From positions 5,039,001 to 5,103,000 of the forward strand of contig NZ_CP021425.1 of assembly GCF_002162375.1 (NCBI RefSeq): a stretch of DNA of 64,000 nucleotides, written 5' to 3'. Below are positions 1 to 64,000 of this stretch, one piece after another. Positions within the stretch are counted from its first letter, which is position 1. Each line of letters begins with the position of its first letter. This DNA comes from Oleiphilus messinensis (GTDB taxonomy: Bacteria; Pseudomonadota; Gammaproteobacteria; Pseudomonadales; Oleiphilaceae). Under the pieces are notes generated by a model, which worked only from the letters and a program-made list of their open reading frames with translations, ran no database searches and was not told where the DNA came from. A program made the translations under genes and the position numbers.

Positions 1-121
1 CTTCATCCTCAAAATGTGCTTCGGGGTGATAGCAAGAAGCCATTGTTTCGGCATCCAGTTTTTTAAAGGCTTCGTATAACCTCGAAACCAAAGCCGTATT
101 TACATCAGAAGCCGTTGCCAT
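1..121 (-). CDS. NTF2-like/SnoaL-type protein, N-terminal part
   Basis: The minus strand opens with an ATG at 121 preceded by a good GAGGTGAT ribosome site. It reads about 40 residues to the window edge, so the gene is cut at its C-terminus. The start LVSRLYEAFKKLDAETMAS and the following CYHPEAHFED are typical of the small NTF2/SnoaL-like alpha+beta barrel proteins, which include isomerases, hydrolases and non-enzymatic ligand binders. The family is recognisable but the substrate is not. It is divergent from the GlxA-type regulator at 247, with about 125 bp shared between the two starts. Confidence 0.65.
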   Translation of the reverse strand, partial: MATASDVNTALVSRLYEAFKKLDAETMASCYHPEAHFEDE

Positions 122-246
122 TCATCACCTCGCTAAAGTTTAAATCACATGTGCTTGTAGTTTAGTCATCATTAGCGTATCGGAATAGTGGCGAATCAGA
201 CTACAATAGTAGACATATCCGACATTCAATTAAAAATAACAGACCG

Positions 247-1185
247 ATGCTGAACATTGCTATTTTACACTGCACGCGAACTCCGAAATCGACGCTCTAC
301 GGGCCACAGGAAATCCTCGAACTTGCGAGCCTGCAATCCGGTAAAGCAACTCAAATTCAACTCGTTTCGGTAGACGAATTACATAACCTCCCGGTTACTG
401 AGTTCAATCTGGTGATTGTCAGTGCTTTGGGTATGATCCGTAGTCGTTCATTCATCACTGAATTGGCAACGGCGGTACACTGGCTCAAAGATCGCTATGC
501 GCAGGGGGCTGCTATCGCTTCCATTTGCACGGGAGCCTTTCTTCTGGCGGAAACCACATTGCTCGACCAGCGCAAAGCAAGCACACACTGGCTAATGGCG
601 CCTCATTTTCGGCAATGGTACCCCCACGTAAAGCTGGAAATTGAGCATATGGTGACCCGCGACGGACAACTTTGGTGTTCAGGTGGCGCTTTCGCCTATC
701 AGGATTTGTGTCTTGCACTGGTTCAGGAATATTTTGGCCATGCTACCGCAGAGCAATGTGCCAGATTACTGATGCTTGAACCGGTGCGGTCAAACCAGCA
801 GCACTTCGTCGACCTGCAACTCTACAAGCTCCACACTGATGAAAAAATTCTGGCCGTGCAGCATGATCTCGAGCAACACTGGAAAACCATGCCTTCTATA
901 CCGGATCTTGCGAAAAGGCACGCTCTCAGCGAGCGACAACTTCTAAGGCGTTTTAAAGCCGCGACCGGAATAACGCCAAACGTGTATCAACAAAGGCTAC
1001 GAATTGAGCAAGCCAAGAAAATATTTAACGATAAACCATCGTGCACGGTACAGGAAGTCGCACACCAGATTGGCTACGAAGATGTGGCTTACTTTCGCAA
1101 GCTTTTTAAACAGCAGATGAATATTACCCCGCAGGCGTATCGATCGCAGAATAGCAAAACCCTCAGCGTCATTCGAGGTTCGTAA
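247..1185 (+). CDS. GlxA-family transcriptional regulator (DJ-1/PfpI domain plus AraC HTH)
   Basis: This 312-residue protein has an N-terminal DJ-1/PfpI-like class I amidotransferase fold (about residues 3-170). The nucleophile-elbow cysteine is retained at C94 in ASICTGAF. A C-terminal AraC/XylS double helix-turn-helix follows (about 210-300), ending in the usual VAYFRKLFKQQ...TPQAYR pattern. Proteins of this architecture are cytoplasmic regulators that sense small, often nitrogenous, metabolites through the DJ-1 domain; catalysis is usually not expected. The ATG at 247 has only a weak ribosome site. The last 17 bp overlap the convergent dinB gene. The target is unknown; the divergent NTF2-like gene is one candidate. 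Confidence 0.9.
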   Translation: MLNIAILHCTRTPKSTLYGPQEILELASLQSGKATQIQLVSVDELHNLPVTEFNLVIVSALGMIRSRSFITELATAVHWLKDRYAQGAAIASICTGAFLLAETTLLDQRKASTHWLMAPHFRQWYPHVKLEIEHMVTRDGQLWCSGGAFAYQDLCLALVQEYFGHATAEQCARLLMLEPVRSNQQHFVDLQLYKLHTDEKILAVQHDLEQHWKTMPSIPDLAKRHALSERQLLRRFKAATGITPNVYQQRLRIEQAKKIFNDKPSCTVQEVAHQIGYEDVAYFRKLFKQQMNITPQAYRSQNSKTLSVIRGS

Positions 1186-2266
1186 ACAGATCCAGTTGCC
1201 GGGCGGCAGCTTCAGATTCAACCGGTATCAACCGAACACCGAGCCCGATAAGACGGACCGCTTTGGTCTGGCGTTCCACCGCAGACCGTGCCAGTCGTTT
1301 AAATGCCTCAAGGTTTTGCCAGGGTTCAGGTTTACTTTGGCTATCGATTGACGACAGACTTTCTTCCATCGTTGTGCGGGTAAAGTCGGAAAATTTCACC
1401 TTCACAAAGCGCTTGCTTACCGAGTATCTGCTTTGCAATCCGCCATAACGGTTCGTCAGTTCAACGAATACGTCTTCCACTCGGGTTTGCAGCACATTCA
1501 GATCACTGATGTCCTGATTGAACGTACGCTCTACAGATAACGATTTTCGTAAGCGACTTATTGATACGGGGCGATTATCAACGCCCCGGGCATAATCAAA
1601 CAACGAGACACCGTGACTGCCAAACAGCTCGACCAGTTCAGGCAAAGTGTACCGCTGCAGATCCTGGCAGGTATAAATGCCATTTCGATTCATCTTTGCA
1701 GCCGTTACTTTTCCAACACCGTTAATTTTATGCACAGGTAACTGCGCCACAAACTCAGCTACCTTGTCTGGTGGAATCGCCATTAATCCATTTGGCTTGT
1801 TCCAGTCACTGGCGACTTTGGCCAGAAACTTATTAGGTGCCACCCCCGCAGAAACTGTAATTTTCAGCTCATTGTGCACCGCGCTCCGAATACTCTCCGC
1901 AATCAACGTCGCACTCCCCTGGCACAAGGTCACACCGGACACATCGAGATAGGCTTCATCCAGAGACAAGGGCTGAATCTGATCGGTATACCGCCGGAAT
2001 ATTTCATGCATTTCGGCGGAAACCGACTTATACAATGGAAAATTTGGACGCAAGAAAATCAGATCAGGACAAAGGCTAAGCGCCCGTGCCGAAGACATCG
2101 CCGAGTGCACACCAAACTTTCGAGCAACATAGTTACAGGTCGCTACAACGCCCCTTTTATCCGGGCTACCACCGATTGCAACAGGTTGATCCGCCAGTTG
2201 CGGCTGATTCCGGATCTCCACCGAAGCATAAAACGAATCCGCATCAATATGAATTATCTTTCGCAA
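1169..2266 (-). CDS. dinB: DNA polymerase IV (Y-family translesion polymerase)
   Basis: The 365-residue protein matches DinB along its whole length. Residues D8 and D10 sit in HIDADSFYA and D103/E104 in SLDEAYLD, the positions of the metal-binding acids in E. coli Pol IV. The thumb, with its helix-hairpin-helix (KINGVGKVTAAKM), and the little-finger domain follow. It performs error-prone synthesis past lesions and is commonly SOS-induced; I did not identify a clear LexA box upstream. The C-terminus does not end in an evident beta-clamp QLxLF consensus, although RQLDLF near residues 357-362 fits it well. Its 3' end overlaps the GlxA-type gene by 17 bp, tail to tail. Confidence 0.96.
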   Translation of the reverse strand: MRKIIHIDADSFYASVEIRNQPQLADQPVAIGGSPDKRGVVATCNYVARKFGVHSAMSSARALSLCPDLIFLRPNFPLYKSVSAEMHEIFRRYTDQIQPLSLDEAYLDVSGVTLCQGSATLIAESIRSAVHNELKITVSAGVAPNKFLAKVASDWNKPNGLMAIPPDKVAEFVAQLPVHKINGVGKVTAAKMNRNGIYTCQDLQRYTLPELVELFGSHGVSLFDYARGVDNRPVSISRLRKSLSVERTFNQDISDLNVLQTRVEDVFVELTNRYGGLQSRYSVSKRFVKVKFSDFTRTTMEESLSSIDSQSKPEPWQNLEAFKRLARSAVERQTKAVRLIGLGVRLIPVESEAAARQLDLFTNLE

Positions 2267-2421
2267 GGAAAACCAAAGGCCTCCACTTTAATTCTTGAAA
2301 ATCAACAACGATGCCTCAACAAGTGGCGAAAAATCAAACACATCATTCGGTGACACGATTCTGAGATCAGAGTTCCCTTAGACAGAATTTGACAGGTGTA
2401 TTTTGCCGTTACCTCTTAATA

Positions 2422-3033
2422 TTATCTATAACGATTGAGATCGAAAAACATCAATGCTCCATATATAGCAGGAAACATCAATTGTAGGGGGCCAGTGACC
2501 GCATCATAAATAAAAGCAAATGGCAGAAGATATTTCAAATTTGGTTTGGAAAGATCAGGCGTTCGCTCACGATGAACCTCTCCCTGTTTGGTGTAGAAAA
2601 CTATTTCTGCATAACTTGTCGTTTTTGGACCATGCTCATCGTTTTTTGGCCCCTTATTTAAATGAGATGTTCCAACCAAAATACCACAATCTTCTGCATG
2701 CTGCTTGAAGTATTCAAAGCCATCCGGCCAAATTTTTTCCAAAAATTGCTCATCCCCATCAGCAACATTCAACTTGGAGAACTGTCTGACATATAGATAA
2801 ATTTCTTTGCAACCATCTAAAGCAGGAGTGATATAGAATTGACCTTTCTTGGGTTCCTCACTTCTATCGCGAGCGTACCATTCAAACTGCGGATGCGGCA
2901 TTCGTAAGTCAATAGCTGTTAAAATAAGAATACCTGTATAACCTTCAATTTCACGCTCAAGTTTATGTGTCGCGCACCCTTGGAAGAAAAAGCAACTGAG
3001 GGCGAGCGTCAAATAAGTTGATTTTTTATGCAT
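2422..3033 (-). CDS. Predicted outer-membrane lipoprotein, YceK/YidQ-like
   Basis: The 203-residue product begins with a lipoprotein signal (LALSCFFFQGC, lipid-anchored Cys near residue 19). It lacks any enzymatic motif that I recognise. The C-terminal stretch with PFAFIYDAVTGPLQ and a hydrophobic tail recalls the small YceK/YidQ lipoproteins, but this protein is about twice their length and the match is weak. A clear AAAGGAG-type ribosome site lies just upstream of the ATG at 3033. It stands alone, with about 130 bp to the AraC gene upstream and about 155 bp to dinB downstream. Confidence 0.6.
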   Translation of the reverse strand: MHKKSTYLTLALSCFFFQGCATHKLEREIEGYTGILILTAIDLRMPHPQFEWYARDRSEEPKKGQFYITPALDGCKEIYLYVRQFSKLNVADGDEQFLEKIWPDGFEYFKQHAEDCGILVGTSHLNKGPKNDEHGPKTTSYAEIVFYTKQGEVHRERTPDLSKPNLKYLLPFAFIYDAVTGPLQLMFPAIYGALMFFDLNRYR

Positions 3034-3162
3034 TCAAAACTCCTTTTCGGTTCATAACGATTTGTAATAATTCTAAATCATCAAGTGAAACACCAGAAAG
3101 TTGGTCTTGTTCCATGCAACTGATTGAGGTACGTGCACGTGTAGCCATCTTGGACTCGATTA

Positions 3163-4191
3163 TCAACAACGATGCCTGAATTCTGAAGGGGAGTTTCCCG
3201 TAAGCTGCCTGAACCAGCGCGTGAAAGACTGGCCTTCGTCGAATCCGGACAACTCTCCGACTTGCTGAATCGACAAGTCGGACTCCACCAACAATTTACG
3301 GGCCCGTTGCAGCCTCAGCTCATCCAGAATCTCACGGTAGGATGTGCCATCATCCTGCAACTTTCGATGCAGCGTCCGCCCACTCATCCCAAACTCGGCG
3401 GCCAATGCTTCGCGGGATGCCGCACCCGCTTGCAGTTGTTGGTGCAAGCGGGAACGTACCAGATCAACAAAACGACTGGCTTTTGTGCGCTCTTCCATGA
3501 GTTTTCTAGCGTGATTTTCCAGCATTTCATGGAGTTGCGGATCGGCACCCGGGAGTGGTAAATCAAACACATCATTGGGTAATACGATCCGGTTTTCAGA
3601 TTCGCCAAAATAAACGGGGCAACCAAAAACGTCAATATAGCGTTGCAGTAACTCGGCTTGCTCAGGCGCTGCATGCTGTAGATGCACCGAGCGAACGACC
3701 GAAACACCTGGCCGGGCGGCAGATGTGATACAGCCAACAAAGGTAGACAATATAAAATCGGAGGCGTGGCTTAACACATCAGGATTGGTAAATTGACAAT
3801 GCCAGCTCACCACAATTTCGCCGGGAACATGGTGAATCCGGGTTTTGCCCGTGTCCCCGACCAACGGTTCAACCTGAACAAGGGTATTCAACATAACCCC
3901 CAGGGTACTGGACGTTTGTGCAAGGAAGCCCACCAGACCAAAGAAGGTGGCAACTCGCCAGCGTGATGCATACAGCCCGGGTAAAGGATCGGGAACCATT
4001 TTCAGCATCGCCGCCAGATACCGCTCCAGAATGGGTCCCGAAACATATGCAGGCTGGCCCTCAAGTGCACCGAGTTCAATACCTGCACGGGACAATACGG
4101 TATCCACCGGCATTCCTTGCTCTCGAGCAAAACAGACTAACTGTTGTACAAATTCTTTCGCCACTTTGTAAGGTGCTGTTTTTATTGTCAT
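3163..4191 (-). CDS. AraC-family transcriptional regulator (OruR/QhpR-like)
   Basis: The 342-residue protein has the long N-terminal effector domain of the arabinose-binding-like AraC subgroup (about residues 15-205, ALEGQPAYVSGPIL). A C-terminal double HTH occupies about residues 240-340, ending GFDEGQSFTRWFRQLTG then SPSEFR. Members of this subgroup often control nearby catabolic or lipase genes. It is divergent from the lipase gene at 4464. The 272-bp region between them holds two CCTGACAG direct repeats exactly 20 bp apart, which would suit an AraC-type dimer. Regulation of the lipase is inference from this arrangement. Confidence 0.9.
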   Translation of the reverse strand: MTIKTAPYKVAKEFVQQLVCFAREQGMPVDTVLSRAGIELGALEGQPAYVSGPILERYLAAMLKMVPDPLPGLYASRWRVATFFGLVGFLAQTSSTLGVMLNTLVQVEPLVGDTGKTRIHHVPGEIVVSWHCQFTNPDVLSHASDFILSTFVGCITSAARPGVSVVRSVHLQHAAPEQAELLQRYIDVFGCPVYFGESENRIVLPNDVFDLPLPGADPQLHEMLENHARKLMEERTKASRFVDLVRSRLHQQLQAGAASREALAAEFGMSGRTLHRKLQDDGTSYREILDELRLQRARKLLVESDLSIQQVGELSGFDEGQSFTRWFRQLTGNSPSEFRHRC

Positions 4192-4233
4192 GACTTATAC
4201 CACTCTCGATTTTTCCGAGTTCCAAAATCAGAG

Positions 4234-4261
4234 CCTGACAGTTTAACGATCATCCTGACAG
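4234..4261. promoter_or_regulatory. Candidate AraC-type operator: two CCTGACAG direct repeats
   Basis: CCTGACAG occurs at 4234-4241 and again at 4254-4261, so the half-sites lie on the same DNA face about two helical turns apart. AraC-family dimers typically bind such direct repeats. The site is 43 bp upstream of the regulator's start and about 200 bp upstream of the lipase start, so it could serve both. This was read by eye; binding is untested. Confidence 0.35.
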
Positions 4262-4328
4262 CCGCATGCCGGACTCCAACCTGTAAACGCCACCTGTCCG
4301 AATTTGATAACTTGATTGACTCTTTTAA

Positions 4329-5414
<1,086 letters not shown>

Positions 5415-5418
5415 GAGC

Positions 5419-6504
5419 ATGGGTCCAATAAAACGGTGGCAGCGTTGGCTGCCACTGATCCTCGCCCCATTGATTATTGCCCTGATTATCAGCCTTGACG
5501 GATCAGAAAAGACATCGCAGAAACCGATGAAAGCGCAACAACTCGATATCACGGCACACTCTCAGTTACTGCCCCCGGCTCCGCGACCCGGTCACGCCGG
5601 ACTGCCACGCGCCAATCAGCAACATCGCGAATCGGAAACAGTACAACAGTTGCCAGCGTTGCCCAAGTCTTTGCAAGGCACTTCCGTGCCGGACGGCTTA
5701 GCGGTTGATAGAAATGGACAACTTATCCTAAACCGGGGGCTTCGGGATGTTTTTGACTATTACCTCAGCACCTTGGGAGAAGAAAATCCGGAGCTTATCC
5801 AACGGCGTATCCTGGCAATGCTCAACCAAGCACTCCCCGAGCCTGCATTAAGCCAGTCTATTGCGGCACTGGACCGCTACATCAGTTACCTCAAAAGTCT
5901 GGAAACCTTACAGCAGTATGGCGGAGTGACACCTGACCAGATTGATCCAGAGCGGTTGCAGGAACAGCAGCAAGAACTCAAGGCCCTTCGTGAACAGTAT
6001 CTCGGTGATACCTTGGCTCAGGCATTTTTTCAGGATGACGAGAGCTGGGCTGACTATACCATCGCACGAATTCGCATTCTGCAAAACACAACATTAAACC
6101 AGATTGATAAGGCCCGGGAACTTGATGTGTTGCGCACCGGTCAGCCCGAATTTGTCCAGTCTCAGCTGAACGCAGTCAGTGTTTACCAGGATCTCAAACA
6201 ACTCACGTCCGAGCTGGAGGAGCAAGGTGCAAACCAGGCTGAAGTGAGGCTATTACGAGAGCAAATGGTTGGTGTAGAGGCTGCCGACCGCCTTGAAGCA
6301 TTAGATCAGAAACGTGCGCAATTCCAGCAGCGCATCAACAATTGGCTCACACAACGGGAATCCCTGTTAAACCAGTCACAGCTCGACCATGACGCCCGGC
6401 AACGTGCTGTAAAAGAGGCCCGCGCCTCACAGTTCGAAGCTCAGGAAATGAACCGGGTTATCGCATTCGAACATAGGCATGATCAACACAATCGTACAAA
6501 TTAG
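5419..6504 (+). CDS. lifO: Lipase-specific foldase (Lif, lipase chaperone)
   Basis: The 361-residue protein has one N-terminal membrane anchor (about residues 8-26), then a Pro/Ala-rich linker, then a helical periplasmic domain rich in Gln, Glu and Leu. The Lif signature is present as RDVFDYYLSTLGE. It folds the preceding lipase in the periplasm before secretion. The start is 4 bp after the lipase stop, so the two genes are co-transcribed and probably translationally coupled. A strong hairpin terminator follows at 6533. Confidence 0.95.
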   Translation: MGPIKRWQRWLPLILAPLIIALIISLDGSEKTSQKPMKAQQLDITAHSQLLPPAPRPGHAGLPRANQQHRESETVQQLPALPKSLQGTSVPDGLAVDRNGQLILNRGLRDVFDYYLSTLGEENPELIQRRILAMLNQALPEPALSQSIAALDRYISYLKSLETLQQYGGVTPDQIDPERLQEQQQELKALREQYLGDTLAQAFFQDDESWADYTIARIRILQNTTLNQIDKARELDVLRTGQPEFVQSQLNAVSVYQDLKQLTSELEEQGANQAEVRLLREQMVGVEAADRLEALDQKRAQFQQRINNWLTQRESLLNQSQLDHDARQRAVKEARASQFEAQEMNRVIAFEHRHDQHNRTN

Positions 6505-6532
6505 AACCGTCCAAAAACACTCGAACACACAA

Positions 6533-6572
6533 GCCGGAACAAGCTATTCCGGCCCTGCCTTGGACATTTTTT
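6533..6572 (+). terminator. Rho-independent terminator of the lipase operon
   Basis: GCCGGAA (6533-6539) pairs with TTCCGGC (6547-6553). An outer GTCCAA/TTGGAC pair extends the structure, and a six-T run ends at 6572. It lies 29 bp after the foldase stop codon. Confidence 0.8.
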
Positions 6573-6647
6573 GATCGCTGAACTATTGTCAAATATGACG
6601 ATAGAAATTTATGACTCCCCCTTCAGCCTGATGAGCTTAATGGCACT

Positions 6648-8708
6648 ATGCAGAGTATTCCGGTCAACCGGCTACAAGCCATCTTCAGTGTTTTTCCAGA
6701 CATATTGTTTTTGCTCGATGAAGAGGGTTGCTACCTTGAAGTGGTAACCGGGAACGAGGAGTTGCTCTACCACACCAAAGCAACGGTTTTAAACAAAACA
6801 ATGCATGATGTAATGCCAAAGGAAAAGGCTGATACATTCTATGCCGCAGTGCAGGAGGCACTGCACAGTCAACGGCTGATCACGATCGAATACGAACTGG
6901 AGGTACTGGCCGGTAAGCGCTATTTCGAGGGCAGGATTACTCCGGTAAACTTTTCCGTAAACAATAAACGCACGGTTGTTTTTTTAGCCATGGATATTAC
7001 GGAAAAGAAGCAGGTCATGCGCCATGACCGTTTGATATCCAACGTCATAGAAGCCGCACGGGAAGGCGTTGCAATCATGGATGACCAGCGTAAAATCATT
7101 ACCACCAATCGCGCTTATCGGCAAATGACGGGCTGTTCGGAAGCAGAATTGCTAAATAAAGCACCGATCTATATTTGTACCGACGAAAAAGAAAGTGACA
7201 CGCTTTGGGGTACGGTCACAGAGCAAGGTCGCTGGATGGGTGAAATTGTTGGATACCGTATTGATGGAACACAATACCCGTTGTGGTTGACCCTGGAAAC
7301 AATCAGTGACCCGGTTGAAAAAAGCGTGCACTATGCGGCACTGCTGACAGATGTTTCCGAAATCAAACGGTCTCGTGAACAACTCGAGCATATCGCCACA
7401 CATGACGTACTCACCGGACTACCAAATCGCGTGCTGTTTACTGATCGGCTCAAACAGGCCATGGTGCGTGCACATCGAAATAAAACGCTGGTCGCGCTCT
7501 TTTTCCTGGATCTTGATCGGTTCAAAGTCGTAAACGACAATCTTGGCCATCAAATGGGCGATGAATTATTGTTGCAAGTATCCCAGCGGTTAACCTGCGT
7601 TCAAAGACAGGAAGACACACTTGCACGCTTTGGTGGCGATGAGTTTCTGGTCATTTCAGAAGGTCTAAAACGACCCGAAGATGCCACGTTGATCGCCCGA
7701 AATATCATTGCCGTTTTTCAAGCCCCTTTTGTCCTTGCGGAATATACGCTGGACATTTCCACCAGTATTGGTATCAGCATTTTCCCGGATGATACCGAGA
7801 ATGCAGAGATGCTGCTGAAAAATGCGGATGCGGCCATGTACCAGGCTAAAAATCAGGAGGGTAACTCCTATCAATACTGCACTCAGGATTTGACGGCAAA
7901 TGCCTTCAAATTCTTCTCGATGGAAATCAGCCTGAAACAAGCCCTAAAATCGAGCCAGTTTCATCTCGTATATCAACCGCAATTTGATATCAGTTCAGGC
8001 AGAATGATTGGTGTCGAGGCCCTGATCCGGTGGCAACACCCTGAGCAGGGTTATATCGGCCCGGATGTTTTTATCCCGGTGGCAGAAAGCTCTGGTCTGA
8101 TCAAGCCGCTGGGAGACTGGATCATCAGTGCTGCCTGCCAGCAGATCAAGTACTGGGATGAACAAGGTCTTCCCGCATTTCCTATCGCCATTAATGTCTC
8201 CAGGCGACAACTTGTAGACCACAGGTTCTGTGAAAACCTGCGCGACACCCTGCATTTTTACGCCCTCCCCGGTTCCCGAATAGAAATCGAAATTACCGAG
8301 AGTGCGATTATCGACAATGAGGAAATTGCCTACCAGAATCTCCGAAAGCTCCATGAAATGGGTATTTACTTGTCAATCGACGACTTCGGCACGGGCCACT
8401 CATCGCTGATTAATCTCAAACGTTTTCCCCTCGATAAACTTAAAATCGATCGTGATTTTGTCCGTGATTTAATGATCGATCAGAATGATGTCGCCATCAT
8501 CAAGGCAACCATCGCTCTGGCGCGCAGCTTTAACCTGAAAGTCATTGCGGAGGGGGTTGAAACGCAGGAACAGCGGGACTACCTGCGAGATCAGGGCTGT
8601 GATCAGGTACAGGGGTACCTGTATAGCAAACCGGTGATGCCCGATGTGATCGAACAACTATGGAATACACCGCAGCATGGAACAGCACCATCAAGCTGTT
8701 CACATTAA
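6648..8708 (+). CDS. PAS-PAS-GGDEF-EAL cyclic-di-GMP turnover protein
   Basis: The 686-residue protein carries two PAS sensor domains (about 10-125 and 130-245), a GGDEF domain with an intact GGDEF motif at about residues 329-333, and an EAL domain with EAL at about 457-459. The other EAL catalytic features (EITES, SIDDFGTGHSS, KIDRDF, AEGVET) are present, so phosphodiesterase activity is expected. Diguanylate cyclase activity is possible. No membrane segment is visible, so it is probably cytosolic. The start lacks a strong ribosome site. It is a single-gene unit. A link to the c-di-GMP receptor Alg44 in this window is possible but not shown. Confidence 0.93.
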   Translation: MQSIPVNRLQAIFSVFPDILFLLDEEGCYLEVVTGNEELLYHTKATVLNKTMHDVMPKEKADTFYAAVQEALHSQRLITIEYELEVLAGKRYFEGRITPVNFSVNNKRTVVFLAMDITEKKQVMRHDRLISNVIEAAREGVAIMDDQRKIITTNRAYRQMTGCSEAELLNKAPIYICTDEKESDTLWGTVTEQGRWMGEIVGYRIDGTQYPLWLTLETISDPVEKSVHYAALLTDVSEIKRSREQLEHIATHDVLTGLPNRVLFTDRLKQAMVRAHRNKTLVALFFLDLDRFKVVNDNLGHQMGDELLLQVSQRLTCVQRQEDTLARFGGDEFLVISEGLKRPEDATLIARNIIAVFQAPFVLAEYTLDISTSIGISIFPDDTENAEMLLKNADAAMYQAKNQEGNSYQYCTQDLTANAFKFFSMEISLKQALKSSQFHLVYQPQFDISSGRMIGVEALIRWQHPEQGYIGPDVFIPVAESSGLIKPLGDWIISAACQQIKYWDEQGLPAFPIAINVSRRQLVDHRFCENLRDTLHFYALPGSRIEIEITESAIIDNEEIAYQNLRKLHEMGIYLSIDDFGTGHSSLINLKRFPLDKLKIDRDFVRDLMIDQNDVAIIKATIALARSFNLKVIAEGVETQEQRDYLRDQGCDQVQGYLYSKPVMPDVIEQLWNTPQHGTAPSSCSH

Positions 8709-8749
8709 AGTTAACGCTGACAGTCGCCCTTTACTAAAACACCAATACC

Positions 8750-9190
8750 TCAAATGTGCTCTACAAATCGCTGCCTGTACTCGGGCGGGGGAACACGACA
8801 AGCGTTTAAACGTCCGAACAGCCGATAACGGTTTCGGGCAATCAGGTTATACCCCCAATCTCGAACACGTCCAGGAATCCAGCGCAAGACCGATAACCCG
8901 CTCCAGGGCCGGGGAAGTTGCTGCAAAATACGTAACAGCGCATCACTCCGTTCATAGCAGGACTCTGCTTCAACATACAGCATCGTATCAAATTTATCTG
9001 TGGGGTAAGCAAAGTGCCGCAGGATTGCCTGCCCCTCAGGTGATTGAACGCTACAGAGCTTGAATCGGGCGTCTCGATCATATCGTAAAATAAACTGACT
9101 CCACCCCGCGCATAAGCGGCACACACCATCAAACAAAATCACTCTATCAGCAGCAGTCAGGTGCGGCGGAAGTGTCTTGAGCTCAGGCAT
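8750..9190 (-). CDS. DCC-family thiol-disulfide oxidoreductase-like protein (DUF393)
   Basis: The 146-residue protein has the family signature VILFDGVCRLCAGWSQFI near its N-terminus, with the two cysteines in a DGVCxLC context. The central KLCSVQSPEGQAIL and later LxxxPxxxR pattern also fit. Members have a thioredoxin-like fold and a predicted redox role but no defined substrate. It is the last gene of a minus-strand run with the methyltransferase 45 bp upstream, and could be co-transcribed with it. Confidence 0.85.
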   Translation of the reverse strand: MPELKTLPPHLTAADRVILFDGVCRLCAGWSQFILRYDRDARFKLCSVQSPEGQAILRHFAYPTDKFDTMLYVEAESCYERSDALLRILQQLPRPWSGLSVLRWIPGRVRDWGYNLIARNRYRLFGRLNACRVPPPEYRQRFVEHI

Positions 9191-9235
9191 GGTGGCGTCT
9201 CCGATATATTGCGATAGAATTTCAGAGCATACCGC

Positions 9236-9904
9236 TTATCGAGGCCTGGCGCGAATAATTTCCGATGGAAAGCAGCTTTGGCTCAGATATTCATAATCCT
9301 GTACAACAAATCCTGATCTCTCCAAATAGCGCTCAAGCTGTACGCCTCGACACCCGCCCATCCATTTCGGATTGATTTGGTAGAGTCGCTCATACCGTCG
9401 TTCACAATGTGAACGGCCGACGGCCATATTGGTCAAAATCAAGCGCCCATCAGGTTTTAATACCCGCTTGAATTCAGCGAGTACAGATGCAAATCGAGCC
9501 TCAGGCAGGAGATCAAACATATAGTTATTCACCACTAAATCAAATCGGTGTGACTCAAACTCAAGCTGTTCAGCATCGCCCAACGCCAACTGGTAGCTCT
9601 TGTCCAAAGACCCGGAATCCAGATGCAGCTTCTGCAGACGACGCTCCGCTTTTTTCAGCATCGCAGGCGTGAGATCCACGCCGATGGTATGACCCTGTGG
9701 GTTGAGCTTTGCCAACTCGGCAAATGTCAGGCCGGTGCCAACCGCAACTTCCAGTATTTGTTCCGCCCCGAAAGGGGCCGCTAACTGTAGCGCGCGGTTT
9801 CTTGCCTTCGATTCCGTAAAATAAGCCCAAATATCATAGATTTTTGCATTTCCTGTGTAAGTTTTAACAACATCTGATTTACTGAGTCTGGCTTCATTCA
9901 ACAT
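9236..9904 (-). CDS. Class I SAM-dependent methyltransferase
   Basis: The 222-residue protein shows a Rossmann methyltransferase core: motif I EVAVGTGLTFAEL (about residues 51-63), the acidic end of strand 2 (GVDLTPAMLKKAE), motif II GDAEQLEF and motif III LKPDGRLILTN. It resembles the UbiE/COQ5-like group, but the substrate is not clear. A GAGGAAG ribosome site precedes the ATG. Its own palindromic operator at 9932 matches the one ahead of the ArsR gene, and a terminator separates the two genes. ArsR control of this gene is therefore likely (inference). Confidence 0.88.
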   Translation of the reverse strand: MLNEARLSKSDVVKTYTGNAKIYDIWAYFTESKARNRALQLAAPFGAEQILEVAVGTGLTFAELAKLNPQGHTIGVDLTPAMLKKAERRLQKLHLDSGSLDKSYQLALGDAEQLEFESHRFDLVVNNYMFDLLPEARFASVLAEFKRVLKPDGRLILTNMAVGRSHCERRYERLYQINPKWMGGCRGVQLERYLERSGFVVQDYEYLSQSCFPSEIIRARPR

Positions 9905-9931
9905 GCTCTTCCTCTATTTTAATATATTCTA

Positions 9932-9951
9932 ATATCGCCATATGACGATAT
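9932..9951. promoter_or_regulatory. Palindromic operator upstream of the methyltransferase
   Basis: ATATCG (9932-9937) and CGATAT (9946-9951) form an inverted repeat around a CATATG-containing centre, 28 bp upstream of the methyltransferase start. Its right arm and flank (CGATATGTTA) are identical to the operator at 10396 ahead of the ArsR gene. The form suits an ArsR/SmtB-type dimer. Confidence 0.6.
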
Positions 9952-9960
9952 GTTAATTGT

Positions 9961-9982
9961 AAAAAAAGGCGTAATCGCCTTT
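9961..9982 (-). terminator. Terminator after the ArsR gene
   Basis: Read on the minus strand, AAAGGCG-ATTA-CGCCTTT forms a stem of 7 bp followed by a run of T. It lies between the ArsR stop (10027) and the operator of the methyltransferase (9951), so the two genes appear to have separate transcripts. Confidence 0.7.
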
Positions 9983-10026
9983 CCCAGGGTGGCCCGCCTT
10001 CGGGCTTGGCTTGCTTTACAACATGC

Positions 10027-10320
10027 TTAACAACATTGCTTGAGAAACTGACTGAGCTCATCCAGTTTATTCGTAATCATTGCTCGATCCGGGGAGTATA
10101 TTACTTCTTTTCCTCGTTTTTCAGACCGTACTACTCCAGCTCGTTTCAGAATCATCAAATGCTCCGAGCAAGTGGATTGCCCAACCCCCACAGCTTCCGA
10201 TACTTGATTCACGGTTCGCTCCTGCCCGTCCATAAAGACCATCAAAATTTTCAATCTGGATTCACTGGCCAGGGATTTCAGAAAACTGCAAATTTCAGAT
10301 GCCATTTCGGACGAGCTCAA
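10027..10320 (-). CDS. ArsR/SmtB-family winged-helix repressor
   Basis: The 97-residue protein is an ArsR-type winged helix: LASESRLKILMVF, then VNQVSEAVGVGQSTCSEHL as recognition helix region, then the wing (GVVRSEKRGKEVIYS). Cysteines occur at SEICSFL, STCSEH and the C-terminal QCC. They could bind metal or act as a thiol switch, but no canonical ELCVCDL metal site is present. It probably represses itself and the downstream methyltransferase through the paired ATATCG/CGATAT operators. The inducer is unknown. Confidence 0.88.
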   Translation of the reverse strand: MSSSEMASEICSFLKSLASESRLKILMVFMDGQERTVNQVSEAVGVGQSTCSEHLMILKRAGVVRSEKRGKEVIYSPDRAMITNKLDELSQFLKQCC

Positions 10321-10395
10321 AAAGAATACCTCTACTATCTGGTGTTCCAGTATTACCGATGTAATTTGATTGTGTAACGTCGATAACCGAGTATT

Positions 10396-10415
10396 ATATC
10401 GGACATTTCCGATAT
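10396..10415. promoter_or_regulatory. Perfect palindromic operator upstream of the ArsR gene
   Basis: ATATCGGA (10396-10403) and TCCGATAT (10408-10415) are perfect 8-bp arms around CATT, 76 bp upstream of the ArsR start. The CGATATGTTA segment is shared with the site at 9932. Autoregulation of the repressor is the simplest reading. Confidence 0.65.
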
Positions 10416-10524
10416 GTTAGCTTGAGCAGGATGACAAGGTCAAGACATTCTTTACAGACAAACTTGTGGAGATAACTGTGGTAGAGTATCAAACATCAAC
10501 AGACACTGGGGTAAGATAAATCAA

Positions 10525-11304
10525 GTGGAAAATAATAATCACACAAACAGTAACTACATCCCCCCATCCCTCAAGCTGGTAGAATTAGGCACCTATCCTG
10601 GACGAGCCTGGTTCACGCCCACAGTATCCGGCTGGGAACACTTCCCGAATCATTCCAGGATATTACTTGTCGGTAACCATACGATCTACGGCCTGATCGA
10701 TATTCCCTTGCTGGTCAACGCAATTTATCAACACAAAGGATTATACTTAAGAGGCTTGGGAGACCGGATTCACTTCAGAATACCCGCCTGGAAACACCTG
10801 CTCCGGTACTTGGGGGCTGTGGAGGGCTCGCGCAAAGTCTGCTCGGATCTAATGCAGAAACAAGAACCGTTGCTCGTATTTCCAGGCGGTGCCAGAGAGG
10901 TCTGCAAACGAAAGGGCGAAGCCTACCAACTTATCTGGAAACAACGCGCCGGTTTCGCCAAACTGGCAGCCAGTCACAACTATACCATATTACCTTTTGC
11001 GGCCGTCGGTGCCGAAGAATGCTACGACATTCTCTGGGACGCCAATGACTGGGAACGCATTACGCCAGCGCGCCTTTGGCAGTCCAGACTGGTACAAAAG
11101 CTGTTTCGCGGTGGCGAGGAGATCATGCCGATCGCCAAAGGCATTGGCCCACTGCCTAAACGGATTCCGTTCCATTTTTCATTCTGCCCGCCCATCGAAA
11201 CCCGTCAATGTGACAGCAACGATGATGACCAAGTCTGGCAGATCCGTGAGCAAGTCCGCACCTCGATAACATCCCGATTGCGTGAACTGAAAAGCAACGA
11301 TTAA
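10525..11304 (+). CDS. Lysophospholipid/diacylglycerol acyltransferase-like protein (PlsC superfamily, MGAT-like)
   Basis: The 259-residue protein uses a GTG start at 10525. It has the acyltransferase block I as N51-H52 in VGNHTIYGLIDIP, where the His-to-Asp spacing is wider than the PlsC HX4D and typical of the MGAT/TMEM68-like branch. The substrate-binding motif is FPGGAREV (about residues 119-126). It probably transfers acyl groups to a lysolipid or (di)acylglycerol at the inner membrane. It is transcribed away from the ArsR gene, and the 204 bp between their starts contain the ArsR operator, so it may belong to the same regulon. Confidence 0.85.
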   Translation: MENNNHTNSNYIPPSLKLVELGTYPGRAWFTPTVSGWEHFPNHSRILLVGNHTIYGLIDIPLLVNAIYQHKGLYLRGLGDRIHFRIPAWKHLLRYLGAVEGSRKVCSDLMQKQEPLLVFPGGAREVCKRKGEAYQLIWKQRAGFAKLAASHNYTILPFAAVGAEECYDILWDANDWERITPARLWQSRLVQKLFRGGEEIMPIAKGIGPLPKRIPFHFSFCPPIETRQCDSNDDDQVWQIREQVRTSITSRLRELKSND

Positions 11305-11338
11305 GGCCAGGTATCACACAAGCCCATTCAAACACCAC

Positions 11339-13654
11339 CTACGCACAGGATTCCGCCGGAGGGCTGACCGCTTTTTTCAACGTAACCGGCACATATTTGT
11401 GGTAAGGGGTTTTCGTGAATGGGTCGCAGTGTTCACTGGATGTAAGCAGGTTTAACGCGGGCCCCTGTCGTTCGCCGCCTTGATAACGCATACCATAGCC
11501 ATGTGGCAGTGTGACCATGCCGAGACGAACGGAATCATCCACTTCGGCAATGACCTCTATAGAACCATTTTTCGATTGGACTTCGATCCGGTCCCCGGTT
11601 ATGACGCCCAGTGTTTCAGCATCTTGAGAGTGAATGCGTAAGGAGCCGTCTTTATCCACCTTTCGCCATGCCGGATCACGATAGATCTGGTTGGCATTGT
11701 AACTACGGCGTTCCCCGGCCATCAGGATAAAGGAACCATCCTCTTCTTTTGATCCTGTGTCTTGCCCCAAAGTACGGAGCTCTGCCAACATTTCCTCAAT
11801 CGCCAAATGAACTCGGCGATCCTTGTTTTTGATAAAGCGCCAAATATCTTTGAATTCATGGGTGCTGATGATCGTACCGGAGCGACTCTCAATGATTTTT
11901 CTAAACAGGTTCGCGCCAAGGGAGAAACGTCCGCCGCTAATATCTGCACGTTTGACTGCATCTTCATGCTTGTTTACGTAATCAATGGCCAGGGGCAACA
12001 GCAACGCGGAGGCGGCGATGCCTTCCGGTAACGCTCGACCCAACGTGCGATACAAAATAGAGGGTGCATAACGCAGCCATGATTTATTCATCTTCAATGC
12101 CCCCATCAACGCCGCCAGATACAGCTGAAAATTCGCTTGAGTCGGCTCATATTTAGCCACCCGCTCCAGTACCGGAAAACGGGTTGGAATCATTTTCATA
12201 TGTTCCAGCAGGCGGGTATAGATTTCAGGTTCAGGCAAGCTCTCGCCATAAGGTTTGTATATCGGATGGCGCAAATGGAAAAAGTTGGATGGAAATTCGA
12301 GGTTGAACCCGGTCGCTTCGCACTTTTCATACTGGGATGCAGCAGGCAATACGTAATCTGCGAGCTGTGCAGTTTCCGTGTAGGCAACATCAACCACCAC
12401 CAGGAGATCAAGCTTGGAGAATGCCCGCTCGTAAGCCGGGGTATCCGCATAGGTCATTAACGGGTTGGCGCTGTCCACCCATATGGCACGGAGTCGGTCC
12501 GGGCCGTCATGCTCGATCTCATCCGGGAGGATATTGGGCGGATAAAGCCCTGCGATGGGAATCATGTTGTGGTGGGCGGTGCGTTTGATTGTTTTGCCCC
12601 GTTGCGCTGCCCGTTCGTCGGAATTTCCGAGGATCGGGAGCAGGAACGAATGCAAATTATTACCGCCTGGCCGAGCGAAATTCCCGGTCAGGAGATACAG
12701 CAGTTTTTCCAGATAAGCATTCAGCGTGGTATTCAAGGTTTGCTGAATACCCAAATCAATTCGAACACAGGCACGTCTCGCGCGAGCAAATTCCCGGGCA
12801 ACCTTTTGTACGTCATCGAGCTTCAGATCAGTCAGCGCGACATAATCTTGCACCCGTATGTTCAAGAGTTCATTTTCCACCGCTTCGAAGCCGGTACAAT
12901 GATGGTCCAGAAACTCCCGGTCATGCAATCCTTCCTGCACGATAATCGCCAGCATGGCCGACAGTAAATAGGCATCCGTTCCCGGTTTGATCGGTAGATG
13001 AATATCCGCCATTTTCGCGGTTTCAGATAAACGTGGATCGATGACGACCATCGTTCGGTCGGGGTCTTTTTTGAGCGCTTTCAACGTATCCCGAGCATTG
13101 GGAATACCATGAGCCTGATAAGGGTTGCAGCCAATAAACAACACGTAATCGGCATGCTCGACATCTTCGGTGGTATGACAACGCTGGTCTCCGAACAATC
13201 GACCGTTGACCCAGAAATCTTGAGTCTTTTCCTGCGCCAGTGCGGAATACACATACCGGCTTTTCATCGCCTGCCGAATTTGCTGACCATAGGCTCCACC
13301 GAGGTGATTCCCTTGCCCGCCACCGCCGACAAATGCAAAGGCATCACCACCGTGGGTATCACGAATCTGCAGAAGCCGGGTCGCAATTTCCGATAACGCC
13401 TGATCCCAGCTAATCGGTTGATGAGAGCCATCGGGTTGACGTTTCAGCGGCTGCGACAGACGGTCATCATGATTTTGATAATGCTCAAGTCGCGCAGCTT
13501 TCTGACAAATATAGCCATCCGTCATGGGGTGAGCGGAATCGCCCTTTATTTTTGTGAAGCGGCCATTTTCTGTGGTAATGGTGATACCGCAGTTCCGTGA
13601 ACACAAAATACAGGCACTTGGGTGCTGCTGCACAGTAGAAGAATGAGCCGCCAT
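11339..13654 (-). CDS. Molybdopterin-dependent oxidoreductase, formate dehydrogenase/nitrate reductase-like catalytic subunit
   Basis: The 771-residue protein begins with a 4Fe-4S binding set C15-x2-C18-x3-C22-x27-C50. It continues through the molybdopterin (bis-MGD) oxidoreductase domain, with FVGGGGQGNHLGG and YVLFIGCNPYQAHG, and ends with the dinucleotide-binding beta-barrel (about 640-760). No Tat signal is seen, so it should be cytoplasmic. No electron-transfer or membrane partner subunit is adjacent, so the electron acceptor and substrate cannot be named. The likely active-site ligand region was not resolved by eye. It is divergent from a LysR gene at 14043, which may regulate it. Confidence 0.9.
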   Translation of the reverse strand: MAAHSSTVQQHPSACILCSRNCGITITTENGRFTKIKGDSAHPMTDGYICQKAARLEHYQNHDDRLSQPLKRQPDGSHQPISWDQALSEIATRLLQIRDTHGGDAFAFVGGGGQGNHLGGAYGQQIRQAMKSRYVYSALAQEKTQDFWVNGRLFGDQRCHTTEDVEHADYVLFIGCNPYQAHGIPNARDTLKALKKDPDRTMVVIDPRLSETAKMADIHLPIKPGTDAYLLSAMLAIIVQEGLHDREFLDHHCTGFEAVENELLNIRVQDYVALTDLKLDDVQKVAREFARARRACVRIDLGIQQTLNTTLNAYLEKLLYLLTGNFARPGGNNLHSFLLPILGNSDERAAQRGKTIKRTAHHNMIPIAGLYPPNILPDEIEHDGPDRLRAIWVDSANPLMTYADTPAYERAFSKLDLLVVVDVAYTETAQLADYVLPAASQYEKCEATGFNLEFPSNFFHLRHPIYKPYGESLPEPEIYTRLLEHMKMIPTRFPVLERVAKYEPTQANFQLYLAALMGALKMNKSWLRYAPSILYRTLGRALPEGIAASALLLPLAIDYVNKHEDAVKRADISGGRFSLGANLFRKIIESRSGTIISTHEFKDIWRFIKNKDRRVHLAIEEMLAELRTLGQDTGSKEEDGSFILMAGERRSYNANQIYRDPAWRKVDKDGSLRIHSQDAETLGVITGDRIEVQSKNGSIEVIAEVDDSVRLGMVTLPHGYGMRYQGGERQGPALNLLTSSEHCDPFTKTPYHKYVPVTLKKAVSPPAESCA

Positions 13655-14042
13655 GATGAGCCTCTTTTCAATGGATCAAATTGAAGTTTTTTAATCAGAG
13701 TAATCTGGAAACTGGATATACGCTAATTCGCAACAAGAGCTGGAATTAAAGAATAAATAAGCCATTCTTATCATTTCTCCCGGCCTGTGCAAAATATCCA
13801 GAACTGAATCGATTACCGTGGGGTTTAATTGCAACATTCGCAATATCTTGACACTTGGCAAATATCACGTATAAAACATGAGGATTAAATTAATCAATCC
13901 TGCATTACTCAGCAATTTACCATATCTTATTATTAGGTAAGCTGTGCTTATTCAGGCAGCGCACCGCTCCAGAAATCGCCAGGCTTGAGATAAATATCCC
14001 CGGAATCACTCCATGTTAGATTGCGGGACAGGACAAAACGCT
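13655..14042. other. Divergent intergenic region between the molybdoenzyme and LysR genes
   Basis: This AT-rich, roughly 390-bp stretch has no convincing coding sequence. It holds a near-consensus sigma70 promoter pointing to the LysR gene (13848-13875) and several short AT-rich dyads. One or more could be LysR sites, but none is distinct enough to call. Confidence 0.5.
13848..13875 (+). promoter_or_regulatory. Sigma70-type promoter toward the LysR gene
   Basis: A perfect TTGACA (13848-13853), a 16-bp spacer and TATAAA (13870-13875). The implied start would leave a leader of about 130-160 nt before the LysR start codon. Confidence 0.65.
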
Positions 14043-14936
14043 ATGCATGCGAAAGCGCCCCCTATTCAATGGTTACCTGTATTTGAGGCAGCTGCGCGTT
14101 TATGCAGTTTCAAAAAAGCAGCTGATGAACTTTGCGTGACGCCTCCGGCCATAAGCCAGCAAATTAAAGCACTGGAAGACTACCTCGGAATAACGCTTTT
14201 TGATCGTACAGAACGGCGCTTGAAATTAACCCCTGCGGGGCAGCATTACTACCTAACCGTTCAGCAAATTATCAAGATGCATGTTAAAAGCTATTATGAC
14301 CTCGAACGGCGTTTCAAGAACCCGATATTGCAAGTGAGCGTGCCACTTTACATCGCGCAAGAGATCCTGATTCCCAACTTTTTATCATTCCGAAAACGAG
14401 CGCCGGAAATCGATTTAAGACTGACCACGGGTAGCGAACTCGTCGACTTTGACAACGATACCGTTGATGCCGCAATTCGTTTTGGTGATGGTAACTGGCC
14501 TGAACTGGAATGCAGGCCCTTACTTCCGGTCACCCCGATACTGGTTTGTAGCCCGAAATACCTATCGGAAAATAACCTGAACACCGAGACTTATTTTGAT
14601 GCTTCTGTTCTGAAAAAACAGGTCATCATATCCCTGCGTGAAGATTTACAGGATTGGCAACAAGCTCTTCCTGAACTTGACCCTGCGGATAAAATAATCT
14701 GCGATTCCTACTTTTCGGTAATCAAGTCTGCGGAAGAAGGGCTCGGCATTGCCATCGGTCTACTGCCGATTATCAATAAATCTATTGGGAAAAATCACCT
14801 TGTGCCCTTGAGCAGCCCTGAGTTCCGCTCAGACGTAGGCTATTGGCTGGTCGCCCCCAAACCAATCGAAGACCGGCCAGCCATTGTCCTGTTCTATGAC
14901 TGGCTGGCGGATCTCTTGAAAGATTTCAGCGCTTAG
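14043..14936 (+). CDS. LysR-family transcriptional regulator (GcvA-like)
   Basis: From the ATG at 14043 the protein has 297 residues. This start follows an AGGACA ribosome site; an upstream in-frame ATG at 14013 adds ten residues and is less likely. The N-terminal winged HTH reads FEAAARLCSFKKAADELC then TPPAISQQIKALEDYLG. The effector domain (about 90-295) has the GcvA-like features DAAIRFGDGNWP and AEEGLGIAIGLLP. It is divergent from the molybdopterin oxidoreductase and convergent with the isomerase gene. Its effector is unknown. Confidence 0.9.
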   Translation: MHAKAPPIQWLPVFEAAARLCSFKKAADELCVTPPAISQQIKALEDYLGITLFDRTERRLKLTPAGQHYYLTVQQIIKMHVKSYYDLERRFKNPILQVSVPLYIAQEILIPNFLSFRKRAPEIDLRLTTGSELVDFDNDTVDAAIRFGDGNWPELECRPLLPVTPILVCSPKYLSENNLNTETYFDASVLKKQVIISLREDLQDWQQALPELDPADKIICDSYFSVIKSAEEGLGIAIGLLPIINKSIGKNHLVPLSSPEFRSDVGYWLVAPKPIEDRPAIVLFYDWLADLLKDFSA

Positions 14937-14980
14937 ATTTGATCTGCGGTTGCACTACTCAAAATCAACATATGAGCAGA

Positions 14981-15571
14981 CTAATCTTGCAATGCAGCCT
15001 CGATAAAATCCAGACGATCCTGTCCGAAAAACATCTCTTCCCCCAGATAAAAAGTGGGCGCGCCAAATACACCTTTCTCTATCGCATTATTGGTATGGGA
15101 TTTCAGTTTATTCTTGATCTCTTCACGCTCGCAAAGGGCTAACAACGTGCCGCTATCAAGACCGGCGCCCTGCATCACGCTCTCAACTTGTTCCAAATCT
15201 CCCATATTCAGGGCATCAACCCACATTGCCCGAAACATAAGCTCCACATATTGCTTGAAGCAACCCATTTCTTCAGCCGCAAAACAACCTCGCATCAAGT
15301 GCAACGTGTTTATCGGAAAATGCGGATTCATTTTAAACGGTACCTGATAGCGCTTCACGAATCGAGGCAGATCATACTTTAACATGTACCGGCCTTTTGC
15401 CGGGACGGCAGCAGGCGGCAGGTTATTGTTCGCTTTGAGCAACGCACCAAGCAACATGGGTTCGTATACGACCTCAAGATCGTAGGTCTCGGCAAACCGT
15501 TGCAATTGTGTATGGGCCAGGTATGCGGTGGGGCTGCCAAAATCAAAGTAAAAGTTCAGCACTTTTTTCAT
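14981..15571 (-). CDS. 2-hydroxychromene-2-carboxylate isomerase / GST kappa-like protein (DsbA superfamily)
   Basis: The 196-residue protein begins NFYFDFGSPTAYLA, with S13 where kappa-class GSTs and HCCA isomerases place the serine that activates glutathione. The alpha-helical insert is followed by GVFGAPTFYLGEEMFFGQDRL, the cis-Pro loop and C-terminal signature of this family. In naphthalene degraders the enzyme isomerises 2-hydroxychromene-2-carboxylate. No other aromatic-degradation gene is nearby, so a general glutathione-dependent role is equally possible. Confidence 0.88.
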   Translation of the reverse strand: MKKVLNFYFDFGSPTAYLAHTQLQRFAETYDLEVVYEPMLLGALLKANNNLPPAAVPAKGRYMLKYDLPRFVKRYQVPFKMNPHFPINTLHLMRGCFAAEEMGCFKQYVELMFRAMWVDALNMGDLEQVESVMQGAGLDSGTLLALCEREEIKNKLKSHTNNAIEKGVFGAPTFYLGEEMFFGQDRLDFIEAALQD

Positions 15572-15841
15572 TTATTTCTCCAAGCTTCATATTTCATCGA
15601 AAAGACAAAAGACTACGAAATAAGCAGCGACTTTTAAAAACAGATTTAATAATCAGAAATTAAGTTTTAGTTATTTAAAAAGAATACAGCCCCAGCATGC
15701 TAGCCGCTTTACGGCACTTAAATAAAATTAAATAAGAAAAACTTATTGGATATTAATAAATGCCAAATATCCAGATGCGTTGTTTTCCGATACTTTGAAT
15801 CCGTATTCTTTAACTCGTTTCACAGTGAAAGAGGTCAAAAC

Positions 15842-16570
15842 ATGAAGGAAAACAAAGTAGCCTTGATCGTTGGCGCAGGTGATGCTATCGGTGGTGCAAT
15901 CGCTAAAGCCTTTGCCTTGAAGGGATTCAGCGTATGTCTGGCACGAAGATCTGAAGAGTCGGTTAACGCGTTTACCAAATCCCTGACAGACGAAGGGTTA
16001 AAAGCCTACGGCTACGCGGTGGATGCTCGAAAAGAAGAGCAGGTCGAAAACTTGTTCGATACGATCGAGCGTGAAGTTGGGCTTTTAGAGGTGGTGGTCT
16101 TCAATGTTGGCGCCAATGTTCCAATGAGCGTTTTTGATACGAGTTCCCGCAAGTTCTCGAAAATATGGGAAATGGCGTGTTTCTCCGGCTTTCTCGTAGG
16201 TCGAGAGGCCGCGCGGAGGATGGTCAGCCGTAATCGCGGTACGATTTTATTCACAGGTGCAACGGCAAGCATACGCGGCGGGGCAATATTTGGCGCATTT
16301 GCCAGTGCAAAACATGCCTTGAGAGGATTTGCGCAAAGCCTCGCGCGGGAGCTTGGCCCGAAAAATATCCATGTCGCCCATGTGATTATTGATGCCGCAG
16401 TCGATACACAATGGATATCAGAAAACCATCCTAATTATGAACAGCTGAAAAAAACAGATGGTCTGGTTAATCCCGCCGATCTTGCCGAGCAATATGTCAT
16501 GCTTCATGAACAACCGCGAAATGCCTGGACTTTTGAACTCGATATCAGACCATGGGTCGAACGCTGGTAG
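15842..16570 (+). CDS. Short-chain dehydrogenase/reductase-like protein with Phe in place of the catalytic Tyr
   Basis: From the ATG at 15842 (AGAGGTC ribosome site) the product has 242 residues. An in-frame start 96 bp upstream would add an untypical leader. The cofactor motif GAGDAIGGAIA (about 11-21) and FNVGAN fit the classical SDR fold. The usual YxxxK is F153-ASA-K157, so the proton-donating Tyr is missing while the Lys remains. The region GATASIRGG also lacks the usual SS pair. From memory, a recognisable SDR subgroup with FASAKHALR exists, so this may be a lineage trait. Substrate unknown. It is divergent from the isomerase gene, separated by 270 bp. Confidence 0.85.
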   Translation: MKENKVALIVGAGDAIGGAIAKAFALKGFSVCLARRSEESVNAFTKSLTDEGLKAYGYAVDARKEEQVENLFDTIEREVGLLEVVVFNVGANVPMSVFDTSSRKFSKIWEMACFSGFLVGREAARRMVSRNRGTILFTGATASIRGGAIFGAFASAKHALRGFAQSLARELGPKNIHVAHVIIDAAVDTQWISENHPNYEQLKKTDGLVNPADLAEQYVMLHEQPRNAWTFELDIRPWVERW

Positions 16571-16612
16571 ATGTGGACCGGTATTCAGCCCGGAGACGCA
16601 AAACCTGCGCGC

Positions 16613-16652
16613 TTCGGTTATCAAAAGCTAGGTTCGGTTATCAAAAACTAAG
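16613..16652. repeat. 20-bp tandem duplication
   Basis: The 20-bp unit beginning TTCGGTTATCAAAA at 16613 is repeated immediately at 16633 with two mismatches. It lies between the SDR stop and the decayed gene end at 16641. Confidence 0.7.
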
Positions 16653-16916
16653 CTGCACTTCATTACCGGATGCGTGTTCTCCCGGCCTTTGCCAATCCAT
16701 GGGCCGGGTAAATTTTTGCCAGTCCTCCGGGTCCACGCTGTCACTCGCCAAAGTTCGAGCGATAGATCAGGCCATCATGCATGTCCGACAGCTGGCTCAG
16801 TACCGCCTTCGCATGCATGGGGAAATGATCCATGAGCCTTGCGAAAACAGATCTTGCAATTCCAATGGCAAACGCAGCATCACATAACCTGAATTTCGAA
16901 CCCGGGGCGTATTGAG
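16641..16916 (-). pseudogene. Decayed C-terminal remnant of a PA0069-family radical SAM protein
   Basis: Three successive minus-strand frames each give a piece of one protein end: first GYVMLRLPLELQDLF, then LMDHFPMHAKAVLSQL with GLIYRSNFGE, then a stretch ending VQLSF and a stop at 16641. This order resembles the tail of PA0069-type (SplB-like) radical SAM proteins, where VMLRLP, an HFP segment, a YDSRFGE segment and a QLSLF-like end occur. At least two frameshifts break it and the N-terminal radical SAM domain is absent. The family call rests on memory of the motif pattern. Confidence 0.5.
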
Positions 16917-16925
16917 TGGAACACG

Positions 16926-18380
16926 CTATGACATCTTAATCCCCAGCTTTTGATTTACATTGTCTCGAACCGTTCGATAACATTCGGCATCGTTCATTAG
17001 CTGGTCTAAACTCGAAACAGGAAACATCTCATTCATCACCTGTTGTGCCGCTTCGGTTTCAAATAAACCCGGCATCATCTTTTCGAGGCAACGCAACATG
17101 ACTTCAGGAGACACAGATGCACCCGGTGATGCCCCCAACAGAGTACCGTAACTCAAATCTTCCGAAACGACAATTTCAGTTCCCATCTGCAAATCGCCAT
17201 CTTTAATAATTTGTACCCGCTGACCCGCTTGAATCACCTGCCAGTCAAATTTTGTACTCAAACCCGGAGCGAAGGATTCAAGCTCACTGAGCATACTGTT
17301 CTTGCCCTTAAAGGTTTCCGTTAGCAGATATTTCACAAGAGGGAAATGCTCAACCGCAACGTTCATCAGGTTGGGAATATCGTGGAGTCGCATTGAGCGG
17401 ATATATTCGAACATGCCACGATTTTTTTCCAGAATCGGCATAAACGTGGCAAAGGGCCCGAACAACAAATAGTGCTGACCATTAGCCGCCCGGAGATCCA
17501 GGTGCGGCACGGACATTGGCGGCGCACCCACTTTGGCTTTACCATAAGTTTTTGCACCGTAGTGCTTGGCCATATCCTCATCAATCGGGGTCAGCAGAAA
17601 ACGCCCGCCCACCGGGAACCCGGCAAACCGGCTCCGAAACGGCAAATGACTCCGCTTTAACAATGGGAAAGCCCCACCACCGGCACCCACAAACAGGATA
17701 TCCGCTTTGTATCGTTTGGCCTGTCCCTCTGACTGGGTCTCCAGCCACCACCCCCCGGATGGACTGCGATGCACATGACGAACGTGGGTTCGGTAATGAA
17801 TATCCACACCGGCTTGTTCGACCAGATAATCCGCCATCTGCTCTGTGACAGATTCGAAATTCACATCCGTACCCGACTCGATCATGGTCGCGGCCATTTG
17901 CTCAGATGCGGGCCTGTTTTCCATGGTCAGCGGAATCCAGCGCTTGATCTCTTCGAAGTCCTCCGAGTAGTGCATGTGATCAAAAAAATGATGGGCGGAC
18001 ATCTCTTTGAAACGAAGTCGAAGTTCATTGATACTGCTTTGCGAAACCAAGGTACAGTGTTTAGTCTGATGAATGAACGTAGCAGGATCTTTTATGATTC
18101 CCTGTTGAACAAGATAGGCCCAGAACTGTTTGGCAACATTAAACTGGGCATGAATTTTTAACGCTTTTTCGACCGAGATGATCTCCTCATCTACCGGGGT
18201 GTAATTCAGCTCACAATTTGCCTCGTGGCCAGTTCCCGCATTGTTAAAAACGCTGCTGTTACTGCCGGCAGCCTTGGGCAATCGTTCGATTATGCTGATA
18301 TCCAGATCTGGTGCGAGCGCTTTGGCAATAGTGGCAAACGTTACCCCCATTACACCCGCGCCGACAACGACAACCTTCAT
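16926..18380 (-). CDS. mqo: Malate:quinone oxidoreductase
   Basis: From the ATG at 18380, which has a GGAG ribosome site (an upstream in-frame start adds 27 atypical residues), the protein has 484 residues. The FAD-binding motif VVVVGAGVMGVTFA opens it. The Mqo hallmark NNAGTGHEANCELNYTP follows at about residue 42, and FVGAGGGAFPLL and the C-terminal GASPGASVSPEVML are present. It oxidises malate to oxaloacetate at the inner membrane and passes electrons to quinone, replacing or adding to NAD-dependent malate dehydrogenase in the TCA cycle. It is a single-gene unit. Confidence 0.95.
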   Translation of the reverse strand: MKVVVVGAGVMGVTFATIAKALAPDLDISIIERLPKAAGSNSSVFNNAGTGHEANCELNYTPVDEEIISVEKALKIHAQFNVAKQFWAYLVQQGIIKDPATFIHQTKHCTLVSQSSINELRLRFKEMSAHHFFDHMHYSEDFEEIKRWIPLTMENRPASEQMAATMIESGTDVNFESVTEQMADYLVEQAGVDIHYRTHVRHVHRSPSGGWWLETQSEGQAKRYKADILFVGAGGGAFPLLKRSHLPFRSRFAGFPVGGRFLLTPIDEDMAKHYGAKTYGKAKVGAPPMSVPHLDLRAANGQHYLLFGPFATFMPILEKNRGMFEYIRSMRLHDIPNLMNVAVEHFPLVKYLLTETFKGKNSMLSELESFAPGLSTKFDWQVIQAGQRVQIIKDGDLQMGTEIVVSEDLSYGTLLGASPGASVSPEVMLRCLEKMMPGLFETEAAQQVMNEMFPVSSLDQLMNDAECYRTVRDNVNQKLGIKMS

Positions 18381-18471
18381 GGTAGTTTCTCCAAGTTTCC
18401 CGAGTTTATGAAATGCATTGTGATCAGTGTATGCGAAACCGGTAAATGCGGAAACCACCAACGCAGATTAG

Positions 18472-19191
18472 TTACTTCCAAACACGTGCCATTTGCAGCG
18501 TTTCCCGAACTTCGTCCGCACGACTTTTGGATGCAATTCTTTCCAGCAGCGCCAATGCAGCCTCATAGCTCACGACACTGCCATTGGAGGTAATAATATT
18601 ACCGTCGATCACATAATTTTGATCGAATTGAACGTTCACCTCGGGATACTGATCCTGTAGTTCAGACTCACCACCGGCCCACGTGGTCGCCTTTTTGCCA
18701 TTCAAAATACCGGCTTCCGCCAATACGAATGCGCCGGAACAATTACTTGCCAACCAATCAGCAGAGGCTGCGGTAGACTGTACATATTCGATTAGCGCTT
18801 TATTCTTGAGTAACGGTTCCATCGAGTAACTGCTCGGCACCAAGAGAATATCCACCTCTGGTTTATTGTTTAAATGGCTGTCCACCTTTAATTGCAATCC
18901 TTCTTCCGTGGTAATCGTATCCTGACTGCCGACATTAATCGTGATGGTTTCATAGTCCGAGAACCAGCTTTTCCGGCTGGCAATACCAAAAACTTCAATG
19001 GGTGCGGTAATGTCGGAAGTAAGTACGCCATCAAATACGATAATTCCAATGCGTTTGTCAGCCGACCAAGCAATGGAACAGGATAAGCAAAGAGATAGAA
19101 CAAACATAATTCGAGTAAGCATGACCAGAGTTGCGCTCTTGCGCGCAACATCTCCAGACTGACTGATATCAACAACAGTATTAAAAGACAT
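18472..19191 (-). CDS. DJ-1/PfpI-family protein with an N-terminal membrane or signal segment
   Basis: The 239-residue protein has a hydrophobic segment at about 25-44 ending SIAWSADKR, consistent with a signal peptide. A DJ-1/PfpI domain with the nucleophile-elbow Cys151 in ASNCSGAFVLAEAG follows. No AraC HTH is attached, unlike the GlxA-type regulator at 247. The ATG at 19191 has a good GAGGGG ribosome site but leaves a 24-residue cytoplasmic tail ahead of the hydrophobic part; an internal ATG at 19122 would give a classical signal peptide. Periplasmic location is inferred. It is divergent from a LysR gene that may control it. Confidence 0.8.
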   Translation of the reverse strand: MSFNTVVDISQSGDVARKSATLVMLTRIMFVLSLCLSCSIAWSADKRIGIIVFDGVLTSDITAPIEVFGIASRKSWFSDYETITINVGSQDTITTEEGLQLKVDSHLNNKPEVDILLVPSSYSMEPLLKNKALIEYVQSTAASADWLASNCSGAFVLAEAGILNGKKATTWAGGESELQDQYPEVNVQFDQNYVIDGNIITSNGSVVSYEAALALLERIASKSRADEVRETLQMARVWK

Positions 19192-19310
19192 ATTAAGATC
19201 CCCTCTGAGATGATCGATTTCGGATATTTACGAGCGAGTGACATTCTATCGAGGGGGTATTTGTGATTAAATATCACAACATTAACATCTGATGTGAACC
19301 AATTTCACCA

Positions 19311-20255
19311 ATGGACAAACTCCACCTGCTTAGACTCTTCATCAAAGTAGTTGATACAGGCTCCTTTTCGAAAGCGGCTGCAGAATTAGGTTTTTCACCC
19401 TCCACCTTGAGCAAGGCAATCGGTCGCCTGGAAAATGATTTAGGTTGCCATCTTTTTCATCGAACAACTCGGCAATTGATACTCACGAAAGCCGGAGAAG
19501 CTTATCTGCACACAGTAAGACGTTTGGTAGACGATCTCGAACAATGCGAAACCAACCTGAATCAACGCAACGAAGACGCCTCCGGTCACTTGAAGATCAA
19601 CCTGCCGGTATCCTACGGCAGACGTTATGTGGTTCCGCTTTTATCGGCGTTTAATGCGCAATACCCGAATATTACACTGGATATTCGATTTGATGATGCA
19701 TATGTAGATATGATCGCCACCGGCACAGATATCTGCATTCGCAGCGGGACACTGGCACCGTCGTCACTGATTGCACGACAACTGAGCCCAATCGACTTCT
19801 TGATTTGCGCCAGCCCCAGGCTGCTAAAAAGTAGCCGTATTGTTAACCCGGAGGAATTCAACCACTTCCCATGGATAAGATTTCGATTTGCACAGACCGG
19901 ACGACTAATGCCAATCATGGTTGCCAATCATTCCGAGCCCGATGGTCAAGAGAATCTGGATCCGGGCCAACAATTCATTGTCGATGATGGTGAAACCTTG
20001 GCTGAACTCTGCAGCCAGGGTCTGGGGCTCACACAACTCCCCCACTTTATTGCCCGAGATTGGCTTGACGCGGGCAAAATTGTTCCCGTAGGTCCTGCCT
20101 TCAGAGCTAAAGGATTTGGAGTCTGGGCAATTTACGTGAAACGAACATTTTTACCGCTGCGCATACGCCTGTTTGTCGAGTTTCTTGAAAATACAATCCA
20201 ATCCCAGGGCGAGACGGCCTATTCGACCTGGGCGGAACAGCGCTATCCTGTATAA
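19311..20255 (+). CDS. LysR-family transcriptional regulator (CrgA/DsdC-like group)
   Basis: This 314-residue protein opens MDKLHLLRLFIKVVDTGSFS and continues through SPSTLSKAIGRLENDLGCHLFHRTTR, a typical LysR HTH. The effector domain shows GRRYVVPLLSAFNAQYP and the late GLGLTQLPHFIARDWL pattern of the subgroup that often regulates adjacent oxidoreductase genes. It is divergent from the DJ-1-like gene with 119 bp between starts, which suggests that gene as target. Confidence 0.9.
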   Translation: MDKLHLLRLFIKVVDTGSFSKAAAELGFSPSTLSKAIGRLENDLGCHLFHRTTRQLILTKAGEAYLHTVRRLVDDLEQCETNLNQRNEDASGHLKINLPVSYGRRYVVPLLSAFNAQYPNITLDIRFDDAYVDMIATGTDICIRSGTLAPSSLIARQLSPIDFLICASPRLLKSSRIVNPEEFNHFPWIRFRFAQTGRLMPIMVANHSEPDGQENLDPGQQFIVDDGETLAELCSQGLGLTQLPHFIARDWLDAGKIVPVGPAFRAKGFGVWAIYVKRTFLPLRIRLFVEFLENTIQSQGETAYSTWAEQRYPV

Positions 20256-20364
20256 CTATCCTTAGGCAGGTGATTTAAGGACAGCAGGCACATATTGACC
20301 TTTATGCATTGCACGGTATTTGCTCAGCATCAGGAGCAAATACCGTAAACCTGAATGTCAATTG

Positions 20365-20922
20365 TTAAGCATCAACACTCACTTCCGGAAAATCGATCTC
20401 GGTGTCCGCAATGTGGTTGGTGTAATTCGTCAGTATGTTCAGTACAACATTTCCCAATATCTCGAACGTGAGACGGGTATCAATTCCGGCTTCCGCAGCG
20501 TCAGCCAGATCAGCATCTGTCAGCACACCTTTTTGCACCAGAATTTTATGTGCCAGTGTAACAATGGCTTGATTTCGTGAATTTTCGTGGGTCACATTAC
20601 GCGCTTGCTGAATGTCATCAGCCGACAACCCGGCTTGCTTACCCAATACCGTGTGGGCAGAGAGACAATATCCGCAACGATTCTCTTGTCCTACTGTCAG
20701 TGCAATTAATTCACGCTCAGCCGCAGTCAATTGACCGGAACCAAGGGTCTCCGAAAAGGTCAAATAGGCGTGTAGCAGCTCTGGTGAATGCGCCATTGTC
20801 GCAAACATGTTTGGCACCATACCCAGTTTTGCTTTTACCGCACTCAATGTCGATTGCACGACTTCAGGTGCCTGAGCTGTGGCGACAGGTTTGATTCTCG
20901 TAGCGTTATTTACATTGGACAT
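20365..20922 (-). CDS. AhpD-like / carboxymuconolactone decarboxylase-family peroxidase-related protein
   Basis: The 185-residue protein has the CMD-family redox motif C83-G-Y-C86-x3-H90, followed by the short helix GLSADDIQQAR. This motif marks AhpD-like alkylhydroperoxidases, in which the two cysteines and the His reduce peroxides or regenerate a partner. No AhpC partner is adjacent, so the electron route is unknown. It is divergent from the AraC gene at 21073, a probable regulator. Confidence 0.9.
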   Translation of the reverse strand: MSNVNNATRIKPVATAQAPEVVQSTLSAVKAKLGMVPNMFATMAHSPELLHAYLTFSETLGSGQLTAAERELIALTVGQENRCGYCLSAHTVLGKQAGLSADDIQQARNVTHENSRNQAIVTLAHKILVQKGVLTDADLADAAEAGIDTRLTFEILGNVVLNILTNYTNHIADTEIDFPEVSVDA

Positions 20923-21072
20923 CGATTTTCTCCTTGAAGATTAAGTTCGTTTTGTCATGGAACGAAAACAAGGATACGATACGATTTAAATCATTTAGTC
21001 TTATTTAATTTGCAGATCGTCTATTTTATCCAAATTAGATGATCAATTTATAGATCGACCAGGAGTCTCGCG

Positions 21073-21894
21073 TTGGATAAACTTGGCCCTCTTTTCAGCT
21101 ATTTTTCTCCTCGCGCAGAAGTGTTCCATGCGGGAACACTCTGCCATAACACCGATTACCAGTCCGGAAAGGGGTGGGGATATCTGCATTTGCTGCGCAG
21201 GGGGGAAATTACGGTTCGTAATGGTGAGCGAACGGCGATTGCTGTCAGCGAACCCAGCATTTTGTTCTATCCTCGCCCATGCTGGCACCGGTTCGACGTG
21301 GATGAATCTGCACCGCCAGATCTGGTCTGCGCAACGATCAACCTGGGCGGCAGCGTGGGACACCCTTTGAGTAACATGTTGCCGGAATACCTTGAGATTC
21401 CAATTTCGGAAGCGCCCTCTCTACAGAACGCGATGGAACTTCTGTTCGCTGAAGCATTTAATGATCTTTGTGGACGAAAAGTCGCGCTGGACCGGTTAAT
21501 GGAATACGTTTTGATCCTCTTAGTTCGATATTTAATCAACACTGAAAACTATCAAAGTGGCGTAATTGCCGGATTGGCTCACCCCAAGCTGGCACTTTCA
21601 CTCAATGCCATACACAAGTACCCGGACCGAAACTGGTCACTGGAAACCCTAGCGGATGAAGCCGGCATGTCCAGAGCCAGCTTTGCCAAACATTTTCGCA
21701 CCACGCTGGACTGCACACCACTGGACTATCTGACCTCCTGGCGGCTCAGCATTGCACAAAGCCTGTTAAAAAGGGGGCAATCCATCAAAGCGACCGCCCC
21801 CAAAGTGGGCTATCAAAGTGCTGCAGCATTCACACGGGTTTTTGCTCAACGAATGGGCATCAGCCCGTCTGCTTTTCAACAGGCCCACGAATAA
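21073..21894 (+). CDS. AraC-family regulator (cupin N-terminus), TTG start
   Basis: The 273-residue protein starts at a TTG that follows AGGAG at good spacing; no upstream ATG gives a better start. The N-terminal half has a cupin-like ligand domain (HLLRRGEITVRNGERTAI, FYPRPCWHRFDV). The C-terminal half has the AraC HTH pair (LADEAGMSRASFAKHFRTTL and VGYQSAAAFTRVFAQRMG). It sits divergent from the AhpD-like gene. Its last 63 bp belong to an 83-bp segment repeated at 26041, beyond about 4.1 kb of acquired DNA, so the gene end was duplicated or regenerated when that DNA entered. Confidence 0.9.
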   Translation: MDKLGPLFSYFSPRAEVFHAGTLCHNTDYQSGKGWGYLHLLRRGEITVRNGERTAIAVSEPSILFYPRPCWHRFDVDESAPPDLVCATINLGGSVGHPLSNMLPEYLEIPISEAPSLQNAMELLFAEAFNDLCGRKVALDRLMEYVLILLVRYLINTENYQSGVIAGLAHPKLALSLNAIHKYPDRNWSLETLADEAGMSRASFAKHFRTTLDCTPLDYLTSWRLSIAQSLLKRGQSIKATAPKVGYQSAAAFTRVFAQRMGISPSAFQQAHE

Positions 21895-21914
21895 AGTCAA
21901 TCACTTTTTCAGGA
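21832..21914 (+). repeat. 83-bp direct repeat, left copy (att-like)
   Basis: It covers the last codons and stop of the AraC gene plus 20 bp beyond. The copy at 26041-26123 matches at 82 of 83 positions by eye; the single mismatch is 7 bp after the stop codon. The two copies enclose the IS607-type element, toxin-antitoxin genes and a broken gene. Confidence 0.9.
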
Positions 21915-22034
21915 GTCAGATGGACATTCAGAAGCCTAGGGAGGGGCTTTAACAGTTAACGAAATACTTGACTAAACCTACTCATATACAGTAGCTTGTA
22001 CAGTATTGTTTTCTCATGGATGGAGGTGATGATT

Positions 22035-22631
22035 ATGGCTGAATTTCTATCGATAGGCGCTGCCGCTTTTCTGCTGGGTGTGGCCGTTTCCACCCTTCGT
22101 TGCTGGGAAAAAGAATCACGATTTTTCTCAGATTTCCGTACGCCGGGTGGCCATCGTCGTTACGCGCTTGATAAACTTTTAGCCTTTTGCGGTCAGTCGA
22201 CTGCTAATGAGCAACGCAGAACAATCTGTTATGCACGCGTCTCTTCTCATGATCAGAAAAAAGATTTGCAAACGCAAATTGCTCGCTTGCAAAAACATGC
22301 CAGAGAGGCTGGCTATGAAGCTGTCGAAACCATTGATGATCTTGGCTCAGGATTAAACTATAAAAAACGGGGATTAAAGCGATTAATTAAGTTGATTTGT
22401 CAGCGTAAGGTAAAACGACTGGTTATCGTTCATAAAGATCGCTTACTCCGATTTGGGGCTGAATTGTTATTTGCGCTTTGCCAGTTTTACGGTACGGAGG
22501 TTGTCATTCTTGAGGAAGTTGAAGAAAACTTTGAACAGCAACTTTGCCATGATGTGTTAGCGTTAATGACGGTCTTCAGTGCGCGATTGCATGGTTCACG
22601 TAGTCGTAAAAATCAACGAGCCGTCGCCTAG
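22035..22631 (+). CDS. tnpA: IS607-family serine recombinase (TnpA)
   Basis: From the ATG at 22035, after a strong GGAGGTGA site, the protein has 198 residues. It has an N-terminal MerR-like HTH (AAFLLGVAVSTLRCWEKE, then RTPGGHRRY). A serine-recombinase catalytic domain follows, with nucleophile S70 in YARVSS and the conserved DLGSGLNYKKRGLKRL and HKDRLLRFG blocks. It cuts and joins the element ends through a phosphoserine intermediate. It appears intact. Confidence 0.93.
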   Translation: MAEFLSIGAAAFLLGVAVSTLRCWEKESRFFSDFRTPGGHRRYALDKLLAFCGQSTANEQRRTICYARVSSHDQKKDLQTQIARLQKHAREAGYEAVETIDDLGSGLNYKKRGLKRLIKLICQRKVKRLVIVHKDRLLRFGAELLFALCQFYGTEVVILEEVEENFEQQLCHDVLALMTVFSARLHGSRSRKNQRAVA

Positions 22632-24286
22632 TGGATACGCCAACGAAAACACTCACCTTTGAAACCCGGCTTAATTTGATTCATGAGCAGGATGCGGCAT
22701 TGTGCCACTATGCCGAGCTGTGGAATCAAGTGAAGTTTCGTTGGTTTGCTAACTTACAAAAGCCTAAAGCCCAGCAATTGAGTCGTACCCAGTTTATGCA
22801 TGAAATGGGGATGCCGTTCAGCTATCGGGTGTTTCAAGGCGTCCGGCAAAGCATTAAAAGTTTAATCCAGTCTTACCAAACCAATCGAAACAACCGGCTG
22901 GTGACGCTGGAAGTTAAAATCAAACAGCTGGAGAAAACGCTCAACAAACTAGAGAAGCGCTGTGATCATGTTGCAGAGAAAGGCTGCCCGCAACAGGCCA
23001 AAAAACTTCGCAACACACTACGACAGAAGGAAGTGAAACTGCGTCGTTGGCAGCGAAAGCAGGCCGCCTTGGTGGCCGAAAAACAGGAAAATAAAACCCC
23101 CATTTGTTTCGGCGGTCGAAAGCTGCTGAAAGAGCGACAAACACTAAAATCCAATGAAGGGATCAGGGATTGGCAATGTCGCTGGCACGAAGCGCGACAC
23201 CGTGAATTTCTATTAGTGGGTTCTCATGATGAATCCTGGGGCTGTCAAAATGCCCAGCTATCGCCCAGTGAGCAAGATGATGCTTACCAGCTAAAACTCC
23301 TGGTACCCCATCAATTACGCGCTACGTTCGGCACGACCATTAACATTGATTGCCTGAAATTCAAGCATGGTAAGGCGGCTATTGCCCAAGCCGTCTGGCA
23401 GAATCAGGTTAAAAAACTCGATAAATCAATCAAAGGGCAACCCCTGAGTTTTCGATTTAAGCGAGACAAAAAAGGTTGGCGGTTACTCGTTAGCGTGGAA
23501 GTGGCAGGACCAACAGCGCAAGCAGAGTGGATCGATGCTGATCAAGGTGTCATTGGTGTGGATGTCAACCCGGATCACTTAGCGGTCGTCGAGCTGGATC
23601 GGAACGGTAACCCACTGCAACACCGAACGTTTGACTTACCTTTGCACTATAAGAATGATGCTCAACGAGCGGCTATTATTGGGGATGCCGTACGAGACCT
23701 GATGGACTTTGCCGCACAGCAAGGTAAAGCGGTGGTGATCGAAAAGCTGGATTTTCAGCAAAAGAAACGGCAATACCAAAAGCAGGATCATCCTCAGTAT
23801 GCCCGCATGTTGAATGCCTTTGCTTACGGTAAGATCAAGGACTTGATTGAAACGCAAAGCATTAAACGCGGCATACGCCTTTATCACGTCAATCCGGCTT
23901 ATACCTCATTACTGGGGCGGATGAAGTATCGCGATCGACACGGTTTTTCAGATCACCACGCGGCCGCGTTAGTGATTGGTCGTCGGCATTATGGCTTTAA
24001 AGAAAAGCCGCCAAAACAACTCATTGGTATTAACGCGAAGGGTACCGTTAAGACCGAGCATCCGCCTGTAAGGATGGCGCTCGGGGATTATCAGTATTAC
24101 AACAAACTTCAGCGTTGGTACCAACCACTCGAAAAATCATTAGATTTTCTGAGTGGCTGGCGTCACTTTCGTCGTGTGAATCGGGTTAGTTACTCCGTCG
24201 AGGCTCGCCTTGATGGTAGACCGGGCATGAGTCCCGACTTGATTCAGGAAAGCGTAACCCTGCTTTCCGCGCACCCTGCGCTGTAG
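22631..24286 (+). CDS. tnpB: TnpB RNA-guided nuclease of the IS607 element (long form without zinc ribbon)
   Basis: The GTG start overlaps the tnpA stop by one base. The 551-residue product has a long, helical, Lys/Arg-rich N-terminal part and a C-terminal RuvC fold. The three catalytic acids are seen as D311 (GVDVNPDH), E371 (VIEKLDF) and D441 (SDHHAAAL, aligned with the usual DxNAA). The CxxC...CxxC zinc ribbon normally lying between the NPAYTS block and the last Asp is missing. TnpB proteins cut DNA guided by an RNA from the element's right end, helping the element persist. Catalytic residues are complete, so activity is possible. Confidence 0.9.
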   Translation: MDTPTKTLTFETRLNLIHEQDAALCHYAELWNQVKFRWFANLQKPKAQQLSRTQFMHEMGMPFSYRVFQGVRQSIKSLIQSYQTNRNNRLVTLEVKIKQLEKTLNKLEKRCDHVAEKGCPQQAKKLRNTLRQKEVKLRRWQRKQAALVAEKQENKTPICFGGRKLLKERQTLKSNEGIRDWQCRWHEARHREFLLVGSHDESWGCQNAQLSPSEQDDAYQLKLLVPHQLRATFGTTINIDCLKFKHGKAAIAQAVWQNQVKKLDKSIKGQPLSFRFKRDKKGWRLLVSVEVAGPTAQAEWIDADQGVIGVDVNPDHLAVVELDRNGNPLQHRTFDLPLHYKNDAQRAAIIGDAVRDLMDFAAQQGKAVVIEKLDFQQKKRQYQKQDHPQYARMLNAFAYGKIKDLIETQSIKRGIRLYHVNPAYTSLLGRMKYRDRHGFSDHHAAALVIGRRHYGFKEKPPKQLIGINAKGTVKTEHPPVRMALGDYQYYNKLQRWYQPLEKSLDFLSGWRHFRRVNRVSYSVEARLDGRPGMSPDLIQESVTLLSAHPAL

Positions 24287-24298
24287 GGATAGGCTCGT

Positions 24299-24319
24299 TT
24301 AAACCTTGAGTAGGTTTAA
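24299..24319 (+). terminator. Hairpin at the right end of the IS607 element
   Basis: TTAACCT-type arms, TTAAACCT (24299-24306) and AGGTTTAA (24312-24319), pair perfectly around TGAGT, 12 bp after the tnpB stop. It overlaps the right subterminal inverted repeat. It may be a transposase-bound end, part of the TnpB guide RNA scaffold, or a terminator; the sequence alone does not decide. Confidence 0.5.
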
Positions 24320-24339
24320 GCAGGTTTATGAAAACGGTT

Positions 24340-24555
24340 TTAGCCACGAGTTAACTCCAAAATTTCACCTGCTGTCAACCGACCCTTTGTTATACCTCGA
24401 ACGGCAGCAAACGGGTTGCATTGATCTTTATTGACCAACTCGACCTTATCACCCACGATTACAAACTCTACATTGGTTTTGCCTGGTGTTATTTGAAGAA
24501 AATCTCGTATTTCCTTGGGAATTGTGGTTTGCCCTTTGACCGTGACGCTGCTCAT
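24340..24555 (-). CDS. AbrB/SpoVT-type antitoxin, orphan
   Basis: The 71-residue protein starts SSVTVKGQTTIPKEIRDFL, the swapped-hairpin AbrB/PrlF DNA-binding fold, and ends GEILELTRG. Antitoxins of this kind normally continue a few residues further and overlap a PIN-domain VapC toxin gene. Here the stop is about 20 bp from the right end of the IS607 element and no toxin follows, so the partner was probably lost when the element entered. A GTATTAC/GTAATAC dyad upstream suits autoregulation. Confidence 0.8.
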   Translation of the reverse strand: MSSVTVKGQTTIPKEIRDFLQITPGKTNVEFVIVGDKVELVNKDQCNPFAAVRGITKGRLTAGEILELTRG

Positions 24556-24567
24556 AACTACCTCTTA

Positions 24568-24595
24568 GTATTACGGTTTAGAAATATGGTAATAC
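24568..24595. promoter_or_regulatory. Inverted repeat upstream of the AbrB-type antitoxin
   Basis: GTATTAC (24568-24574) and GTAATAC (24589-24595) form a perfect dyad starting 13 bp before the antitoxin's start codon on its upstream side. This position is typical for AbrB-type antitoxin autorepression. Confidence 0.5.
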
Positions 24596-24771
24596 GGGGA
24601 GCTGTGAACTACACATATTTTTAGCATTCTAACCTGATTGAATCATAAAACAGGTCGCACTAAGGTGAAACTCTACGTCCTCCAAGGCTTTGGGGTCATG
24701 CTGCTTCGCGTTAAAATCAGGTTTTTCTGGTAGTTTGTAAACTGGCTTGAAGAAATAATGATTGGGCTGTT

Positions 24772-24805
24772 ACTATCAATTTGAAGTAATTGAATTTTTG
24801 ATAGT
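24772..24805. promoter_or_regulatory. Inverted repeat upstream of the YafO-like operon
   Basis: ACTATCAA (24772-24779) and TTGATAGT (24798-24805) are perfect 8-bp arms with an AT-rich centre. It could be an operator or an upstream transcript end. Confidence 0.35.
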
Positions 24806-24840
24806 GTGCCTGCGATGTTGCATTCATGTCTATGTGATAT

Positions 24841-24857
24841 CAAACCCAATGGGTTTG
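24841..24857. promoter_or_regulatory. 17-bp perfect palindrome, candidate operator of the YafO-like operon
   Basis: CAAACCCA and TGGGTTTG are perfect 8-bp arms with a single central base, 64 bp upstream of the first gene of the operon. A compact perfect palindrome here is what an autorepressing antitoxin would bind. Confidence 0.5.
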
Positions 24858-24920
24858 CCCAGATGTGCAAGATAGATTTTGCTGATATCATTACCTTGGT
24901 TGTTTAAAGGAGATTTCAAG

Positions 24921-25094
24921 ATGAGCGCTTTCGACGAAGTAAAAGATCATCCTGCAAAAAAGCAAGAACAGAAAGGAAGCGGGCCGGAAGGCTTAACTGT
25001 TAATGAAATGGAAGAGTTAAAGAAAGCGATGACTGAAGCACGGAAGACGGTCAAAAATCGTGGTCAAGGAGGATTTCAGGAGTATGTCGGTTAA
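24921..25094 (+). CDS. Small hydrophilic protein, candidate antitoxin for the YafO-like toxin
   Basis: From the ATG at 24921, which has an AAGGAG site, the product is 57 residues and strongly charged (FDEVKDHPAKKQEQKGSGP, then NEMEELKKAMTEARKTVK). The central part looks like one helix with a disordered N-terminus. It has no Phd/YefM-type fold signature as in YafN. Its last 11 nt overlap the YafO-like gene, the usual coupling of antitoxin and toxin. Antitoxin function is inferred from size, charge and position only; I do not recognise the family. Confidence 0.6.
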   Translation: MSAFDEVKDHPAKKQEQKGSGPEGLTVNEMEELKKAMTEARKTVKNRGQGGFQEYVG

Positions 25095-25488
25095 GATATT
25101 TTATGGAGCTGACCTATTAGAAAAGAAACACATCCCCGCTGTTAAACATGTTATTCAAGCATTCAAAGAGTACAAGGAAACGAACAATCCAGGGACAATG
25201 TTCGGTCGAGATGCAATCACATACCGCCCACGATCAGCTTTCGAAGAAGATATTCACCACGTTCACCTATTGAACAAGCAAGAGTTCAAACTTAAGAAAC
25301 TATACTTGAGGGACAAGTACAGCCGAACAAGTGATTCATGCTTGTTTTATTGTCCCGGTTTCAGACACGCGGACTATTACCTGGCGTTAACAATAATTTG
25401 GCAGGATGCACACTCATTTATGGATGAACGACATGACATACTCAATCAGTATGCTGAAGAGGCACTTAGATTCAGGAGCATTTACTAA
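25084..25488 (+). CDS. YafO-family toxin-like protein (predicted ribosome-dependent mRNA interferase)
   Basis: From the ATG at 25084 (AGGAG site) the protein has 134 residues. It follows the YafO pattern: FKEYKETNNPGTMFGRDA, then a HVHLL segment, then YSRTSDSCLFYCPG, then ALTIIWQDAHSFM, ending ALRFRSIY. E. coli YafO is a translation-dependent RNase whose antitoxin is YafN. Here the preceding gene is a different 57-residue protein, and a third small gene follows with a TAATG overlap. The order of conserved motifs supports the family call; activity is inferred. Confidence 0.75.
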   Translation: MSVKIFYGADLLEKKHIPAVKHVIQAFKEYKETNNPGTMFGRDAITYRPRSAFEEDIHHVHLLNKQEFKLKKLYLRDKYSRTSDSCLFYCPGFRHADYYLALTIIWQDAHSFMDERHDILNQYAEEALRFRSIY

Positions 25489-25697
25489 TGATGAATATTG
25501 AATGGGTAAAATCTGCACCTACTGAAGAAGGTTTTTATATCGTCGCGGTTGAGTACAACAACGGTATCGGTACATGTGCTTGTTCTTATTGGGAGCCTAA
25601 CAGAGGTTGGTCTCTGAGCAATGAAGGCGAGAACATAGTAGCTCATATCAAGCTGGATAAAATCATCAAAGAACTGCCCTATCCTTGGGACAATTAG
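25488..25697 (+). CDS. Small protein of unknown function, third gene of the YafO-like operon
   Basis: The 69-residue product starts at an ATG that shares one base with the preceding stop (TAATG), so translation is coupled. It reads IEWVKSAPTEEGFYIVAVEY at the start and ends KIIKELPYPW. The W...P.EGFYIVA...LP.PW layout recalls small phage-borne DUF551-like proteins, but the match is weak. It contains two close cysteines (GTCACSYW). It may be an accessory or the true antitoxin of the upstream toxin-like gene. Confidence 0.55.
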   Translation: MMNIEWVKSAPTEEGFYIVAVEYNNGIGTCACSYWEPNRGWSLSNEGENIVAHIKLDKIIKELPYPWDN

Positions 25698-25710
25698 ACA
25701 TACTAACTCA

Positions 25711-25759
25711 GACTTGATCTGACAGTTACCTGTTGACTACCGTGTCTGTCAGATTAGTC
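25711..25759. terminator. Long imperfect hairpin after the YafO-like operon
   Basis: ATCTGACAG (25717-25725) pairs with CTGTCAGAT (25746-25754), and outer GACT/AGTC bases extend the stem. The loop is 20 nt. There is no T run, so termination is uncertain. The stem starts 14 bp after the stop of the third gene. Confidence 0.4.
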
Positions 25760-25978
25760 TATCCATCACTTGTATTCGAAATTAATAATCCACAAGCTTG
25801 CACATTCAATTCTTCAAACTCCGCCCAAGTATAAATCTGCTTATAGTTCTATTCTAACTGCACACTAATTCTACAAATATCCGGCCTATCCTCATAAATC
25901 GTGCATAGATTCTTGGTATTCAGATATCCCCCAGTGGCAGGAAAGACAAGTATGGTAGTCAGCGTCAATCTCTTGGAA
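25759..25978 (-). pseudogene. Broken YkgJ-like cysteine-cluster protein gene
   Basis: One minus-strand frame reads FPATGGYLNTKNLCTIYEDR then PDICRI, hits an in-frame TAG, and continues NYKQIYTWAEFEELNVQACG to a stop at 25759. The CTIYEDRPDICR block and the NxQAC end are typical of YkgJ-type proteins (Cys-rich, predicted Zn/Fe-binding). The N-terminal cysteine cluster is not recognisable in frame. The internal stop and the missing start make it a remnant. It lies inside the repeat-bounded acquired segment. Confidence 0.6.
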
Positions 25979-26040
25979 TAATAACCGCTTATTCTAAATA
26001 TTGGCACATGAACTCACTACCGTAAAATGGCATAAATTAG

Positions 26041-26123
26041 ACACGGGTTTTTGCTCAACGAATGGGCATCAGCCCGTCTGCTTTTCAACAGGCCCACGAA
26101 TAAAGTCATTCACTTTTTCAGGA
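26041..26123 (+). repeat. 83-bp direct repeat, right copy (att-like)
   Basis: A second copy of the AraC gene's 3' end and following 20 bp, with no AraC coding sequence ahead of it. It differs at one position from the copy at 21832-21914. The sequence after it leads into the VOC gene, probably the original neighbour of the AraC gene. Confidence 0.9.
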
Positions 26124-26188
26124 ACCAAATCAGTATGCTGGGGCCTAATACAATCACATAATTCTCAACGTAGGAGTCACCGTTAAAA

Positions 26189-26602
26189 ATGGAAAATAAT
26201 ACCGATCAGAAGTTCACAAAAGGCCTGCATCACCTGGGTCTAACCGTACCCGATGTAGCTATTACGGCAGCATTTTTTGTTGATCAGCTGGGCTTCATGA
26301 TCGTCGGTGAAAAGCCGGATTATCCTGCAATTTTCGTCAGTGATGGCACAATTATGCTGACGCTTTGGCAAGCCCAATGCGAAACGCCCAACCCATTTGA
26401 TCGTAAAAATGTTGTCGGGCTGCATCATTTTGCGTTAAAGGTTGAGAGTAAAGCCAAGCTGGATGAACTCTACCAAACCTTTTCAACATTACCGGAGATT
26501 GCAGTTGAATTCGCTCCGGAAGCACTGGGTGGCTCAGGAGCGGTGCACATGATGTGCACAATTCCAGGTGGCTTAAGAGTTGAGTTTATTGTTACGCCCT
26601 GA
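26189..26602 (+). CDS. VOC-family protein (glyoxalase/bleomycin-resistance fold)
   Basis: The 137-residue protein has two betaalphabetabetabeta modules: HHLGLTVPDVAITAAFFVDQLGF at the start and LHHFALKVESKAKLDELY in the second half, ending GGLRVEFI. Candidate metal ligands are the His residues of HHLGL and LHHFA and the late Glu. VOC proteins include lyases, dioxygenases and resistance proteins; the substrate is not predictable. It probably stood directly after the AraC gene before the 4.1-kb insertion. Confidence 0.88.
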   Translation: MENNTDQKFTKGLHHLGLTVPDVAITAAFFVDQLGFMIVGEKPDYPAIFVSDGTIMLTLWQAQCETPNPFDRKNVVGLHHFALKVESKAKLDELYQTFSTLPEIAVEFAPEALGGSGAVHMMCTIPGGLRVEFIVTP

Positions 26603-26639
26603 TACTCAACATTAGATTCGTGCATACAGATTGCCCGAA

Positions 26640-26665
26640 AAGCGCTTCATGAATCTGAAGCGCTT
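26640..26665. terminator. Hairpin after the VOC gene
   Basis: AAGCGCTTCA (26640-26649) and TGAAGCGCTT (26656-26665) are perfect 10-bp arms around a 6-nt loop, 38 bp after the VOC stop. No T run follows on the plus strand, so factor-independent termination is uncertain. Confidence 0.5.
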
Positions 26666-27062
26666 GTGATACGGGAAGTACTGTCGATTTATAACACGCT
26701 TTCGACCTCCAGCCCGCACCAAAAGAACACATAAACGCCACAAAGCGCACCACCGACGAACAACATTGATCACCTTCGCCACATTGGTCGAAGCAACGCT
26801 ATCTGACCGAGAAGTAAAATCGCGGAGTTCTTTCGAAAAATATATTTTCGCTGACTTACAACGACTTACCCCTTTATGAGTATTTACCCAAGGCTAAATT
26901 GACGACTAGCATTCAAGCTTGGCACTTCCTTTGCTCTGGAATACCTTGCAGGACATTCTTGGCAAAACGCCAATATGAAGGGTGATCCAACGTCTCGCGA
27001 AACCTGGAAATCAGCACATTGCGCCGGACGGTAGATCATCAACACCTGAACAATTTGCAATA
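26666..27062. other. Intergenic stretch before the guanidine riboswitch
   Basis: No convincing gene is seen in these roughly 400 bp on either strand. A small dyad CGAAAA/TTTTCG lies at 26834-26850. The promoter of the guanidine operon should lie in the last 100 bp, but no clear -35/-10 pair stands out. Confidence 0.5.
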
Positions 27063-27197
27063 GATGGCTAGGGTTCCGGCCGGTTACAACTGGCGACAGG
27101 TCCGAGAGCTATCGACCTTTCAAGTGACATTTCTGCACTTGGGCACCACCCAATTCAGAACGGAAGGTTACACGGCGGGATAAAAGCCCGGGAGGAT
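27063..27197 (+). promoter_or_regulatory. Guanidine-I (ykkC) riboswitch
   Basis: The conserved blocks of this class are all present in order: CTAGGGTTCCG (27068-27078), ACTGGCGACAGGTCCGAGAG (27089-27108) and ACACGGCGGGATAAAAGCCC (27170-27189), followed by GGGAGG. The variable stem lies between about 27109 and 27169. The class binds free guanidinium and turns on guanidine export or degradation genes. Here it leads an ABC transporter, DUF1989 pair, carboxylase and allophanate hydrolase operon, which agrees with guanidine as substrate rather than urea. Confidence 0.95.
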
Positions 27198-27201
27198 TAA
27201 A

Positions 27202-27215
27202 TGGCAGTAATGCCA
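27202..27215 (+). promoter_or_regulatory. Small GTAA-loop hairpin between riboswitch and first gene
   Basis: TGGCA (27202-27206) and TGCCA (27211-27215) enclose GTAA, a GNRA tetraloop. It is just after the aptamer and 45 bp before the first start codon. No T run follows, so the expression platform may act on translation rather than termination. The ribosome site is probably GGGAG at about 27249-27253. Confidence 0.4.
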
Positions 27216-27259
27216 GGAATGCCTCGCTGCGTAATCGACTAACCACTTGGGAGAAGCCC

Positions 27260-28309
27260 ATGAAACGCCTCTTTTCACGTCTTTTCATCACCACTTTTGC
27301 AATCGCCTTTTTGAGCAATGCGCAAGCAATCTCAGCAAAAACCGATTTCAAAATATGCTGGTCTATCTACGTAGGCTGGATGCCCTGGGAATATGGTGCT
27401 ACATCCGGCATTGTGGACAAATGGGCCAAGAAGTACGGGATCAACATTGATGTCGTGCAAATCAACGACTATATCGAATCCATCAATCAGTATACAGCAG
27501 GTGGTTTTGATGGCTGCACCATGACCAATATGGATGCACTGACAATCCCTTCCGCTGGAGGTGTGGACTCTACGGCATTGATTGTAGGTGACTTTTCCAA
27601 TGGCAATGATGCCGTTATTCTGAAAAACAAATCAACTCTCGCGGATATCAAAGGACAAAACGTCAACCTGGTCGAACTCAGTGTCTCCCACTACCTGCTC
27701 GCCCGAGGACTGCAATCCGTGGGCCTCTCGGAACAGGACATCAGTGTCGTGAATACCTCAGATGCCGATATGGTTGCGGCATACACCACCAATGATGTAA
27801 CCGCTGTCACCACCTGGAACCCCCTTGTTAGCGAAATTCTGAGCATGCCCAACAGCCAGAAAGTGTTTGATAGCGCGCAAATTCCAGGCGAAATAATTGA
27901 TACGCTGGTCGTAAACACCCAAACCCTGAAGGACAATCCAAAATTCGGCAAGGCACTCGTCGGCGCATGGTATGAAATCATGGCCAAAATGAGCCAGGAA
28001 AAAGCAGTTCGTGAGCATATGGGCAAAGCCTCCGGAACCGATCTGAAGGGATACGAAGCCCAACTGGCATCCACCAAGATGTTCTACTCCCCTACCGATG
28101 CCGTTTCTTTTGTCGACAGCCCTGAATTGAAAAAGACCATGCAATACGTCGCTGAATTTTCCTTTAAACACGGGTTACTGGGCGATGGTGCTCCAGACGC
28201 AGGTTTTATCGGCATTGAAACACCCTCGGGCATTTACGGCGATGCAGGCAACATCCAGCTGCGCTTTGACTCCAGCTACATGAAAATGGCTGCAGAAGGC
28301 AAGCTGTAA
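27260..28309 (+). CDS. ABC transporter periplasmic substrate-binding protein (guanidine/urea-type, NitT/TauT family)
   Basis: The 349-residue protein has a Sec signal peptide (about 1-26, cleavage near AQAISA) and a two-lobe NitT/TauT-like binding fold (VGWMPWEYGATSGIV, TNMDALTIPSAGG, VTTWNPLVSEIL). Homologues are usually annotated as urea ABC transporter binding proteins. Because the operon is led by a guanidine riboswitch, the ligand is more likely guanidine or a guanidino compound. Translation starts at an ATG after GGGAG. It is first in an operon running to 37045. Confidence 0.9.
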   Translation: MKRLFSRLFITTFAIAFLSNAQAISAKTDFKICWSIYVGWMPWEYGATSGIVDKWAKKYGINIDVVQINDYIESINQYTAGGFDGCTMTNMDALTIPSAGGVDSTALIVGDFSNGNDAVILKNKSTLADIKGQNVNLVELSVSHYLLARGLQSVGLSEQDISVVNTSDADMVAAYTTNDVTAVTTWNPLVSEILSMPNSQKVFDSAQIPGEIIDTLVVNTQTLKDNPKFGKALVGAWYEIMAKMSQEKAVREHMGKASGTDLKGYEAQLASTKMFYSPTDAVSFVDSPELKKTMQYVAEFSFKHGLLGDGAPDAGFIGIETPSGIYGDAGNIQLRFDSSYMKMAAEGKL

Positions 28310-28356
28310 GCATATAGACCCATGCAAACCGCCAGTGGAAAACAGAGGCAATCGTC

Positions 28357-29172
28357 ATGAAAAGATTGATCAATGAACATCCGAGCAGGCCCTTTAAAAT
28401 CATTCTGGGTGTGATCCCTTTTATTCTGCTCCTCGCGTTATATCAGTGGGGATCGGATGTCCGAAAAGCCGAGAATGAGCGGGATAAGTTACTACCAAGC
28501 TTTTCAGAAATACATGAGGCGATGGATCGCATGGCATTGACCCCCAGTAAAAGAAGCGGTGAATATTTGTTCTGGCAAGACACCCTGAGCAGTATGCAAC
28601 GTTTGTTGATCGGGATTGGCATTGCCGCGGCGATTGGCCTGCTGGTCGGTTTACTCACGGGCGCGATACCCCTGCTCGGCGCACCGCTTAACCCGTTAGT
28701 GACCGCGATATCACTCATCCCCCCCATGGCAATTTTACCCATACTTTTTATTGTGTTCGGGCTGGGGGAGGTTTCTAAAGTGGCGTTGATCGTGATTGGT
28801 GTCGCGCCATTTTTGATCCGTGACCTCTATCAGCGCACCCGGGAACTTCCCTCCGAACAACTGGTGAAAGCACAAACGCTGGGCGCGCACTCCGGACAAA
28901 TCATTTTACGGGTACTGCTGCCCCAGGTCATGCCCCGACTCATTGACAGTGTGCGCCTGAGCCTGGGTGCCGCATGGTTATTTTTGATAGCAGCCGAAGC
29001 CATCGCGGCAACCGACGGCCTGGGGTATCGCATCTTCCTGGTACGCCGCTACCTTTCGATGGATGTCATCCTGCCCTATGTCGTCTGGATAACCTTCCTG
29101 GCCTTCATATTGGACTGGATACTCATCAAGACCAGCCGGCAGTTTTTCCCGTGGTATCACGCAGCTAAATAG
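28357..29172 (+). CDS. ABC transporter permease (guanidine operon)
   Basis: The 271-residue protein has an N-terminal membrane helix (about 10-28), then the binding-protein-dependent permease domain with about five further helices. The cytoplasmic EAA-type loop reads KAQTLGAHSGQIILRVLLPQ (about 169-188), where the ATPase docks. It belongs to the TauC/SsuC group. It lies 47 bp after the binding protein gene. Its stop codon sits in the first unit of an 18-bp triple tandem repeat, a sign of recent slippage or unequal exchange at this gene end. Confidence 0.92.
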   Translation: MKRLINEHPSRPFKIILGVIPFILLLALYQWGSDVRKAENERDKLLPSFSEIHEAMDRMALTPSKRSGEYLFWQDTLSSMQRLLIGIGIAAAIGLLVGLLTGAIPLLGAPLNPLVTAISLIPPMAILPILFIVFGLGEVSKVALIVIGVAPFLIRDLYQRTRELPSEQLVKAQTLGAHSGQIILRVLLPQVMPRLIDSVRLSLGAAWLFLIAAEAIAATDGLGYRIFLVRRYLSMDVILPYVVWITFLAFILDWILIKTSRQFFPWYHAAK

Positions 29173-29215
29173 TACTACACAGCTATATAGTACTACACAG
29201 CTAAATAGTAATAGA
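29162..29215 (+). repeat. 18-bp tandem repeat, three copies, across the permease stop
   Basis: Units at 29162, 29180 and 29198; the second differs at one base and the third at a few bases near its end. Each unit contains the sequence around the permease's terminal codons and TAG, so the gene end is effectively triplicated before the ATPase ribosome site. Confidence 0.85.
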
Positions 29216-29227
29216 GAGCCTCAGACT

Positions 29228-30049
29228 ATGAGCACAAATAGCCCTACAACCACGAGCAACAGGACGTTGATTGAGCTTAACCATCTCGGTAAGTCCTATG
29301 ACGACCACATTGTCCTCGAAAAACTCAATGCCAAAGTCAATGAGGGCGAATTCGTCACACTGGTCGGCACCTCCGGCTGCGGTAAAAGTACGTTTTTGAA
29401 ACTGCTACTGGGTACCGAAACCGTGTCCACCGGCGAATTATTACTGGATGGCAAACCCATTAGCAACGAACCCGGTCCGGATCGGGGTATCGTCTTTCAG
29501 AAATATTCAGTATTCCCCCATTTGAGTGTGCGCGAGAATGTCGTGATCGGCAAAGAGTTCGTCGAAAACCGAATTCTGGGCCGCGTCTTCGGAAAAAAAC
29601 GGAAGTTGTTACTCGAAGAAGCGGATCAATGGCTGGAGACCGTTGGCCTGAGTGCCGCCCGACATAAATATCCCCATGAACTTTCCGGCGGAATGCAACA
29701 ACGTCTGGCAATCGCTCAGGCGCTGATCAAACACCCCCGAGTCTTATTGCTGGATGAACCCTTTGGCGCCCTTGATCCGGGTATCCGTAAAGATATGCAC
29801 AAAATGGTGCTGGAACTCTGGCAACAACACAAACTCACCGTATTTATGGTGACCCATGACCTGAACGAAGGTTTTTATCTCGGTACACGGCTCTGGGTGT
29901 TCGACAAGGTTCGACTGGATCCCCATGCCCCGGAACGCTTTGGCAGTACGATCACATTCGACTTGCCCGTCGGAAAAGTTGACCAGACCAGCTACCAGAG
30001 TATCGATCAAACCCTGGAACATTCAAGACAACAACTTGGGGTCTGCTGA
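29228..30049 (+). CDS. ABC transporter ATP-binding protein (guanidine operon)
   Basis: The 273-residue ATPase shows Walker A GTSGCGKST (about 47-55), the Q-loop VFQKYSVFPH, the signature LSGGMQQR, Walker B VLLLDEPFGALD and the switch His in VTHD. It resembles TauB/SsuB-type importers. With the binding protein and permease it forms a complete importer, driven by ATP at the inner membrane. The start is 12 bp after the triple repeat. Confidence 0.93.
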   Translation: MSTNSPTTTSNRTLIELNHLGKSYDDHIVLEKLNAKVNEGEFVTLVGTSGCGKSTFLKLLLGTETVSTGELLLDGKPISNEPGPDRGIVFQKYSVFPHLSVRENVVIGKEFVENRILGRVFGKKRKLLLEEADQWLETVGLSAARHKYPHELSGGMQQRLAIAQALIKHPRVLLLDEPFGALDPGIRKDMHKMVLELWQQHKLTVFMVTHDLNEGFYLGTRLWVFDKVRLDPHAPERFGSTITFDLPVGKVDQTSYQSIDQTLEHSRQQLGVC

Positions 30050-30079
30050 TCACCATGTCCCCGATTCTGGAGAGAGATC

Positions 30080-30844
30080 ATGACGCTTGATGTCATTAAT
30101 CCGAATGCGGCAGAGTGCCGCTACCAAACGACGCTAAACAGCGGCCAACACTGGTCACTGCTCGTCAGACGAGACATACAGATGACGCTGACCGACCTGA
30201 GTGGCGGCTCAAATGTCGGTATGCTCTTGTACAATCCAACCCAACTAAGCGAAAAATATAATGCGCCGGATACCCTGAAGTGCCAGCACACCTTCAAGCT
30301 GACCCGGGGGCATTGTCTGTACTCTGATATGGGACGGATTTTTTGTTCCATCATCGAAGACACGTTCGGCTGGCACGACACTGTCTGTGGCAACAGCCAT
30401 TCGAGTCACATCCAGGCACGCTGGGGGGCACGAAACTATCAGCAGGACCGGAATGACTGGCACCAGAATGGTTACGACAGCTTTCTGGTCGAACTCGCTA
30501 AATACAATCTAACCCGTCGGGACATGGCAGCCAATCTCAACTGGTTTAGCGAGGTGGGGGCGTCCGATGATGGACAGCTTGCACTCAAACGCCATTCGAA
30601 AAAGGACGACAGGGTTACCCTGCGATTTGAAATGGACACATTGGTGGTATTGCATACCTGCCCTCACCCTTTGAGCGAAGCAGGTCATTACCCGAGAACA
30701 TCAGTACAGCTGGAACTGATGCAAAGCCAACCCATGGCGGCGGATGACCCCTGCCTCAATTACTGCCAGGAAAATCAGCGGGGGTTCGAGAACAATAGCT
30801 TGTACCACTTTGGTTTACAGACCCTGTATCGGAGCATGCCATGA
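30080..30844 (+). CDS. cgdA: Carboxyguanidine deiminase subunit (DUF1989, urea amidolyase-associated protein 1 type)
   Basis: The 254-residue DUF1989 protein shows [26 protein letters not shown] with a conserved Cys, and [15 protein letters not shown] at the C-terminus. Proteins of this family occur in pairs beside carboxylase and allophanate hydrolase. They form the deiminase that turns carboxyguanidine into allophanate and ammonia. They were long labelled urea amidolyase-associated proteins. It overlaps the next gene by 4 nt (ATGA), so the two are translated together. Assignment as the A subunit is by order and length. Confidence 0.85.
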
Positions 30845-31479
30845 TTAAAGAAAGCCCCCGCGCTTGCAGCACAGCAATTCAGCGAGACATTGTCCCTGCC
30901 GGAGATTACTACATACAAATAATCAAACAAGGTCAAACGGTTCGTCTGGTTGATCTCGAAGGTAATCAGGCGGCGGATACCCTGTTCTACTCTGCGAATG
31001 ATCCTGGCGAGCGCTACAGCGCAACAGACACCATTCGGGAACAGGGCAATCTGTACCTTACCGCCGGAAGCATATTAAAAACGAACGAGAACAATGATCT
31101 GCTCGAAATCGTTGCCGATACCTGCGGGCGCCACGACACCGTAGGCGGTGCCTGCGCCAGTGAATCCAATACGGTACGCTACGATCTCGAAAAACGCGGT
31201 ATGCATGCCTGTCGTGACAGCTGGATGCTCGCGATTCAGGAGCACGAAGAATTTGGCCTCGGCAAAGCCGATATCACCCACAACATTAACTTTTTCATGA
31301 ACGTCCCGGTGACACCAGAGGGCAAGCTGACGTTTGAAGACGGCATTTCCGCGCCGGGAAAATACGTTGAACTCAAAGCACTGATGGACACCATCATGCT
31401 GATTTCGAACTGCCCGCAACTCAATAACCCCTGCAATGGTTACAACCCGACCCCGATTGAAGTGCTGATCTGGGACTAG
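30841..31479 (+). CDS. cgdB: Carboxyguanidine deiminase subunit (DUF1989, urea amidolyase-associated protein 2 type)
   Basis: The 212-residue protein is a shorter DUF1989 member: [38 protein letters not shown] with conserved His and Cys, and [17 protein letters not shown]. It pairs with the preceding subunit. DUF1989 proteins bind a metal, probably through the His/Cys residues seen here. The deimination step releases ammonia and passes allophanate to the hydrolase at 35228. A pair of short hairpins separates it from the carboxylase gene. Confidence 0.87.
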
Positions 31480-31515
31480 GGTCATGGGTTTCATACTCCG
31501 ATGACCTGTTGACGC

Positions 31516-31560
31516 CTCAGGACGACCTGAGACGGCATCGCTAATCGCGGGACGACCCGC
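31516..31560 (+). repeat. Twin hairpins with ACGA loops before the carboxylase gene
   Basis: CTCAGG-ACGA-CCTGAG (31516-31531) and GCGGG-ACGA-CCCGC (31547-31560) have different stems but the same loop and the same closing GACGAC context. They lie in the roughly 90-bp spacer between the deiminase and the carboxylase gene. A role in RNA processing or in setting relative expression is possible. Confidence 0.5.
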
Positions 31561-31566
31561 ACGATA

Positions 31567-34500
31567 ATGGTAGCAACAGACATGTTTGAGAAGGTTTTGA
31601 TCGCCAATCGCGGCGCGATTGCCACACGGATTATCCGGACCTTGAAAGCCATGGGAATCCGCAGTGTTGCGGTTTACCATGATGCCGACGCCCAATCTCT
31701 GCACGTTCAACAAGCCGATGAAGCAGTCTGTTTGGGAGCGGGCACGGTATCCGAAACGTATCTGGATATTGACAGGATTATCCGGATCGCCATCGAAGCC
31801 GGGGCAGAAGCGATCCATCCCGGCTATGGATTCCTGAGCGAAAATACTGACTTCGTTGCACGCTGTGAAGCGGCAAAGATCTCCTTTATCGGCCCTACAG
31901 CAGATCAGATAGCCATGTTTGGCTTGAAACATGAGGCCCGACGTATCGCAGATGAAGCCCAAGTGCCGCTGGTACCCGGCTCCCCTTTACTCACGGATCT
32001 TGAAAGCGCGATTGCCTGGGCCAGCGAAGTCCATTACCCCGTTATGTTGAAAAGCACCGCTGGCGGTGGCGGAATCGGCATGCAGGTTTGCGAATCTGAG
32101 CAGGACTTAATTCAGGCCTGGGAAAGTGTCAGACGACTAAGCGCCAACTATTTTGCCAATGACGGTGTTTTCCTCGAAAAATACATTCGACAGGCTCGGC
32201 ATATCGAAGTACAAATCATCGGTGATGGTCAGGGCTCGGTAATCTCATTAGGTGAACGGGACTGCTCTGCACAACGCCGAAACCAGAAAGTGATCGAAGA
32301 AACCCCGGCCCCCGGACTCTCTGACGCGCTACGTTCCGATTTGCATCAGACCGCCGAACGGCTAATGGCCTCTGTCAACTATCGAAATGCCGGTACTGTT
32401 GAATTCATACTGGATGCAGAAACCGGTTCATTCTACTTCCTGGAGGTTAACACCCGTCTGCAAGTCGAACATGGGGTTACGGAAATGGTCTGGGGTGTTG
32501 ATTTGGTGGACTGGATGATTCGTCTGGCTGCCAATGAGATGGAATCACTCGAAGACCGCAAGCGCAACCTCATGCCAAAAGGCCATGCGATACAAGTGAG
32601 AGTCTATGCCGAGGATCCATGTCTCGACTTTCAACCCAGTGCAGGCCTTTTAACCGAAGCCGACTGGCCTGAAGTAGCGGATGTGCGCATTGACCATTGG
32701 CTACAACCCGGGCTTGAAGTGACTGCCCTGTTTGACCCGATGCTGGCGAAAGTGATTACGTTACGCGAAGACCGTACCCGTGCGCTATCTTCGTTGAAAG
32801 CGGTGCTGACCGATATTAAACTCTATGGCGTGGAAACCAATCTAAACTACGTTGGTAATATCCTGAACAGTGCGGTTTGCCAATCGGGGCAGTTGTTAAC
32901 CCGGTCGCTGGGAGAAATGACATTCCACAGTCCGAGAATTCATGTACTGAGTAGCGGGACACAAACCACAATTCAGGACTTTCCGGGTCGAACCGGTTTC
33001 TGGCATATTGGTATTCCACCCTCAGGCCCGATGGACAGTGTGAGCTTTCGACTTGCGAATCGTTTACTCAATAATCCAAATTCCGCCGCGGGAATGGAAA
33101 TCACCCTGAATGGCCCCACTCTGCGTTTCGATAGCCCAACCCGTATCGTCTTAACCGGTGCCACAATTGAGGCTAAACTGAATGGTGAAGATATCGCCAT
33201 GAATCACGTTGTTACCGTTCATGCCGGACAGACACTGATGTTGGGTAAAGTCGTCGGGGCTGGTGCACGAACTTACCTCGCAGTCCACGATGGATTTTAT
33301 TGTCCCGACTACCTGGGTTCCAAAGCGACATTTACACTGGGTCAATTTGGCGGGCATGCCGGGCGAGCGCTCCGGGCGGGGGATGTCCTGCGCTTGAATG
33401 AGTCCACACCCCGACAGGCAATCGATCCGTACCCCGTTCTCAACCCAACAACGTCCCAAGTAAACACCTGCATTCCCGAGATTCACGACAGCTGGGCGCT
33501 TCGGGTTATTTACGGCCCCCACGGCGCACCGGATTTTTTCACCGACAACGATATCAAAACCTTCTTTGATCATGAGTGGCAGGTTCACTACAACAGCAGC
33601 CGAACCGGTATTCGCCTGATTGGCCCTAAACCTGAATGGGCGCGCGAAACCGGAGGAGAAGCCGGTTTACACCCATCCAATATCCATGATAATGCCTATG
33701 CGTTCGGTACCGTCGATTTTACCGGTGACATGCCCGTTATACTCGGCCCGGACGGCCCATCCCTGGGTGGCTTTGTATGCCCCGCGACAGTGATTCAAGC
33801 GGATCTCTGGAAACTGGGACAACTCAAGGCCGGGGCCAAGGTTCGCTTTGTTCCGATCAGTTACGATCAGGCCGTTTCGTTGGAAGCAGAACAAACAAAA
33901 GCGCTGGAAAATCTGCAGCCGTTGCCCGATTGCCCGCTACCGGAAACCACTGCAATCGAACACCTGCCCTCGCCGGTTATCCACCAGACCCGACTCGGAG
34001 AGGATACCGTTACGTGCCGTCTCGCAGGTGACCACTTTCTGCTGGTTGAACTCGGGCCATTGGAACTGGATATTGCCATTCGCTTTAAAATTCACGCTTT
34101 AATGCGATGGCTGGAAACAAACCCGACACCCGGAATCAGGGAACTGACCCCTGGTATCCGATCTCTCCAGATTCACTACGATAGCCAGGTACTGCCTCTG
34201 AACAAGGTCATCGCAAAGATCGATCAAGCGCTGGAACAACTTCAAGACCATACCGATATGTCTGTTCCGGCACGGATCGTACATATCCCGTTAAGCTGGG
34301 ATGATGAAGCCTGCCGGATCGCGATTGAAAAATACACCCAGTCCGTGCGCCCGAATGCACCCTGGTGTCCGAGTAATCTTGAATTTATCCGCAGAATTAA
34401 TGGCCTGCCAGATCTGGCTGCAGTAAAAAAGATTGTGTTCAGTGCGAGCTACCTTGTCATGGGCTTGGGCGATGTGTATCTGGGAGCGCCTGTCGCCACC

Positions 34501-35208
34501 CCGCTTGATCCGAGACACCGCCTGGTCACAACAAAATACAATCCGGCCCGCACCTGGACCGCAGAAAACTCTGTAGGAATCGGGGGCGCCTACCTTTGTA
34601 TCTATGGCATGGAGGGGCCCGGCGGCTATCAGTTTGTCGGTCGAACGTTGCAAATGTGGAATCGCTACAAAAAAACCGACGAATTCGAAGTGCCCTGGCT
34701 CTTGCGATTCTTTGATCAGATCCGGTTCTATGAAGTTAGCGCCGATGAATTAAAACAAATACGCCAGGATTTTCCTCTGGGGCAATACCCTCTGAAGATT
34801 GAGCAAACCACCTTTAATCTGAAAACCTATCAGGACGAACTTAAGCAACAGCAGGCAGCCATTGAAACATTCCAGCAACAACGGGAACAAGCCTTCAACG
34901 AAGAGTTACGCCAATGGCGCGAACAGGGCCAGTTAACCTTCGAACAGGATACCCATGAAGCCAGCTCAGACACCGAGACGCTCCCGGTAGACGTTACCGG
35001 AATCGAAAGTCCGATATCCGGTAGCGTCTGGCAAATAAAAGTCAATCCGGGGCAACAGGTCACAGCAGGCGACACGATACTGGTTCTGGAATCCATGAAA
35101 ATGGAAATTGAGGTGTACGCCAACACTGACGGAACAATTGAGAAAGTATTGAAAGAACCGGGGCAACCCGTCACAGCGGGTCAAACTGTAGTCTGGATGA
35201 AAGCATAA
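31567..35208 (+). CDS. uca: Biotin-dependent urea/guanidine carboxylase
   Basis: The protein has up to 1213 residues; an in-frame ATG at 31582 gives the usual family start MFEKVLIANRGAIATRI. Domains in order: biotin carboxylase (about 6-450, ATP-grasp loop STAGGGGIGMQVC), KipA/KipI-like carboxyltransferase (about 460-1080, GRTGFWHIGIPPSGPMDS and YNPARTWTAENSVGIGG), coiled linker (1095-1130), and biotinyl domain with biotin Lys near residue 1178 in ESMKME. It carboxylates urea or guanidine with bicarbonate and ATP. The riboswitch and the DUF1989 pair favour guanidine. The fused hydrolase of yeast urea amidolyase is a separate gene here. Confidence 0.93.
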   Translation: MVATDMFEKVLIANRGAIATRIIRTLKAMGIRSVAVYHDADAQSLHVQQADEAVCLGAGTVSETYLDIDRIIRIAIEAGAEAIHPGYGFLSENTDFVARCEAAKISFIGPTADQIAMFGLKHEARRIADEAQVPLVPGSPLLTDLESAIAWASEVHYPVMLKSTAGGGGIGMQVCESEQDLIQAWESVRRLSANYFANDGVFLEKYIRQARHIEVQIIGDGQGSVISLGERDCSAQRRNQKVIEETPAPGLSDALRSDLHQTAERLMASVNYRNAGTVEFILDAETGSFYFLEVNTRLQVEHGVTEMVWGVDLVDWMIRLAANEMESLEDRKRNLMPKGHAIQVRVYAEDPCLDFQPSAGLLTEADWPEVADVRIDHWLQPGLEVTALFDPMLAKVITLREDRTRALSSLKAVLTDIKLYGVETNLNYVGNILNSAVCQSGQLLTRSLGEMTFHSPRIHVLSSGTQTTIQDFPGRTGFWHIGIPPSGPMDSVSFRLANRLLNNPNSAAGMEITLNGPTLRFDSPTRIVLTGATIEAKLNGEDIAMNHVVTVHAGQTLMLGKVVGAGARTYLAVHDGFYCPDYLGSKATFTLGQFGGHAGRALRAGDVLRLNESTPRQAIDPYPVLNPTTSQVNTCIPEIHDSWALRVIYGPHGAPDFFTDNDIKTFFDHEWQVHYNSSRTGIRLIGPKPEWARETGGEAGLHPSNIHDNAYAFGTVDFTGDMPVILGPDGPSLGGFVCPATVIQADLWKLGQLKAGAKVRFVPISYDQAVSLEAEQTKALENLQPLPDCPLPETTAIEHLPSPVIHQTRLGEDTVTCRLAGDHFLLVELGPLELDIAIRFKIHALMRWLETNPTPGIRELTPGIRSLQIHYDSQVLPLNKVIAKIDQALEQLQDHTDMSVPARIVHIPLSWDDEACRIAIEKYTQSVRPNAPWCPSNLEFIRRINGLPDLAAVKKIVFSASYLVMGLGDVYLGAPVATPLDPRHRLVTTKYNPARTWTAENSVGIGGAYLCIYGMEGPGGYQFVGRTLQMWNRYKKTDEFEVPWLLRFFDQIRFYEVSADELKQIRQDFPLGQYPLKIEQTTFNLKTYQDELKQQQAAIETFQQQREQAFNEELRQWREQGQLTFEQDTHEASSDTETLPVDVTGIESPISGSVWQIKVNPGQQVTAGDTILVLESMKMEIEVYANTDGTIEKVLKEPGQPVTAGQTVVWMKA

Positions 35209-35227
35209 TTCGTTTAGGGAGCTCCAC

Positions 35228-37045
35228 ATGACACATCATATGAATACTGACAATACCGAAAATCTTTCGATTCAGGCTTTGCGTGCAGCCTACCGTAACG
35301 GTTTAACACCACAAGCACTGATCCCGCGACTACGTGAACAGGCACTGGTTCAATCTGAATTCAATGCCTGGATCACGGTTCTGGATCAGGAAACATTGCA
35401 AACCTATATCAACGCCCTGGAAGGAAAGTCAGCTGCAGACCTGCCATTATACGGGGTACCTTTCGCCATCAAAGACAATATTGATCTTGCGGGTGTACCA
35501 ACCACAGCAGCTTGTCCGGATTTCAGCTATACCCCCGACGAAAATGCCCCCGTTGTACAACGGCTAATCGATGCCGGGGCCATTCCGCTCGGAAAAACAA
35601 ACCTCGACCAATTCGCTACCGGATTGGTCGGCACACGCTCTCCCTATGGTGAGGCAAAAAACAGCTTTAACCCCGAATACATTTCAGGTGGTAGCAGCGC
35701 CGGATCAGCCATTGCCACCGCCCTTGGTCAAGTCAGCTTTGCGCTGGGTACCGATACAGCGGGTTCCGGGCGCGTCCCCGCAGCACTGAATAACCTGGTT
35801 GGCCTGAAACCCGGTAAAGGCCTGATCAGCACTCGGGGTGTGGTGCCAGCCTGCCGCAGTCTGGATTGTGTAAGCCTCTTCACGTTAAATTGTGATGATG
35901 CCGCAACCCTACTTGATATTGTCGCCCAATTCGACCCGCAGGATCCGTTTTCCCGGCTCAACTCGCACCTGAACCGAGCACGTTACTACCCCGCTAAAAA
36001 CGAGTCCGGCTTCACATTCGCAGTACCCGAAAACCTGGATTTTCAGAATGATGATGAAACCCGGGCGCTTTTTATAGCCGCTATGGAGCGCCTGCAGGAA
36101 CAAGGCGGAACAGCTGTGAAAATCGACTTTTCACCTTTTCTGCAAGCAGCTCAGCTTCTCTATCAAGGTCCGTGGGTAGCAGAGCGGGCGCTGGCGACAG
36201 CAAAGGTACATCAGTCCGCGATGCTCCCGGCTATTCGGGAAATAATCGGACAGGCAGACAATTTTAAAGCCACCGATTGCTTTACCGCGCAATACACATT
36301 AGCGGCCCTCAAACGTACCTGTGATGCCTTGATACGTAACGTGGATTTTGTATTAACACCCACGCTTCCGACTACATACACCCGTGCACAGATTAATGAC
36401 GACCCGATAAAGCTCAATTCAACACTCGGAACCTACACAAACTTTATGAATCTGCTCGACTACGCGGCTGTTGCCATTCCAGCAGGATTTAACGGCGCAA
36501 CGGTACCCTGGGGTGTCACATTGTTCAGCTTCGAACACACTGAGATTCAATTGCTTTCTTATGGCAGGCAGCTACATCGACACCTGGTTACTCATCAGGG
36601 CAATACCCGGCATAACGTGCCCGAAAACGATGAGACGTCACCGTTTCCTGCGCCCAGCGCAAAAACCATTGATGTCGTTGTGTGTGGCGCTCATCTGGCC
36701 GGTCAGCCTCTAAACTGGCAACTCACCGAGCGGCAGGCAACACTGGTGCTGCGTACTCAAAGCGCACCTTGTTATGAGTTGTTTGTTTTACCTGATGGCA
36801 AAAGACCTGCGATGGTTCGAAACTCTGAACATGGCAGTGCAATTGAAGTCGAAGTATGGCGCATGCCTCAGGAGAATTTTGGCAGCTTCGTCGCAGGCAT
36901 ACCCACGCCATTGGGTATTGGCAAGGTAGAACTTTCGGATGGCCAAATTTTACCGGGGTTTATTTGCGAGGACAGTGGCACAGTTGGTGCCCAGAATATT
37001 ACTCGATATGGTGGCTGGCGACGTTGGTTGAGCACTATGGGTTAG
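35228..37045 (+). CDS. atzF: Allophanate hydrolase
   Basis: The 605-residue protein starts after a GGGAG site, 20 bp past the carboxylase. The amidase-signature triad is visible: K82 (FAIKDNID), cis-Ser in GGSSAGS (about 154-160) and nucleophile S180 in DTAGSG. A C-terminal allophanate hydrolase domain (about 460-600, VVVCGAHLAGQPLNWQL) follows. It splits allophanate into CO2 and ammonia, the last step of the guanidine or urea carboxylase route. It is the last gene of the operon and faces the chemoreceptor genes. Confidence 0.95.
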   Translation: MTHHMNTDNTENLSIQALRAAYRNGLTPQALIPRLREQALVQSEFNAWITVLDQETLQTYINALEGKSAADLPLYGVPFAIKDNIDLAGVPTTAACPDFSYTPDENAPVVQRLIDAGAIPLGKTNLDQFATGLVGTRSPYGEAKNSFNPEYISGGSSAGSAIATALGQVSFALGTDTAGSGRVPAALNNLVGLKPGKGLISTRGVVPACRSLDCVSLFTLNCDDAATLLDIVAQFDPQDPFSRLNSHLNRARYYPAKNESGFTFAVPENLDFQNDDETRALFIAAMERLQEQGGTAVKIDFSPFLQAAQLLYQGPWVAERALATAKVHQSAMLPAIREIIGQADNFKATDCFTAQYTLAALKRTCDALIRNVDFVLTPTLPTTYTRAQINDDPIKLNSTLGTYTNFMNLLDYAAVAIPAGFNGATVPWGVTLFSFEHTEIQLLSYGRQLHRHLVTHQGNTRHNVPENDETSPFPAPSAKTIDVVVCGAHLAGQPLNWQLTERQATLVLRTQSAPCYELFVLPDGKRPAMVRNSEHGSAIEVEVWRMPQENFGSFVAGIPTPLGIGKVELSDGQILPGFICEDSGTVGAQNITRYGGWRRWLSTMG

Positions 37046-37107
37046 TAAGTCACTGACAAATCTCAAACAGACGTGCAGGTAAGACAACGACTCAAAAACA
37101 GATTAAC

Positions 37108-38400
37108 TTAAAATAAATCGATCTCACCTGCACTTCGAGACTCCGAAGCTTGCCCTCCCATCTCTGATTCTGCACCGCGCTGTTTCGCCCGTCGCTGGGT
37201 ATTCCAGACATTTTTGGAACATTCAAAACGACTCATCAATTCTTGTAACTTGTGACCCAGTTTTTTAAGATCATCCGATTTCACGGTATGGAGCTGCGAG
37301 TTACTCAGTGCGTCGGAGTTAAGTTGGCCCAAGGCACGCATTGAAAGGTTAACCTCTTCATTCAATTCTCCCTGGGATTTTGCGGCCAATTGAATTGCTT
37401 TCGCAGCTGAGCTGATATCCTGCACAGAATCAACAATTGCACTCAGCTGATCTCGGAACTTGTGGGTTTCTTCAACCGCTTCCCGGGTTCGTTCGTTACT
37501 GGTTTGAATACTGGTTGTAATCCCTGCTGAAGCATTTTGAATCGCCGATATCATCTCTCTGATTTGTTGCGTTGATTCCTGAGAGCGTTTTGCCAGGGAG
37601 CGGACTTCATCCGCAACCACGGCAAACCCTCGACCGGATTCACCTGCTCGTGCCGCTTCAATGGCGGCATTCAATGCCAATAAATTAGTCTGGTCTGCAA
37701 TGTCGTTGATGACATCAACAATCGAACCAATCCGGGCACTGCTGGTTTTCAAATACCCCAGAACTTCCGATGCCTCATTCATTTGTTGCATCAGCAGATC
37801 CATGGTCGTCGTAAACCCTTCCGCCGATTCCTGACACTCAGACACCACATGCTCCGAGCGGGTTTCTACTGCGATAATATTTTCGACTTGCTCCAGAACC
37901 TGCTTACTGGCCGAATACATCCTCGATACCCGGTCCGCAACCTGTTCACCGAACGTTGCTTGAAGTGTGGCTTTCTGGGTCATATTGAAATAGGTTTCGG
38001 ACAGCTCATCCGACATGGGCAATAATCGAGCTGCTGAACCGCCAATTTCGATTAACGAGGCGTCCAGGTGCGTAATACAATCATTCAGGGTCTTAACCAA
38101 CTGTTGCAGGCCTTTCTCCTGCTGCTCAGGCAAGCGCACATTCAAATGGGTTTTTTGCGCTTCCTGATCGAACATATCCTCCCTGATTGGCCGTAGCGCA
38201 CTTAGCATCGCTTGGTCAAACCACTTCTTCATAAAATAAACAACGCTGCCCGCTATGAGCAACGTTTTAATAGTGATGAGCAAACTCTCAAGTGGGCTTA
38301 AATCCAATGCTCGGGTGAACGAAACTTCCATTGTAATCAAGCCAACCAGTACCACTCCAACCCAAATTTTACGGTTACGTTTAGTTTTACCGAGACTCAT
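37108..38400 (-). CDS. Methyl-accepting chemotaxis protein without periplasmic sensor domain
   Basis: The 430-residue protein has two closely spaced membrane helices (about 13-30 and 38-58) and almost no periplasmic loop. The cytoplasmic signalling domain contains the conserved hairpin tip [19 protein letters not shown] (about 245). It therefore may sense cytoplasmic or membrane signals, or act with the receptor encoded 39 bp upstream. It is the third gene of a minus-strand unit (binding protein, receptor, receptor). Confidence 0.92.
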
Positions 38401-38439
38401 ATTGCTGCAGCCATGTACCTGGATAACTCCTGAATTCAG

Positions 38440-39978
38440 TCATACTCGAAATCGATCAAAGGCCTCAACGACCTTGTGGTTCAAGCTTTGCAGTGATGAT
38501 GCTGTATCCACCGACTGCTGAGACACACCCGTGATGTTTGAAGCTATAGTCGTGATCTGTGTCAGGTTCCGGCTCACATCATCACACACAGTGCGCTGCT
38601 CTTCAGTTGCGCTCGCAATCTGGACACTCATATCGCTGATGACCTTCATAGCCTCTGCGATCTGTTGCAAGGCGTCACCGGTACGTGTGCTCATTTCCAC
38701 ATTATCCTGACTGCGATCTTTTGAAGTGGTCATCGCTGTGACCGCTTTTTGAGCGCCGCCCTGAAGTTTTTCAATCATGGATTGAATCTCTTCAGTTGCT
38801 TCCTGTGTGCGACTGGCTAACGCTCTCACTTCATCCGCAACGACCGCAAATCCCCGCCCCATCTCACCCGCTCGCGCGGCTTCGATTGCCGCATTCAATG
38901 CCAGCAGGTTGGTTTGCTCCGCAATACCGCGAATTACCGCTAACACAGAAGTAATGTTCGCGACATCTTTTTGCAACGAATCCACCGCCACAGCCCCGGT
39001 ATCAATCTCATGGGCAAGCTGATGAATCGCTTCGATTGCACTTTGTACAATTTCATTGGCCTCAGAGGCTGCTTTATCTGCACTCCCCACAGAGTCTGCC
39101 GCTTGCCGGGCATTATCTGCTACGGTTTGCGAGGCAATGCTCAGCTCGTGCGTTGCGGCAGTAACCTGGTCGATCTCGGCATGCTGATCGCCCAGCTCGG
39201 CGCCGATATCCACTGCACTGGTGGTCACTTTATTAACCCAGGTCTCCATTTCCTTCATCGAAGAGCGGGTTTCGACAACCAGCGCTCTGATTTTTTCAAA
39301 AAAGCGGTTAAATTCAACCGCCAGATCACCCAACTGATCCTGTCGGTCCGTCGGTAGTCTTTTGGTCAAATCGCCATCCCCTTCTGCGATATCTCGAAGT
39401 GCTTCAATCACCTGAATCAAAGGCCGGTCAACCAGGGCACGCGCGGCAAACAATAACACCAATGCGACGATCACATCCAGAAACACTGTCTCGGCGACAG
39501 ATCGCCAAAGCTGCGCAGTGAGTTGCTCTTCGATGTGGCGTTCATCAATCCAGATCTCCACACTTCCAACCGGTTTTTTGTCACCATAATCGTCGAATTC
39601 AAGCGCTGACTTCAGTACGCGACCATCCCAATTCTGCCCTCCGTAGGGCGACGCTTTCTTTTCATCCCCCTCAAGCTCGTTATAAATGCCTTTAATGACT
39701 TTATCTTTCAAATCCCGAATCAAAATACCCTGAACAAAATTGGCATTTGATTCAGACAACAGGACATTTTCCATTTGGTCAGATTCAAAGTTCCACACTA
39801 ATCCCGGCAAACTGCGGGACAATCGATGAAGCGCCTGGCCAGATTGTCGTTCCATTTGTTTTTCCAGACTGACTTTAATGTTGCGATAATCATTAAAGCC
39901 AAAGCCGATCAAAATTAACGTCAATATACAGACGACAAGGATGACGAGCTTAATACCTATTTGTTTTAGAAATGACAT
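38440..39978 (-). CDS. Methyl-accepting chemotaxis protein with periplasmic domain and HAMP
   Basis: The 512-residue protein has a membrane helix (about 11-31), a periplasmic domain of about 135 residues, a second helix (about 168-188), a HAMP domain (about 190-245, [20 protein letters not shown]) and a signalling domain with the tip [19 protein letters not shown]. It probably controls flagellar or pilus-based movement. A family-3-like binding protein is encoded 41 bp upstream, so that protein may have delivered ligand to this receptor. Confidence 0.93.
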
Positions 39979-40019
39979 AATTTAGGCTACCAATTAAAAT
40001 ACCTACCGACTTCTATTCC

Positions 40020-40770
40020 TTATTGGTATTGTTTCATTATGGCCTGGACATCCACTTTCTTGAGCCCTTCATTAAATATTTGAGCAATTTCTTTGCCAAA
40101 GTCGTTGTTTTTGAAGCAAATGTACAACTTCTTATTCTCGAGTATTTTTTCATTCATCTGAACATGCTCGGAAAACGGTTTGAGCGATGGATCAGATTTG
40201 AGTAAGTATGCAAACACATTCGCATCGATTATGGCCACCGGGACGCGATTACCCGCAACTTTCTTTATATTCGTGGCATCACTGGTCACGGCTTGTACTT
40301 TCTGTTTACCTTGCGCGACCCGTGCATCAAACTCGTCGGTATTAACATAGTCCTGAACCACCCCCACGACCAATGGTTGCAAATCTTCCAGTGTCTGCCA
40401 TGTCACGGGATTATTTTTATTTTCAACCAAGCCCAGGGGTCCACTACCCATTGGGTCGCTAAATACAAATTCATCAGCAACTGCATCAGAATAGTATTCT
40501 GGAAAATACCCGGCGTATTGACTTGCATCATTCTTCGCTTCGCTTACAGCTCTGGACCATGGCAGAAAATCGACGACAAGCTCATAGCCCATTGCTTTAA
40601 ATGCCGCTCTGGCGACAGCTACCGAACTCCCACCTCCAGGTAAATTACGTCCCGCATAGGGAGGCCACTCCAGTGAGGTCAGAGAGATTTTTTTCGTTTG
40701 CAGTAATCGGCATGGAAGTCATAAAGAAAGCCAACAGCAAAGCCGAGGCTGATGTGAGCGTGCGGATCAT
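40020..40770 (-). pseudogene. Periplasmic binding protein (SBP family 3-like), frameshifted at an A7 run
   Basis: An ATG at 40770 with an AAAGGAG site begins a signal peptide (MIRTLTSASALLLAFFMTS). The frame breaks at a run of seven A (coding strand; positions 40694-40688). Removing one A restores the continuous reading EKISLTSLEWPPYAG and then the rest of a 249-residue binding protein (DFLPWSRAVSEAK, GLVENKNNP, ending IMKQYQ). It is either a disabled gene, a sequencing error in a homopolymer, or a gene rescued by slippage on A7. It heads the unit with the two chemoreceptor genes. Confidence 0.8.
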
Positions 40771-41098
40771 AAATGCTCCTTTACAAGCAAACGTTGACAT
40801 CCTGATATCAAGATGAGCGCACCTTGCCTGTGACGCTCCCAAAACGAATTCAACCGAACGGTAAAACCTTAAAATGGTTCGCTTTGATCAATTCGTCGCG
40901 ATGAGATTTGGCCTACTGTCAGTTTAGATGAGAGTAGCTGGAATTCAACTATGAACAGCATCAGTCCGGATAGACTCTACAGCACGAAGTCCACTACTCA
41001 CCCGACGCCCGGGACGAGTGGCGGAATTCATGTCTATAGATCGTTCCCCGCCTTATCAGGCGAGGCTTCCAACTTTTTAGGCCGCCACTACTGATATA
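40771..41098. other. Intergenic stretch without recognised features
   Basis: These 328 bp separate the binding protein gene from a chemoreceptor fragment. No convincing coding sequence or RNA gene was seen. A short hairpin CCGCCTTATCAGGCG occurs near 41050. The abrupt start of the receptor fragment at its right edge suggests an old deletion or rearrangement breakpoint. Confidence 0.4.
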
Positions 41099-41618
41099 GC
41101 AGATTTACGCAGATATCACGGCTCAGGCTGTAGCCGAACAAACAAACCTGTTGGCGCTGAACGCAGCAATCGAGGCTGCTCGAGCTGGAGAAAGCGGGCG
41201 AGGTTTTGCCGTTGTCGCAGACGAAGTCCGAACACTTGCCACAAAAACCCATGAGTCCGCGGAAGAAATTGAAACAATGATCCATCAACTGCAAGAAGGC
41301 GCAAGCAATGCGGTCGTGGTCATGAAAACAGCAAACGGCTCAGCTGCAGAGGGGGTTCAACAAGTCCAAACCGCGATGACAGCCCTGAATGAAATAGATC
41401 AGGAAATCAGCAATATTAACGACCTCAGCGCCTTGATGCGCTCTATATCGGAAGATCAAAGCAAAGCAGCAGAAGAAATTAACGCGACCGTATTAAACAT
41501 AAGTCACCTAGCCGATAACTCCTCACACCAGGCCTCGGAAACCTCCAAGGTCTCACAAACCTTGAGGCAATTAGCAAATCAGTTGGATGAGCTGGTTTCG
41601 GCGTTCAAGATACAATGA
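41099..41618 (+). pseudogene. 5'-truncated methyl-accepting chemotaxis protein
   Basis: In-frame sequence from about 41099 reads [20 protein letters not shown] then the receptor tip and the C-terminal half of the signalling domain, to a stop at 41618. A stop codon lies just before this start, and no membrane, sensor or HAMP region exists. About 155 residues remain from an in-frame TTG at 41151. It is a remnant rather than a working receptor, although a soluble fragment could be made. It lies on the opposite strand to the two complete receptor genes. Confidence 0.75.
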
Positions 41619-41712
41619 TGCGCGTTCATTACAAATAGCAAATCTGCTATGGGCTGATTCATTATTCTCATTTTGAACACCTCCCTAGGCCCCTCCATGC
41701 TTTAAATTTGAT

Positions 41713-41770
41713 GGTGTTTGCCCCCTTCTTGATTGAAAAAAACTAACGCATCAAGATTGGTGCAAACACC
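41713..41770. promoter_or_regulatory. Nested inverted repeat far upstream of algD
   Basis: GGTGTTTGC (41713-41721) pairs with GCAAACACC (41762-41770), and inside it CTTGAT (41728-41733) pairs with ATCAAG (41750-41755). Two nested arms with matched offsets suggest a real stem or a paired protein site rather than chance. Confidence 0.5.
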
Positions 41771-42082
41771 GAAATTCTGCTTTTCCATAGTGCATAACTG
41801 AATAAGATTGATAAAGAATTCTCCTCCAGCTCTTTGTCATATTTTTGACACCTTCTTTCTTTATACTCATGGAGTCGCTCTAATATAATGTATTTATTGG
41901 TTTTTTTAAAAAACAAAATCAATAGAACTATATATGGTATGCAAACTGCTTAGCATAGAAGCGTCAAATGCAAAAGGAAATAGTCGCGATTTTTTATTGG
42001 GGATGGGGATATTCTTCAACATTCCAGTTTGTATTGTGCTGTTACGAACTGCAGGGTTAACAGGGAATGAAAACGCAGTAAG

Positions 42083-42113
42083 GCAAACCTATTAGTTCGT
42101 TAAAGAGGTTTGC
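42083..42113 (+). promoter_or_regulatory. Inverted repeat in the algD leader
   Basis: GCAAACCT (42083-42090) and AGGTTTGC (42106-42113) are perfect arms around a 15-nt loop, ending 35 bp before the algD start. It would form a hairpin in the mRNA leader close to the ribosome site. Confidence 0.5.
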
Positions 42114-42148
42114 TTGCTGCTATTGGGAAATATTAGAAAGGAGATGGA

Positions 42149-43462
42149 ATGATGCGAATCAGTATTTTTGGCCTAGGTTATGTTGGTGCAGTATGTGCGG
42201 GATGTCTTTCCGAAAGGGGTCACGAGATTGTGGGTGTAGATATCTCCGAAGCAAAAATCGATTTAATCAACAATGGAAAATCACCGATAGTAGAACCGGG
42301 GCTGGAAGCCTTATTGTCTAACGGTGTCCAATGTGGATTGATTCGAGGCACTACCAATGTTGCGGCAGCAATTGCCGAAACCGACGTTACCATGATATGT
42401 GTAGGGACTCCCAGCAAACGTAACGGAGACTTGGAACTCTGCTACATCGAAGATGTATGCCGCCAAATTGGTCAGGTATTAAAAAACAAATCTACCCGGC
42501 ACACGGTGGTAATCCGAAGTACAGTGCTTCCCGGCACTGTAAAAAACATTGTCCTCCCCATATTGGAGGATTGTTCGGGTAAGCGGGCAGGCATTGATTT
42601 TGGCCTGGCGATGAATCCGGAATTTCTTAGAGAAAGTACAGCCATAAAGGACTATGACTACCCTCCGATGACGGTTATCGGTGAATTTGACAGTGCATCA
42701 GGGGATATTCTTCAAGAAATATATCAAGACCTGGAGGCTCCAATCATCCGGAAGTCGATTGAAGTTGCAGAAATGATCAAATATACCTGCAATGTTTGGC
42801 ATGCAACGAAGGTTAGCTTTGCCAATGAAATCGGCAACATCGCTAAAGCTTGTGGTGTCGATGGTCGAGAAGTGATGGACGTTGTCTGCAGGGACGAAAA
42901 ACTTAATATTTCCAAATACTATATGAAACCCGGGTTTGCGTTCGGTGGCTCCTGCCTTCCCAAAGACGTTCGAGCGCTAACCTATCGAGCATCCCAACTC
43001 GATGTCGAACACCCACTGCTTGGGTCTATCATGCAAAGCAACTCCTACCAGGTTCGCCGTGCCTATGAAATGGTCGCAGCAACCGGGAAACGAAAAATCG
43101 CACTACTGGGATTGAGTTTCAAAGCGGGTACCGATGACCTGCGGGAAAGCCCTCTCGTTGAACTTGCAGAACTGCTGATAGGCAAAGGCTTCGATCTTCG
43201 CATCTTCGATCGAAATGTCGAGTATGCCCGGGTACACGGGGCAAACAAAGACTATATCGAATCAAAAATCCCTCACGTTTCATCACTTCTAAGTTCTGAT
43301 CTAACGACGCTCGCCGAGACATCTGACGTGATTATCCTCGGAAACAGTGATGAACTTTTTGAAACCGTTCTATCCGACTTAAAACCAGGCAAGAAAGTCA
43401 TTGACCTTGTTGGGTTTATGGAACATTCCTCAGATGAGGAAAAAGAAGGTATCTGCTGGTAA
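42149..43462 (+). CDS. algD: GDP-mannose 6-dehydrogenase
   Basis: The 437-residue protein has the NAD-binding FGLGYVGAVCAGCL start, the GDP-sugar fold, and the catalytic Cys in FGGSCLPKDVRA (near residue 268). It oxidises GDP-mannose twice to GDP-mannuronate, the committed step of alginate synthesis. Two adjacent ATGs (42149 and 42152) follow AAGGAGATGG; the second has the better spacing. It is first in the alginate operon, after a 530-bp leader. A 175-bp gap separates it from alg8, longer than most junctions in the operon. Confidence 0.97.
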   Translation: MMRISIFGLGYVGAVCAGCLSERGHEIVGVDISEAKIDLINNGKSPIVEPGLEALLSNGVQCGLIRGTTNVAAAIAETDVTMICVGTPSKRNGDLELCYIEDVCRQIGQVLKNKSTRHTVVIRSTVLPGTVKNIVLPILEDCSGKRAGIDFGLAMNPEFLRESTAIKDYDYPPMTVIGEFDSASGDILQEIYQDLEAPIIRKSIEVAEMIKYTCNVWHATKVSFANEIGNIAKACGVDGREVMDVVCRDEKLNISKYYMKPGFAFGGSCLPKDVRALTYRASQLDVEHPLLGSIMQSNSYQVRRAYEMVAATGKRKIALLGLSFKAGTDDLRESPLVELAELLIGKGFDLRIFDRNVEYARVHGANKDYIESKIPHVSSLLSSDLTTLAETSDVIILGNSDELFETVLSDLKPGKKVIDLVGFMEHSSDEEKEGICW

Positions 43463-43637
43463 CCAGCACCTTCAACTCCAGTCATTTCTTCTTGAATTGA
43501 GTCTCGAACAGGTCAGGCAGACTTTAAAGCCGGATCTGTTCGATGCAATTAATCTCGCTGTCGCTCCCGTGGAGGAGCCTCTGCGCGGTTGAATTGTATC
43601 AGTATCGGCTCTTTGATCGAACGGCAGGTAAGTAGAA

Positions 43638-45119
43638 GTGGAAAAACTTAAAGACATAATGAGCAGCACCACTGGGTGGTTAATTTATTTTTCAGCACTG
43701 ATGGGCCTCGCCTTGCTGTTGCCGGAATCCACCTTCATCCCCGAAACTAAAACGTTTTTATTCGCAATTGGCATCATTGGTATCTGGCGCTACTCGATGG
43801 GCGTCGTACATTTTATTCGCGGGATGATTTTTTTGTACATCGTCTTTCCGTTGTATCAACGCAAAATTAAAAAAATGGGTGCTCAAACCAATCCCAGTCA
43901 TATTTATTTGATGGTCACCAGCTTCCGAATTGACGCATCAACGACAGCGATGGTGTACCAGTCGATTATCCGCGAAGCAATAACCTGTGGACTGCCTACC
44001 ACCATTGTTGCTTCGATTGTCGAGATGTCAGATGAGTTATTAATGAAATCACTCTGGGAAACCATGGCCCCACCCGAACATATCAAACTGACATTTGTGC
44101 GTATTCCTGGCACAGGAAAAAGAGATGGCCTGGCATACGGCTTTCGGGCGATCTCCAGAGACATGCCAGACGACAGTGCAGTTGTCGCTGTAATTGACGG
44201 CGACACGGTGTTAGACGAAGGCGTAGTACTCAAGACAGTGCCATATTTCAAACTTTTTCCAAATCTTGGGGGACTGACCACCAATGAATTCTGCGAGGTT
44301 CGCGGCAGCTATTTTATGAGTGAGTGGCACAAGCTCCGCTTCGCTCAACGACATATCAACATGTGCTCAATGGCGCTCTCGAAGAGAGTGCTAACCCTGA
44401 CTGGACGAATGTCCGTTTTTCGAGCAAGTGTGGTGTCACAACCGGAGTTTATTGCTGATGTCGAAAGTGACTCGCTAAAACATTGGCGCCTGGGAGAATT
44501 CAAATTTCTGACCGGGGACGACAAATCCAGCTGGTTCAGCTTGATGCGTCTGGGTTACGACACATTCTATGTGCCCAATGCCTCGGTTAATACCGTGGAG
44601 CACCCACCTGATCCCAGATTTATTCGTGCCAGTCGTCAGCTCATGTTCCGCTGGTATGGAAACAATTTGAGACAAAACAGTCGTGCGACAAAATTGGGAC
44701 CACAACGGTTGGGCTGGTTTACCTACTACGTATTGTTTGATCAACGCATATCCATGTGGACCAGCTTACTCGGAATTTCAGTTGCCGTGATAGCTGCGAC
44801 AAAATATCACATTGGATTTTTGATTGCTTACTTATTATGGGTTGGTATTACACGGATGGCACTAACCCTACTGCTTCTGGCTTCAGGGCATAACGTTGGG
44901 CCAGCATACCCGTTGATGCTGTATTACAACCAGATATTTGGTGCCATTATGAAAATTTATGTGTTTTTCCGATTGGATCGGCAGTCATGGACTCGCCAAC
45001 CAACCCAGTTGAAACGGAATCTCGCTTCATTTCAACAATGGTTTAACCGTTGGTCTTCACGCAGCATGACGTTTTCAGCCTTGAGCTTATTCGGGGCAAT
45101 ATTGATTACTCTGGTTTAA
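43638..45119 (+). CDS. alg8: Mannuronan synthase catalytic subunit
   Basis: The 493-residue inner-membrane glycosyltransferase family 2 enzyme starts at a GTG (P. aeruginosa Alg8 has about the same length). Membrane helices lie at about 15-60 and 370-430. The acidic motifs of processive GT2 enzymes are present: [15 protein letters not shown] and [10 protein letters not shown]. It polymerises mannuronate from GDP-mannuronate and passes the chain into the periplasm. Activity requires c-di-GMP-bound Alg44 encoded next. Confidence 0.95.
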
Positions 45120-45213
45120 ATCTCTGGCCAGGGTCATTTGCCCACTTAGGGTATACGTTTTATTGAACGATCCAATTCACTAAACGATTCACTCGTTAAA
45201 TAAGGATGTTGTA

Positions 45214-46395
45214 ATGAATATTGCACTGAACACAAATGTTGTCCATGAATCAGAAGCACAACGTCAACATGCACGCGTGCGCTTACCCGCCAGCTTAAAA
45301 CTTAGCACCACCGATGGCGCTCGTCAGACATTCAAACTCAAGGATATCTCTGCCGGCGGGTTTAGTCTTGAGGCAGAAACCCCAACACTAGAAATGAACA
45401 AAAGTTACACCGGTGCGCTGGCATTCGTCGTTGATGCACTGGAAATTTCGTTAGAGATCCACTTTATTGTCCGGGACATCCCCAGAGATACTCAACTTGT
45501 ACGTTGTGAGTTCGAGAACCTTGGTGCTCAGGAAACCTCGACATTACGCCATTTAATCACCTCCTACCTGAACGGATCAATCGTCACCATGGGAGAAGTA
45601 TTGAATACACTTTCGCGGGAGAATTTCACCCGGGAGAGAAAGCAAAAGGGCAATGCAGGACTCAACTTTTTCGCACGGTTCAAGGCTGCGACACTGAGCA
45701 CGTTTTGGTTCATCGTAGGACTAGCGGCATTTGGCCTGGCATCGAGTCAAATTTATGACAATTATTTTTTAACCAAGGCAACTTCTGCAAAAGTTATCAT
45801 CGAGACAATTAATGTCAGCATGCCGAGAGAGGGTATCGTCAACAGCCTGATCACTGACAACCAAACTTCTGTGGAAGCTGGCACAGCAATTGCGACCTAT
45901 AAAACACCGTTGGTCGATGCCCTTAAACTTGAATTTAACTCCGATGACCCTAAGCAGGCGGCCGCAATCAATGAAGTATTGAGCCGAAGTGCAGAGGGTA
46001 CGGTTTCCAGTCCCTGTGACTGTGAGATCCTCAAGTCTCACTTCATTGCTGGCGAATACGCCAATAAAGGTGATGCGCTTTTCACGCTAACCCAACAGAA
46101 ATCTAAACCTCAGATCAGCGCTTACTTCAACTACAAAGATTTGGAACACATCCAGGTCAATCAAACTGTCCATGTAACCGTTGCCGGAAGTCCCCAGACC
46201 ATTACCGGTCAAATCAAAAGCATTCAAATGGCAGAAGATAGTGGAATCATAGATTATGTGAATACCTCTTCGGTCAATGCAATTGTGGAGCTCACGGAAG
46301 TGTTACCTGCAGATTTCTGGTTGAGACCAGCAACGGTAACGGTTGCCCCCAAAACGGTCGACAAGATCTCCAATTGGGTAGTATCCATATGGTAA
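45214..46395 (+). CDS. alg44: Alginate co-polymerase, PilZ c-di-GMP receptor
   Basis: The 393-residue protein has an N-terminal PilZ domain (about 14-120). R17-x3-R21, D44 and S46 (KDISAGG) are in place, the same positions as the c-di-GMP contacts of P. aeruginosa Alg44. One membrane helix (about 160-182) leads to a periplasmic HlyD-like domain (about 190-390). Binding of c-di-GMP activates Alg8. The ribosome site ATAAGGATG is clear. The last 7 nt overlap the algK start at 46389. Confidence 0.96.
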   Translation: MNIALNTNVVHESEAQRQHARVRLPASLKLSTTDGARQTFKLKDISAGGFSLEAETPTLEMNKSYTGALAFVVDALEISLEIHFIVRDIPRDTQLVRCEFENLGAQETSTLRHLITSYLNGSIVTMGEVLNTLSRENFTRERKQKGNAGLNFFARFKAATLSTFWFIVGLAAFGLASSQIYDNYFLTKATSAKVIIETINVSMPREGIVNSLITDNQTSVEAGTAIATYKTPLVDALKLEFNSDDPKQAAAINEVLSRSAEGTVSSPCDCEILKSHFIAGEYANKGDALFTLTQQKSKPQISAYFNYKDLEHIQVNQTVHVTVAGSPQTITGQIKSIQMAEDSGIIDYVNTSSVNAIVELTEVLPADFWLRPATVTVAPKTVDKISNWVVSIW

Positions 46396-47804
46396 TAACA
46401 CATAAAAAGCGCCAGCACTTGCAAGCGTGCTCACCACGTAAAATACTGCTTACTCTCATGCTGACCGTCGGCATTCAGGCATGTAGCAATTTACCCAGTA
46501 TCGAAAAAGCAGACCATGCTTATGCGAATGGTGATTATGAGTTGGCACGGGAAATTTATTCTGCATTGGCGAAACGAGGCTTTCCGGATGCTCAAATTGC
46601 ACTGGGCGATATGTATTTCAGAGGACTGGGCGTAACCGTAAACCGGCGAGAAGGTAGACGTTGGTATGCAACTGCTGCCGAGTCAGGAGACACTCGCGCC
46701 CAACAGCGTTATGCCAAATCGCTCATTGCAACCACAACAACGGAGACTGCTGATCCCCGGCAATCCAAAGCAATACTGCTCAAACTCTGGGAATACGAAG
46801 GGAAAGAGACTGTTGCGCTCGATTTAGGCCATGTCATTGTTGATTATCCTGAATTAGGCACAGCAGAAGAAGCAGAGCAATGGCTTACCTTGGCGTTATC
46901 ACAAGGGCAAGTAGAAGCCAATTATTACCTCGGTTTACTTTATTCCCAAGATGCATTCGGAACGCCTGATATCGCCAAGGCGAAAGCATTTTTTGTCGCT
47001 GCACTCGATTCTACCCCTCTGGCGGCGCATGAACTTCTGGCATTGTATTCTCAACACCCAGAACTGGGAGATCTACAGGAAATACTGGAAAACCTCATTT
47101 CCAGACAATCATTCAGCGGCGGCAAATCTGCGTATCACCTGGGGAGCATTTATGACCGAGGTGAACTTCTGCCATTTGATGCCAGAAAGGCTGAGCAATT
47201 CTATCTGAAGGCGGTAGACGAGTATCCGAAAGCCATACTGGCATTAGCTAACCTGTATGCGAAAAATCCAGACATTACGACAGAAAGTACTGTTTTCGAG
47301 TGGATAGATCGTGCAGAAAAATCCGGATTTGTCGCTCAGGCTCAATTACTCAAAGCACGTATTCTCTATGAGGGAAAATTGATACCTGGCGAGCCGGAAA
47401 AAGCTGAAAGCATCTATCTACGGTTTGCAGATGAGTCTGCTGAGGCCTGCTATCACCTTGGGTTACTTTACCGATTGGGATATCTGGGCGAAAGCAACTA
47501 TCCAAAATCATTTCGCTACTTCCTGCAAGCTGCTCGCCTGGGTTATGAGAGTGGGGACTTTCAAATTGGCGACATTTTCGTTAAGGGGCGGGTTATCAAA
47601 CCGGACCCGGCCAGAGCCTATGCCCATTACTCCATGGCAGCCAACGCTGGCCATGAACGAGCAAAAGCAGCGAAAGAGAGACTCGAAGGGTCACTTTCCA
47701 ATTCACAACGTAGCAAAGCACAACAGTGGATGGACGAGGAAATGTCCATTAGAGAAGATGCCACCGAACAGGACAGCGTCGCTCAGTTGACAAGGATAAA
47801 CTAA
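46389..47804 (+). CDS. algK: Alginate scaffold lipoprotein with Sel1/TPR repeats
   Basis: From the ATG at 46389 the protein has 471 residues; a TTG 15 nt upstream is a possible alternative. A lipoprotein signal ends at GIQAC (Cys near residue 32). At least nine Sel1-like/TPR repeats follow (for example DAQIALGDMYFRGLGV and AEACYHLGLLYRLGYLG). AlgK is anchored in the outer membrane and links the synthase complex to the AlgE porin. It overlaps alg44 by 7 nt and shares one base with the algE start (TAATG). Confidence 0.95.
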   Translation: MVITHKKRQHLQACSPRKILLTLMLTVGIQACSNLPSIEKADHAYANGDYELAREIYSALAKRGFPDAQIALGDMYFRGLGVTVNRREGRRWYATAAESGDTRAQQRYAKSLIATTTTETADPRQSKAILLKLWEYEGKETVALDLGHVIVDYPELGTAEEAEQWLTLALSQGQVEANYYLGLLYSQDAFGTPDIAKAKAFFVAALDSTPLAAHELLALYSQHPELGDLQEILENLISRQSFSGGKSAYHLGSIYDRGELLPFDARKAEQFYLKAVDEYPKAILALANLYAKNPDITTESTVFEWIDRAEKSGFVAQAQLLKARILYEGKLIPGEPEKAESIYLRFADESAEACYHLGLLYRLGYLGESNYPKSFRYFLQAARLGYESGDFQIGDIFVKGRVIKPDPARAYAHYSMAANAGHERAKAAKERLEGSLSNSQRSKAQQWMDEEMSIREDATEQDSVAQLTRIN

Positions 47805-49177
47805 TGGCAATAAAGAGTCGGTTTAGCCGGATAAGCGCGCTTGCAATTTGCATGCTAGCGGTTTCGGAAACACAAGGTAACAGCCATCTGGATACGCGGA
47901 TTTTAGCCATTATCTCCGCCAACGGAGAAAGTGCAAGCGATCTGGGCCTCGGTAACCAAAGCGATGATACAGCGATTTCAGCTTCAATTCGTCCGAGCCT
48001 GCTTTGGCACGCGACTGACGAAATGTCTTTTTTCAGTAAAGGTCGCCTTTTCTACAGTACTGCATCTCTGTTACAGGATAGCGATGAAGGTGGGTCAAGC
48101 AGTGATGGTTTCGCAAGCCTGGACGAATTGTGGGGGAGGTATTCTTTTTCCCCGGGTCAAGAAGGCTATTCATTCAAATTCGGTCGCCAACGGATCAAAG
48201 AGACGGATTCCCTCTGGTGGGATAAGGATATCGATGCTCTGCGTCTGAGCTACAACTCAACGCTATTAAATGGCTTTTTCGCTGCGGCACAACAACTGTC
48301 AGCTCACCGTACCGATGACAGTGATTTCGACGAGCGTGATGAAGACATACTCCGGGTGGTAGGCGAGCTGGAATATGAATGGCACTACGCACAACGTATT
48401 TCCATTCGAACCATGTGGCAAAAAGATTACTCTGACCATATCAAAGCAGGAAATTCTCTGGCGTCAATCGGGACTGACACGGAAGACCTGGATGGTATCT
48501 GGCTAGGGTTTCGACTCAACGGGTCAATCTCAGATGAACCCGGTCGCTGGGGGTATTTCCTTGATATCGGTTATTTAACCGGAGAGCGTCAACAGATCAG
48601 TTCAACGCAGCAAAACCAAGTGCTCGAAGTGCACGACCAGTCCATTGATGGCTGGGCAGTTGATATCGGGGGTTGGCGAGAATGGGATCACTATTTAAAA
48701 CCCAAACTAGGTTTTCACATCGCTCAGACTTCATCGGGAGATGGTTTTGTGCAGACCGGATTACAGAGTAACCGGGCCTACTTGACAGATTTTAACTCAC
48801 GCTTTTATCGCTACGGCGAATTGTATCGTGCGGAGCTCAGCAATATACGCATATATTCTCTGTTTTCAGGAATTGATTGGCGCCGGAGTCATGACTTCAG
48901 TGTCGTATTACATCACTTCACACGACTTGATAATCAAGCTCCGGTTTATAGCGGTGGTATTTCTGCAGACCCGGAAAGCACAGGTTCCACTCTTGGATCT
49001 GAATTGGATTTGATTTACGGATGGAATATCACTGAACACATGCAGAAACATTGGCAAAGAGCGGAGAAGTCCCAGGTCAGAGCCCGTCTTGCAGGCTTTC
49101 TACCGGGTAATGCGTACTCTGCTCGCGCAGATAACTTTGCTTATCGAATTACGCTGGATTTGTTGATGGCATTTTAG
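47804..49177 (+). CDS. algE: Alginate export porin
   Basis: The 457-residue outer-membrane protein has a signal peptide (about 1-26) and then alternating beta-strand sequence consistent with the 18-strand AlgE barrel (FGRQRIKETDSLWWDKD, then repeated aromatic girdle positions). The last strand ends in an aromatic residue, as expected for Bam-dependent insertion (LDLLMAF). It provides the channel through which alginate leaves the cell. Its ATG shares a base with the algK stop. Confidence 0.95.
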   Translation: MAIKSRFSRISALAICMLAVSETQGNSHLDTRILAIISANGESASDLGLGNQSDDTAISASIRPSLLWHATDEMSFFSKGRLFYSTASLLQDSDEGGSSSDGFASLDELWGRYSFSPGQEGYSFKFGRQRIKETDSLWWDKDIDALRLSYNSTLLNGFFAAAQQLSAHRTDDSDFDERDEDILRVVGELEYEWHYAQRISIRTMWQKDYSDHIKAGNSLASIGTDTEDLDGIWLGFRLNGSISDEPGRWGYFLDIGYLTGERQQISSTQQNQVLEVHDQSIDGWAVDIGGWREWDHYLKPKLGFHIAQTSSGDGFVQTGLQSNRAYLTDFNSRFYRYGELYRAELSNIRIYSLFSGIDWRRSHDFSVVLHHFTRLDNQAPVYSGGISADPESTGSTLGSELDLIYGWNITEHMQKHWQRAEKSQVRARLAGFLPGNAYSARADNFAYRITLDLLMAF

Positions 49178-49216
49178 TGCTAACAAGCTGAATTTGTAGA
49201 GAACAAGGAGGGGGAC

Positions 49217-50767
49217 GTGAACGGACGCGTATTTTTCTGTAATTGGATTAATTTATTAACAGTGCTGTCATTGACAATAGGCTCGATTGCGGTCGCAGAC
49301 GAGCTTAACGCGCTATATTCAATCAAACAAATTGACGCGCAGTCTTTGCAACTCGAAGCACCAATACTGCCGGACATTTCAAAATATGATGCGCAATGGA
49401 TACCGCAACAGGTGCCAAGTATTCGTAAAGGGCGCATATCAACCCCGGTCATGCACAAGGAACCTTCGCTGTTAAAATTTCTTGAAAATGATCAAATGCG
49501 GAAGTGGGTGAAAAAGCAATCCAGATTACCGCTGGCCATAAAGCTCGAGTCAGGACGCATCACGCTCCCGATGTTACTGAAACTGGTTGATAATCCGACA
49601 CTGCTGAGCCAGGAAGAGAATATCTATACTCTGCACGTACCACTGGTTATTGACACGGGTGCAACACTCATCATTCAAGGTAACGAAGTCAATGCTTTAC
49701 GCTTGAGCGAGGAAGGAGGCGCTTTCATTGTTAATATTGGTGATATCTTTTTCCTGGATACTGAGTTAACGAGCTGGAATCACGAACTTCAAAGCCCCTC
49801 GCCTTTCAGTGGCAAAAAGCACTTCAGGCCGTTTTATCTTGCTTGGAACAATTCGAAAAGCTATTTCAGCAATACCGACGTGGTATCGCTGGGCTATGCC
49901 TCCAGCAAGAGCTATGGATTTTCACTGTCATACAATCACAAACTGACAGAAGCCGGGTATCCGGATGTCAGGCCCATTGGCTGGCTATTCGATTCTCGAT
50001 TTATCGATATGTACTACGGCTTTTACAGTTATGAGGCCGATGATGTTGTCATCTTGCGCAATACCTATATCGACAACATCGTTTACGGCATTGACCCCCA
50101 CGACCGCTCCAATCGGCTGATCATTGCATACAACGAAGCCTACGGCACCAAAGAGAAACACGGCATTATCATCTCCCGGGAAGTTAACGACAGCTGGGTT
50201 TTCAATAATTTTTCCCATCATAACAATGGTTCTGGCTTCATGATTGACAGAAGCTCAGTGCGGAATATATTTGCCCACAACCTGTCGATTGAAAACGGTG
50301 ATGACGGCTTTGCAGTGTACGAAAGCCCGGATAATCTTTTATGGTCAAACAAGGCGCTAAACAACAAACGACACGGTGTTCAAATTCGAAACAGCACAGA
50401 TATCCGGGTATACAACAATGTTCTCGCGGATAATCATAAATATGGAGTGTTCGGCCACATAAAAGTGGAGTTTCCTGAATATCGAGACCTAGAGCTGGAT
50501 CCTTTTATTGCTGATGTCTCTATTACAGTAGCCAGTACAAAACTACTTTCCAATCACACAGGTGCAATCGCGATAGATGCCCCTTACGAGATTCAGCTTT
50601 ATGACCTTGATCTGCGCTTTCCCTACAAGCAAAAAGGAACATATTTCCGCGGTGTTCTCGATACCTACCACAATGTTTTATTCGACATTCTCTATCGGCA
50701 AAGAGGTGCAGTAGCGGTCATTCCGATTACAGCAGAAAAAGCCCAAGCCATCGAAGGAGGTATTTAA
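49217..50767 (+). CDS. algG: Periplasmic mannuronan C5-epimerase
   Basis: The GTG start at 49217 follows AAGGAGGGGG. The 516-residue protein has a signal peptide (to about residue 29) and a right-handed beta-helix with the catalytic D293-P-H-D296 motif followed by RS, as in Pseudomonas AlgG. Repeats such as NDSWVFNNFSHHNNGSGF form the helix. It converts polymer mannuronate to guluronate in the periplasm and also protects the chain in the secretion complex. In Pseudomonas algX follows; here algI follows after 1 bp. Confidence 0.96.
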   Translation: MNGRVFFCNWINLLTVLSLTIGSIAVADELNALYSIKQIDAQSLQLEAPILPDISKYDAQWIPQQVPSIRKGRISTPVMHKEPSLLKFLENDQMRKWVKKQSRLPLAIKLESGRITLPMLLKLVDNPTLLSQEENIYTLHVPLVIDTGATLIIQGNEVNALRLSEEGGAFIVNIGDIFFLDTELTSWNHELQSPSPFSGKKHFRPFYLAWNNSKSYFSNTDVVSLGYASSKSYGFSLSYNHKLTEAGYPDVRPIGWLFDSRFIDMYYGFYSYEADDVVILRNTYIDNIVYGIDPHDRSNRLIIAYNEAYGTKEKHGIIISREVNDSWVFNNFSHHNNGSGFMIDRSSVRNIFAHNLSIENGDDGFAVYESPDNLLWSNKALNNKRHGVQIRNSTDIRVYNNVLADNHKYGVFGHIKVEFPEYRDLELDPFIADVSITVASTKLLSNHTGAIAIDAPYEIQLYDLDLRFPYKQKGTYFRGVLDTYHNVLFDILYRQRGAVAVIPITAEKAQAIEGGI

Positions 50768-50768
50768 C

Positions 50769-52196
50769 ATGGTATTTTCCTCGAATGTTTTTCTATTTTT
50801 ATTTTTACCGGCTTTTCTGACGATTTACTACCTCACGCCAAACCGTGCAAAAAACCTGATTATCCTGCTGGCCAGTTACGCGTTCTATGCTTGGTGGCGG
50901 GTAGACTTTCTACTCCTGTTCGTTGCCGTAACACTCTGGAACTACCTCATTGGAATTCTAATTTTCCGGAATCTGGACTCAGAAAAAGCAAAAACCTGGC
51001 TTATTGTTGGTGTCGTCGGCAACCTGAGCACCCTCGGCTACTTCAAATACGCAAATTTCGGCGTCGATAGTTTTAACTATGTTGTATCTACACTGGGCTT
51101 TGAACCCTTTTCGTTTGCCAGCGTTATATTGCCAATCGGTATCTCTTTTTACATCTTTCAGGCTATAAGTTACATAATCGATGTCTACCGCAAAGACACC
51201 CCTCCTACAACTCATGTTATCGACTTTGCTGCATTTATCGCACTGTTTCCGCAACTTATCGCCGGTCCGGTTTTACGTTACAAGGATCTTGCAAACCAAT
51301 TTACGGATCGAATACACAGTTTCGAAACCTTTTCGAAAGGTGCGATCAGGTTCATGCAGGGTTTCATCAGCAAGGTTTTTATCGCCGATTCCATCGCTCC
51401 GATTGTCGATGCCTGCTATGCCACTGCTAATCCAACCACCGGGGATGCCTGGTTGGGGGCTTTTGCCTATACCGCACAACTATTTTTCGATTTCGCAGGT
51501 TACAGTGCCATGGCGATCGGCCTTGGCTTGATGATGGGCTTTCGTTTTATCGAAAACTTTAACAACCCATACATTTCCCAAAGTATCACTGAATTCTGGC
51601 GTCGCTGGCATATCAGCCTCTCATCCTGGCTCAGGGACTACCTTTACATATCCATGGGCGGCAATCGCCACGGAACGGTGAAAACATATCGCAATCTGTT
51701 TATGACGATGTTTTTAGGTGGCTTGTGGCACGGTGCTAATTGGACATTTGTAATCTGGGGTTGCTGGCACGGTATTATTTTATGTATTGAACGGGCCCTT
51801 GGAGTGAAAACCGACATCACCCATTTCAATATCATGCGCTGGGGACTGACGTTTTTACTGGTTATGTTGGGCTGGGTTATTTTCCGTGCGCCAGATGTTG
51901 CGACCGCGTTCGGTTTCTACAATGCCATGTTTAACTACGCAATGTTTAACATTTCCAGCTGGTCTCTAAGTGATCGGATCGCCGAATCCATCACTAGCAT
52001 GCAAGTCACGCTTTTGGTGGTGTCCTATTTAGTCGTGTTCGTTATGGGTTTCAGGGCCAGAATCGAACGTTGGGCACAGAAAAATATCCGGTTCATTGTC
52101 AACTTCAGTCAGGCTCTTACGATTCCGCTATTCGTTTTAAGCATGCTGAAACTTTCAGCTCAGAGCTTTTCACCTTTCCTTTATTTTCAATTTTAA
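50769..52196 (+). CDS. algI: Alginate O-acetyltransferase, MBOAT membrane protein
   Basis: The 475-residue protein has many membrane helices and the MBOAT catalytic His H321 in GLWHGANWTF, next to H322 of P. aeruginosa AlgI. A second His lies in WGCWHG. It moves acetyl groups across the inner membrane to AlgJ/AlgX for alginate acetylation. It starts 2 bp after the algG stop, with GGAGG inside algG's end as ribosome site. Confidence 0.96.
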   Translation: MVFSSNVFLFLFLPAFLTIYYLTPNRAKNLIILLASYAFYAWWRVDFLLLFVAVTLWNYLIGILIFRNLDSEKAKTWLIVGVVGNLSTLGYFKYANFGVDSFNYVVSTLGFEPFSFASVILPIGISFYIFQAISYIIDVYRKDTPPTTHVIDFAAFIALFPQLIAGPVLRYKDLANQFTDRIHSFETFSKGAIRFMQGFISKVFIADSIAPIVDACYATANPTTGDAWLGAFAYTAQLFFDFAGYSAMAIGLGLMMGFRFIENFNNPYISQSITEFWRRWHISLSSWLRDYLYISMGGNRHGTVKTYRNLFMTMFLGGLWHGANWTFVIWGCWHGIILCIERALGVKTDITHFNIMRWGLTFLLVMLGWVIFRAPDVATAFGFYNAMFNYAMFNISSWSLSDRIAESITSMQVTLLVVSYLVVFVMGFRARIERWAQKNIRFIVNFSQALTIPLFVLSMLKLSAQSFSPFLYFQF

Positions 52197-52220
52197 AGGA
52201 TCGAAAGGAGTAAAAAAAAC

Positions 52221-53318
52221 ATGGAAAAATTAGCACTATACAGCCAAGGCAGCTTGTTCGTCATTGTTGTGTTAGTAATCGGTGTATTGTCTTTGAGGGC
52301 CATCAACGACTACAACCCAGACCAACAGGCCGACTGGGCATCCGGCCAGCAAACCTCGGTTTATGAAAAGCATTACGACAAGGAGCTTCCGGTCCGAGAA
52401 GTCGGTATCAACATCTGGGCTGCGATTGAGTACGTTCTTTTTCGCGAGGGTCGATCTGGTGTCGTCATCGGCCATGACGATTGGTTGTTTACTGAAGAGG
52501 AATTTCGATCCTATTCAATCGATGAAGATAAAACCCCGGAAAATCTGGAGTTTATCAAAGCGGTTTCCAATAAGCTGGAAACTGAAGGCATCGCTCTCAT
52601 CATTTCCACAGTGCCGGCCAAAGCTCGAGTATACCCTGAATACACCGGAACGGAGTCACCATCAGCCGCAGCCACCGCTCGTTATGCTATGTTTCAACAA
52701 TGGCTGAAAAGCAATGGCATCGCCCGCACAGATTTGCTCTTGCCACTCATGGAGAGCAAGAACTATCACCCAATGTATCTTCGAACCGATACCCACTGGA
52801 CGCCTTGGGGAGCACAAATCGCCGCAAATACAATTGCCAGAGAAGTCCAAATGCGATTCCCGGATCTCATAGGCTCCGGCTCATTCAAGAGCACATTTAC
52901 GCCAGAAATCGAGCATCAGGGCGACCTTTTCTCATATGTTCCATTAGGAAATTGGTTCGCGTGGCTAGGTCCTCGCCCTGATACGATAACACCCACGAGC
53001 ACAGAGAAGATCGAATCAGACGCTCAAGTGCTGGATTTATTTGGCGATGATCAAACTATCGAAATTACATTGGTCGGCACCAGCTACAGCGCCAATCCGG
53101 CCTGGAACTTTCCGGGTTTTTTGAAAGAAGCACTGGCCACAGATCTCCTCGATTTTTCTCAGGAAGGAAAAGGACCTTTTGAACCAATGCTCGACTACTT
53201 GAGATCTGAAGAATTCCAGGCATCCCCACCGGTTCTAGTGCTTTGGGAAATACCAGAGCGTTTCCTTCCGGTTGATTATTCAGAAAAATTAGACAACACC
53301 ATTATTTCAAAATTGTAA
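52221..53318 (+). CDS. algJ: Alginate O-acetyltransferase, SGNH-like
   Basis: The 365-residue protein is anchored by an N-terminal helix (about 10-28). It has the catalytic D190-x-H192 in RTDTHWTPWG, the same numbering as P. aeruginosa AlgJ, and the Ser block LVGTSYSANPAWNF (about 285-298). It receives acetyl groups from AlgI and passes them on toward the polymer or AlgX. A GAAAGGAG ribosome site precedes the start. Confidence 0.95.
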   Translation: MEKLALYSQGSLFVIVVLVIGVLSLRAINDYNPDQQADWASGQQTSVYEKHYDKELPVREVGINIWAAIEYVLFREGRSGVVIGHDDWLFTEEEFRSYSIDEDKTPENLEFIKAVSNKLETEGIALIISTVPAKARVYPEYTGTESPSAAATARYAMFQQWLKSNGIARTDLLLPLMESKNYHPMYLRTDTHWTPWGAQIAANTIAREVQMRFPDLIGSGSFKSTFTPEIEHQGDLFSYVPLGNWFAWLGPRPDTITPTSTEKIESDAQVLDLFGDDQTIEITLVGTSYSANPAWNFPGFLKEALATDLLDFSQEGKGPFEPMLDYLRSEEFQASPPVLVLWEIPERFLPVDYSEKLDNTIISKL

Positions 53319-53330
53319 GGAAACAACGGT

Positions 53331-53975
53331 ATGAAAAAGGTTCTCGCAAGTATAGTTATTGGTTTAACCGCTCTGTTCGGCTTGAGCACCACATTCGCTG
53401 GTGAAGGTGCGCTTTACGACCCGGTAGCGCCTGATGGAGCAGCCTTCGTCAGAATCGTAAATCTGACAGGACAGACGCAAGAAGGCATAGCCCTTGCCAA
53501 TAAAACCTTCCCAGAGGTCGAACCGTTCAATGTCGGAGACTATTTGTTTTTCACTGAGTACTCTATTGAAGGGACGATTAAAGGTTCTCCCCAAAAATTC
53601 ATATTGAAAGCTGATACGCGATACACCCTGGTAATCAATGCCTCCAGTACAACGCTGATTGAAGACCCGGCACCCGGTAAGCGCACTAAAGCCATGATCA
53701 TTGCGTACAATCTTGCACCTGACGAGAAAGTTGATTTTAAAACTGCAGATGGAAAAGCGTCCGTGCTCACGGGGATCAGCACGGGGAAAAATGATCACAG
53801 AGAAATCAATGCCGTGAAAATTGATTTCGGATTCTTTAGCGCATCCAAACGCCTCGGAGAAACTGGCAAAAAGATCGCATTGAAGCGGGGCTCAGGCTAC
53901 AGCGCCTTCCTGATAGGGAATCAAGACGGATATAGGATGATTTGGGCAGAAAACAAAGACAATACCCGCATCTAA
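53331..53975 (+). CDS. algF: Alginate O-acetylation protein AlgF
   Basis: The 214-residue periplasmic protein has a signal peptide cleaved near TTFA-GEG (about residue 23). The body (AFVRIVNLTGQ, YTLVINASSTTL, GSGYSAFLIG) is all-beta and matches AlgF. It supports acetyl transfer between AlgJ and AlgX. It begins 12 bp after algJ. Its end is followed by algX, not algA as in Pseudomonas. Confidence 0.93.
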   Translation: MKKVLASIVIGLTALFGLSTTFAGEGALYDPVAPDGAAFVRIVNLTGQTQEGIALANKTFPEVEPFNVGDYLFFTEYSIEGTIKGSPQKFILKADTRYTLVINASSTTLIEDPAPGKRTKAMIIAYNLAPDEKVDFKTADGKASVLTGISTGKNDHREINAVKIDFGFFSASKRLGETGKKIALKRGSGYSAFLIGNQDGYRMIWAENKDNTRI

Positions 53976-54019
53976 ACAAAATTAAACAGAAGACTCAGCA
54001 GCAAAACGGTAGCCAGATT

Positions 54020-55435
54020 ATGGAAAGGATATCAAATCTTAAAGAAGTCGGTAAGCGATACCTGTGGGCCTCGTTTATGCTGCTTCTATCGCAATTGGGC
54101 CACGCTCAGGAATGGCCAGAACCCGCGACCTTGGAGACAAGTCAGCATCTCTGTAAGGAAGCCCATCGTCGCGAAGCCTATAACACCGAATTCTTGCAAT
54201 TGTTTACTACTCTGGTTCAGGGCAAAGACGATTGGCTATTCCGAACAGATGTAGAACTCGGCCATGAATTCGGTCCGGCAGAATCTGCACTACCTGAGTT
54301 GCAGCGATTTAATGACGCTCTGCAGAGCATGGGAACGACACTCATTATCGTATCTCAACCCACGCGAGGCCTGGTACATCGAAACAAGTTACCAGATGAC
54401 AGCTACTACATATACGATTATGAGCGGGCCGCAAAAGCATTCTCGGAGTCCCGGGATCGTTTCCGTGCTGCAGGAATCTTCACACCGGACTTAACAGCAT
54501 TGCTCGATGAAGATGAACCCGATAGCTTTTTCTTTAAACGAGATCACCACTGGTCTCCTTATGGTGCACAACGAACTGCACAGCTTGTTGCTGAGGAGAT
54601 AAAACAACACCCTCTCTATGCAGACTTACCGAAAAAAGAGTACACGACTCGACGTATCGGCTACCTCCGAAAAGATGGCAGTCTAGGGGTTGCGGCAAGC
54701 AAGATATGCGGCATCCAACAGAATATTCAGACCGTACCTGAACTCGTCACGGAGACGGCTGAAACTGATTCCGGAGCGGTTGATCTGTTCTCAGACGATG
54801 GCGAACCCATGGTGGCGATCGTCGGCACAAGTAATACCAAAGGAAGCGTGAATTACAACTTTGCGGGTTATTTACAGGAATATCTTTCGGTAGACATATT
54901 AAACGAAGCAATGGCTGGTGGTAGCTTTAATGGTGCCTTGGATCAATACCTGCCGAGTCCACTTTTTCAAGACAGTCCTCCTGTATTTTTGATCTGGGAA
55001 GTACCGGTTTACCATCAACTTTCAAACGAAGCCTTCTATCGGCAAATGATACCTGCTGTATACAATGGCTGTGAGCAACAAAAAACTGTTCTACAACGAA
55101 AAGTAAAACTCAAACCAGGAAATAATCAGCTCTTTCATAACGCACGAGGCGGTGTGCTGCCATTAATCAGCAAAGACTACATGGTAGACCTTCAGTTCTC
55201 TGACTCCCGCATCTACAAATTCAAAACCATATTCTGGTATCTGAACGGCAAGAAAGAAAAAGTTCAAATTGACCGTAATCCACGGGTAAGGCATGAAGGA
55301 CGATACTTCATCGAACTAAGCCAAAAGCCACGCTGGGCCGAGGAGACGTTTTTATCCCTGGAACTGGATATGCCGGAAACACTGCCATCTGGAACGACTG
55401 TCGTAGCCAAAATGTGCCAACGACCCGATCTGTAA
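54020..55435 (+). CDS. algX: Alginate acetyltransferase and scaffold protein AlgX
   Basis: From the ATG at 54020 the protein has 471 residues (P. aeruginosa AlgX 474). It has a signal peptide (to about residue 30), an SGNH-like domain with D175-H-H177 in RDHHWSPYG and S271 in VGTSNTKG, matching D174, H176 and S269 of AlgX within two residues, and a C-terminal carbohydrate-binding module (about 350-470). It acetylates the polymer in the periplasm. In Pseudomonas it lies between algG and algL; here it has moved after algF. Confidence 0.95.
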   Translation: MERISNLKEVGKRYLWASFMLLLSQLGHAQEWPEPATLETSQHLCKEAHRREAYNTEFLQLFTTLVQGKDDWLFRTDVELGHEFGPAESALPELQRFNDALQSMGTTLIIVSQPTRGLVHRNKLPDDSYYIYDYERAAKAFSESRDRFRAAGIFTPDLTALLDEDEPDSFFFKRDHHWSPYGAQRTAQLVAEEIKQHPLYADLPKKEYTTRRIGYLRKDGSLGVAASKICGIQQNIQTVPELVTETAETDSGAVDLFSDDGEPMVAIVGTSNTKGSVNYNFAGYLQEYLSVDILNEAMAGGSFNGALDQYLPSPLFQDSPPVFLIWEVPVYHQLSNEAFYRQMIPAVYNGCEQQKTVLQRKVKLKPGNNQLFHNARGGVLPLISKDYMVDLQFSDSRIYKFKTIFWYLNGKKEKVQIDRNPRVRHEGRYFIELSQKPRWAEETFLSLELDMPETLPSGTTVVAKMCQRPDL

Positions 55436-55483
55436 AAAACCGTACCAGTTTTGATGAGTGAGTCAATTAAGCAGGTTTGTATC

Positions 55484-56626
55484 ATGATAAAGCTAGCATT
55501 GGGTATTGTTATTATTTTTCTTCTATCTGGTTGTCAATCAACTGCCAAGCTCAAAGCCCCTGATGGATACTATCCCAAGGTATTTCCAAACCACAGTAGC
55601 AGCGTTCAATCGCCAAGCTTTACGTGTCAAAACAGCCTTGCGCCTTATACCGGCCCATTACAATTTAACAGTAAATACGAAGGTAGCGGAAAAGCGCGAG
55701 ACACGCTGAATAAAGAAGCCAATCACCGCTACCAGACAGCAACGAAATCCATACGTCAGTATGAAAAAACAGTGATAAAGGTCTCCGACCGCTTAATTCA
55801 CAATGACACAAGGAACGCAGACTTACATGCACAGTGTCTGGTGCGGTATTTGAGTGAATGGGCGGGTGAGAATGCCCTGCTCTCGAGTGCTGCGAATAGT
55901 ACAGGAAAAGCCGTCAGAAAATGGGCCCTGTCCGCTATCGGTTCATCATATTTAAAGTTAAAACTGTACCTGGCGGAGCAACGCAACATGCCACAATCGA
56001 GCTTTATGAAAGAGAATAGCGACAAGCTGGCCAAGACAGAGCGATGGTTGGAACAGCTCTCCGGACAAGTGATTAAAGACTACAGCGACCGTCCAGCAGA
56101 AAAACAAAACAATCATGATTACTGGGCTGCCTGGTCAGTAATGGTCACCTCCGTCGCACTTAATAATCAGGCACACTATCAATGGTCTATCGAGAAAATG
56201 GAGCTTGGTCTCAGGCAAATCAATGCGGCCGGTTTTTTACCAAACGAATTAAAGCGGGAAACCCGGGCGCTTAGCTACCACAACTTTGCCATCATGCCGC
56301 TCATGATTATGGCAGTATTTGCTGAAGTAAACGGCAATCCAATAACACCGATACTGCGCCAACGTCTCGCACTGCTGGCCGACAATGTCCTGTCAGGCAT
56401 TAGCAATCCTGAAACGTTCGTAACGCTCACCGGTACCGAACAGCATCAAGAAGGACTACGCACCTCCTATGCACTTGCGTGGCTTGAGCCCTATGCCGTT
56501 CTTTTCGCGCCCAGTGATCAAGCAGACATCTTATTGTCAGAACTCCACCCCATGCGCGCAACACGTTTAGGGGGAAACCTGAGCGACTTGTTTCGCCCCC
56601 AAGCAAACAAATACCAGACCAACTAA
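55484..56626 (+). CDS. algL: Alginate lyase (PL5), predicted lipoprotein
   Basis: From the ATG at 55484 the protein has 380 residues, with a lipoprotein signal ending FLLSGC (Cys near residue 17). The PL5 core is complete: NSKYEGS (substrate Lys), NNHDYW with H211 and RALSYHNF with Y265, aligning with H202 and Y256 of P. aeruginosa AlgL. It cleaves polymannuronate by beta-elimination in the periplasm and removes mislocalised alginate. Pseudomonas AlgL is soluble, so a membrane-anchored form is unusual. A second lyase gene follows after 27 bp. Confidence 0.92.
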   Translation: MIKLALGIVIIFLLSGCQSTAKLKAPDGYYPKVFPNHSSSVQSPSFTCQNSLAPYTGPLQFNSKYEGSGKARDTLNKEANHRYQTATKSIRQYEKTVIKVSDRLIHNDTRNADLHAQCLVRYLSEWAGENALLSSAANSTGKAVRKWALSAIGSSYLKLKLYLAEQRNMPQSSFMKENSDKLAKTERWLEQLSGQVIKDYSDRPAEKQNNHDYWAAWSVMVTSVALNNQAHYQWSIEKMELGLRQINAAGFLPNELKRETRALSYHNFAIMPLMIMAVFAEVNGNPITPILRQRLALLADNVLSGISNPETFVTLTGTEQHQEGLRTSYALAWLEPYAVLFAPSDQADILLSELHPMRATRLGGNLSDLFRPQANKYQTN

Positions 56627-56653
56627 AAGAAAAGTGCAACGAGGCGTCGAATA

Positions 56654-57736
56654 ATGATCGGTCGGTACATTTTCATTTTTGCTCTGTCACTCGCGTATAT
56701 CAGTACCAGTAGTGCTGACATAAGGACTCTCGTTCCGCCACAAGGATATTACACCGCAATCGACTCGGGAAAGCGTTATGACGACACCTGTAACCCACTC
56801 CCCTTACCACACACCGGTAACCTTAACTTTCGAAGCAAATACGAAGGCTCTCAAACTGCAAGAGACCAACTCAATAAAGCAGCATATAAAGACTACAAAA
56901 CAAAAACACAGGATATAAATCAATTCGAGAAACGAACCAATAAATTGATCGATCAATTTATGAATAGCGGTCAGACTAAACTATTGCACTGCGCAGTATC
57001 GGGTTTACGACAATGGGCTACAGCTGGCGCACTGCTAAGTAAAGACAGTAACCACACCGGCAGAGCTATTCGCAAATGGGTTCTCGGTAGTGTATCAGGC
57101 GCTTATCTTCGTCTGAAATTCTCCAAGAGCAACCCTTTAGCAGGGCTCAATAACGACACAGATGTAATCGAAAGCTGGTTTACCGCTCTTGCCGAGCAGG
57201 TTATTGACGACTGGGATTCACCTCCGCTTGAAAAAATGAACAATCATGAATATTGGGCAGCGTGGGCCGTTATGTCCACTTCGATTTCACTCAACAGGCA
57301 TGACATGTTTCTATGGGCAATCCAGCAATACCTGATTGCCATGGGCCAAATAACGGAGGAGGGTTACTTACCCAATGAGCTAAAGAGAGAAACAAGAGGT
57401 CTCGCTTACCACAACTACAGCCTAAACCCGCTGACAATGATCGCAGCATTCTCGGAAGCCAACTCAATGCCCATAACGTTTGCTCATCAAGGCGCCTTGA
57501 TTCGACTTGCAGATACGGTGACCCAAGGAATTCATGAACCAGAGTTGTTCGCCCGGAAAACGGGATACCCACAAAACCTTGAAGACTTGCAATCAGCATC
57601 AAAATTCACTTGGTTGGAACCCTACTGCGCTCTCATACCCTGCTCTAAACGGCAACAAAGCTGGCGCAATGAAATGCGACCACTCAAAGCATACAGACTG
57701 GGAGGAAACATCACAGCACTATTCAATATTGACTAA
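56654..57736 (+). CDS. algL: Alginate lyase (PL5), second copy, secreted soluble form
   Basis: The 360-residue protein has a standard signal peptide (about 1-21, SSADIR) without a lipobox Cys. The PL5 core is also complete: FRSKYEGSQ, NNHEYW with H198 and GLAYHNYS with Y252. It shares the same domain layout as the preceding lyase but is clearly divergent from it, so the duplication is not recent. This copy resembles the soluble periplasmic AlgL of Pseudomonas in topology. It precedes a 154-bp gap and algA. Confidence 0.92.
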   Translation: MIGRYIFIFALSLAYISTSSADIRTLVPPQGYYTAIDSGKRYDDTCNPLPLPHTGNLNFRSKYEGSQTARDQLNKAAYKDYKTKTQDINQFEKRTNKLIDQFMNSGQTKLLHCAVSGLRQWATAGALLSKDSNHTGRAIRKWVLGSVSGAYLRLKFSKSNPLAGLNNDTDVIESWFTALAEQVIDDWDSPPLEKMNNHEYWAAWAVMSTSISLNRHDMFLWAIQQYLIAMGQITEEGYLPNELKRETRGLAYHNYSLNPLTMIAAFSEANSMPITFAHQGALIRLADTVTQGIHEPELFARKTGYPQNLEDLQSASKFTWLEPYCALIPCSKRQQSWRNEMRPLKAYRLGGNITALFNID

Positions 57737-57781
57737 CAATGGTCTCAATTCGACAGATCAAGAACAAGGGAGGTGATGAAA

Positions 57782-57817
57782 TTGCCTGAGAATAAGATCC
57801 ACACTAAGGATCACTAG
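57782..57817 (+). CDS. Possible leader mini-ORF before algA
   Basis: A consensus GGAGGTGAT site at 57769-57777 stands at ideal distance from a TTG at 57782 that opens an 11-codon frame (MPENKIHTKDH) ending at 57817. It lies between the second algL and algA. It might be a leader peptide coupling translation into algA, or a chance ribosome-like sequence. Confidence 0.25.
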   Translation: MPENKIHTKDH

Positions 57818-57890
57818 CGACCTGTTCAAGCTGATACATGGAAACATACGTTTCGCAGGTCTTACTGTAACATTGATAAAGGAAATGTCT

Positions 57891-59360
57891 ATGATACCCG
57901 TAATTCTATCTGGCGGTAGTGGTACCCGCCTTTGGCCTCTCTCTAGAAAACTATTCCCCAAGCAATTCATCGCTTTGACCGGAGAACAAACACTGTTTCA
58001 GCAAACGGTACAACGATTAAAAAAAGAAGGGATTCAAGCACCTCTGATTGTCTGTAATCAAGAACACCGCTTTATCGTAAACGAGCAGCTGGATGCCATC
58101 GCTTGCAAACCCCAAACTGTCATAATGGAACCCTTTGGCAGGAACACGGCCCCGGCAGTAGCGATTGCTGCCATAGAGCTCCTGAGCAAGGGCCGTGATG
58201 ACTTACTCCTTGTGCTGCCGGCGGACCATGTCATCAAGGATACCAAAGCCTTTCACGAAGCATTGGCAACAGCACAAATTGCAGCGGAAGATGACCAAAT
58301 GGTGCTGTTTGGTGTTGAACCTGATTCTCCCGAAACAGGTTATGGTTACATCCAGACAGGCCCCGAATTGGAGCTGAAAAAGGCCAATAATGCAGGCTTG
58401 AAAAGCGCGGCCAGGTCAGTTCGATGCTTTGTGGAAAAACCGGACTATGAAACGGCATGTAGATACCTCGCATCAGGCGACTACTACTGGAACAGCGGTA
58501 TGTTTCTGTTCAAGGCGAGTAAGTATCTGTCAGAGTTAAAAGTCCATGACCCGGATATTTATGAAACCTGTAAACTTGCCCTTGAGAATGGACTACGTTC
58601 TGATAATGTCATTTCAATAGATCCGAAGTCCTTCGAGTTCTGCCCGGAAAATTCCATCGACTATGCGGTAATGGAGAAAACAGAAGGAGCCTGTGTCGTA
58701 CCACTTTCAGCACAATGGAGCGATGTCGGCTCTTGGTCATCATTATGGGATGTTCATGATAAAGACGACCAAGGTAACGTCAAGAAAGGCGATGTTTTAC
58801 TCCATGACAGTCGCAATTGCTTTGTCCAGGGCAACGGCAAATTGGTCACCTTACTCGGCCTGGAAGATACTGTCGTGGTCGAAACCAAAGATGCCGTAAT
58901 GATCGCCCACAAAGACAAAGTCCAGGATGTTAAAAAGTTAGTCAATAGTCTGAATGCAGAGTCGCGGGATGAAACTCAAAACCATCGCCAGGTTTACCGT
59001 CCCTGGGGTAGTTACGACTCGGTTGATATCGGTAGCCGATTCCAGGTCAAGCGTATCACAGTGAAGCCCGGTGCGAGCCTTTCGCTACAACAACATCACC
59101 ACCGCGCCGAACACTGGATAGTGGTGACCGGCACCGCTAAAGTTACTTGCGATGATAACGTATTCCTGTTGTCAGAGAATCAATCGACCTATATTCCTGT
59201 AGGGGCAGTCCACCGCCTTGCAAACCCTGGGCGGATTCCACTGGAGATAATTGAAGTGCAGTCCGGTGGCTACTTGGGTGAAGATGATATTATCCGGTTT
59301 GATGATGTTTACGGAAGAAACAACAGCCCTCAAACTCATAAAGACATTGCAGAAATCTGA
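57891..59360 (+). CDS. algA: Mannose-1-phosphate guanylyltransferase / mannose-6-phosphate isomerase
   Basis: From the ATG at 57891, which has AAAGGA at good spacing (in-frame TTG and ATG lie just upstream), the protein has 489 residues. The N-terminal nucleotidyltransferase reads ILSGGSGTRLWPLSRK and FVEKPD. The C-terminal cupin-type isomerase (about 375-480) has QQHHHRAEHWIVV with metal-binding His residues. It makes mannose 6-phosphate from fructose 6-phosphate and later GDP-mannose, the substrate of AlgD. It closes the alginate operon. Confidence 0.96.
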   Translation: MIPVILSGGSGTRLWPLSRKLFPKQFIALTGEQTLFQQTVQRLKKEGIQAPLIVCNQEHRFIVNEQLDAIACKPQTVIMEPFGRNTAPAVAIAAIELLSKGRDDLLLVLPADHVIKDTKAFHEALATAQIAAEDDQMVLFGVEPDSPETGYGYIQTGPELELKKANNAGLKSAARSVRCFVEKPDYETACRYLASGDYYWNSGMFLFKASKYLSELKVHDPDIYETCKLALENGLRSDNVISIDPKSFEFCPENSIDYAVMEKTEGACVVPLSAQWSDVGSWSSLWDVHDKDDQGNVKKGDVLLHDSRNCFVQGNGKLVTLLGLEDTVVVETKDAVMIAHKDKVQDVKKLVNSLNAESRDETQNHRQVYRPWGSYDSVDIGSRFQVKRITVKPGASLSLQQHHHRAEHWIVVTGTAKVTCDDNVFLLSENQSTYIPVGAVHRLANPGRIPLEIIEVQSGGYLGEDDIIRFDDVYGRNNSPQTHKDIAEI

Positions 59361-59693
59361 GTTTTTTTCTATCCCGACCTCTCCATTCCAGTAAAAAATA
59401 ATACGGCTTGGGCCGACCTGAACAGAACCACTCAGGCGGGTCAAGCTCCCTTCCCGCCCGTGATTTCACAGGATTTCACATTCGGCAACCATAAGCATAC
59501 AAAGCTTTACTGCACCTTTGTCCCAGTTCTCTATCATAACTTCATATGAGGATTTCATGACTCGTGTTGTTGAAGGTGCCCCACAGTAATTAGCCATTCA
59601 GAAGATCTGAAACCCCAACGACTCAATTCGACTAATTGACCAATGCGAAGCCAGATTCACAGCCAACTAGATCGCATGGGGGAGTATACGTTT
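59361..59693. other. Intergenic region after algA
   Basis: About 330 bp. A T7 run follows the algA stop directly, without a clear GC stem before it. A GGCGGG/CCCGCC stem (59435-59440 with 59453-59458) could end transcription. A ten-codon frame with a GAGGAT site (59557-59589) is probably chance. Confidence 0.4.
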
Positions 59694-60845
59694 ATGGACA
59701 ACCTATCCAGGGCTGTAATTTGCCTGATACTATTGTCATTAACAACCAGTGTTAGTGTCCAGGCTAGCGCCCTAGCAAATTCATATGAAAATTTTATCTA
59801 TCCTAATCTGCGAACGTATTTCGTATCGCCAAATGGCAATGATAATAATCCTGGGACTAAATCACAGCCACTCAGATATATCAACACGGCTCTTTCGTAT
59901 GCAGAACCTGGCGAGCGCGTTTACCTTATGCCGGGCGAATATTTCGAGGACATCAAGACAGTTCGGTCAGGTACTCCTGACCAGCCGATTCTCATTTACG
60001 GCAGCAAAAAAGCGATCGTAAAGGGAGCCCAAAAAAACCGTATATTTCAAATTTTTCACAGCTATATCCATCTGCGAAATTTTTCCATAGATGGAAAAGT
60101 CGGCGCAGGCAACGCGATAGAAGATTTCCGTGATATTCTCGTGTGGGTACAGGGTCAAGAAATCAAAAGTGGCCCTAAAGGTGTCGTTCTGAGGTCCATG
60201 ATACTGCAAAACGCCGGTGGCGAGTGTGTAAGACTCAAGTACTTTGTCACGCAGGCAGAAATCTTTGGTAACCTGATCCGCAATTGCGGCGTGTATGATT
60301 TCCAATTTGCGGCTGGAGGAAAAAACGGTGAGGGAATTTACATTGGTACTGCTCCCGAGCAATGGGATAATGGTAAAAACCCAAGCGCTGACCCAGACCA
60401 CAGCAATGGAAACTGGGTATGGGGGAACAAATTCTATACCTATGGCAATGAATGCGTTGATATAAAAGAAGGGGCGGAATACAACCTCATCGAATATAAC
60501 GCCTGTCAGAACCAACTCGACCCCAATTCAGGGGGCTTTGATGCAAGAGGTGACAATAATATTTTCCGTTACAATATAGCGCATACAAATACGGGTGCAG
60601 GCGTCAGGCTCGGGGGTGACTTGCACCAAGGCAGGCAATACGGCATAAATAATCAGGTTTACGGAAATATTATTTATGGCAATGGTCATGCCGGCGTTAA
60701 GGTAATGAGCTATCCACAGGATCAAATTTGCAGCAACATGCTTTTCGACAACGGGAGGTCAGACTTCTATGGCAATTCCGGCATTGTCTATGACCCTGGC
60801 GAAGATTGCCAGGAACCCCCTCCTGAAACCCCTCCTGAGAATTGA
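59694..60845 (+). CDS. Secreted right-handed beta-helix protein, putative polysaccharide-active
   Basis: From the ATG at 59694 (GGGGGAG site) the protein has 383 residues, with a signal peptide (to about residue 27, VQASALA). It then shows a DUF1565-like start (YFVSPNGNDNNPGTKSQPLR, DQPILIYGSKKAIVKG) and beta-helix coils rich in Asn (NNIFRYNIAHTNTGAG, NQVYGNIIYGNGHAGV). Such folds occur in pectate and alginate lyases and epimerases, but no catalytic motif was recognised. Position right after algA suggests action on alginate or another uronan. The C-terminus is Pro/Glu-rich (EPPPETPPEN). Confidence 0.7.
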   Translation: MDNLSRAVICLILLSLTTSVSVQASALANSYENFIYPNLRTYFVSPNGNDNNPGTKSQPLRYINTALSYAEPGERVYLMPGEYFEDIKTVRSGTPDQPILIYGSKKAIVKGAQKNRIFQIFHSYIHLRNFSIDGKVGAGNAIEDFRDILVWVQGQEIKSGPKGVVLRSMILQNAGGECVRLKYFVTQAEIFGNLIRNCGVYDFQFAAGGKNGEGIYIGTAPEQWDNGKNPSADPDHSNGNWVWGNKFYTYGNECVDIKEGAEYNLIEYNACQNQLDPNSGGFDARGDNNIFRYNIAHTNTGAGVRLGGDLHQGRQYGINNQVYGNIIYGNGHAGVKVMSYPQDQICSNMLFDNGRSDFYGNSGIVYDPGEDCQEPPPETPPEN

Positions 60846-60901
60846 TTTTCCGAAACCGTGACACCAACTTACCATGAGTGAGATGGTGTCACGGATTCAG
60901 C

Positions 60902-61255
60902 TTATTTCAAATACTCATCAAACGCTTTATTTTCGTGCCTGATAATCGAGCCGGCCAGTCCACCGGACATCGTCCAGAACGGATTACGGGTTGCGATATA
61001 ACAACCGATGACACCACCGGCAAAGCCCATTAACGTATTAAATGCAAATGCAGACAAGGCCCCCAGAAATGCGTTATAGATCCACCACCCGAACAGATAA
61101 AACGTCGGGATAATCACCACCAACGCAAAAATATTTTTGATCCCCGCGGCCAGTTTCATTGCTTGATGCATCTCGAAAACGGCTTGCTGTGCATTAAGGG
61201 ATGCTTGCAGGGACTCCAGAGTAGGCGGTTGTGCCGCCAACTTTTCATCTCCCAA
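60902..61255 (-). CDS. Small inner-membrane protein of unknown function
   Basis: The product has about 117 residues, with two or three membrane helices (ALVVIIPTFYLFGWWIY, ALSAFAFNTLMGFAGGVIGC) and a polar N-terminus. The start is a TTG at 61255, which stands 8 bp from AAGG; an alternative TTG at 61261 is too close to it. It lies 43 bp or more downstream of eutC on the same strand. I do not recognise the family. A role linked to ethanolamine use is only suggested by position. Confidence 0.55.
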   Translation of the reverse strand: MGDEKLAAQPPTLESLQASLNAQQAVFEMHQAMKLAAGIKNIFALVVIIPTFYLFGWWIYNAFLGALSAFAFNTLMGFAGGVIGCYIATRNPFWTMSGGLAGSIIRHENKAFDEYLK

Positions 61256-61303
61256 TGCCAATACCTTTTTTCAAATTTTTCAATTACAGCTTTTCATTTA
61301 CCG

Positions 61304-62170
61304 TTATTCAGGAATCAAAAAATTTTGATGGGACTCGGTGAGCGAAATTTCGGTGTCTTCTGAACGATCTTTCAATTGCACACCCGACAGCTTTTTTTGC
61401 CGCGCTTCAGTCATTAAATAAAATGCCTTGCGAGCAGCCTCTTCCGGCTTTAAACCGCCGGGACGGACATTTGATATACAATTTCGACTGGCATCGGTAA
61501 GCCCGACTCGGGGTGCGAAGGTCAGGTAAATGCCAAGACTATCCGGTGAGCTCAATCCAGGGCGCTCCCCAACGAGCAACAGCACCATGCCGGCATTGAG
61601 GCAACTGCCAATTTCATCCCCCACTGCGACACGCCCATGCTGAACCGCACAAACAGGTGCCAGACACCAACTCAAGCCCGCTTCACTAAAAAGTGCGGGG
61701 CACAAAGCATCCAGTAATGGTGCGGCGTTTTCTTGCACTGCCCGCGCGGAAAGACCATCAGCAATCACAATCGCCAGATCGTAGGGTTCGGTATCATCCG
61801 CGCGTAAGTTATTGAGCAAGTTCCGAGACGGGTCCGATAGTTGACGCCCCAAATCCGGCCTTTGCAGATACGCTGATCGCGAGCCTGCTTTTGTGTGCAA
61901 TTGCACCAGACTTTTCAACGCCTCCGGACAGCTTCTGGTCGGTTCCCATTGGCTGGCAATCCGGCTCAAGCTCTCATCCAATGACTCAAAATCCAAATCC
62001 TGGTGCACCGCATCGCGGGCCTGGGCATGAGCAAGCTGAAACGCCAGGAGGTGCTCGGTGGGAATACTGGTGCCGGCACGCCCCAAGCCAATTCGCGCAT
62101 CAGTGTAATGCTGCAAAACGCGCCAGGGATTCGAAATCACAGGTGTTTTTGAGACCGCTTTTTTAGCCAT
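61304..62170 (-). CDS. eutC: Ethanolamine ammonia-lyase small subunit
   Basis: The 288-residue protein matches EutC: DARIGLGRAGTSIPTEHLLA near the N-terminus, VIADGLSARAVQENA in the middle and LVGERPGLSSPDSLG in the last third. With EutB it forms the adenosylcobalamin-dependent enzyme that splits ethanolamine into acetaldehyde and ammonia. It overlaps eutB by 8 nt, so translation is coupled. No reactivase (eutA) or microcompartment genes are in the window. Confidence 0.96.
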   Translation of the reverse strand: MAKKAVSKTPVISNPWRVLQHYTDARIGLGRAGTSIPTEHLLAFQLAHAQARDAVHQDLDFESLDESLSRIASQWEPTRSCPEALKSLVQLHTKAGSRSAYLQRPDLGRQLSDPSRNLLNNLRADDTEPYDLAIVIADGLSARAVQENAAPLLDALCPALFSEAGLSWCLAPVCAVQHGRVAVGDEIGSCLNAGMVLLLVGERPGLSSPDSLGIYLTFAPRVGLTDASRNCISNVRPGGLKPEEAARKAFYLMTEARQKKLSGVQLKDRSEDTEISLTESHQNFLIPE

Positions 62171-63641
62171 GAGTCAGCCCTCCTTTGTTCGCTCCGTTGT
62201 TCGACTCAAAGGCCTCTGGTTGATCCTCTTTCGACAACGCAGAACGAAGAGGCGCTTTGAACGTCTCAGGTAATTCATCGTTCAATCTGCAGCTCGCCGC
62301 GTTTTCAAATATCTGCATTTTTTCCAACCAGGCTTCAAACTCGGGTGCGGGTCGCCGGTTTAAGACCTTACGCAGGTAAAGCGCATCATGAAACGAAGTG
62401 GTCTGATAATTCAGCATGATGTCATCCGATCCGGGAATCCCCATCACGAAGTTACAACCCGCCACACCCAACAGGGTCAGCAAGTTGTCCATGTCATTCT
62501 GGTCTGCTTCTGCATGGTTGGTGTAGCACACATCACACCCCATCGGCACACCTAACAACTTTCCACAGAAGTGATCTTCGAGACCGGCTCGGGTAATTTC
62601 TTTACCGTCGTACAAGTACTCTGGGCCGATAAACCCCACCACCGTGTTCACCAGAAGCGGGTTGAAATGCCGAGCTACACCATACGCCCTGGCCTCACAG
62701 GTTTGCTGGTCGAGGCCATGATGGGCATTGGCCGAAAGTGAACTGCCCTGCCCGGTTTCAAAATACATTACGTTCTGACCGACATTGCCTCTGGCCAGCG
62801 ACAACGCGGCATCCTGCGCTTCAGCGAGGGTATTAAGATTAAAGCCAAAACTGCTATTCGTTGCTTCCGTGCCGCCGATAGACTGGAAAACCAAATCCAC
62901 TGGCGCGCCCTGCTCAATGCATTCCAGCGTGTTGGTTACATGGGTCAACACACAGGATTGAGTGGGAATGTCATACTGCCCAATGACATCAGCCATAAGA
63001 TGCAGCAAACGGGTAGCCTGCTGGACATTATCCGTTGCGGGATTGATACCGATGACCGCATCGCCATTGCCATAAAGCAAACCATCCAGAATACTGGCGG
63101 CAATTCCGGTGGCGTCATCCGTAGGGTGATTTGGTTGTAGACGGGTGGAAAAGCAACCTGGCAACCCGATTGTGTTCCGAAACCGAGTGACCACGCTGCA
63201 CTTGCTCGCAACCAGTATGAGATCCTGATTGCGCATCAGTTTGCTCACTGCTGCGGCCATTTCCGGGGTAATCCCCGAACTGATCTGGCTGAGTAATTCC
63301 GGTGTGGCAAAATCGCTTAAAAGCCAATTGCGGAAATCTCCCACAGTTAAATGCGCCACCGCGGCAAAAGCCTCTCGATTATGGCTATCGATGATCAAAC
63401 GGGTCACTTCATCCGCTTCATACGGGACCAGCAAATCATTGAGAAAAGTTTTAAGCGGTACCTCGGCGAGACACATTTGCGCGACGACACGTTGCTCTTC
63501 GGATTCTGCCGCCACACCCGCCAGGCGATCACCGGACCGGGCTGGCGTCGCTTTTGCCATCAAGTCAGCCAGATCCCGAAAAGTAAAAGTACGATGACCC
63601 AAGGTAAAAGAATAGGAAGATCCACAGGAAGCGATGCTCAT
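62163..63641 (-). CDS. eutB: Ethanolamine ammonia-lyase large subunit
   Basis: The 492-residue protein is EutB: the TIM-barrel part has IGINPATDNVQQATRLLHLM, VFQSIGGTEATNSSFGFNL and VNTVVGFIGPEYLYDGKEI, which bind substrate and cobalamin with EutC. It is slightly longer than E. coli EutB (453), with extra residues at the ends. The ATG at 63641 follows GAGGAC. It heads the eutBC unit; no regulator is visible within the window. Confidence 0.96.
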   Translation of the reverse strand: MSIASCGSSYSFTLGHRTFTFRDLADLMAKATPARSGDRLAGVAAESEEQRVVAQMCLAEVPLKTFLNDLLVPYEADEVTRLIIDSHNREAFAAVAHLTVGDFRNWLLSDFATPELLSQISSGITPEMAAAVSKLMRNQDLILVASKCSVVTRFRNTIGLPGCFSTRLQPNHPTDDATGIAASILDGLLYGNGDAVIGINPATDNVQQATRLLHLMADVIGQYDIPTQSCVLTHVTNTLECIEQGAPVDLVFQSIGGTEATNSSFGFNLNTLAEAQDAALSLARGNVGQNVMYFETGQGSSLSANAHHGLDQQTCEARAYGVARHFNPLLVNTVVGFIGPEYLYDGKEITRAGLEDHFCGKLLGVPMGCDVCYTNHAEADQNDMDNLLTLLGVAGCNFVMGIPGSDDIMLNYQTTSFHDALYLRKVLNRRPAPEFEAWLEKMQIFENAASCRLNDELPETFKAPLRSALSKEDQPEAFESNNGANKGGLTHG

Positions 63642-64000
63642 TTTTTAATTGTCCTCATTTTTTCTGTCTCTCTTCCTTCTTTTAGCCCACTGTCCGGGGT
63701 AGTCCAGTCTGATCACCTGAAATAGATGAAACGGAATAGCTTTTGCTTTTTTTCAAGTTATCAATTTTCAACGAGAAGCTGATATCGAATTTTGGCAAAA
63801 ATGATTTTTCCAACTACTTCAGCTAATTAAATATGCTTAAGGGAAGAAAGAAGCGATATCACCACGGGCGGCTTCAGGATCCGATTCAGACCTTACAAGC
63901 CATTCGATTCGTTCTAAACCAGATGCTGGGTTCAACGCCATCAGAAGCTTCCGCACAATTGCGCCAAGCTATAAACATCGTAAACAAGTTGTAGACCGGG
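63642..64000. other. Upstream region of eutBC to the window edge
   Basis: About 360 bp. The promoter of eutBC should be here. A plus-strand frame of 53 codons at 63833-63994 (starting MLKGRKKRYHHGRLQDP) has a helix-like composition but no ribosome site, so it is reported with doubt rather than as a gene. Confidence 0.35.

Follow-up and report, generated by a model that had tools for sequence, protein, structure and literature searches.

Insertion with long target duplication has been described for restriction-modification systems (Nobusato et al., 2000; Furuta et al., 2010). According to two later summaries (PMC3874152; PMC3031569), a short pair of selfish genes that brings no mobile-element gene sits at an ordinary chromosomal site between direct copies of its target, which vary in length but are 'in the order of 100 bp'. 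For toxin-antitoxin systems, the mechanism of integration has been termed unelucidated in a review (PMC7167474). In Microcystis aeruginosa, a ParDE-type module located after MaOC1 lies between identical 152-bp direct repeats, the first of which starts 14 bp past the stop codon of the gene (PMC7935541). Finally, islands inserted by tyrosine integrases at gene 3' ends regenerate the end of the gene at the junction.

Here we describe a toxin-antitoxin islet in a 64,000-nucleotide stretch (the window) of the genome of Oleiphilus messinensis, bracketed by direct 83-bp copies of the 3' end of an AraC-family gene. Among known kinds, its architecture is closest to insertion with long target duplication. 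Like the restriction-modification insertions, as those summaries present them, it occupies an ordinary site with a short pair of selfish genes, lacks a mobile-element gene of its own, and belongs to a set of islets in this genome flanked by direct copies (83, 52 and 99 bp, where tens to hundreds of bp are expected of this kind) whose sequence and length vary from one insertion to another. It differs from them in its toxin-antitoxin cargo, in a target that is mostly a gene 3' end and in lacking an empty site in a close relative. The Microcystis module resembles the islet in placing a toxin-antitoxin pair between repeats close behind a stop codon, but its border repeats contain internal inverted repeats and are not described as a gene-end duplication (PMC7935541). 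The regenerated gene end is shared with tyrosine-integrase islands; however, the islet has no integrase, and islets with related cargo have no att core in common. A complete IS607-family copy lies inside the islet, whereas that family gives no target duplication. In a literature search of partial coverage, we found no paper that describes, as a class, toxin-antitoxin islets flanked by duplicated gene 3' ends. We consider it probable (about 60%) that a toxin-antitoxin islet of approximately 1.73 kb was inserted between the AraC gene and a VOC-family gene and left a long direct copy of the gene's 3' end, with no need for an integrase.

The islet and its flanking repeat

The features of the locus, in window coordinates, are as follows.

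21073..21894, forward: host AraC-family regulator (Pfam matches to Cupin_6 and HTH_18), whose 3' end is the duplicated target
21832..21914, forward: left copy of the 83-bp repeat, comprising the final 21 codons of AraC, stop included, plus 20 bp
21915..21943: 29 bp, insert or host, between the left repeat and the left end of IS607
21944..24338, forward: complete IS607-family element, ends GGGCTTT...AAACGGT
22032..22631, forward: IS607 serine recombinase TnpA (NF033518, E=1.3e-57, 194 bits against 110)
22631..24286, forward: TnpB-type RNA-guided nuclease of IS607 (NF040570, E=1.2e-27, just under cut-off; TIGR01766 above cut-off)
24340..24555, reverse: orphan AbrB/MazE-type antitoxin (TIGR01439 above cut-off; MazE_antitoxin weak)
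24921..25094, forward: putative antitoxin of the YafO operon, 57 aa, the role suggested by its position
25087..25488, forward: YafO-family toxin (PF13957, E=1.1e-22, 80.4 bits against a curated cut-off of 25)
25488..25697, forward: third gene of the YafO operon, 69 aa, conserved 3' of yafO in genus g5
25701..25757, forward: fossil of an IS481-family end, 57 bp, transposase gone (80-88% matches)
25760..26044, reverse: decayed YkgJ-like (CxxCxxCC) gene (PF03692, E=5.5e-4, below cut-off; three-frame reading)
26041..26123, forward: right copy of the 83-bp repeat, 82/83 identical (pairwise alignment, genome search)
26189..26602, forward: VOC/glyoxalase-family gene (PF00903), host flank

The first-pass annotation had reported acquired DNA between two copies of a gene end, with one mismatch in 83 bp and no integrase, and this description holds. 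The two copies align without gaps and differ only at one position (A at 21900, T at 26109), their starts are 4209 bp apart, and no integrase was found among the genes of the insert, where TnpA belongs to the IS607 element. Each copy spans the final 63 bp of AraC, stop codon included, and 20 bp beyond, with no coding difference between the two; the right one is an AraC end on its own, after which comes the VOC gene. A diversity-generating retroelement was considered as a source and rejected, as the single mismatch is unlike the A-to-N kind expected.

The repeat is confined to this locus. A search of the whole O. messinensis ME102 genome (6,379,281 bp, one contig) placed it at exactly two positions, with no third copy, and the AraC gene has its sole full copy here. 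The expected number of matches to a 23-mer from the repeat in shuffled windows was 0.00. Exact scans with a 22-base core gave no match in viral and species genome collections, from which the organism's own genome may have been excluded. Other elements carrying the same 83 bp, which the first reading had proposed to look for, were found neither in the genome nor, by these exact scans, in the collections.

No uninterrupted AraC-VOC junction was found in the collections searched, in which there was no close relative and only distant AraC proteins occurred (49% identity or less), the nearest of them (49%) not adjacent to a VOC gene. The neighbourhood most like this one (L107, related at the level of order) has CMD on the reverse strand, AraC on the forward, TetR on the reverse and VOC on the forward, but was rejected as an empty site because its AraC protein is just 32% identical. 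Since no relative with the uninterrupted junction was available, we only infer insertion, as opposed to another rearrangement, at this locus.

The acquired segment had been put at 4.1 kb. However, the IS607 element is present in about 30 copies or remnants across the genome with the same ends, so it is an independent multicopy insertion sequence that forms no part of the duplication, and the insert without it is 29 + 1702 bp, or approximately 1.73 kb. Insertion of IS607 elements takes place at GG and leaves the target unduplicated (PMC6188088), which bears out the earlier claim that IS607 recombination does not explain the 83-bp repeat; with the common ends of its many copies, this led us to reject IS607 as the sole cause of the duplication.

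The YafO-like operon proposed for the insert is present, with its toxin well above the Pfam cut-off, and, as a correction to the earlier annotation, it holds three genes. The order of 57-aa protein, YafO toxin and 69-aa protein is retained in genus g5 of the same family, where counterparts of the 57-aa protein, 41-56% identical, lie upstream of yafO; an 83%-identical stretch of DNA to the 57-aa gene also occurs at G000:5673364. The orphan AbrB/MazE-type antitoxin has no toxin partner, and its stop codon abuts the right end of IS607. No islet DNA was matched in phages, and in plasmids only the IS481-end fossil was matched, at places adjoining annotated IS481 transposases (80-88%); this fossil also has matches in other genomes.

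The YkgJ-like remnant has lost its frame and its cysteines, and its apparent start codon seems, as we read the remnant, to fall on the opening bases of the right repeat. Because a near-perfect and now non-coding repeat lies beside a decayed gene, it is suggested that the duplication is younger than the decay of the YkgJ-like gene or that the repeats are being homogenised. The IS607 and IS481 events, like the YkgJ decay, are separate from the duplication and may have come before or after it.

Recurrence of the layout

Close direct repeats were scanned in 2.0 Mb of the 6,379,281-bp Oleiphilus genome and sorted by eye according to length, identity, copy number and coding context. After paralogues, insertion-sequence DNA and copies, and tandem, intragenic and low-identity intergenic repeats had been set aside, three islet-type pairs were left, of 83, 52 and 99 bp. 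The 52-bp islet (G000 5262528-5265733; repeats identical at 51/52 positions) carries an IS607 element, a Gp49/RelE-like toxin and a presumed antitoxin, and its repeat lies in the space after a DUF2894 gene; the partner gene of this islet did not turn up in any other genome searched. The 99-bp islet (G000 250841-252993; 97/99) carries no IS607 but two open reading frames of 384 and 222 aa, neither matched in Pfam or PADLOC. Its repeat takes in the final 94 bp of a DUF3750 gene together with the final 9 bp of pstB, a convergent gene whose end overlaps it; since the repeat joins the ends of two genes, it can stem only from a target that was once continuous. The DUF3750-pstB site was also sought empty in relatives, but pstB is not adjacent there.

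Comparable arrangements occur in other genera. In genus g12 (locus L099), a Phd/YefM-type antitoxin and a YafO toxin are encoded in an insert of 839 bp. On either side of it lies a 127-bp copy (the two 92% identical) of an ABM-family gene's 3' end together with its stop codon, and the stop codon of the toxin touches the right copy. At a second locus (L277), the end of a 317-aa gene, again with the stop codon, is present as 83-bp copies (83%) on both sides of a homologue of the Gp49-type module of the 52-bp islet. IS607 is absent from both. At a third (L289), 275-bp repeats of a parE-like gene end enclose a YafO module and a ParDE-like module, with the parts ordered differently. The attC sites of integrons were ruled out for all three, as the repeats are coding gene ends.

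Flanking repeats were present at 3/27 of the homologous toxin-antitoxin loci examined (one with a different layout) and at 0/41 control loci, an excess that is suggestive only (Fisher's one-sided p ~0.06); the argument therefore stands on the nature of the repeats and not on their count. In E. coli, the presence or absence of ccd, yafNO and mazEF is clear (ccd as judged from BLAST coverage), and no long direct repeats were found at the polymorphic yafNO and mazEF loci, so the scar is not general to toxin-antitoxin insertion.

How the copy may have been made

Regeneration of the AraC 3' end, exact and with its stop codon, is what tyrosine integrases achieve, and the first-pass annotation accordingly raised integration between attL and attR. 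In a decayed site-specific element of this type the 83-bp copies would be the attachment sites, the integrase would have been deleted or have acted in trans, and IS481 and IS607 activity would have eroded the cargo; the IS481-end fossil does show that the insert has lost DNA. However, no fragment of an integrase remains inside. Five matches to the tyrosine recombinase family (PF00589) occur in the genome, the nearest at 3,624,632, which is 1.4 Mb away, and no phage integrase was found by this profile within that distance of the islet. There is also the lack of a third copy of the repeat. Furthermore, the repeats of 52, 83 and 99 bp in Oleiphilus and of 83 and 127 bp elsewhere are unrelated in sequence, and modules of the Gp49 and YafO types each lie at unrelated targets between unrelated repeats (52-127 bp among islets of related cargo), with no common att core, which makes a fixed core unlikely within either module family. 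With an integrase at least 1.4 Mb off, no third copy and unrelated repeats elsewhere, the integration model is less well supported, and we regard it as unlikely.

The insertion sequence itself could have been more directly involved. A break made by TnpB or TnpA at an IS607 near the gene end might have been repaired by copying the adjoining 52-83 bp to the other side of the captured DNA, and the left end of IS607 does lie 20 and 29 bp inward from the left repeat in 2/3 Oleiphilus islets, a closeness that by a post hoc estimate would arise by chance with a probability of the order of 1e-5 to 1e-6. Against this, the 99-bp islet and both L099 and L277 have no IS607, none of the other IS607 copies examined in the genome has long repeats at its flanks, and the family gives no target duplication (PMC6188088). 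We consider such capture quite improbable. The TnpB nuclease may have a role in break repair, or IS607 may prefer such boundaries.

Foreign DNA taken up by natural transformation might also have entered by one-sided homologous or illegitimate recombination, or the locus might reflect some other rearrangement, in which case the repeat would be an accident of the donor fragment and no recurrent mobile unit need exist. The insert is indeed a patchwork of decayed pieces. However, the layout recurs with toxin-antitoxin cargo, and several of the repeats end just past stop codons, leaving little probability for an accident.

The third option of the earlier annotation, capture mediated by duplication, fits best. 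We infer the mechanism of copying from what is observed: the repeat, its uniqueness, the lack of a nearby integrase and the recurrence of the layout at other genes with unrelated repeats. Insertion of the islet would leave a direct 83-bp copy of the AraC 3' end and so keep the gene intact, and this could come about in two ways. In the first, a staggered break or a replication event would duplicate the target during insertion. In the second, the incoming DNA would already carry an allele of the gene end beside its toxin-antitoxin genes and would enter by homologous recombination at that gene. A copy made at insertion should accumulate later differences without regard to codon position, since one copy no longer codes. 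The L099 copies differ almost only at silent positions (7/8 differences at third codon positions, p=0.0026), as though they had diverged while both were coding. This bias, which rests on eight differences and is not seen at L277 (p=0.29), suggests an imported allele, and we therefore lean towards the second route, at least for re-transfer.

A broader reading can be offered tentatively. Some toxin-antitoxin operons may be integrase-free, homology-addressed elements that carry an allele of a host gene's 3' end. Homologous recombination would bring them into that gene in the next cell and keep it whole, and the direct repeats formed would also allow a later exit as a circle together with this address.

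In summary, a layout that occurs three times in one genome and again in two other genera hints at toxin-antitoxin insertion without an integrase. Where a duplicated gene 3' end remains as a scar, it shows the point of insertion and distinguishes recent from old events; it also makes a search for empty sites possible and yields predictions on excised circles and on dependence on RecA. Insertion with long target duplication, known for restriction-modification systems, would thereby extend to toxin-antitoxin modules.

IS607 copies and their distance from the islet repeats

In the whole genome of the same strain (ME102; G000), IS607 occupies about 30 places on contig C1, of which the following are examples:

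135434-137381, IS607 copy
616568-618515, IS607 copy
2417913-2420007, IS607 copy
5033486-5035580, IS607 copy

Internal deletions restricted to tnpA, with tnpB retained, are common to many of these copies, and the total lengths of the tnpA-deleted copies recur (1948, 2095, 1941 and 1890 bp). It is as if tnpA-defective, TnpB-carrying IS607 derivatives were mobilised in trans. The left end of IS607 lies near the repeat in two of the three long-repeat islets, at a distance that a post hoc estimate puts far below chance: 29 bp separate the two in the window (21832-21944), and 20 bp at G000:5265661-5265733.

The IS481 end and the toxin-antitoxin modules

The window islet also retains an IS481 trace:

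25701-25757, 57-bp IS481-family end fossil, transposase missing

The matching end adjoins IS481 transposases in many plasmids. The putative antitoxin of the YafO operon has another copy elsewhere in the genome (locus L072, 5336-5521; G000 ~5,673,335); across 145 bp its DNA is 83% identical to that in the window, and no YafO gene follows it. At L289, a comparison locus, ParDE-like and YafNO-like modules lie together inside 275-bp repeats (466-740 and 2381-2655) that correspond to a parE-like 3' end and are 98.5% identical.

Other repeat-rich loci and the host genes

The small-gene array at G000:504367-518015, possibly a cassette array, contains several intergenic repeats of 150-300 bp, for example GAACAGGACAGGCATTGC. 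At G000:122000-130000, a polymorphic-toxin-like locus, segments of 61-371 bp are repeated among large genes on the minus strand.

In a distant relative at the level of order (L107, 2537-6246), the CMD, AraC and VOC genes also stand close together, with a TetR gene preceding the VOC gene; this shared neighbourhood of CMD, AraC and VOC suggests that AraC/CMD/VOC may be a functional cluster.
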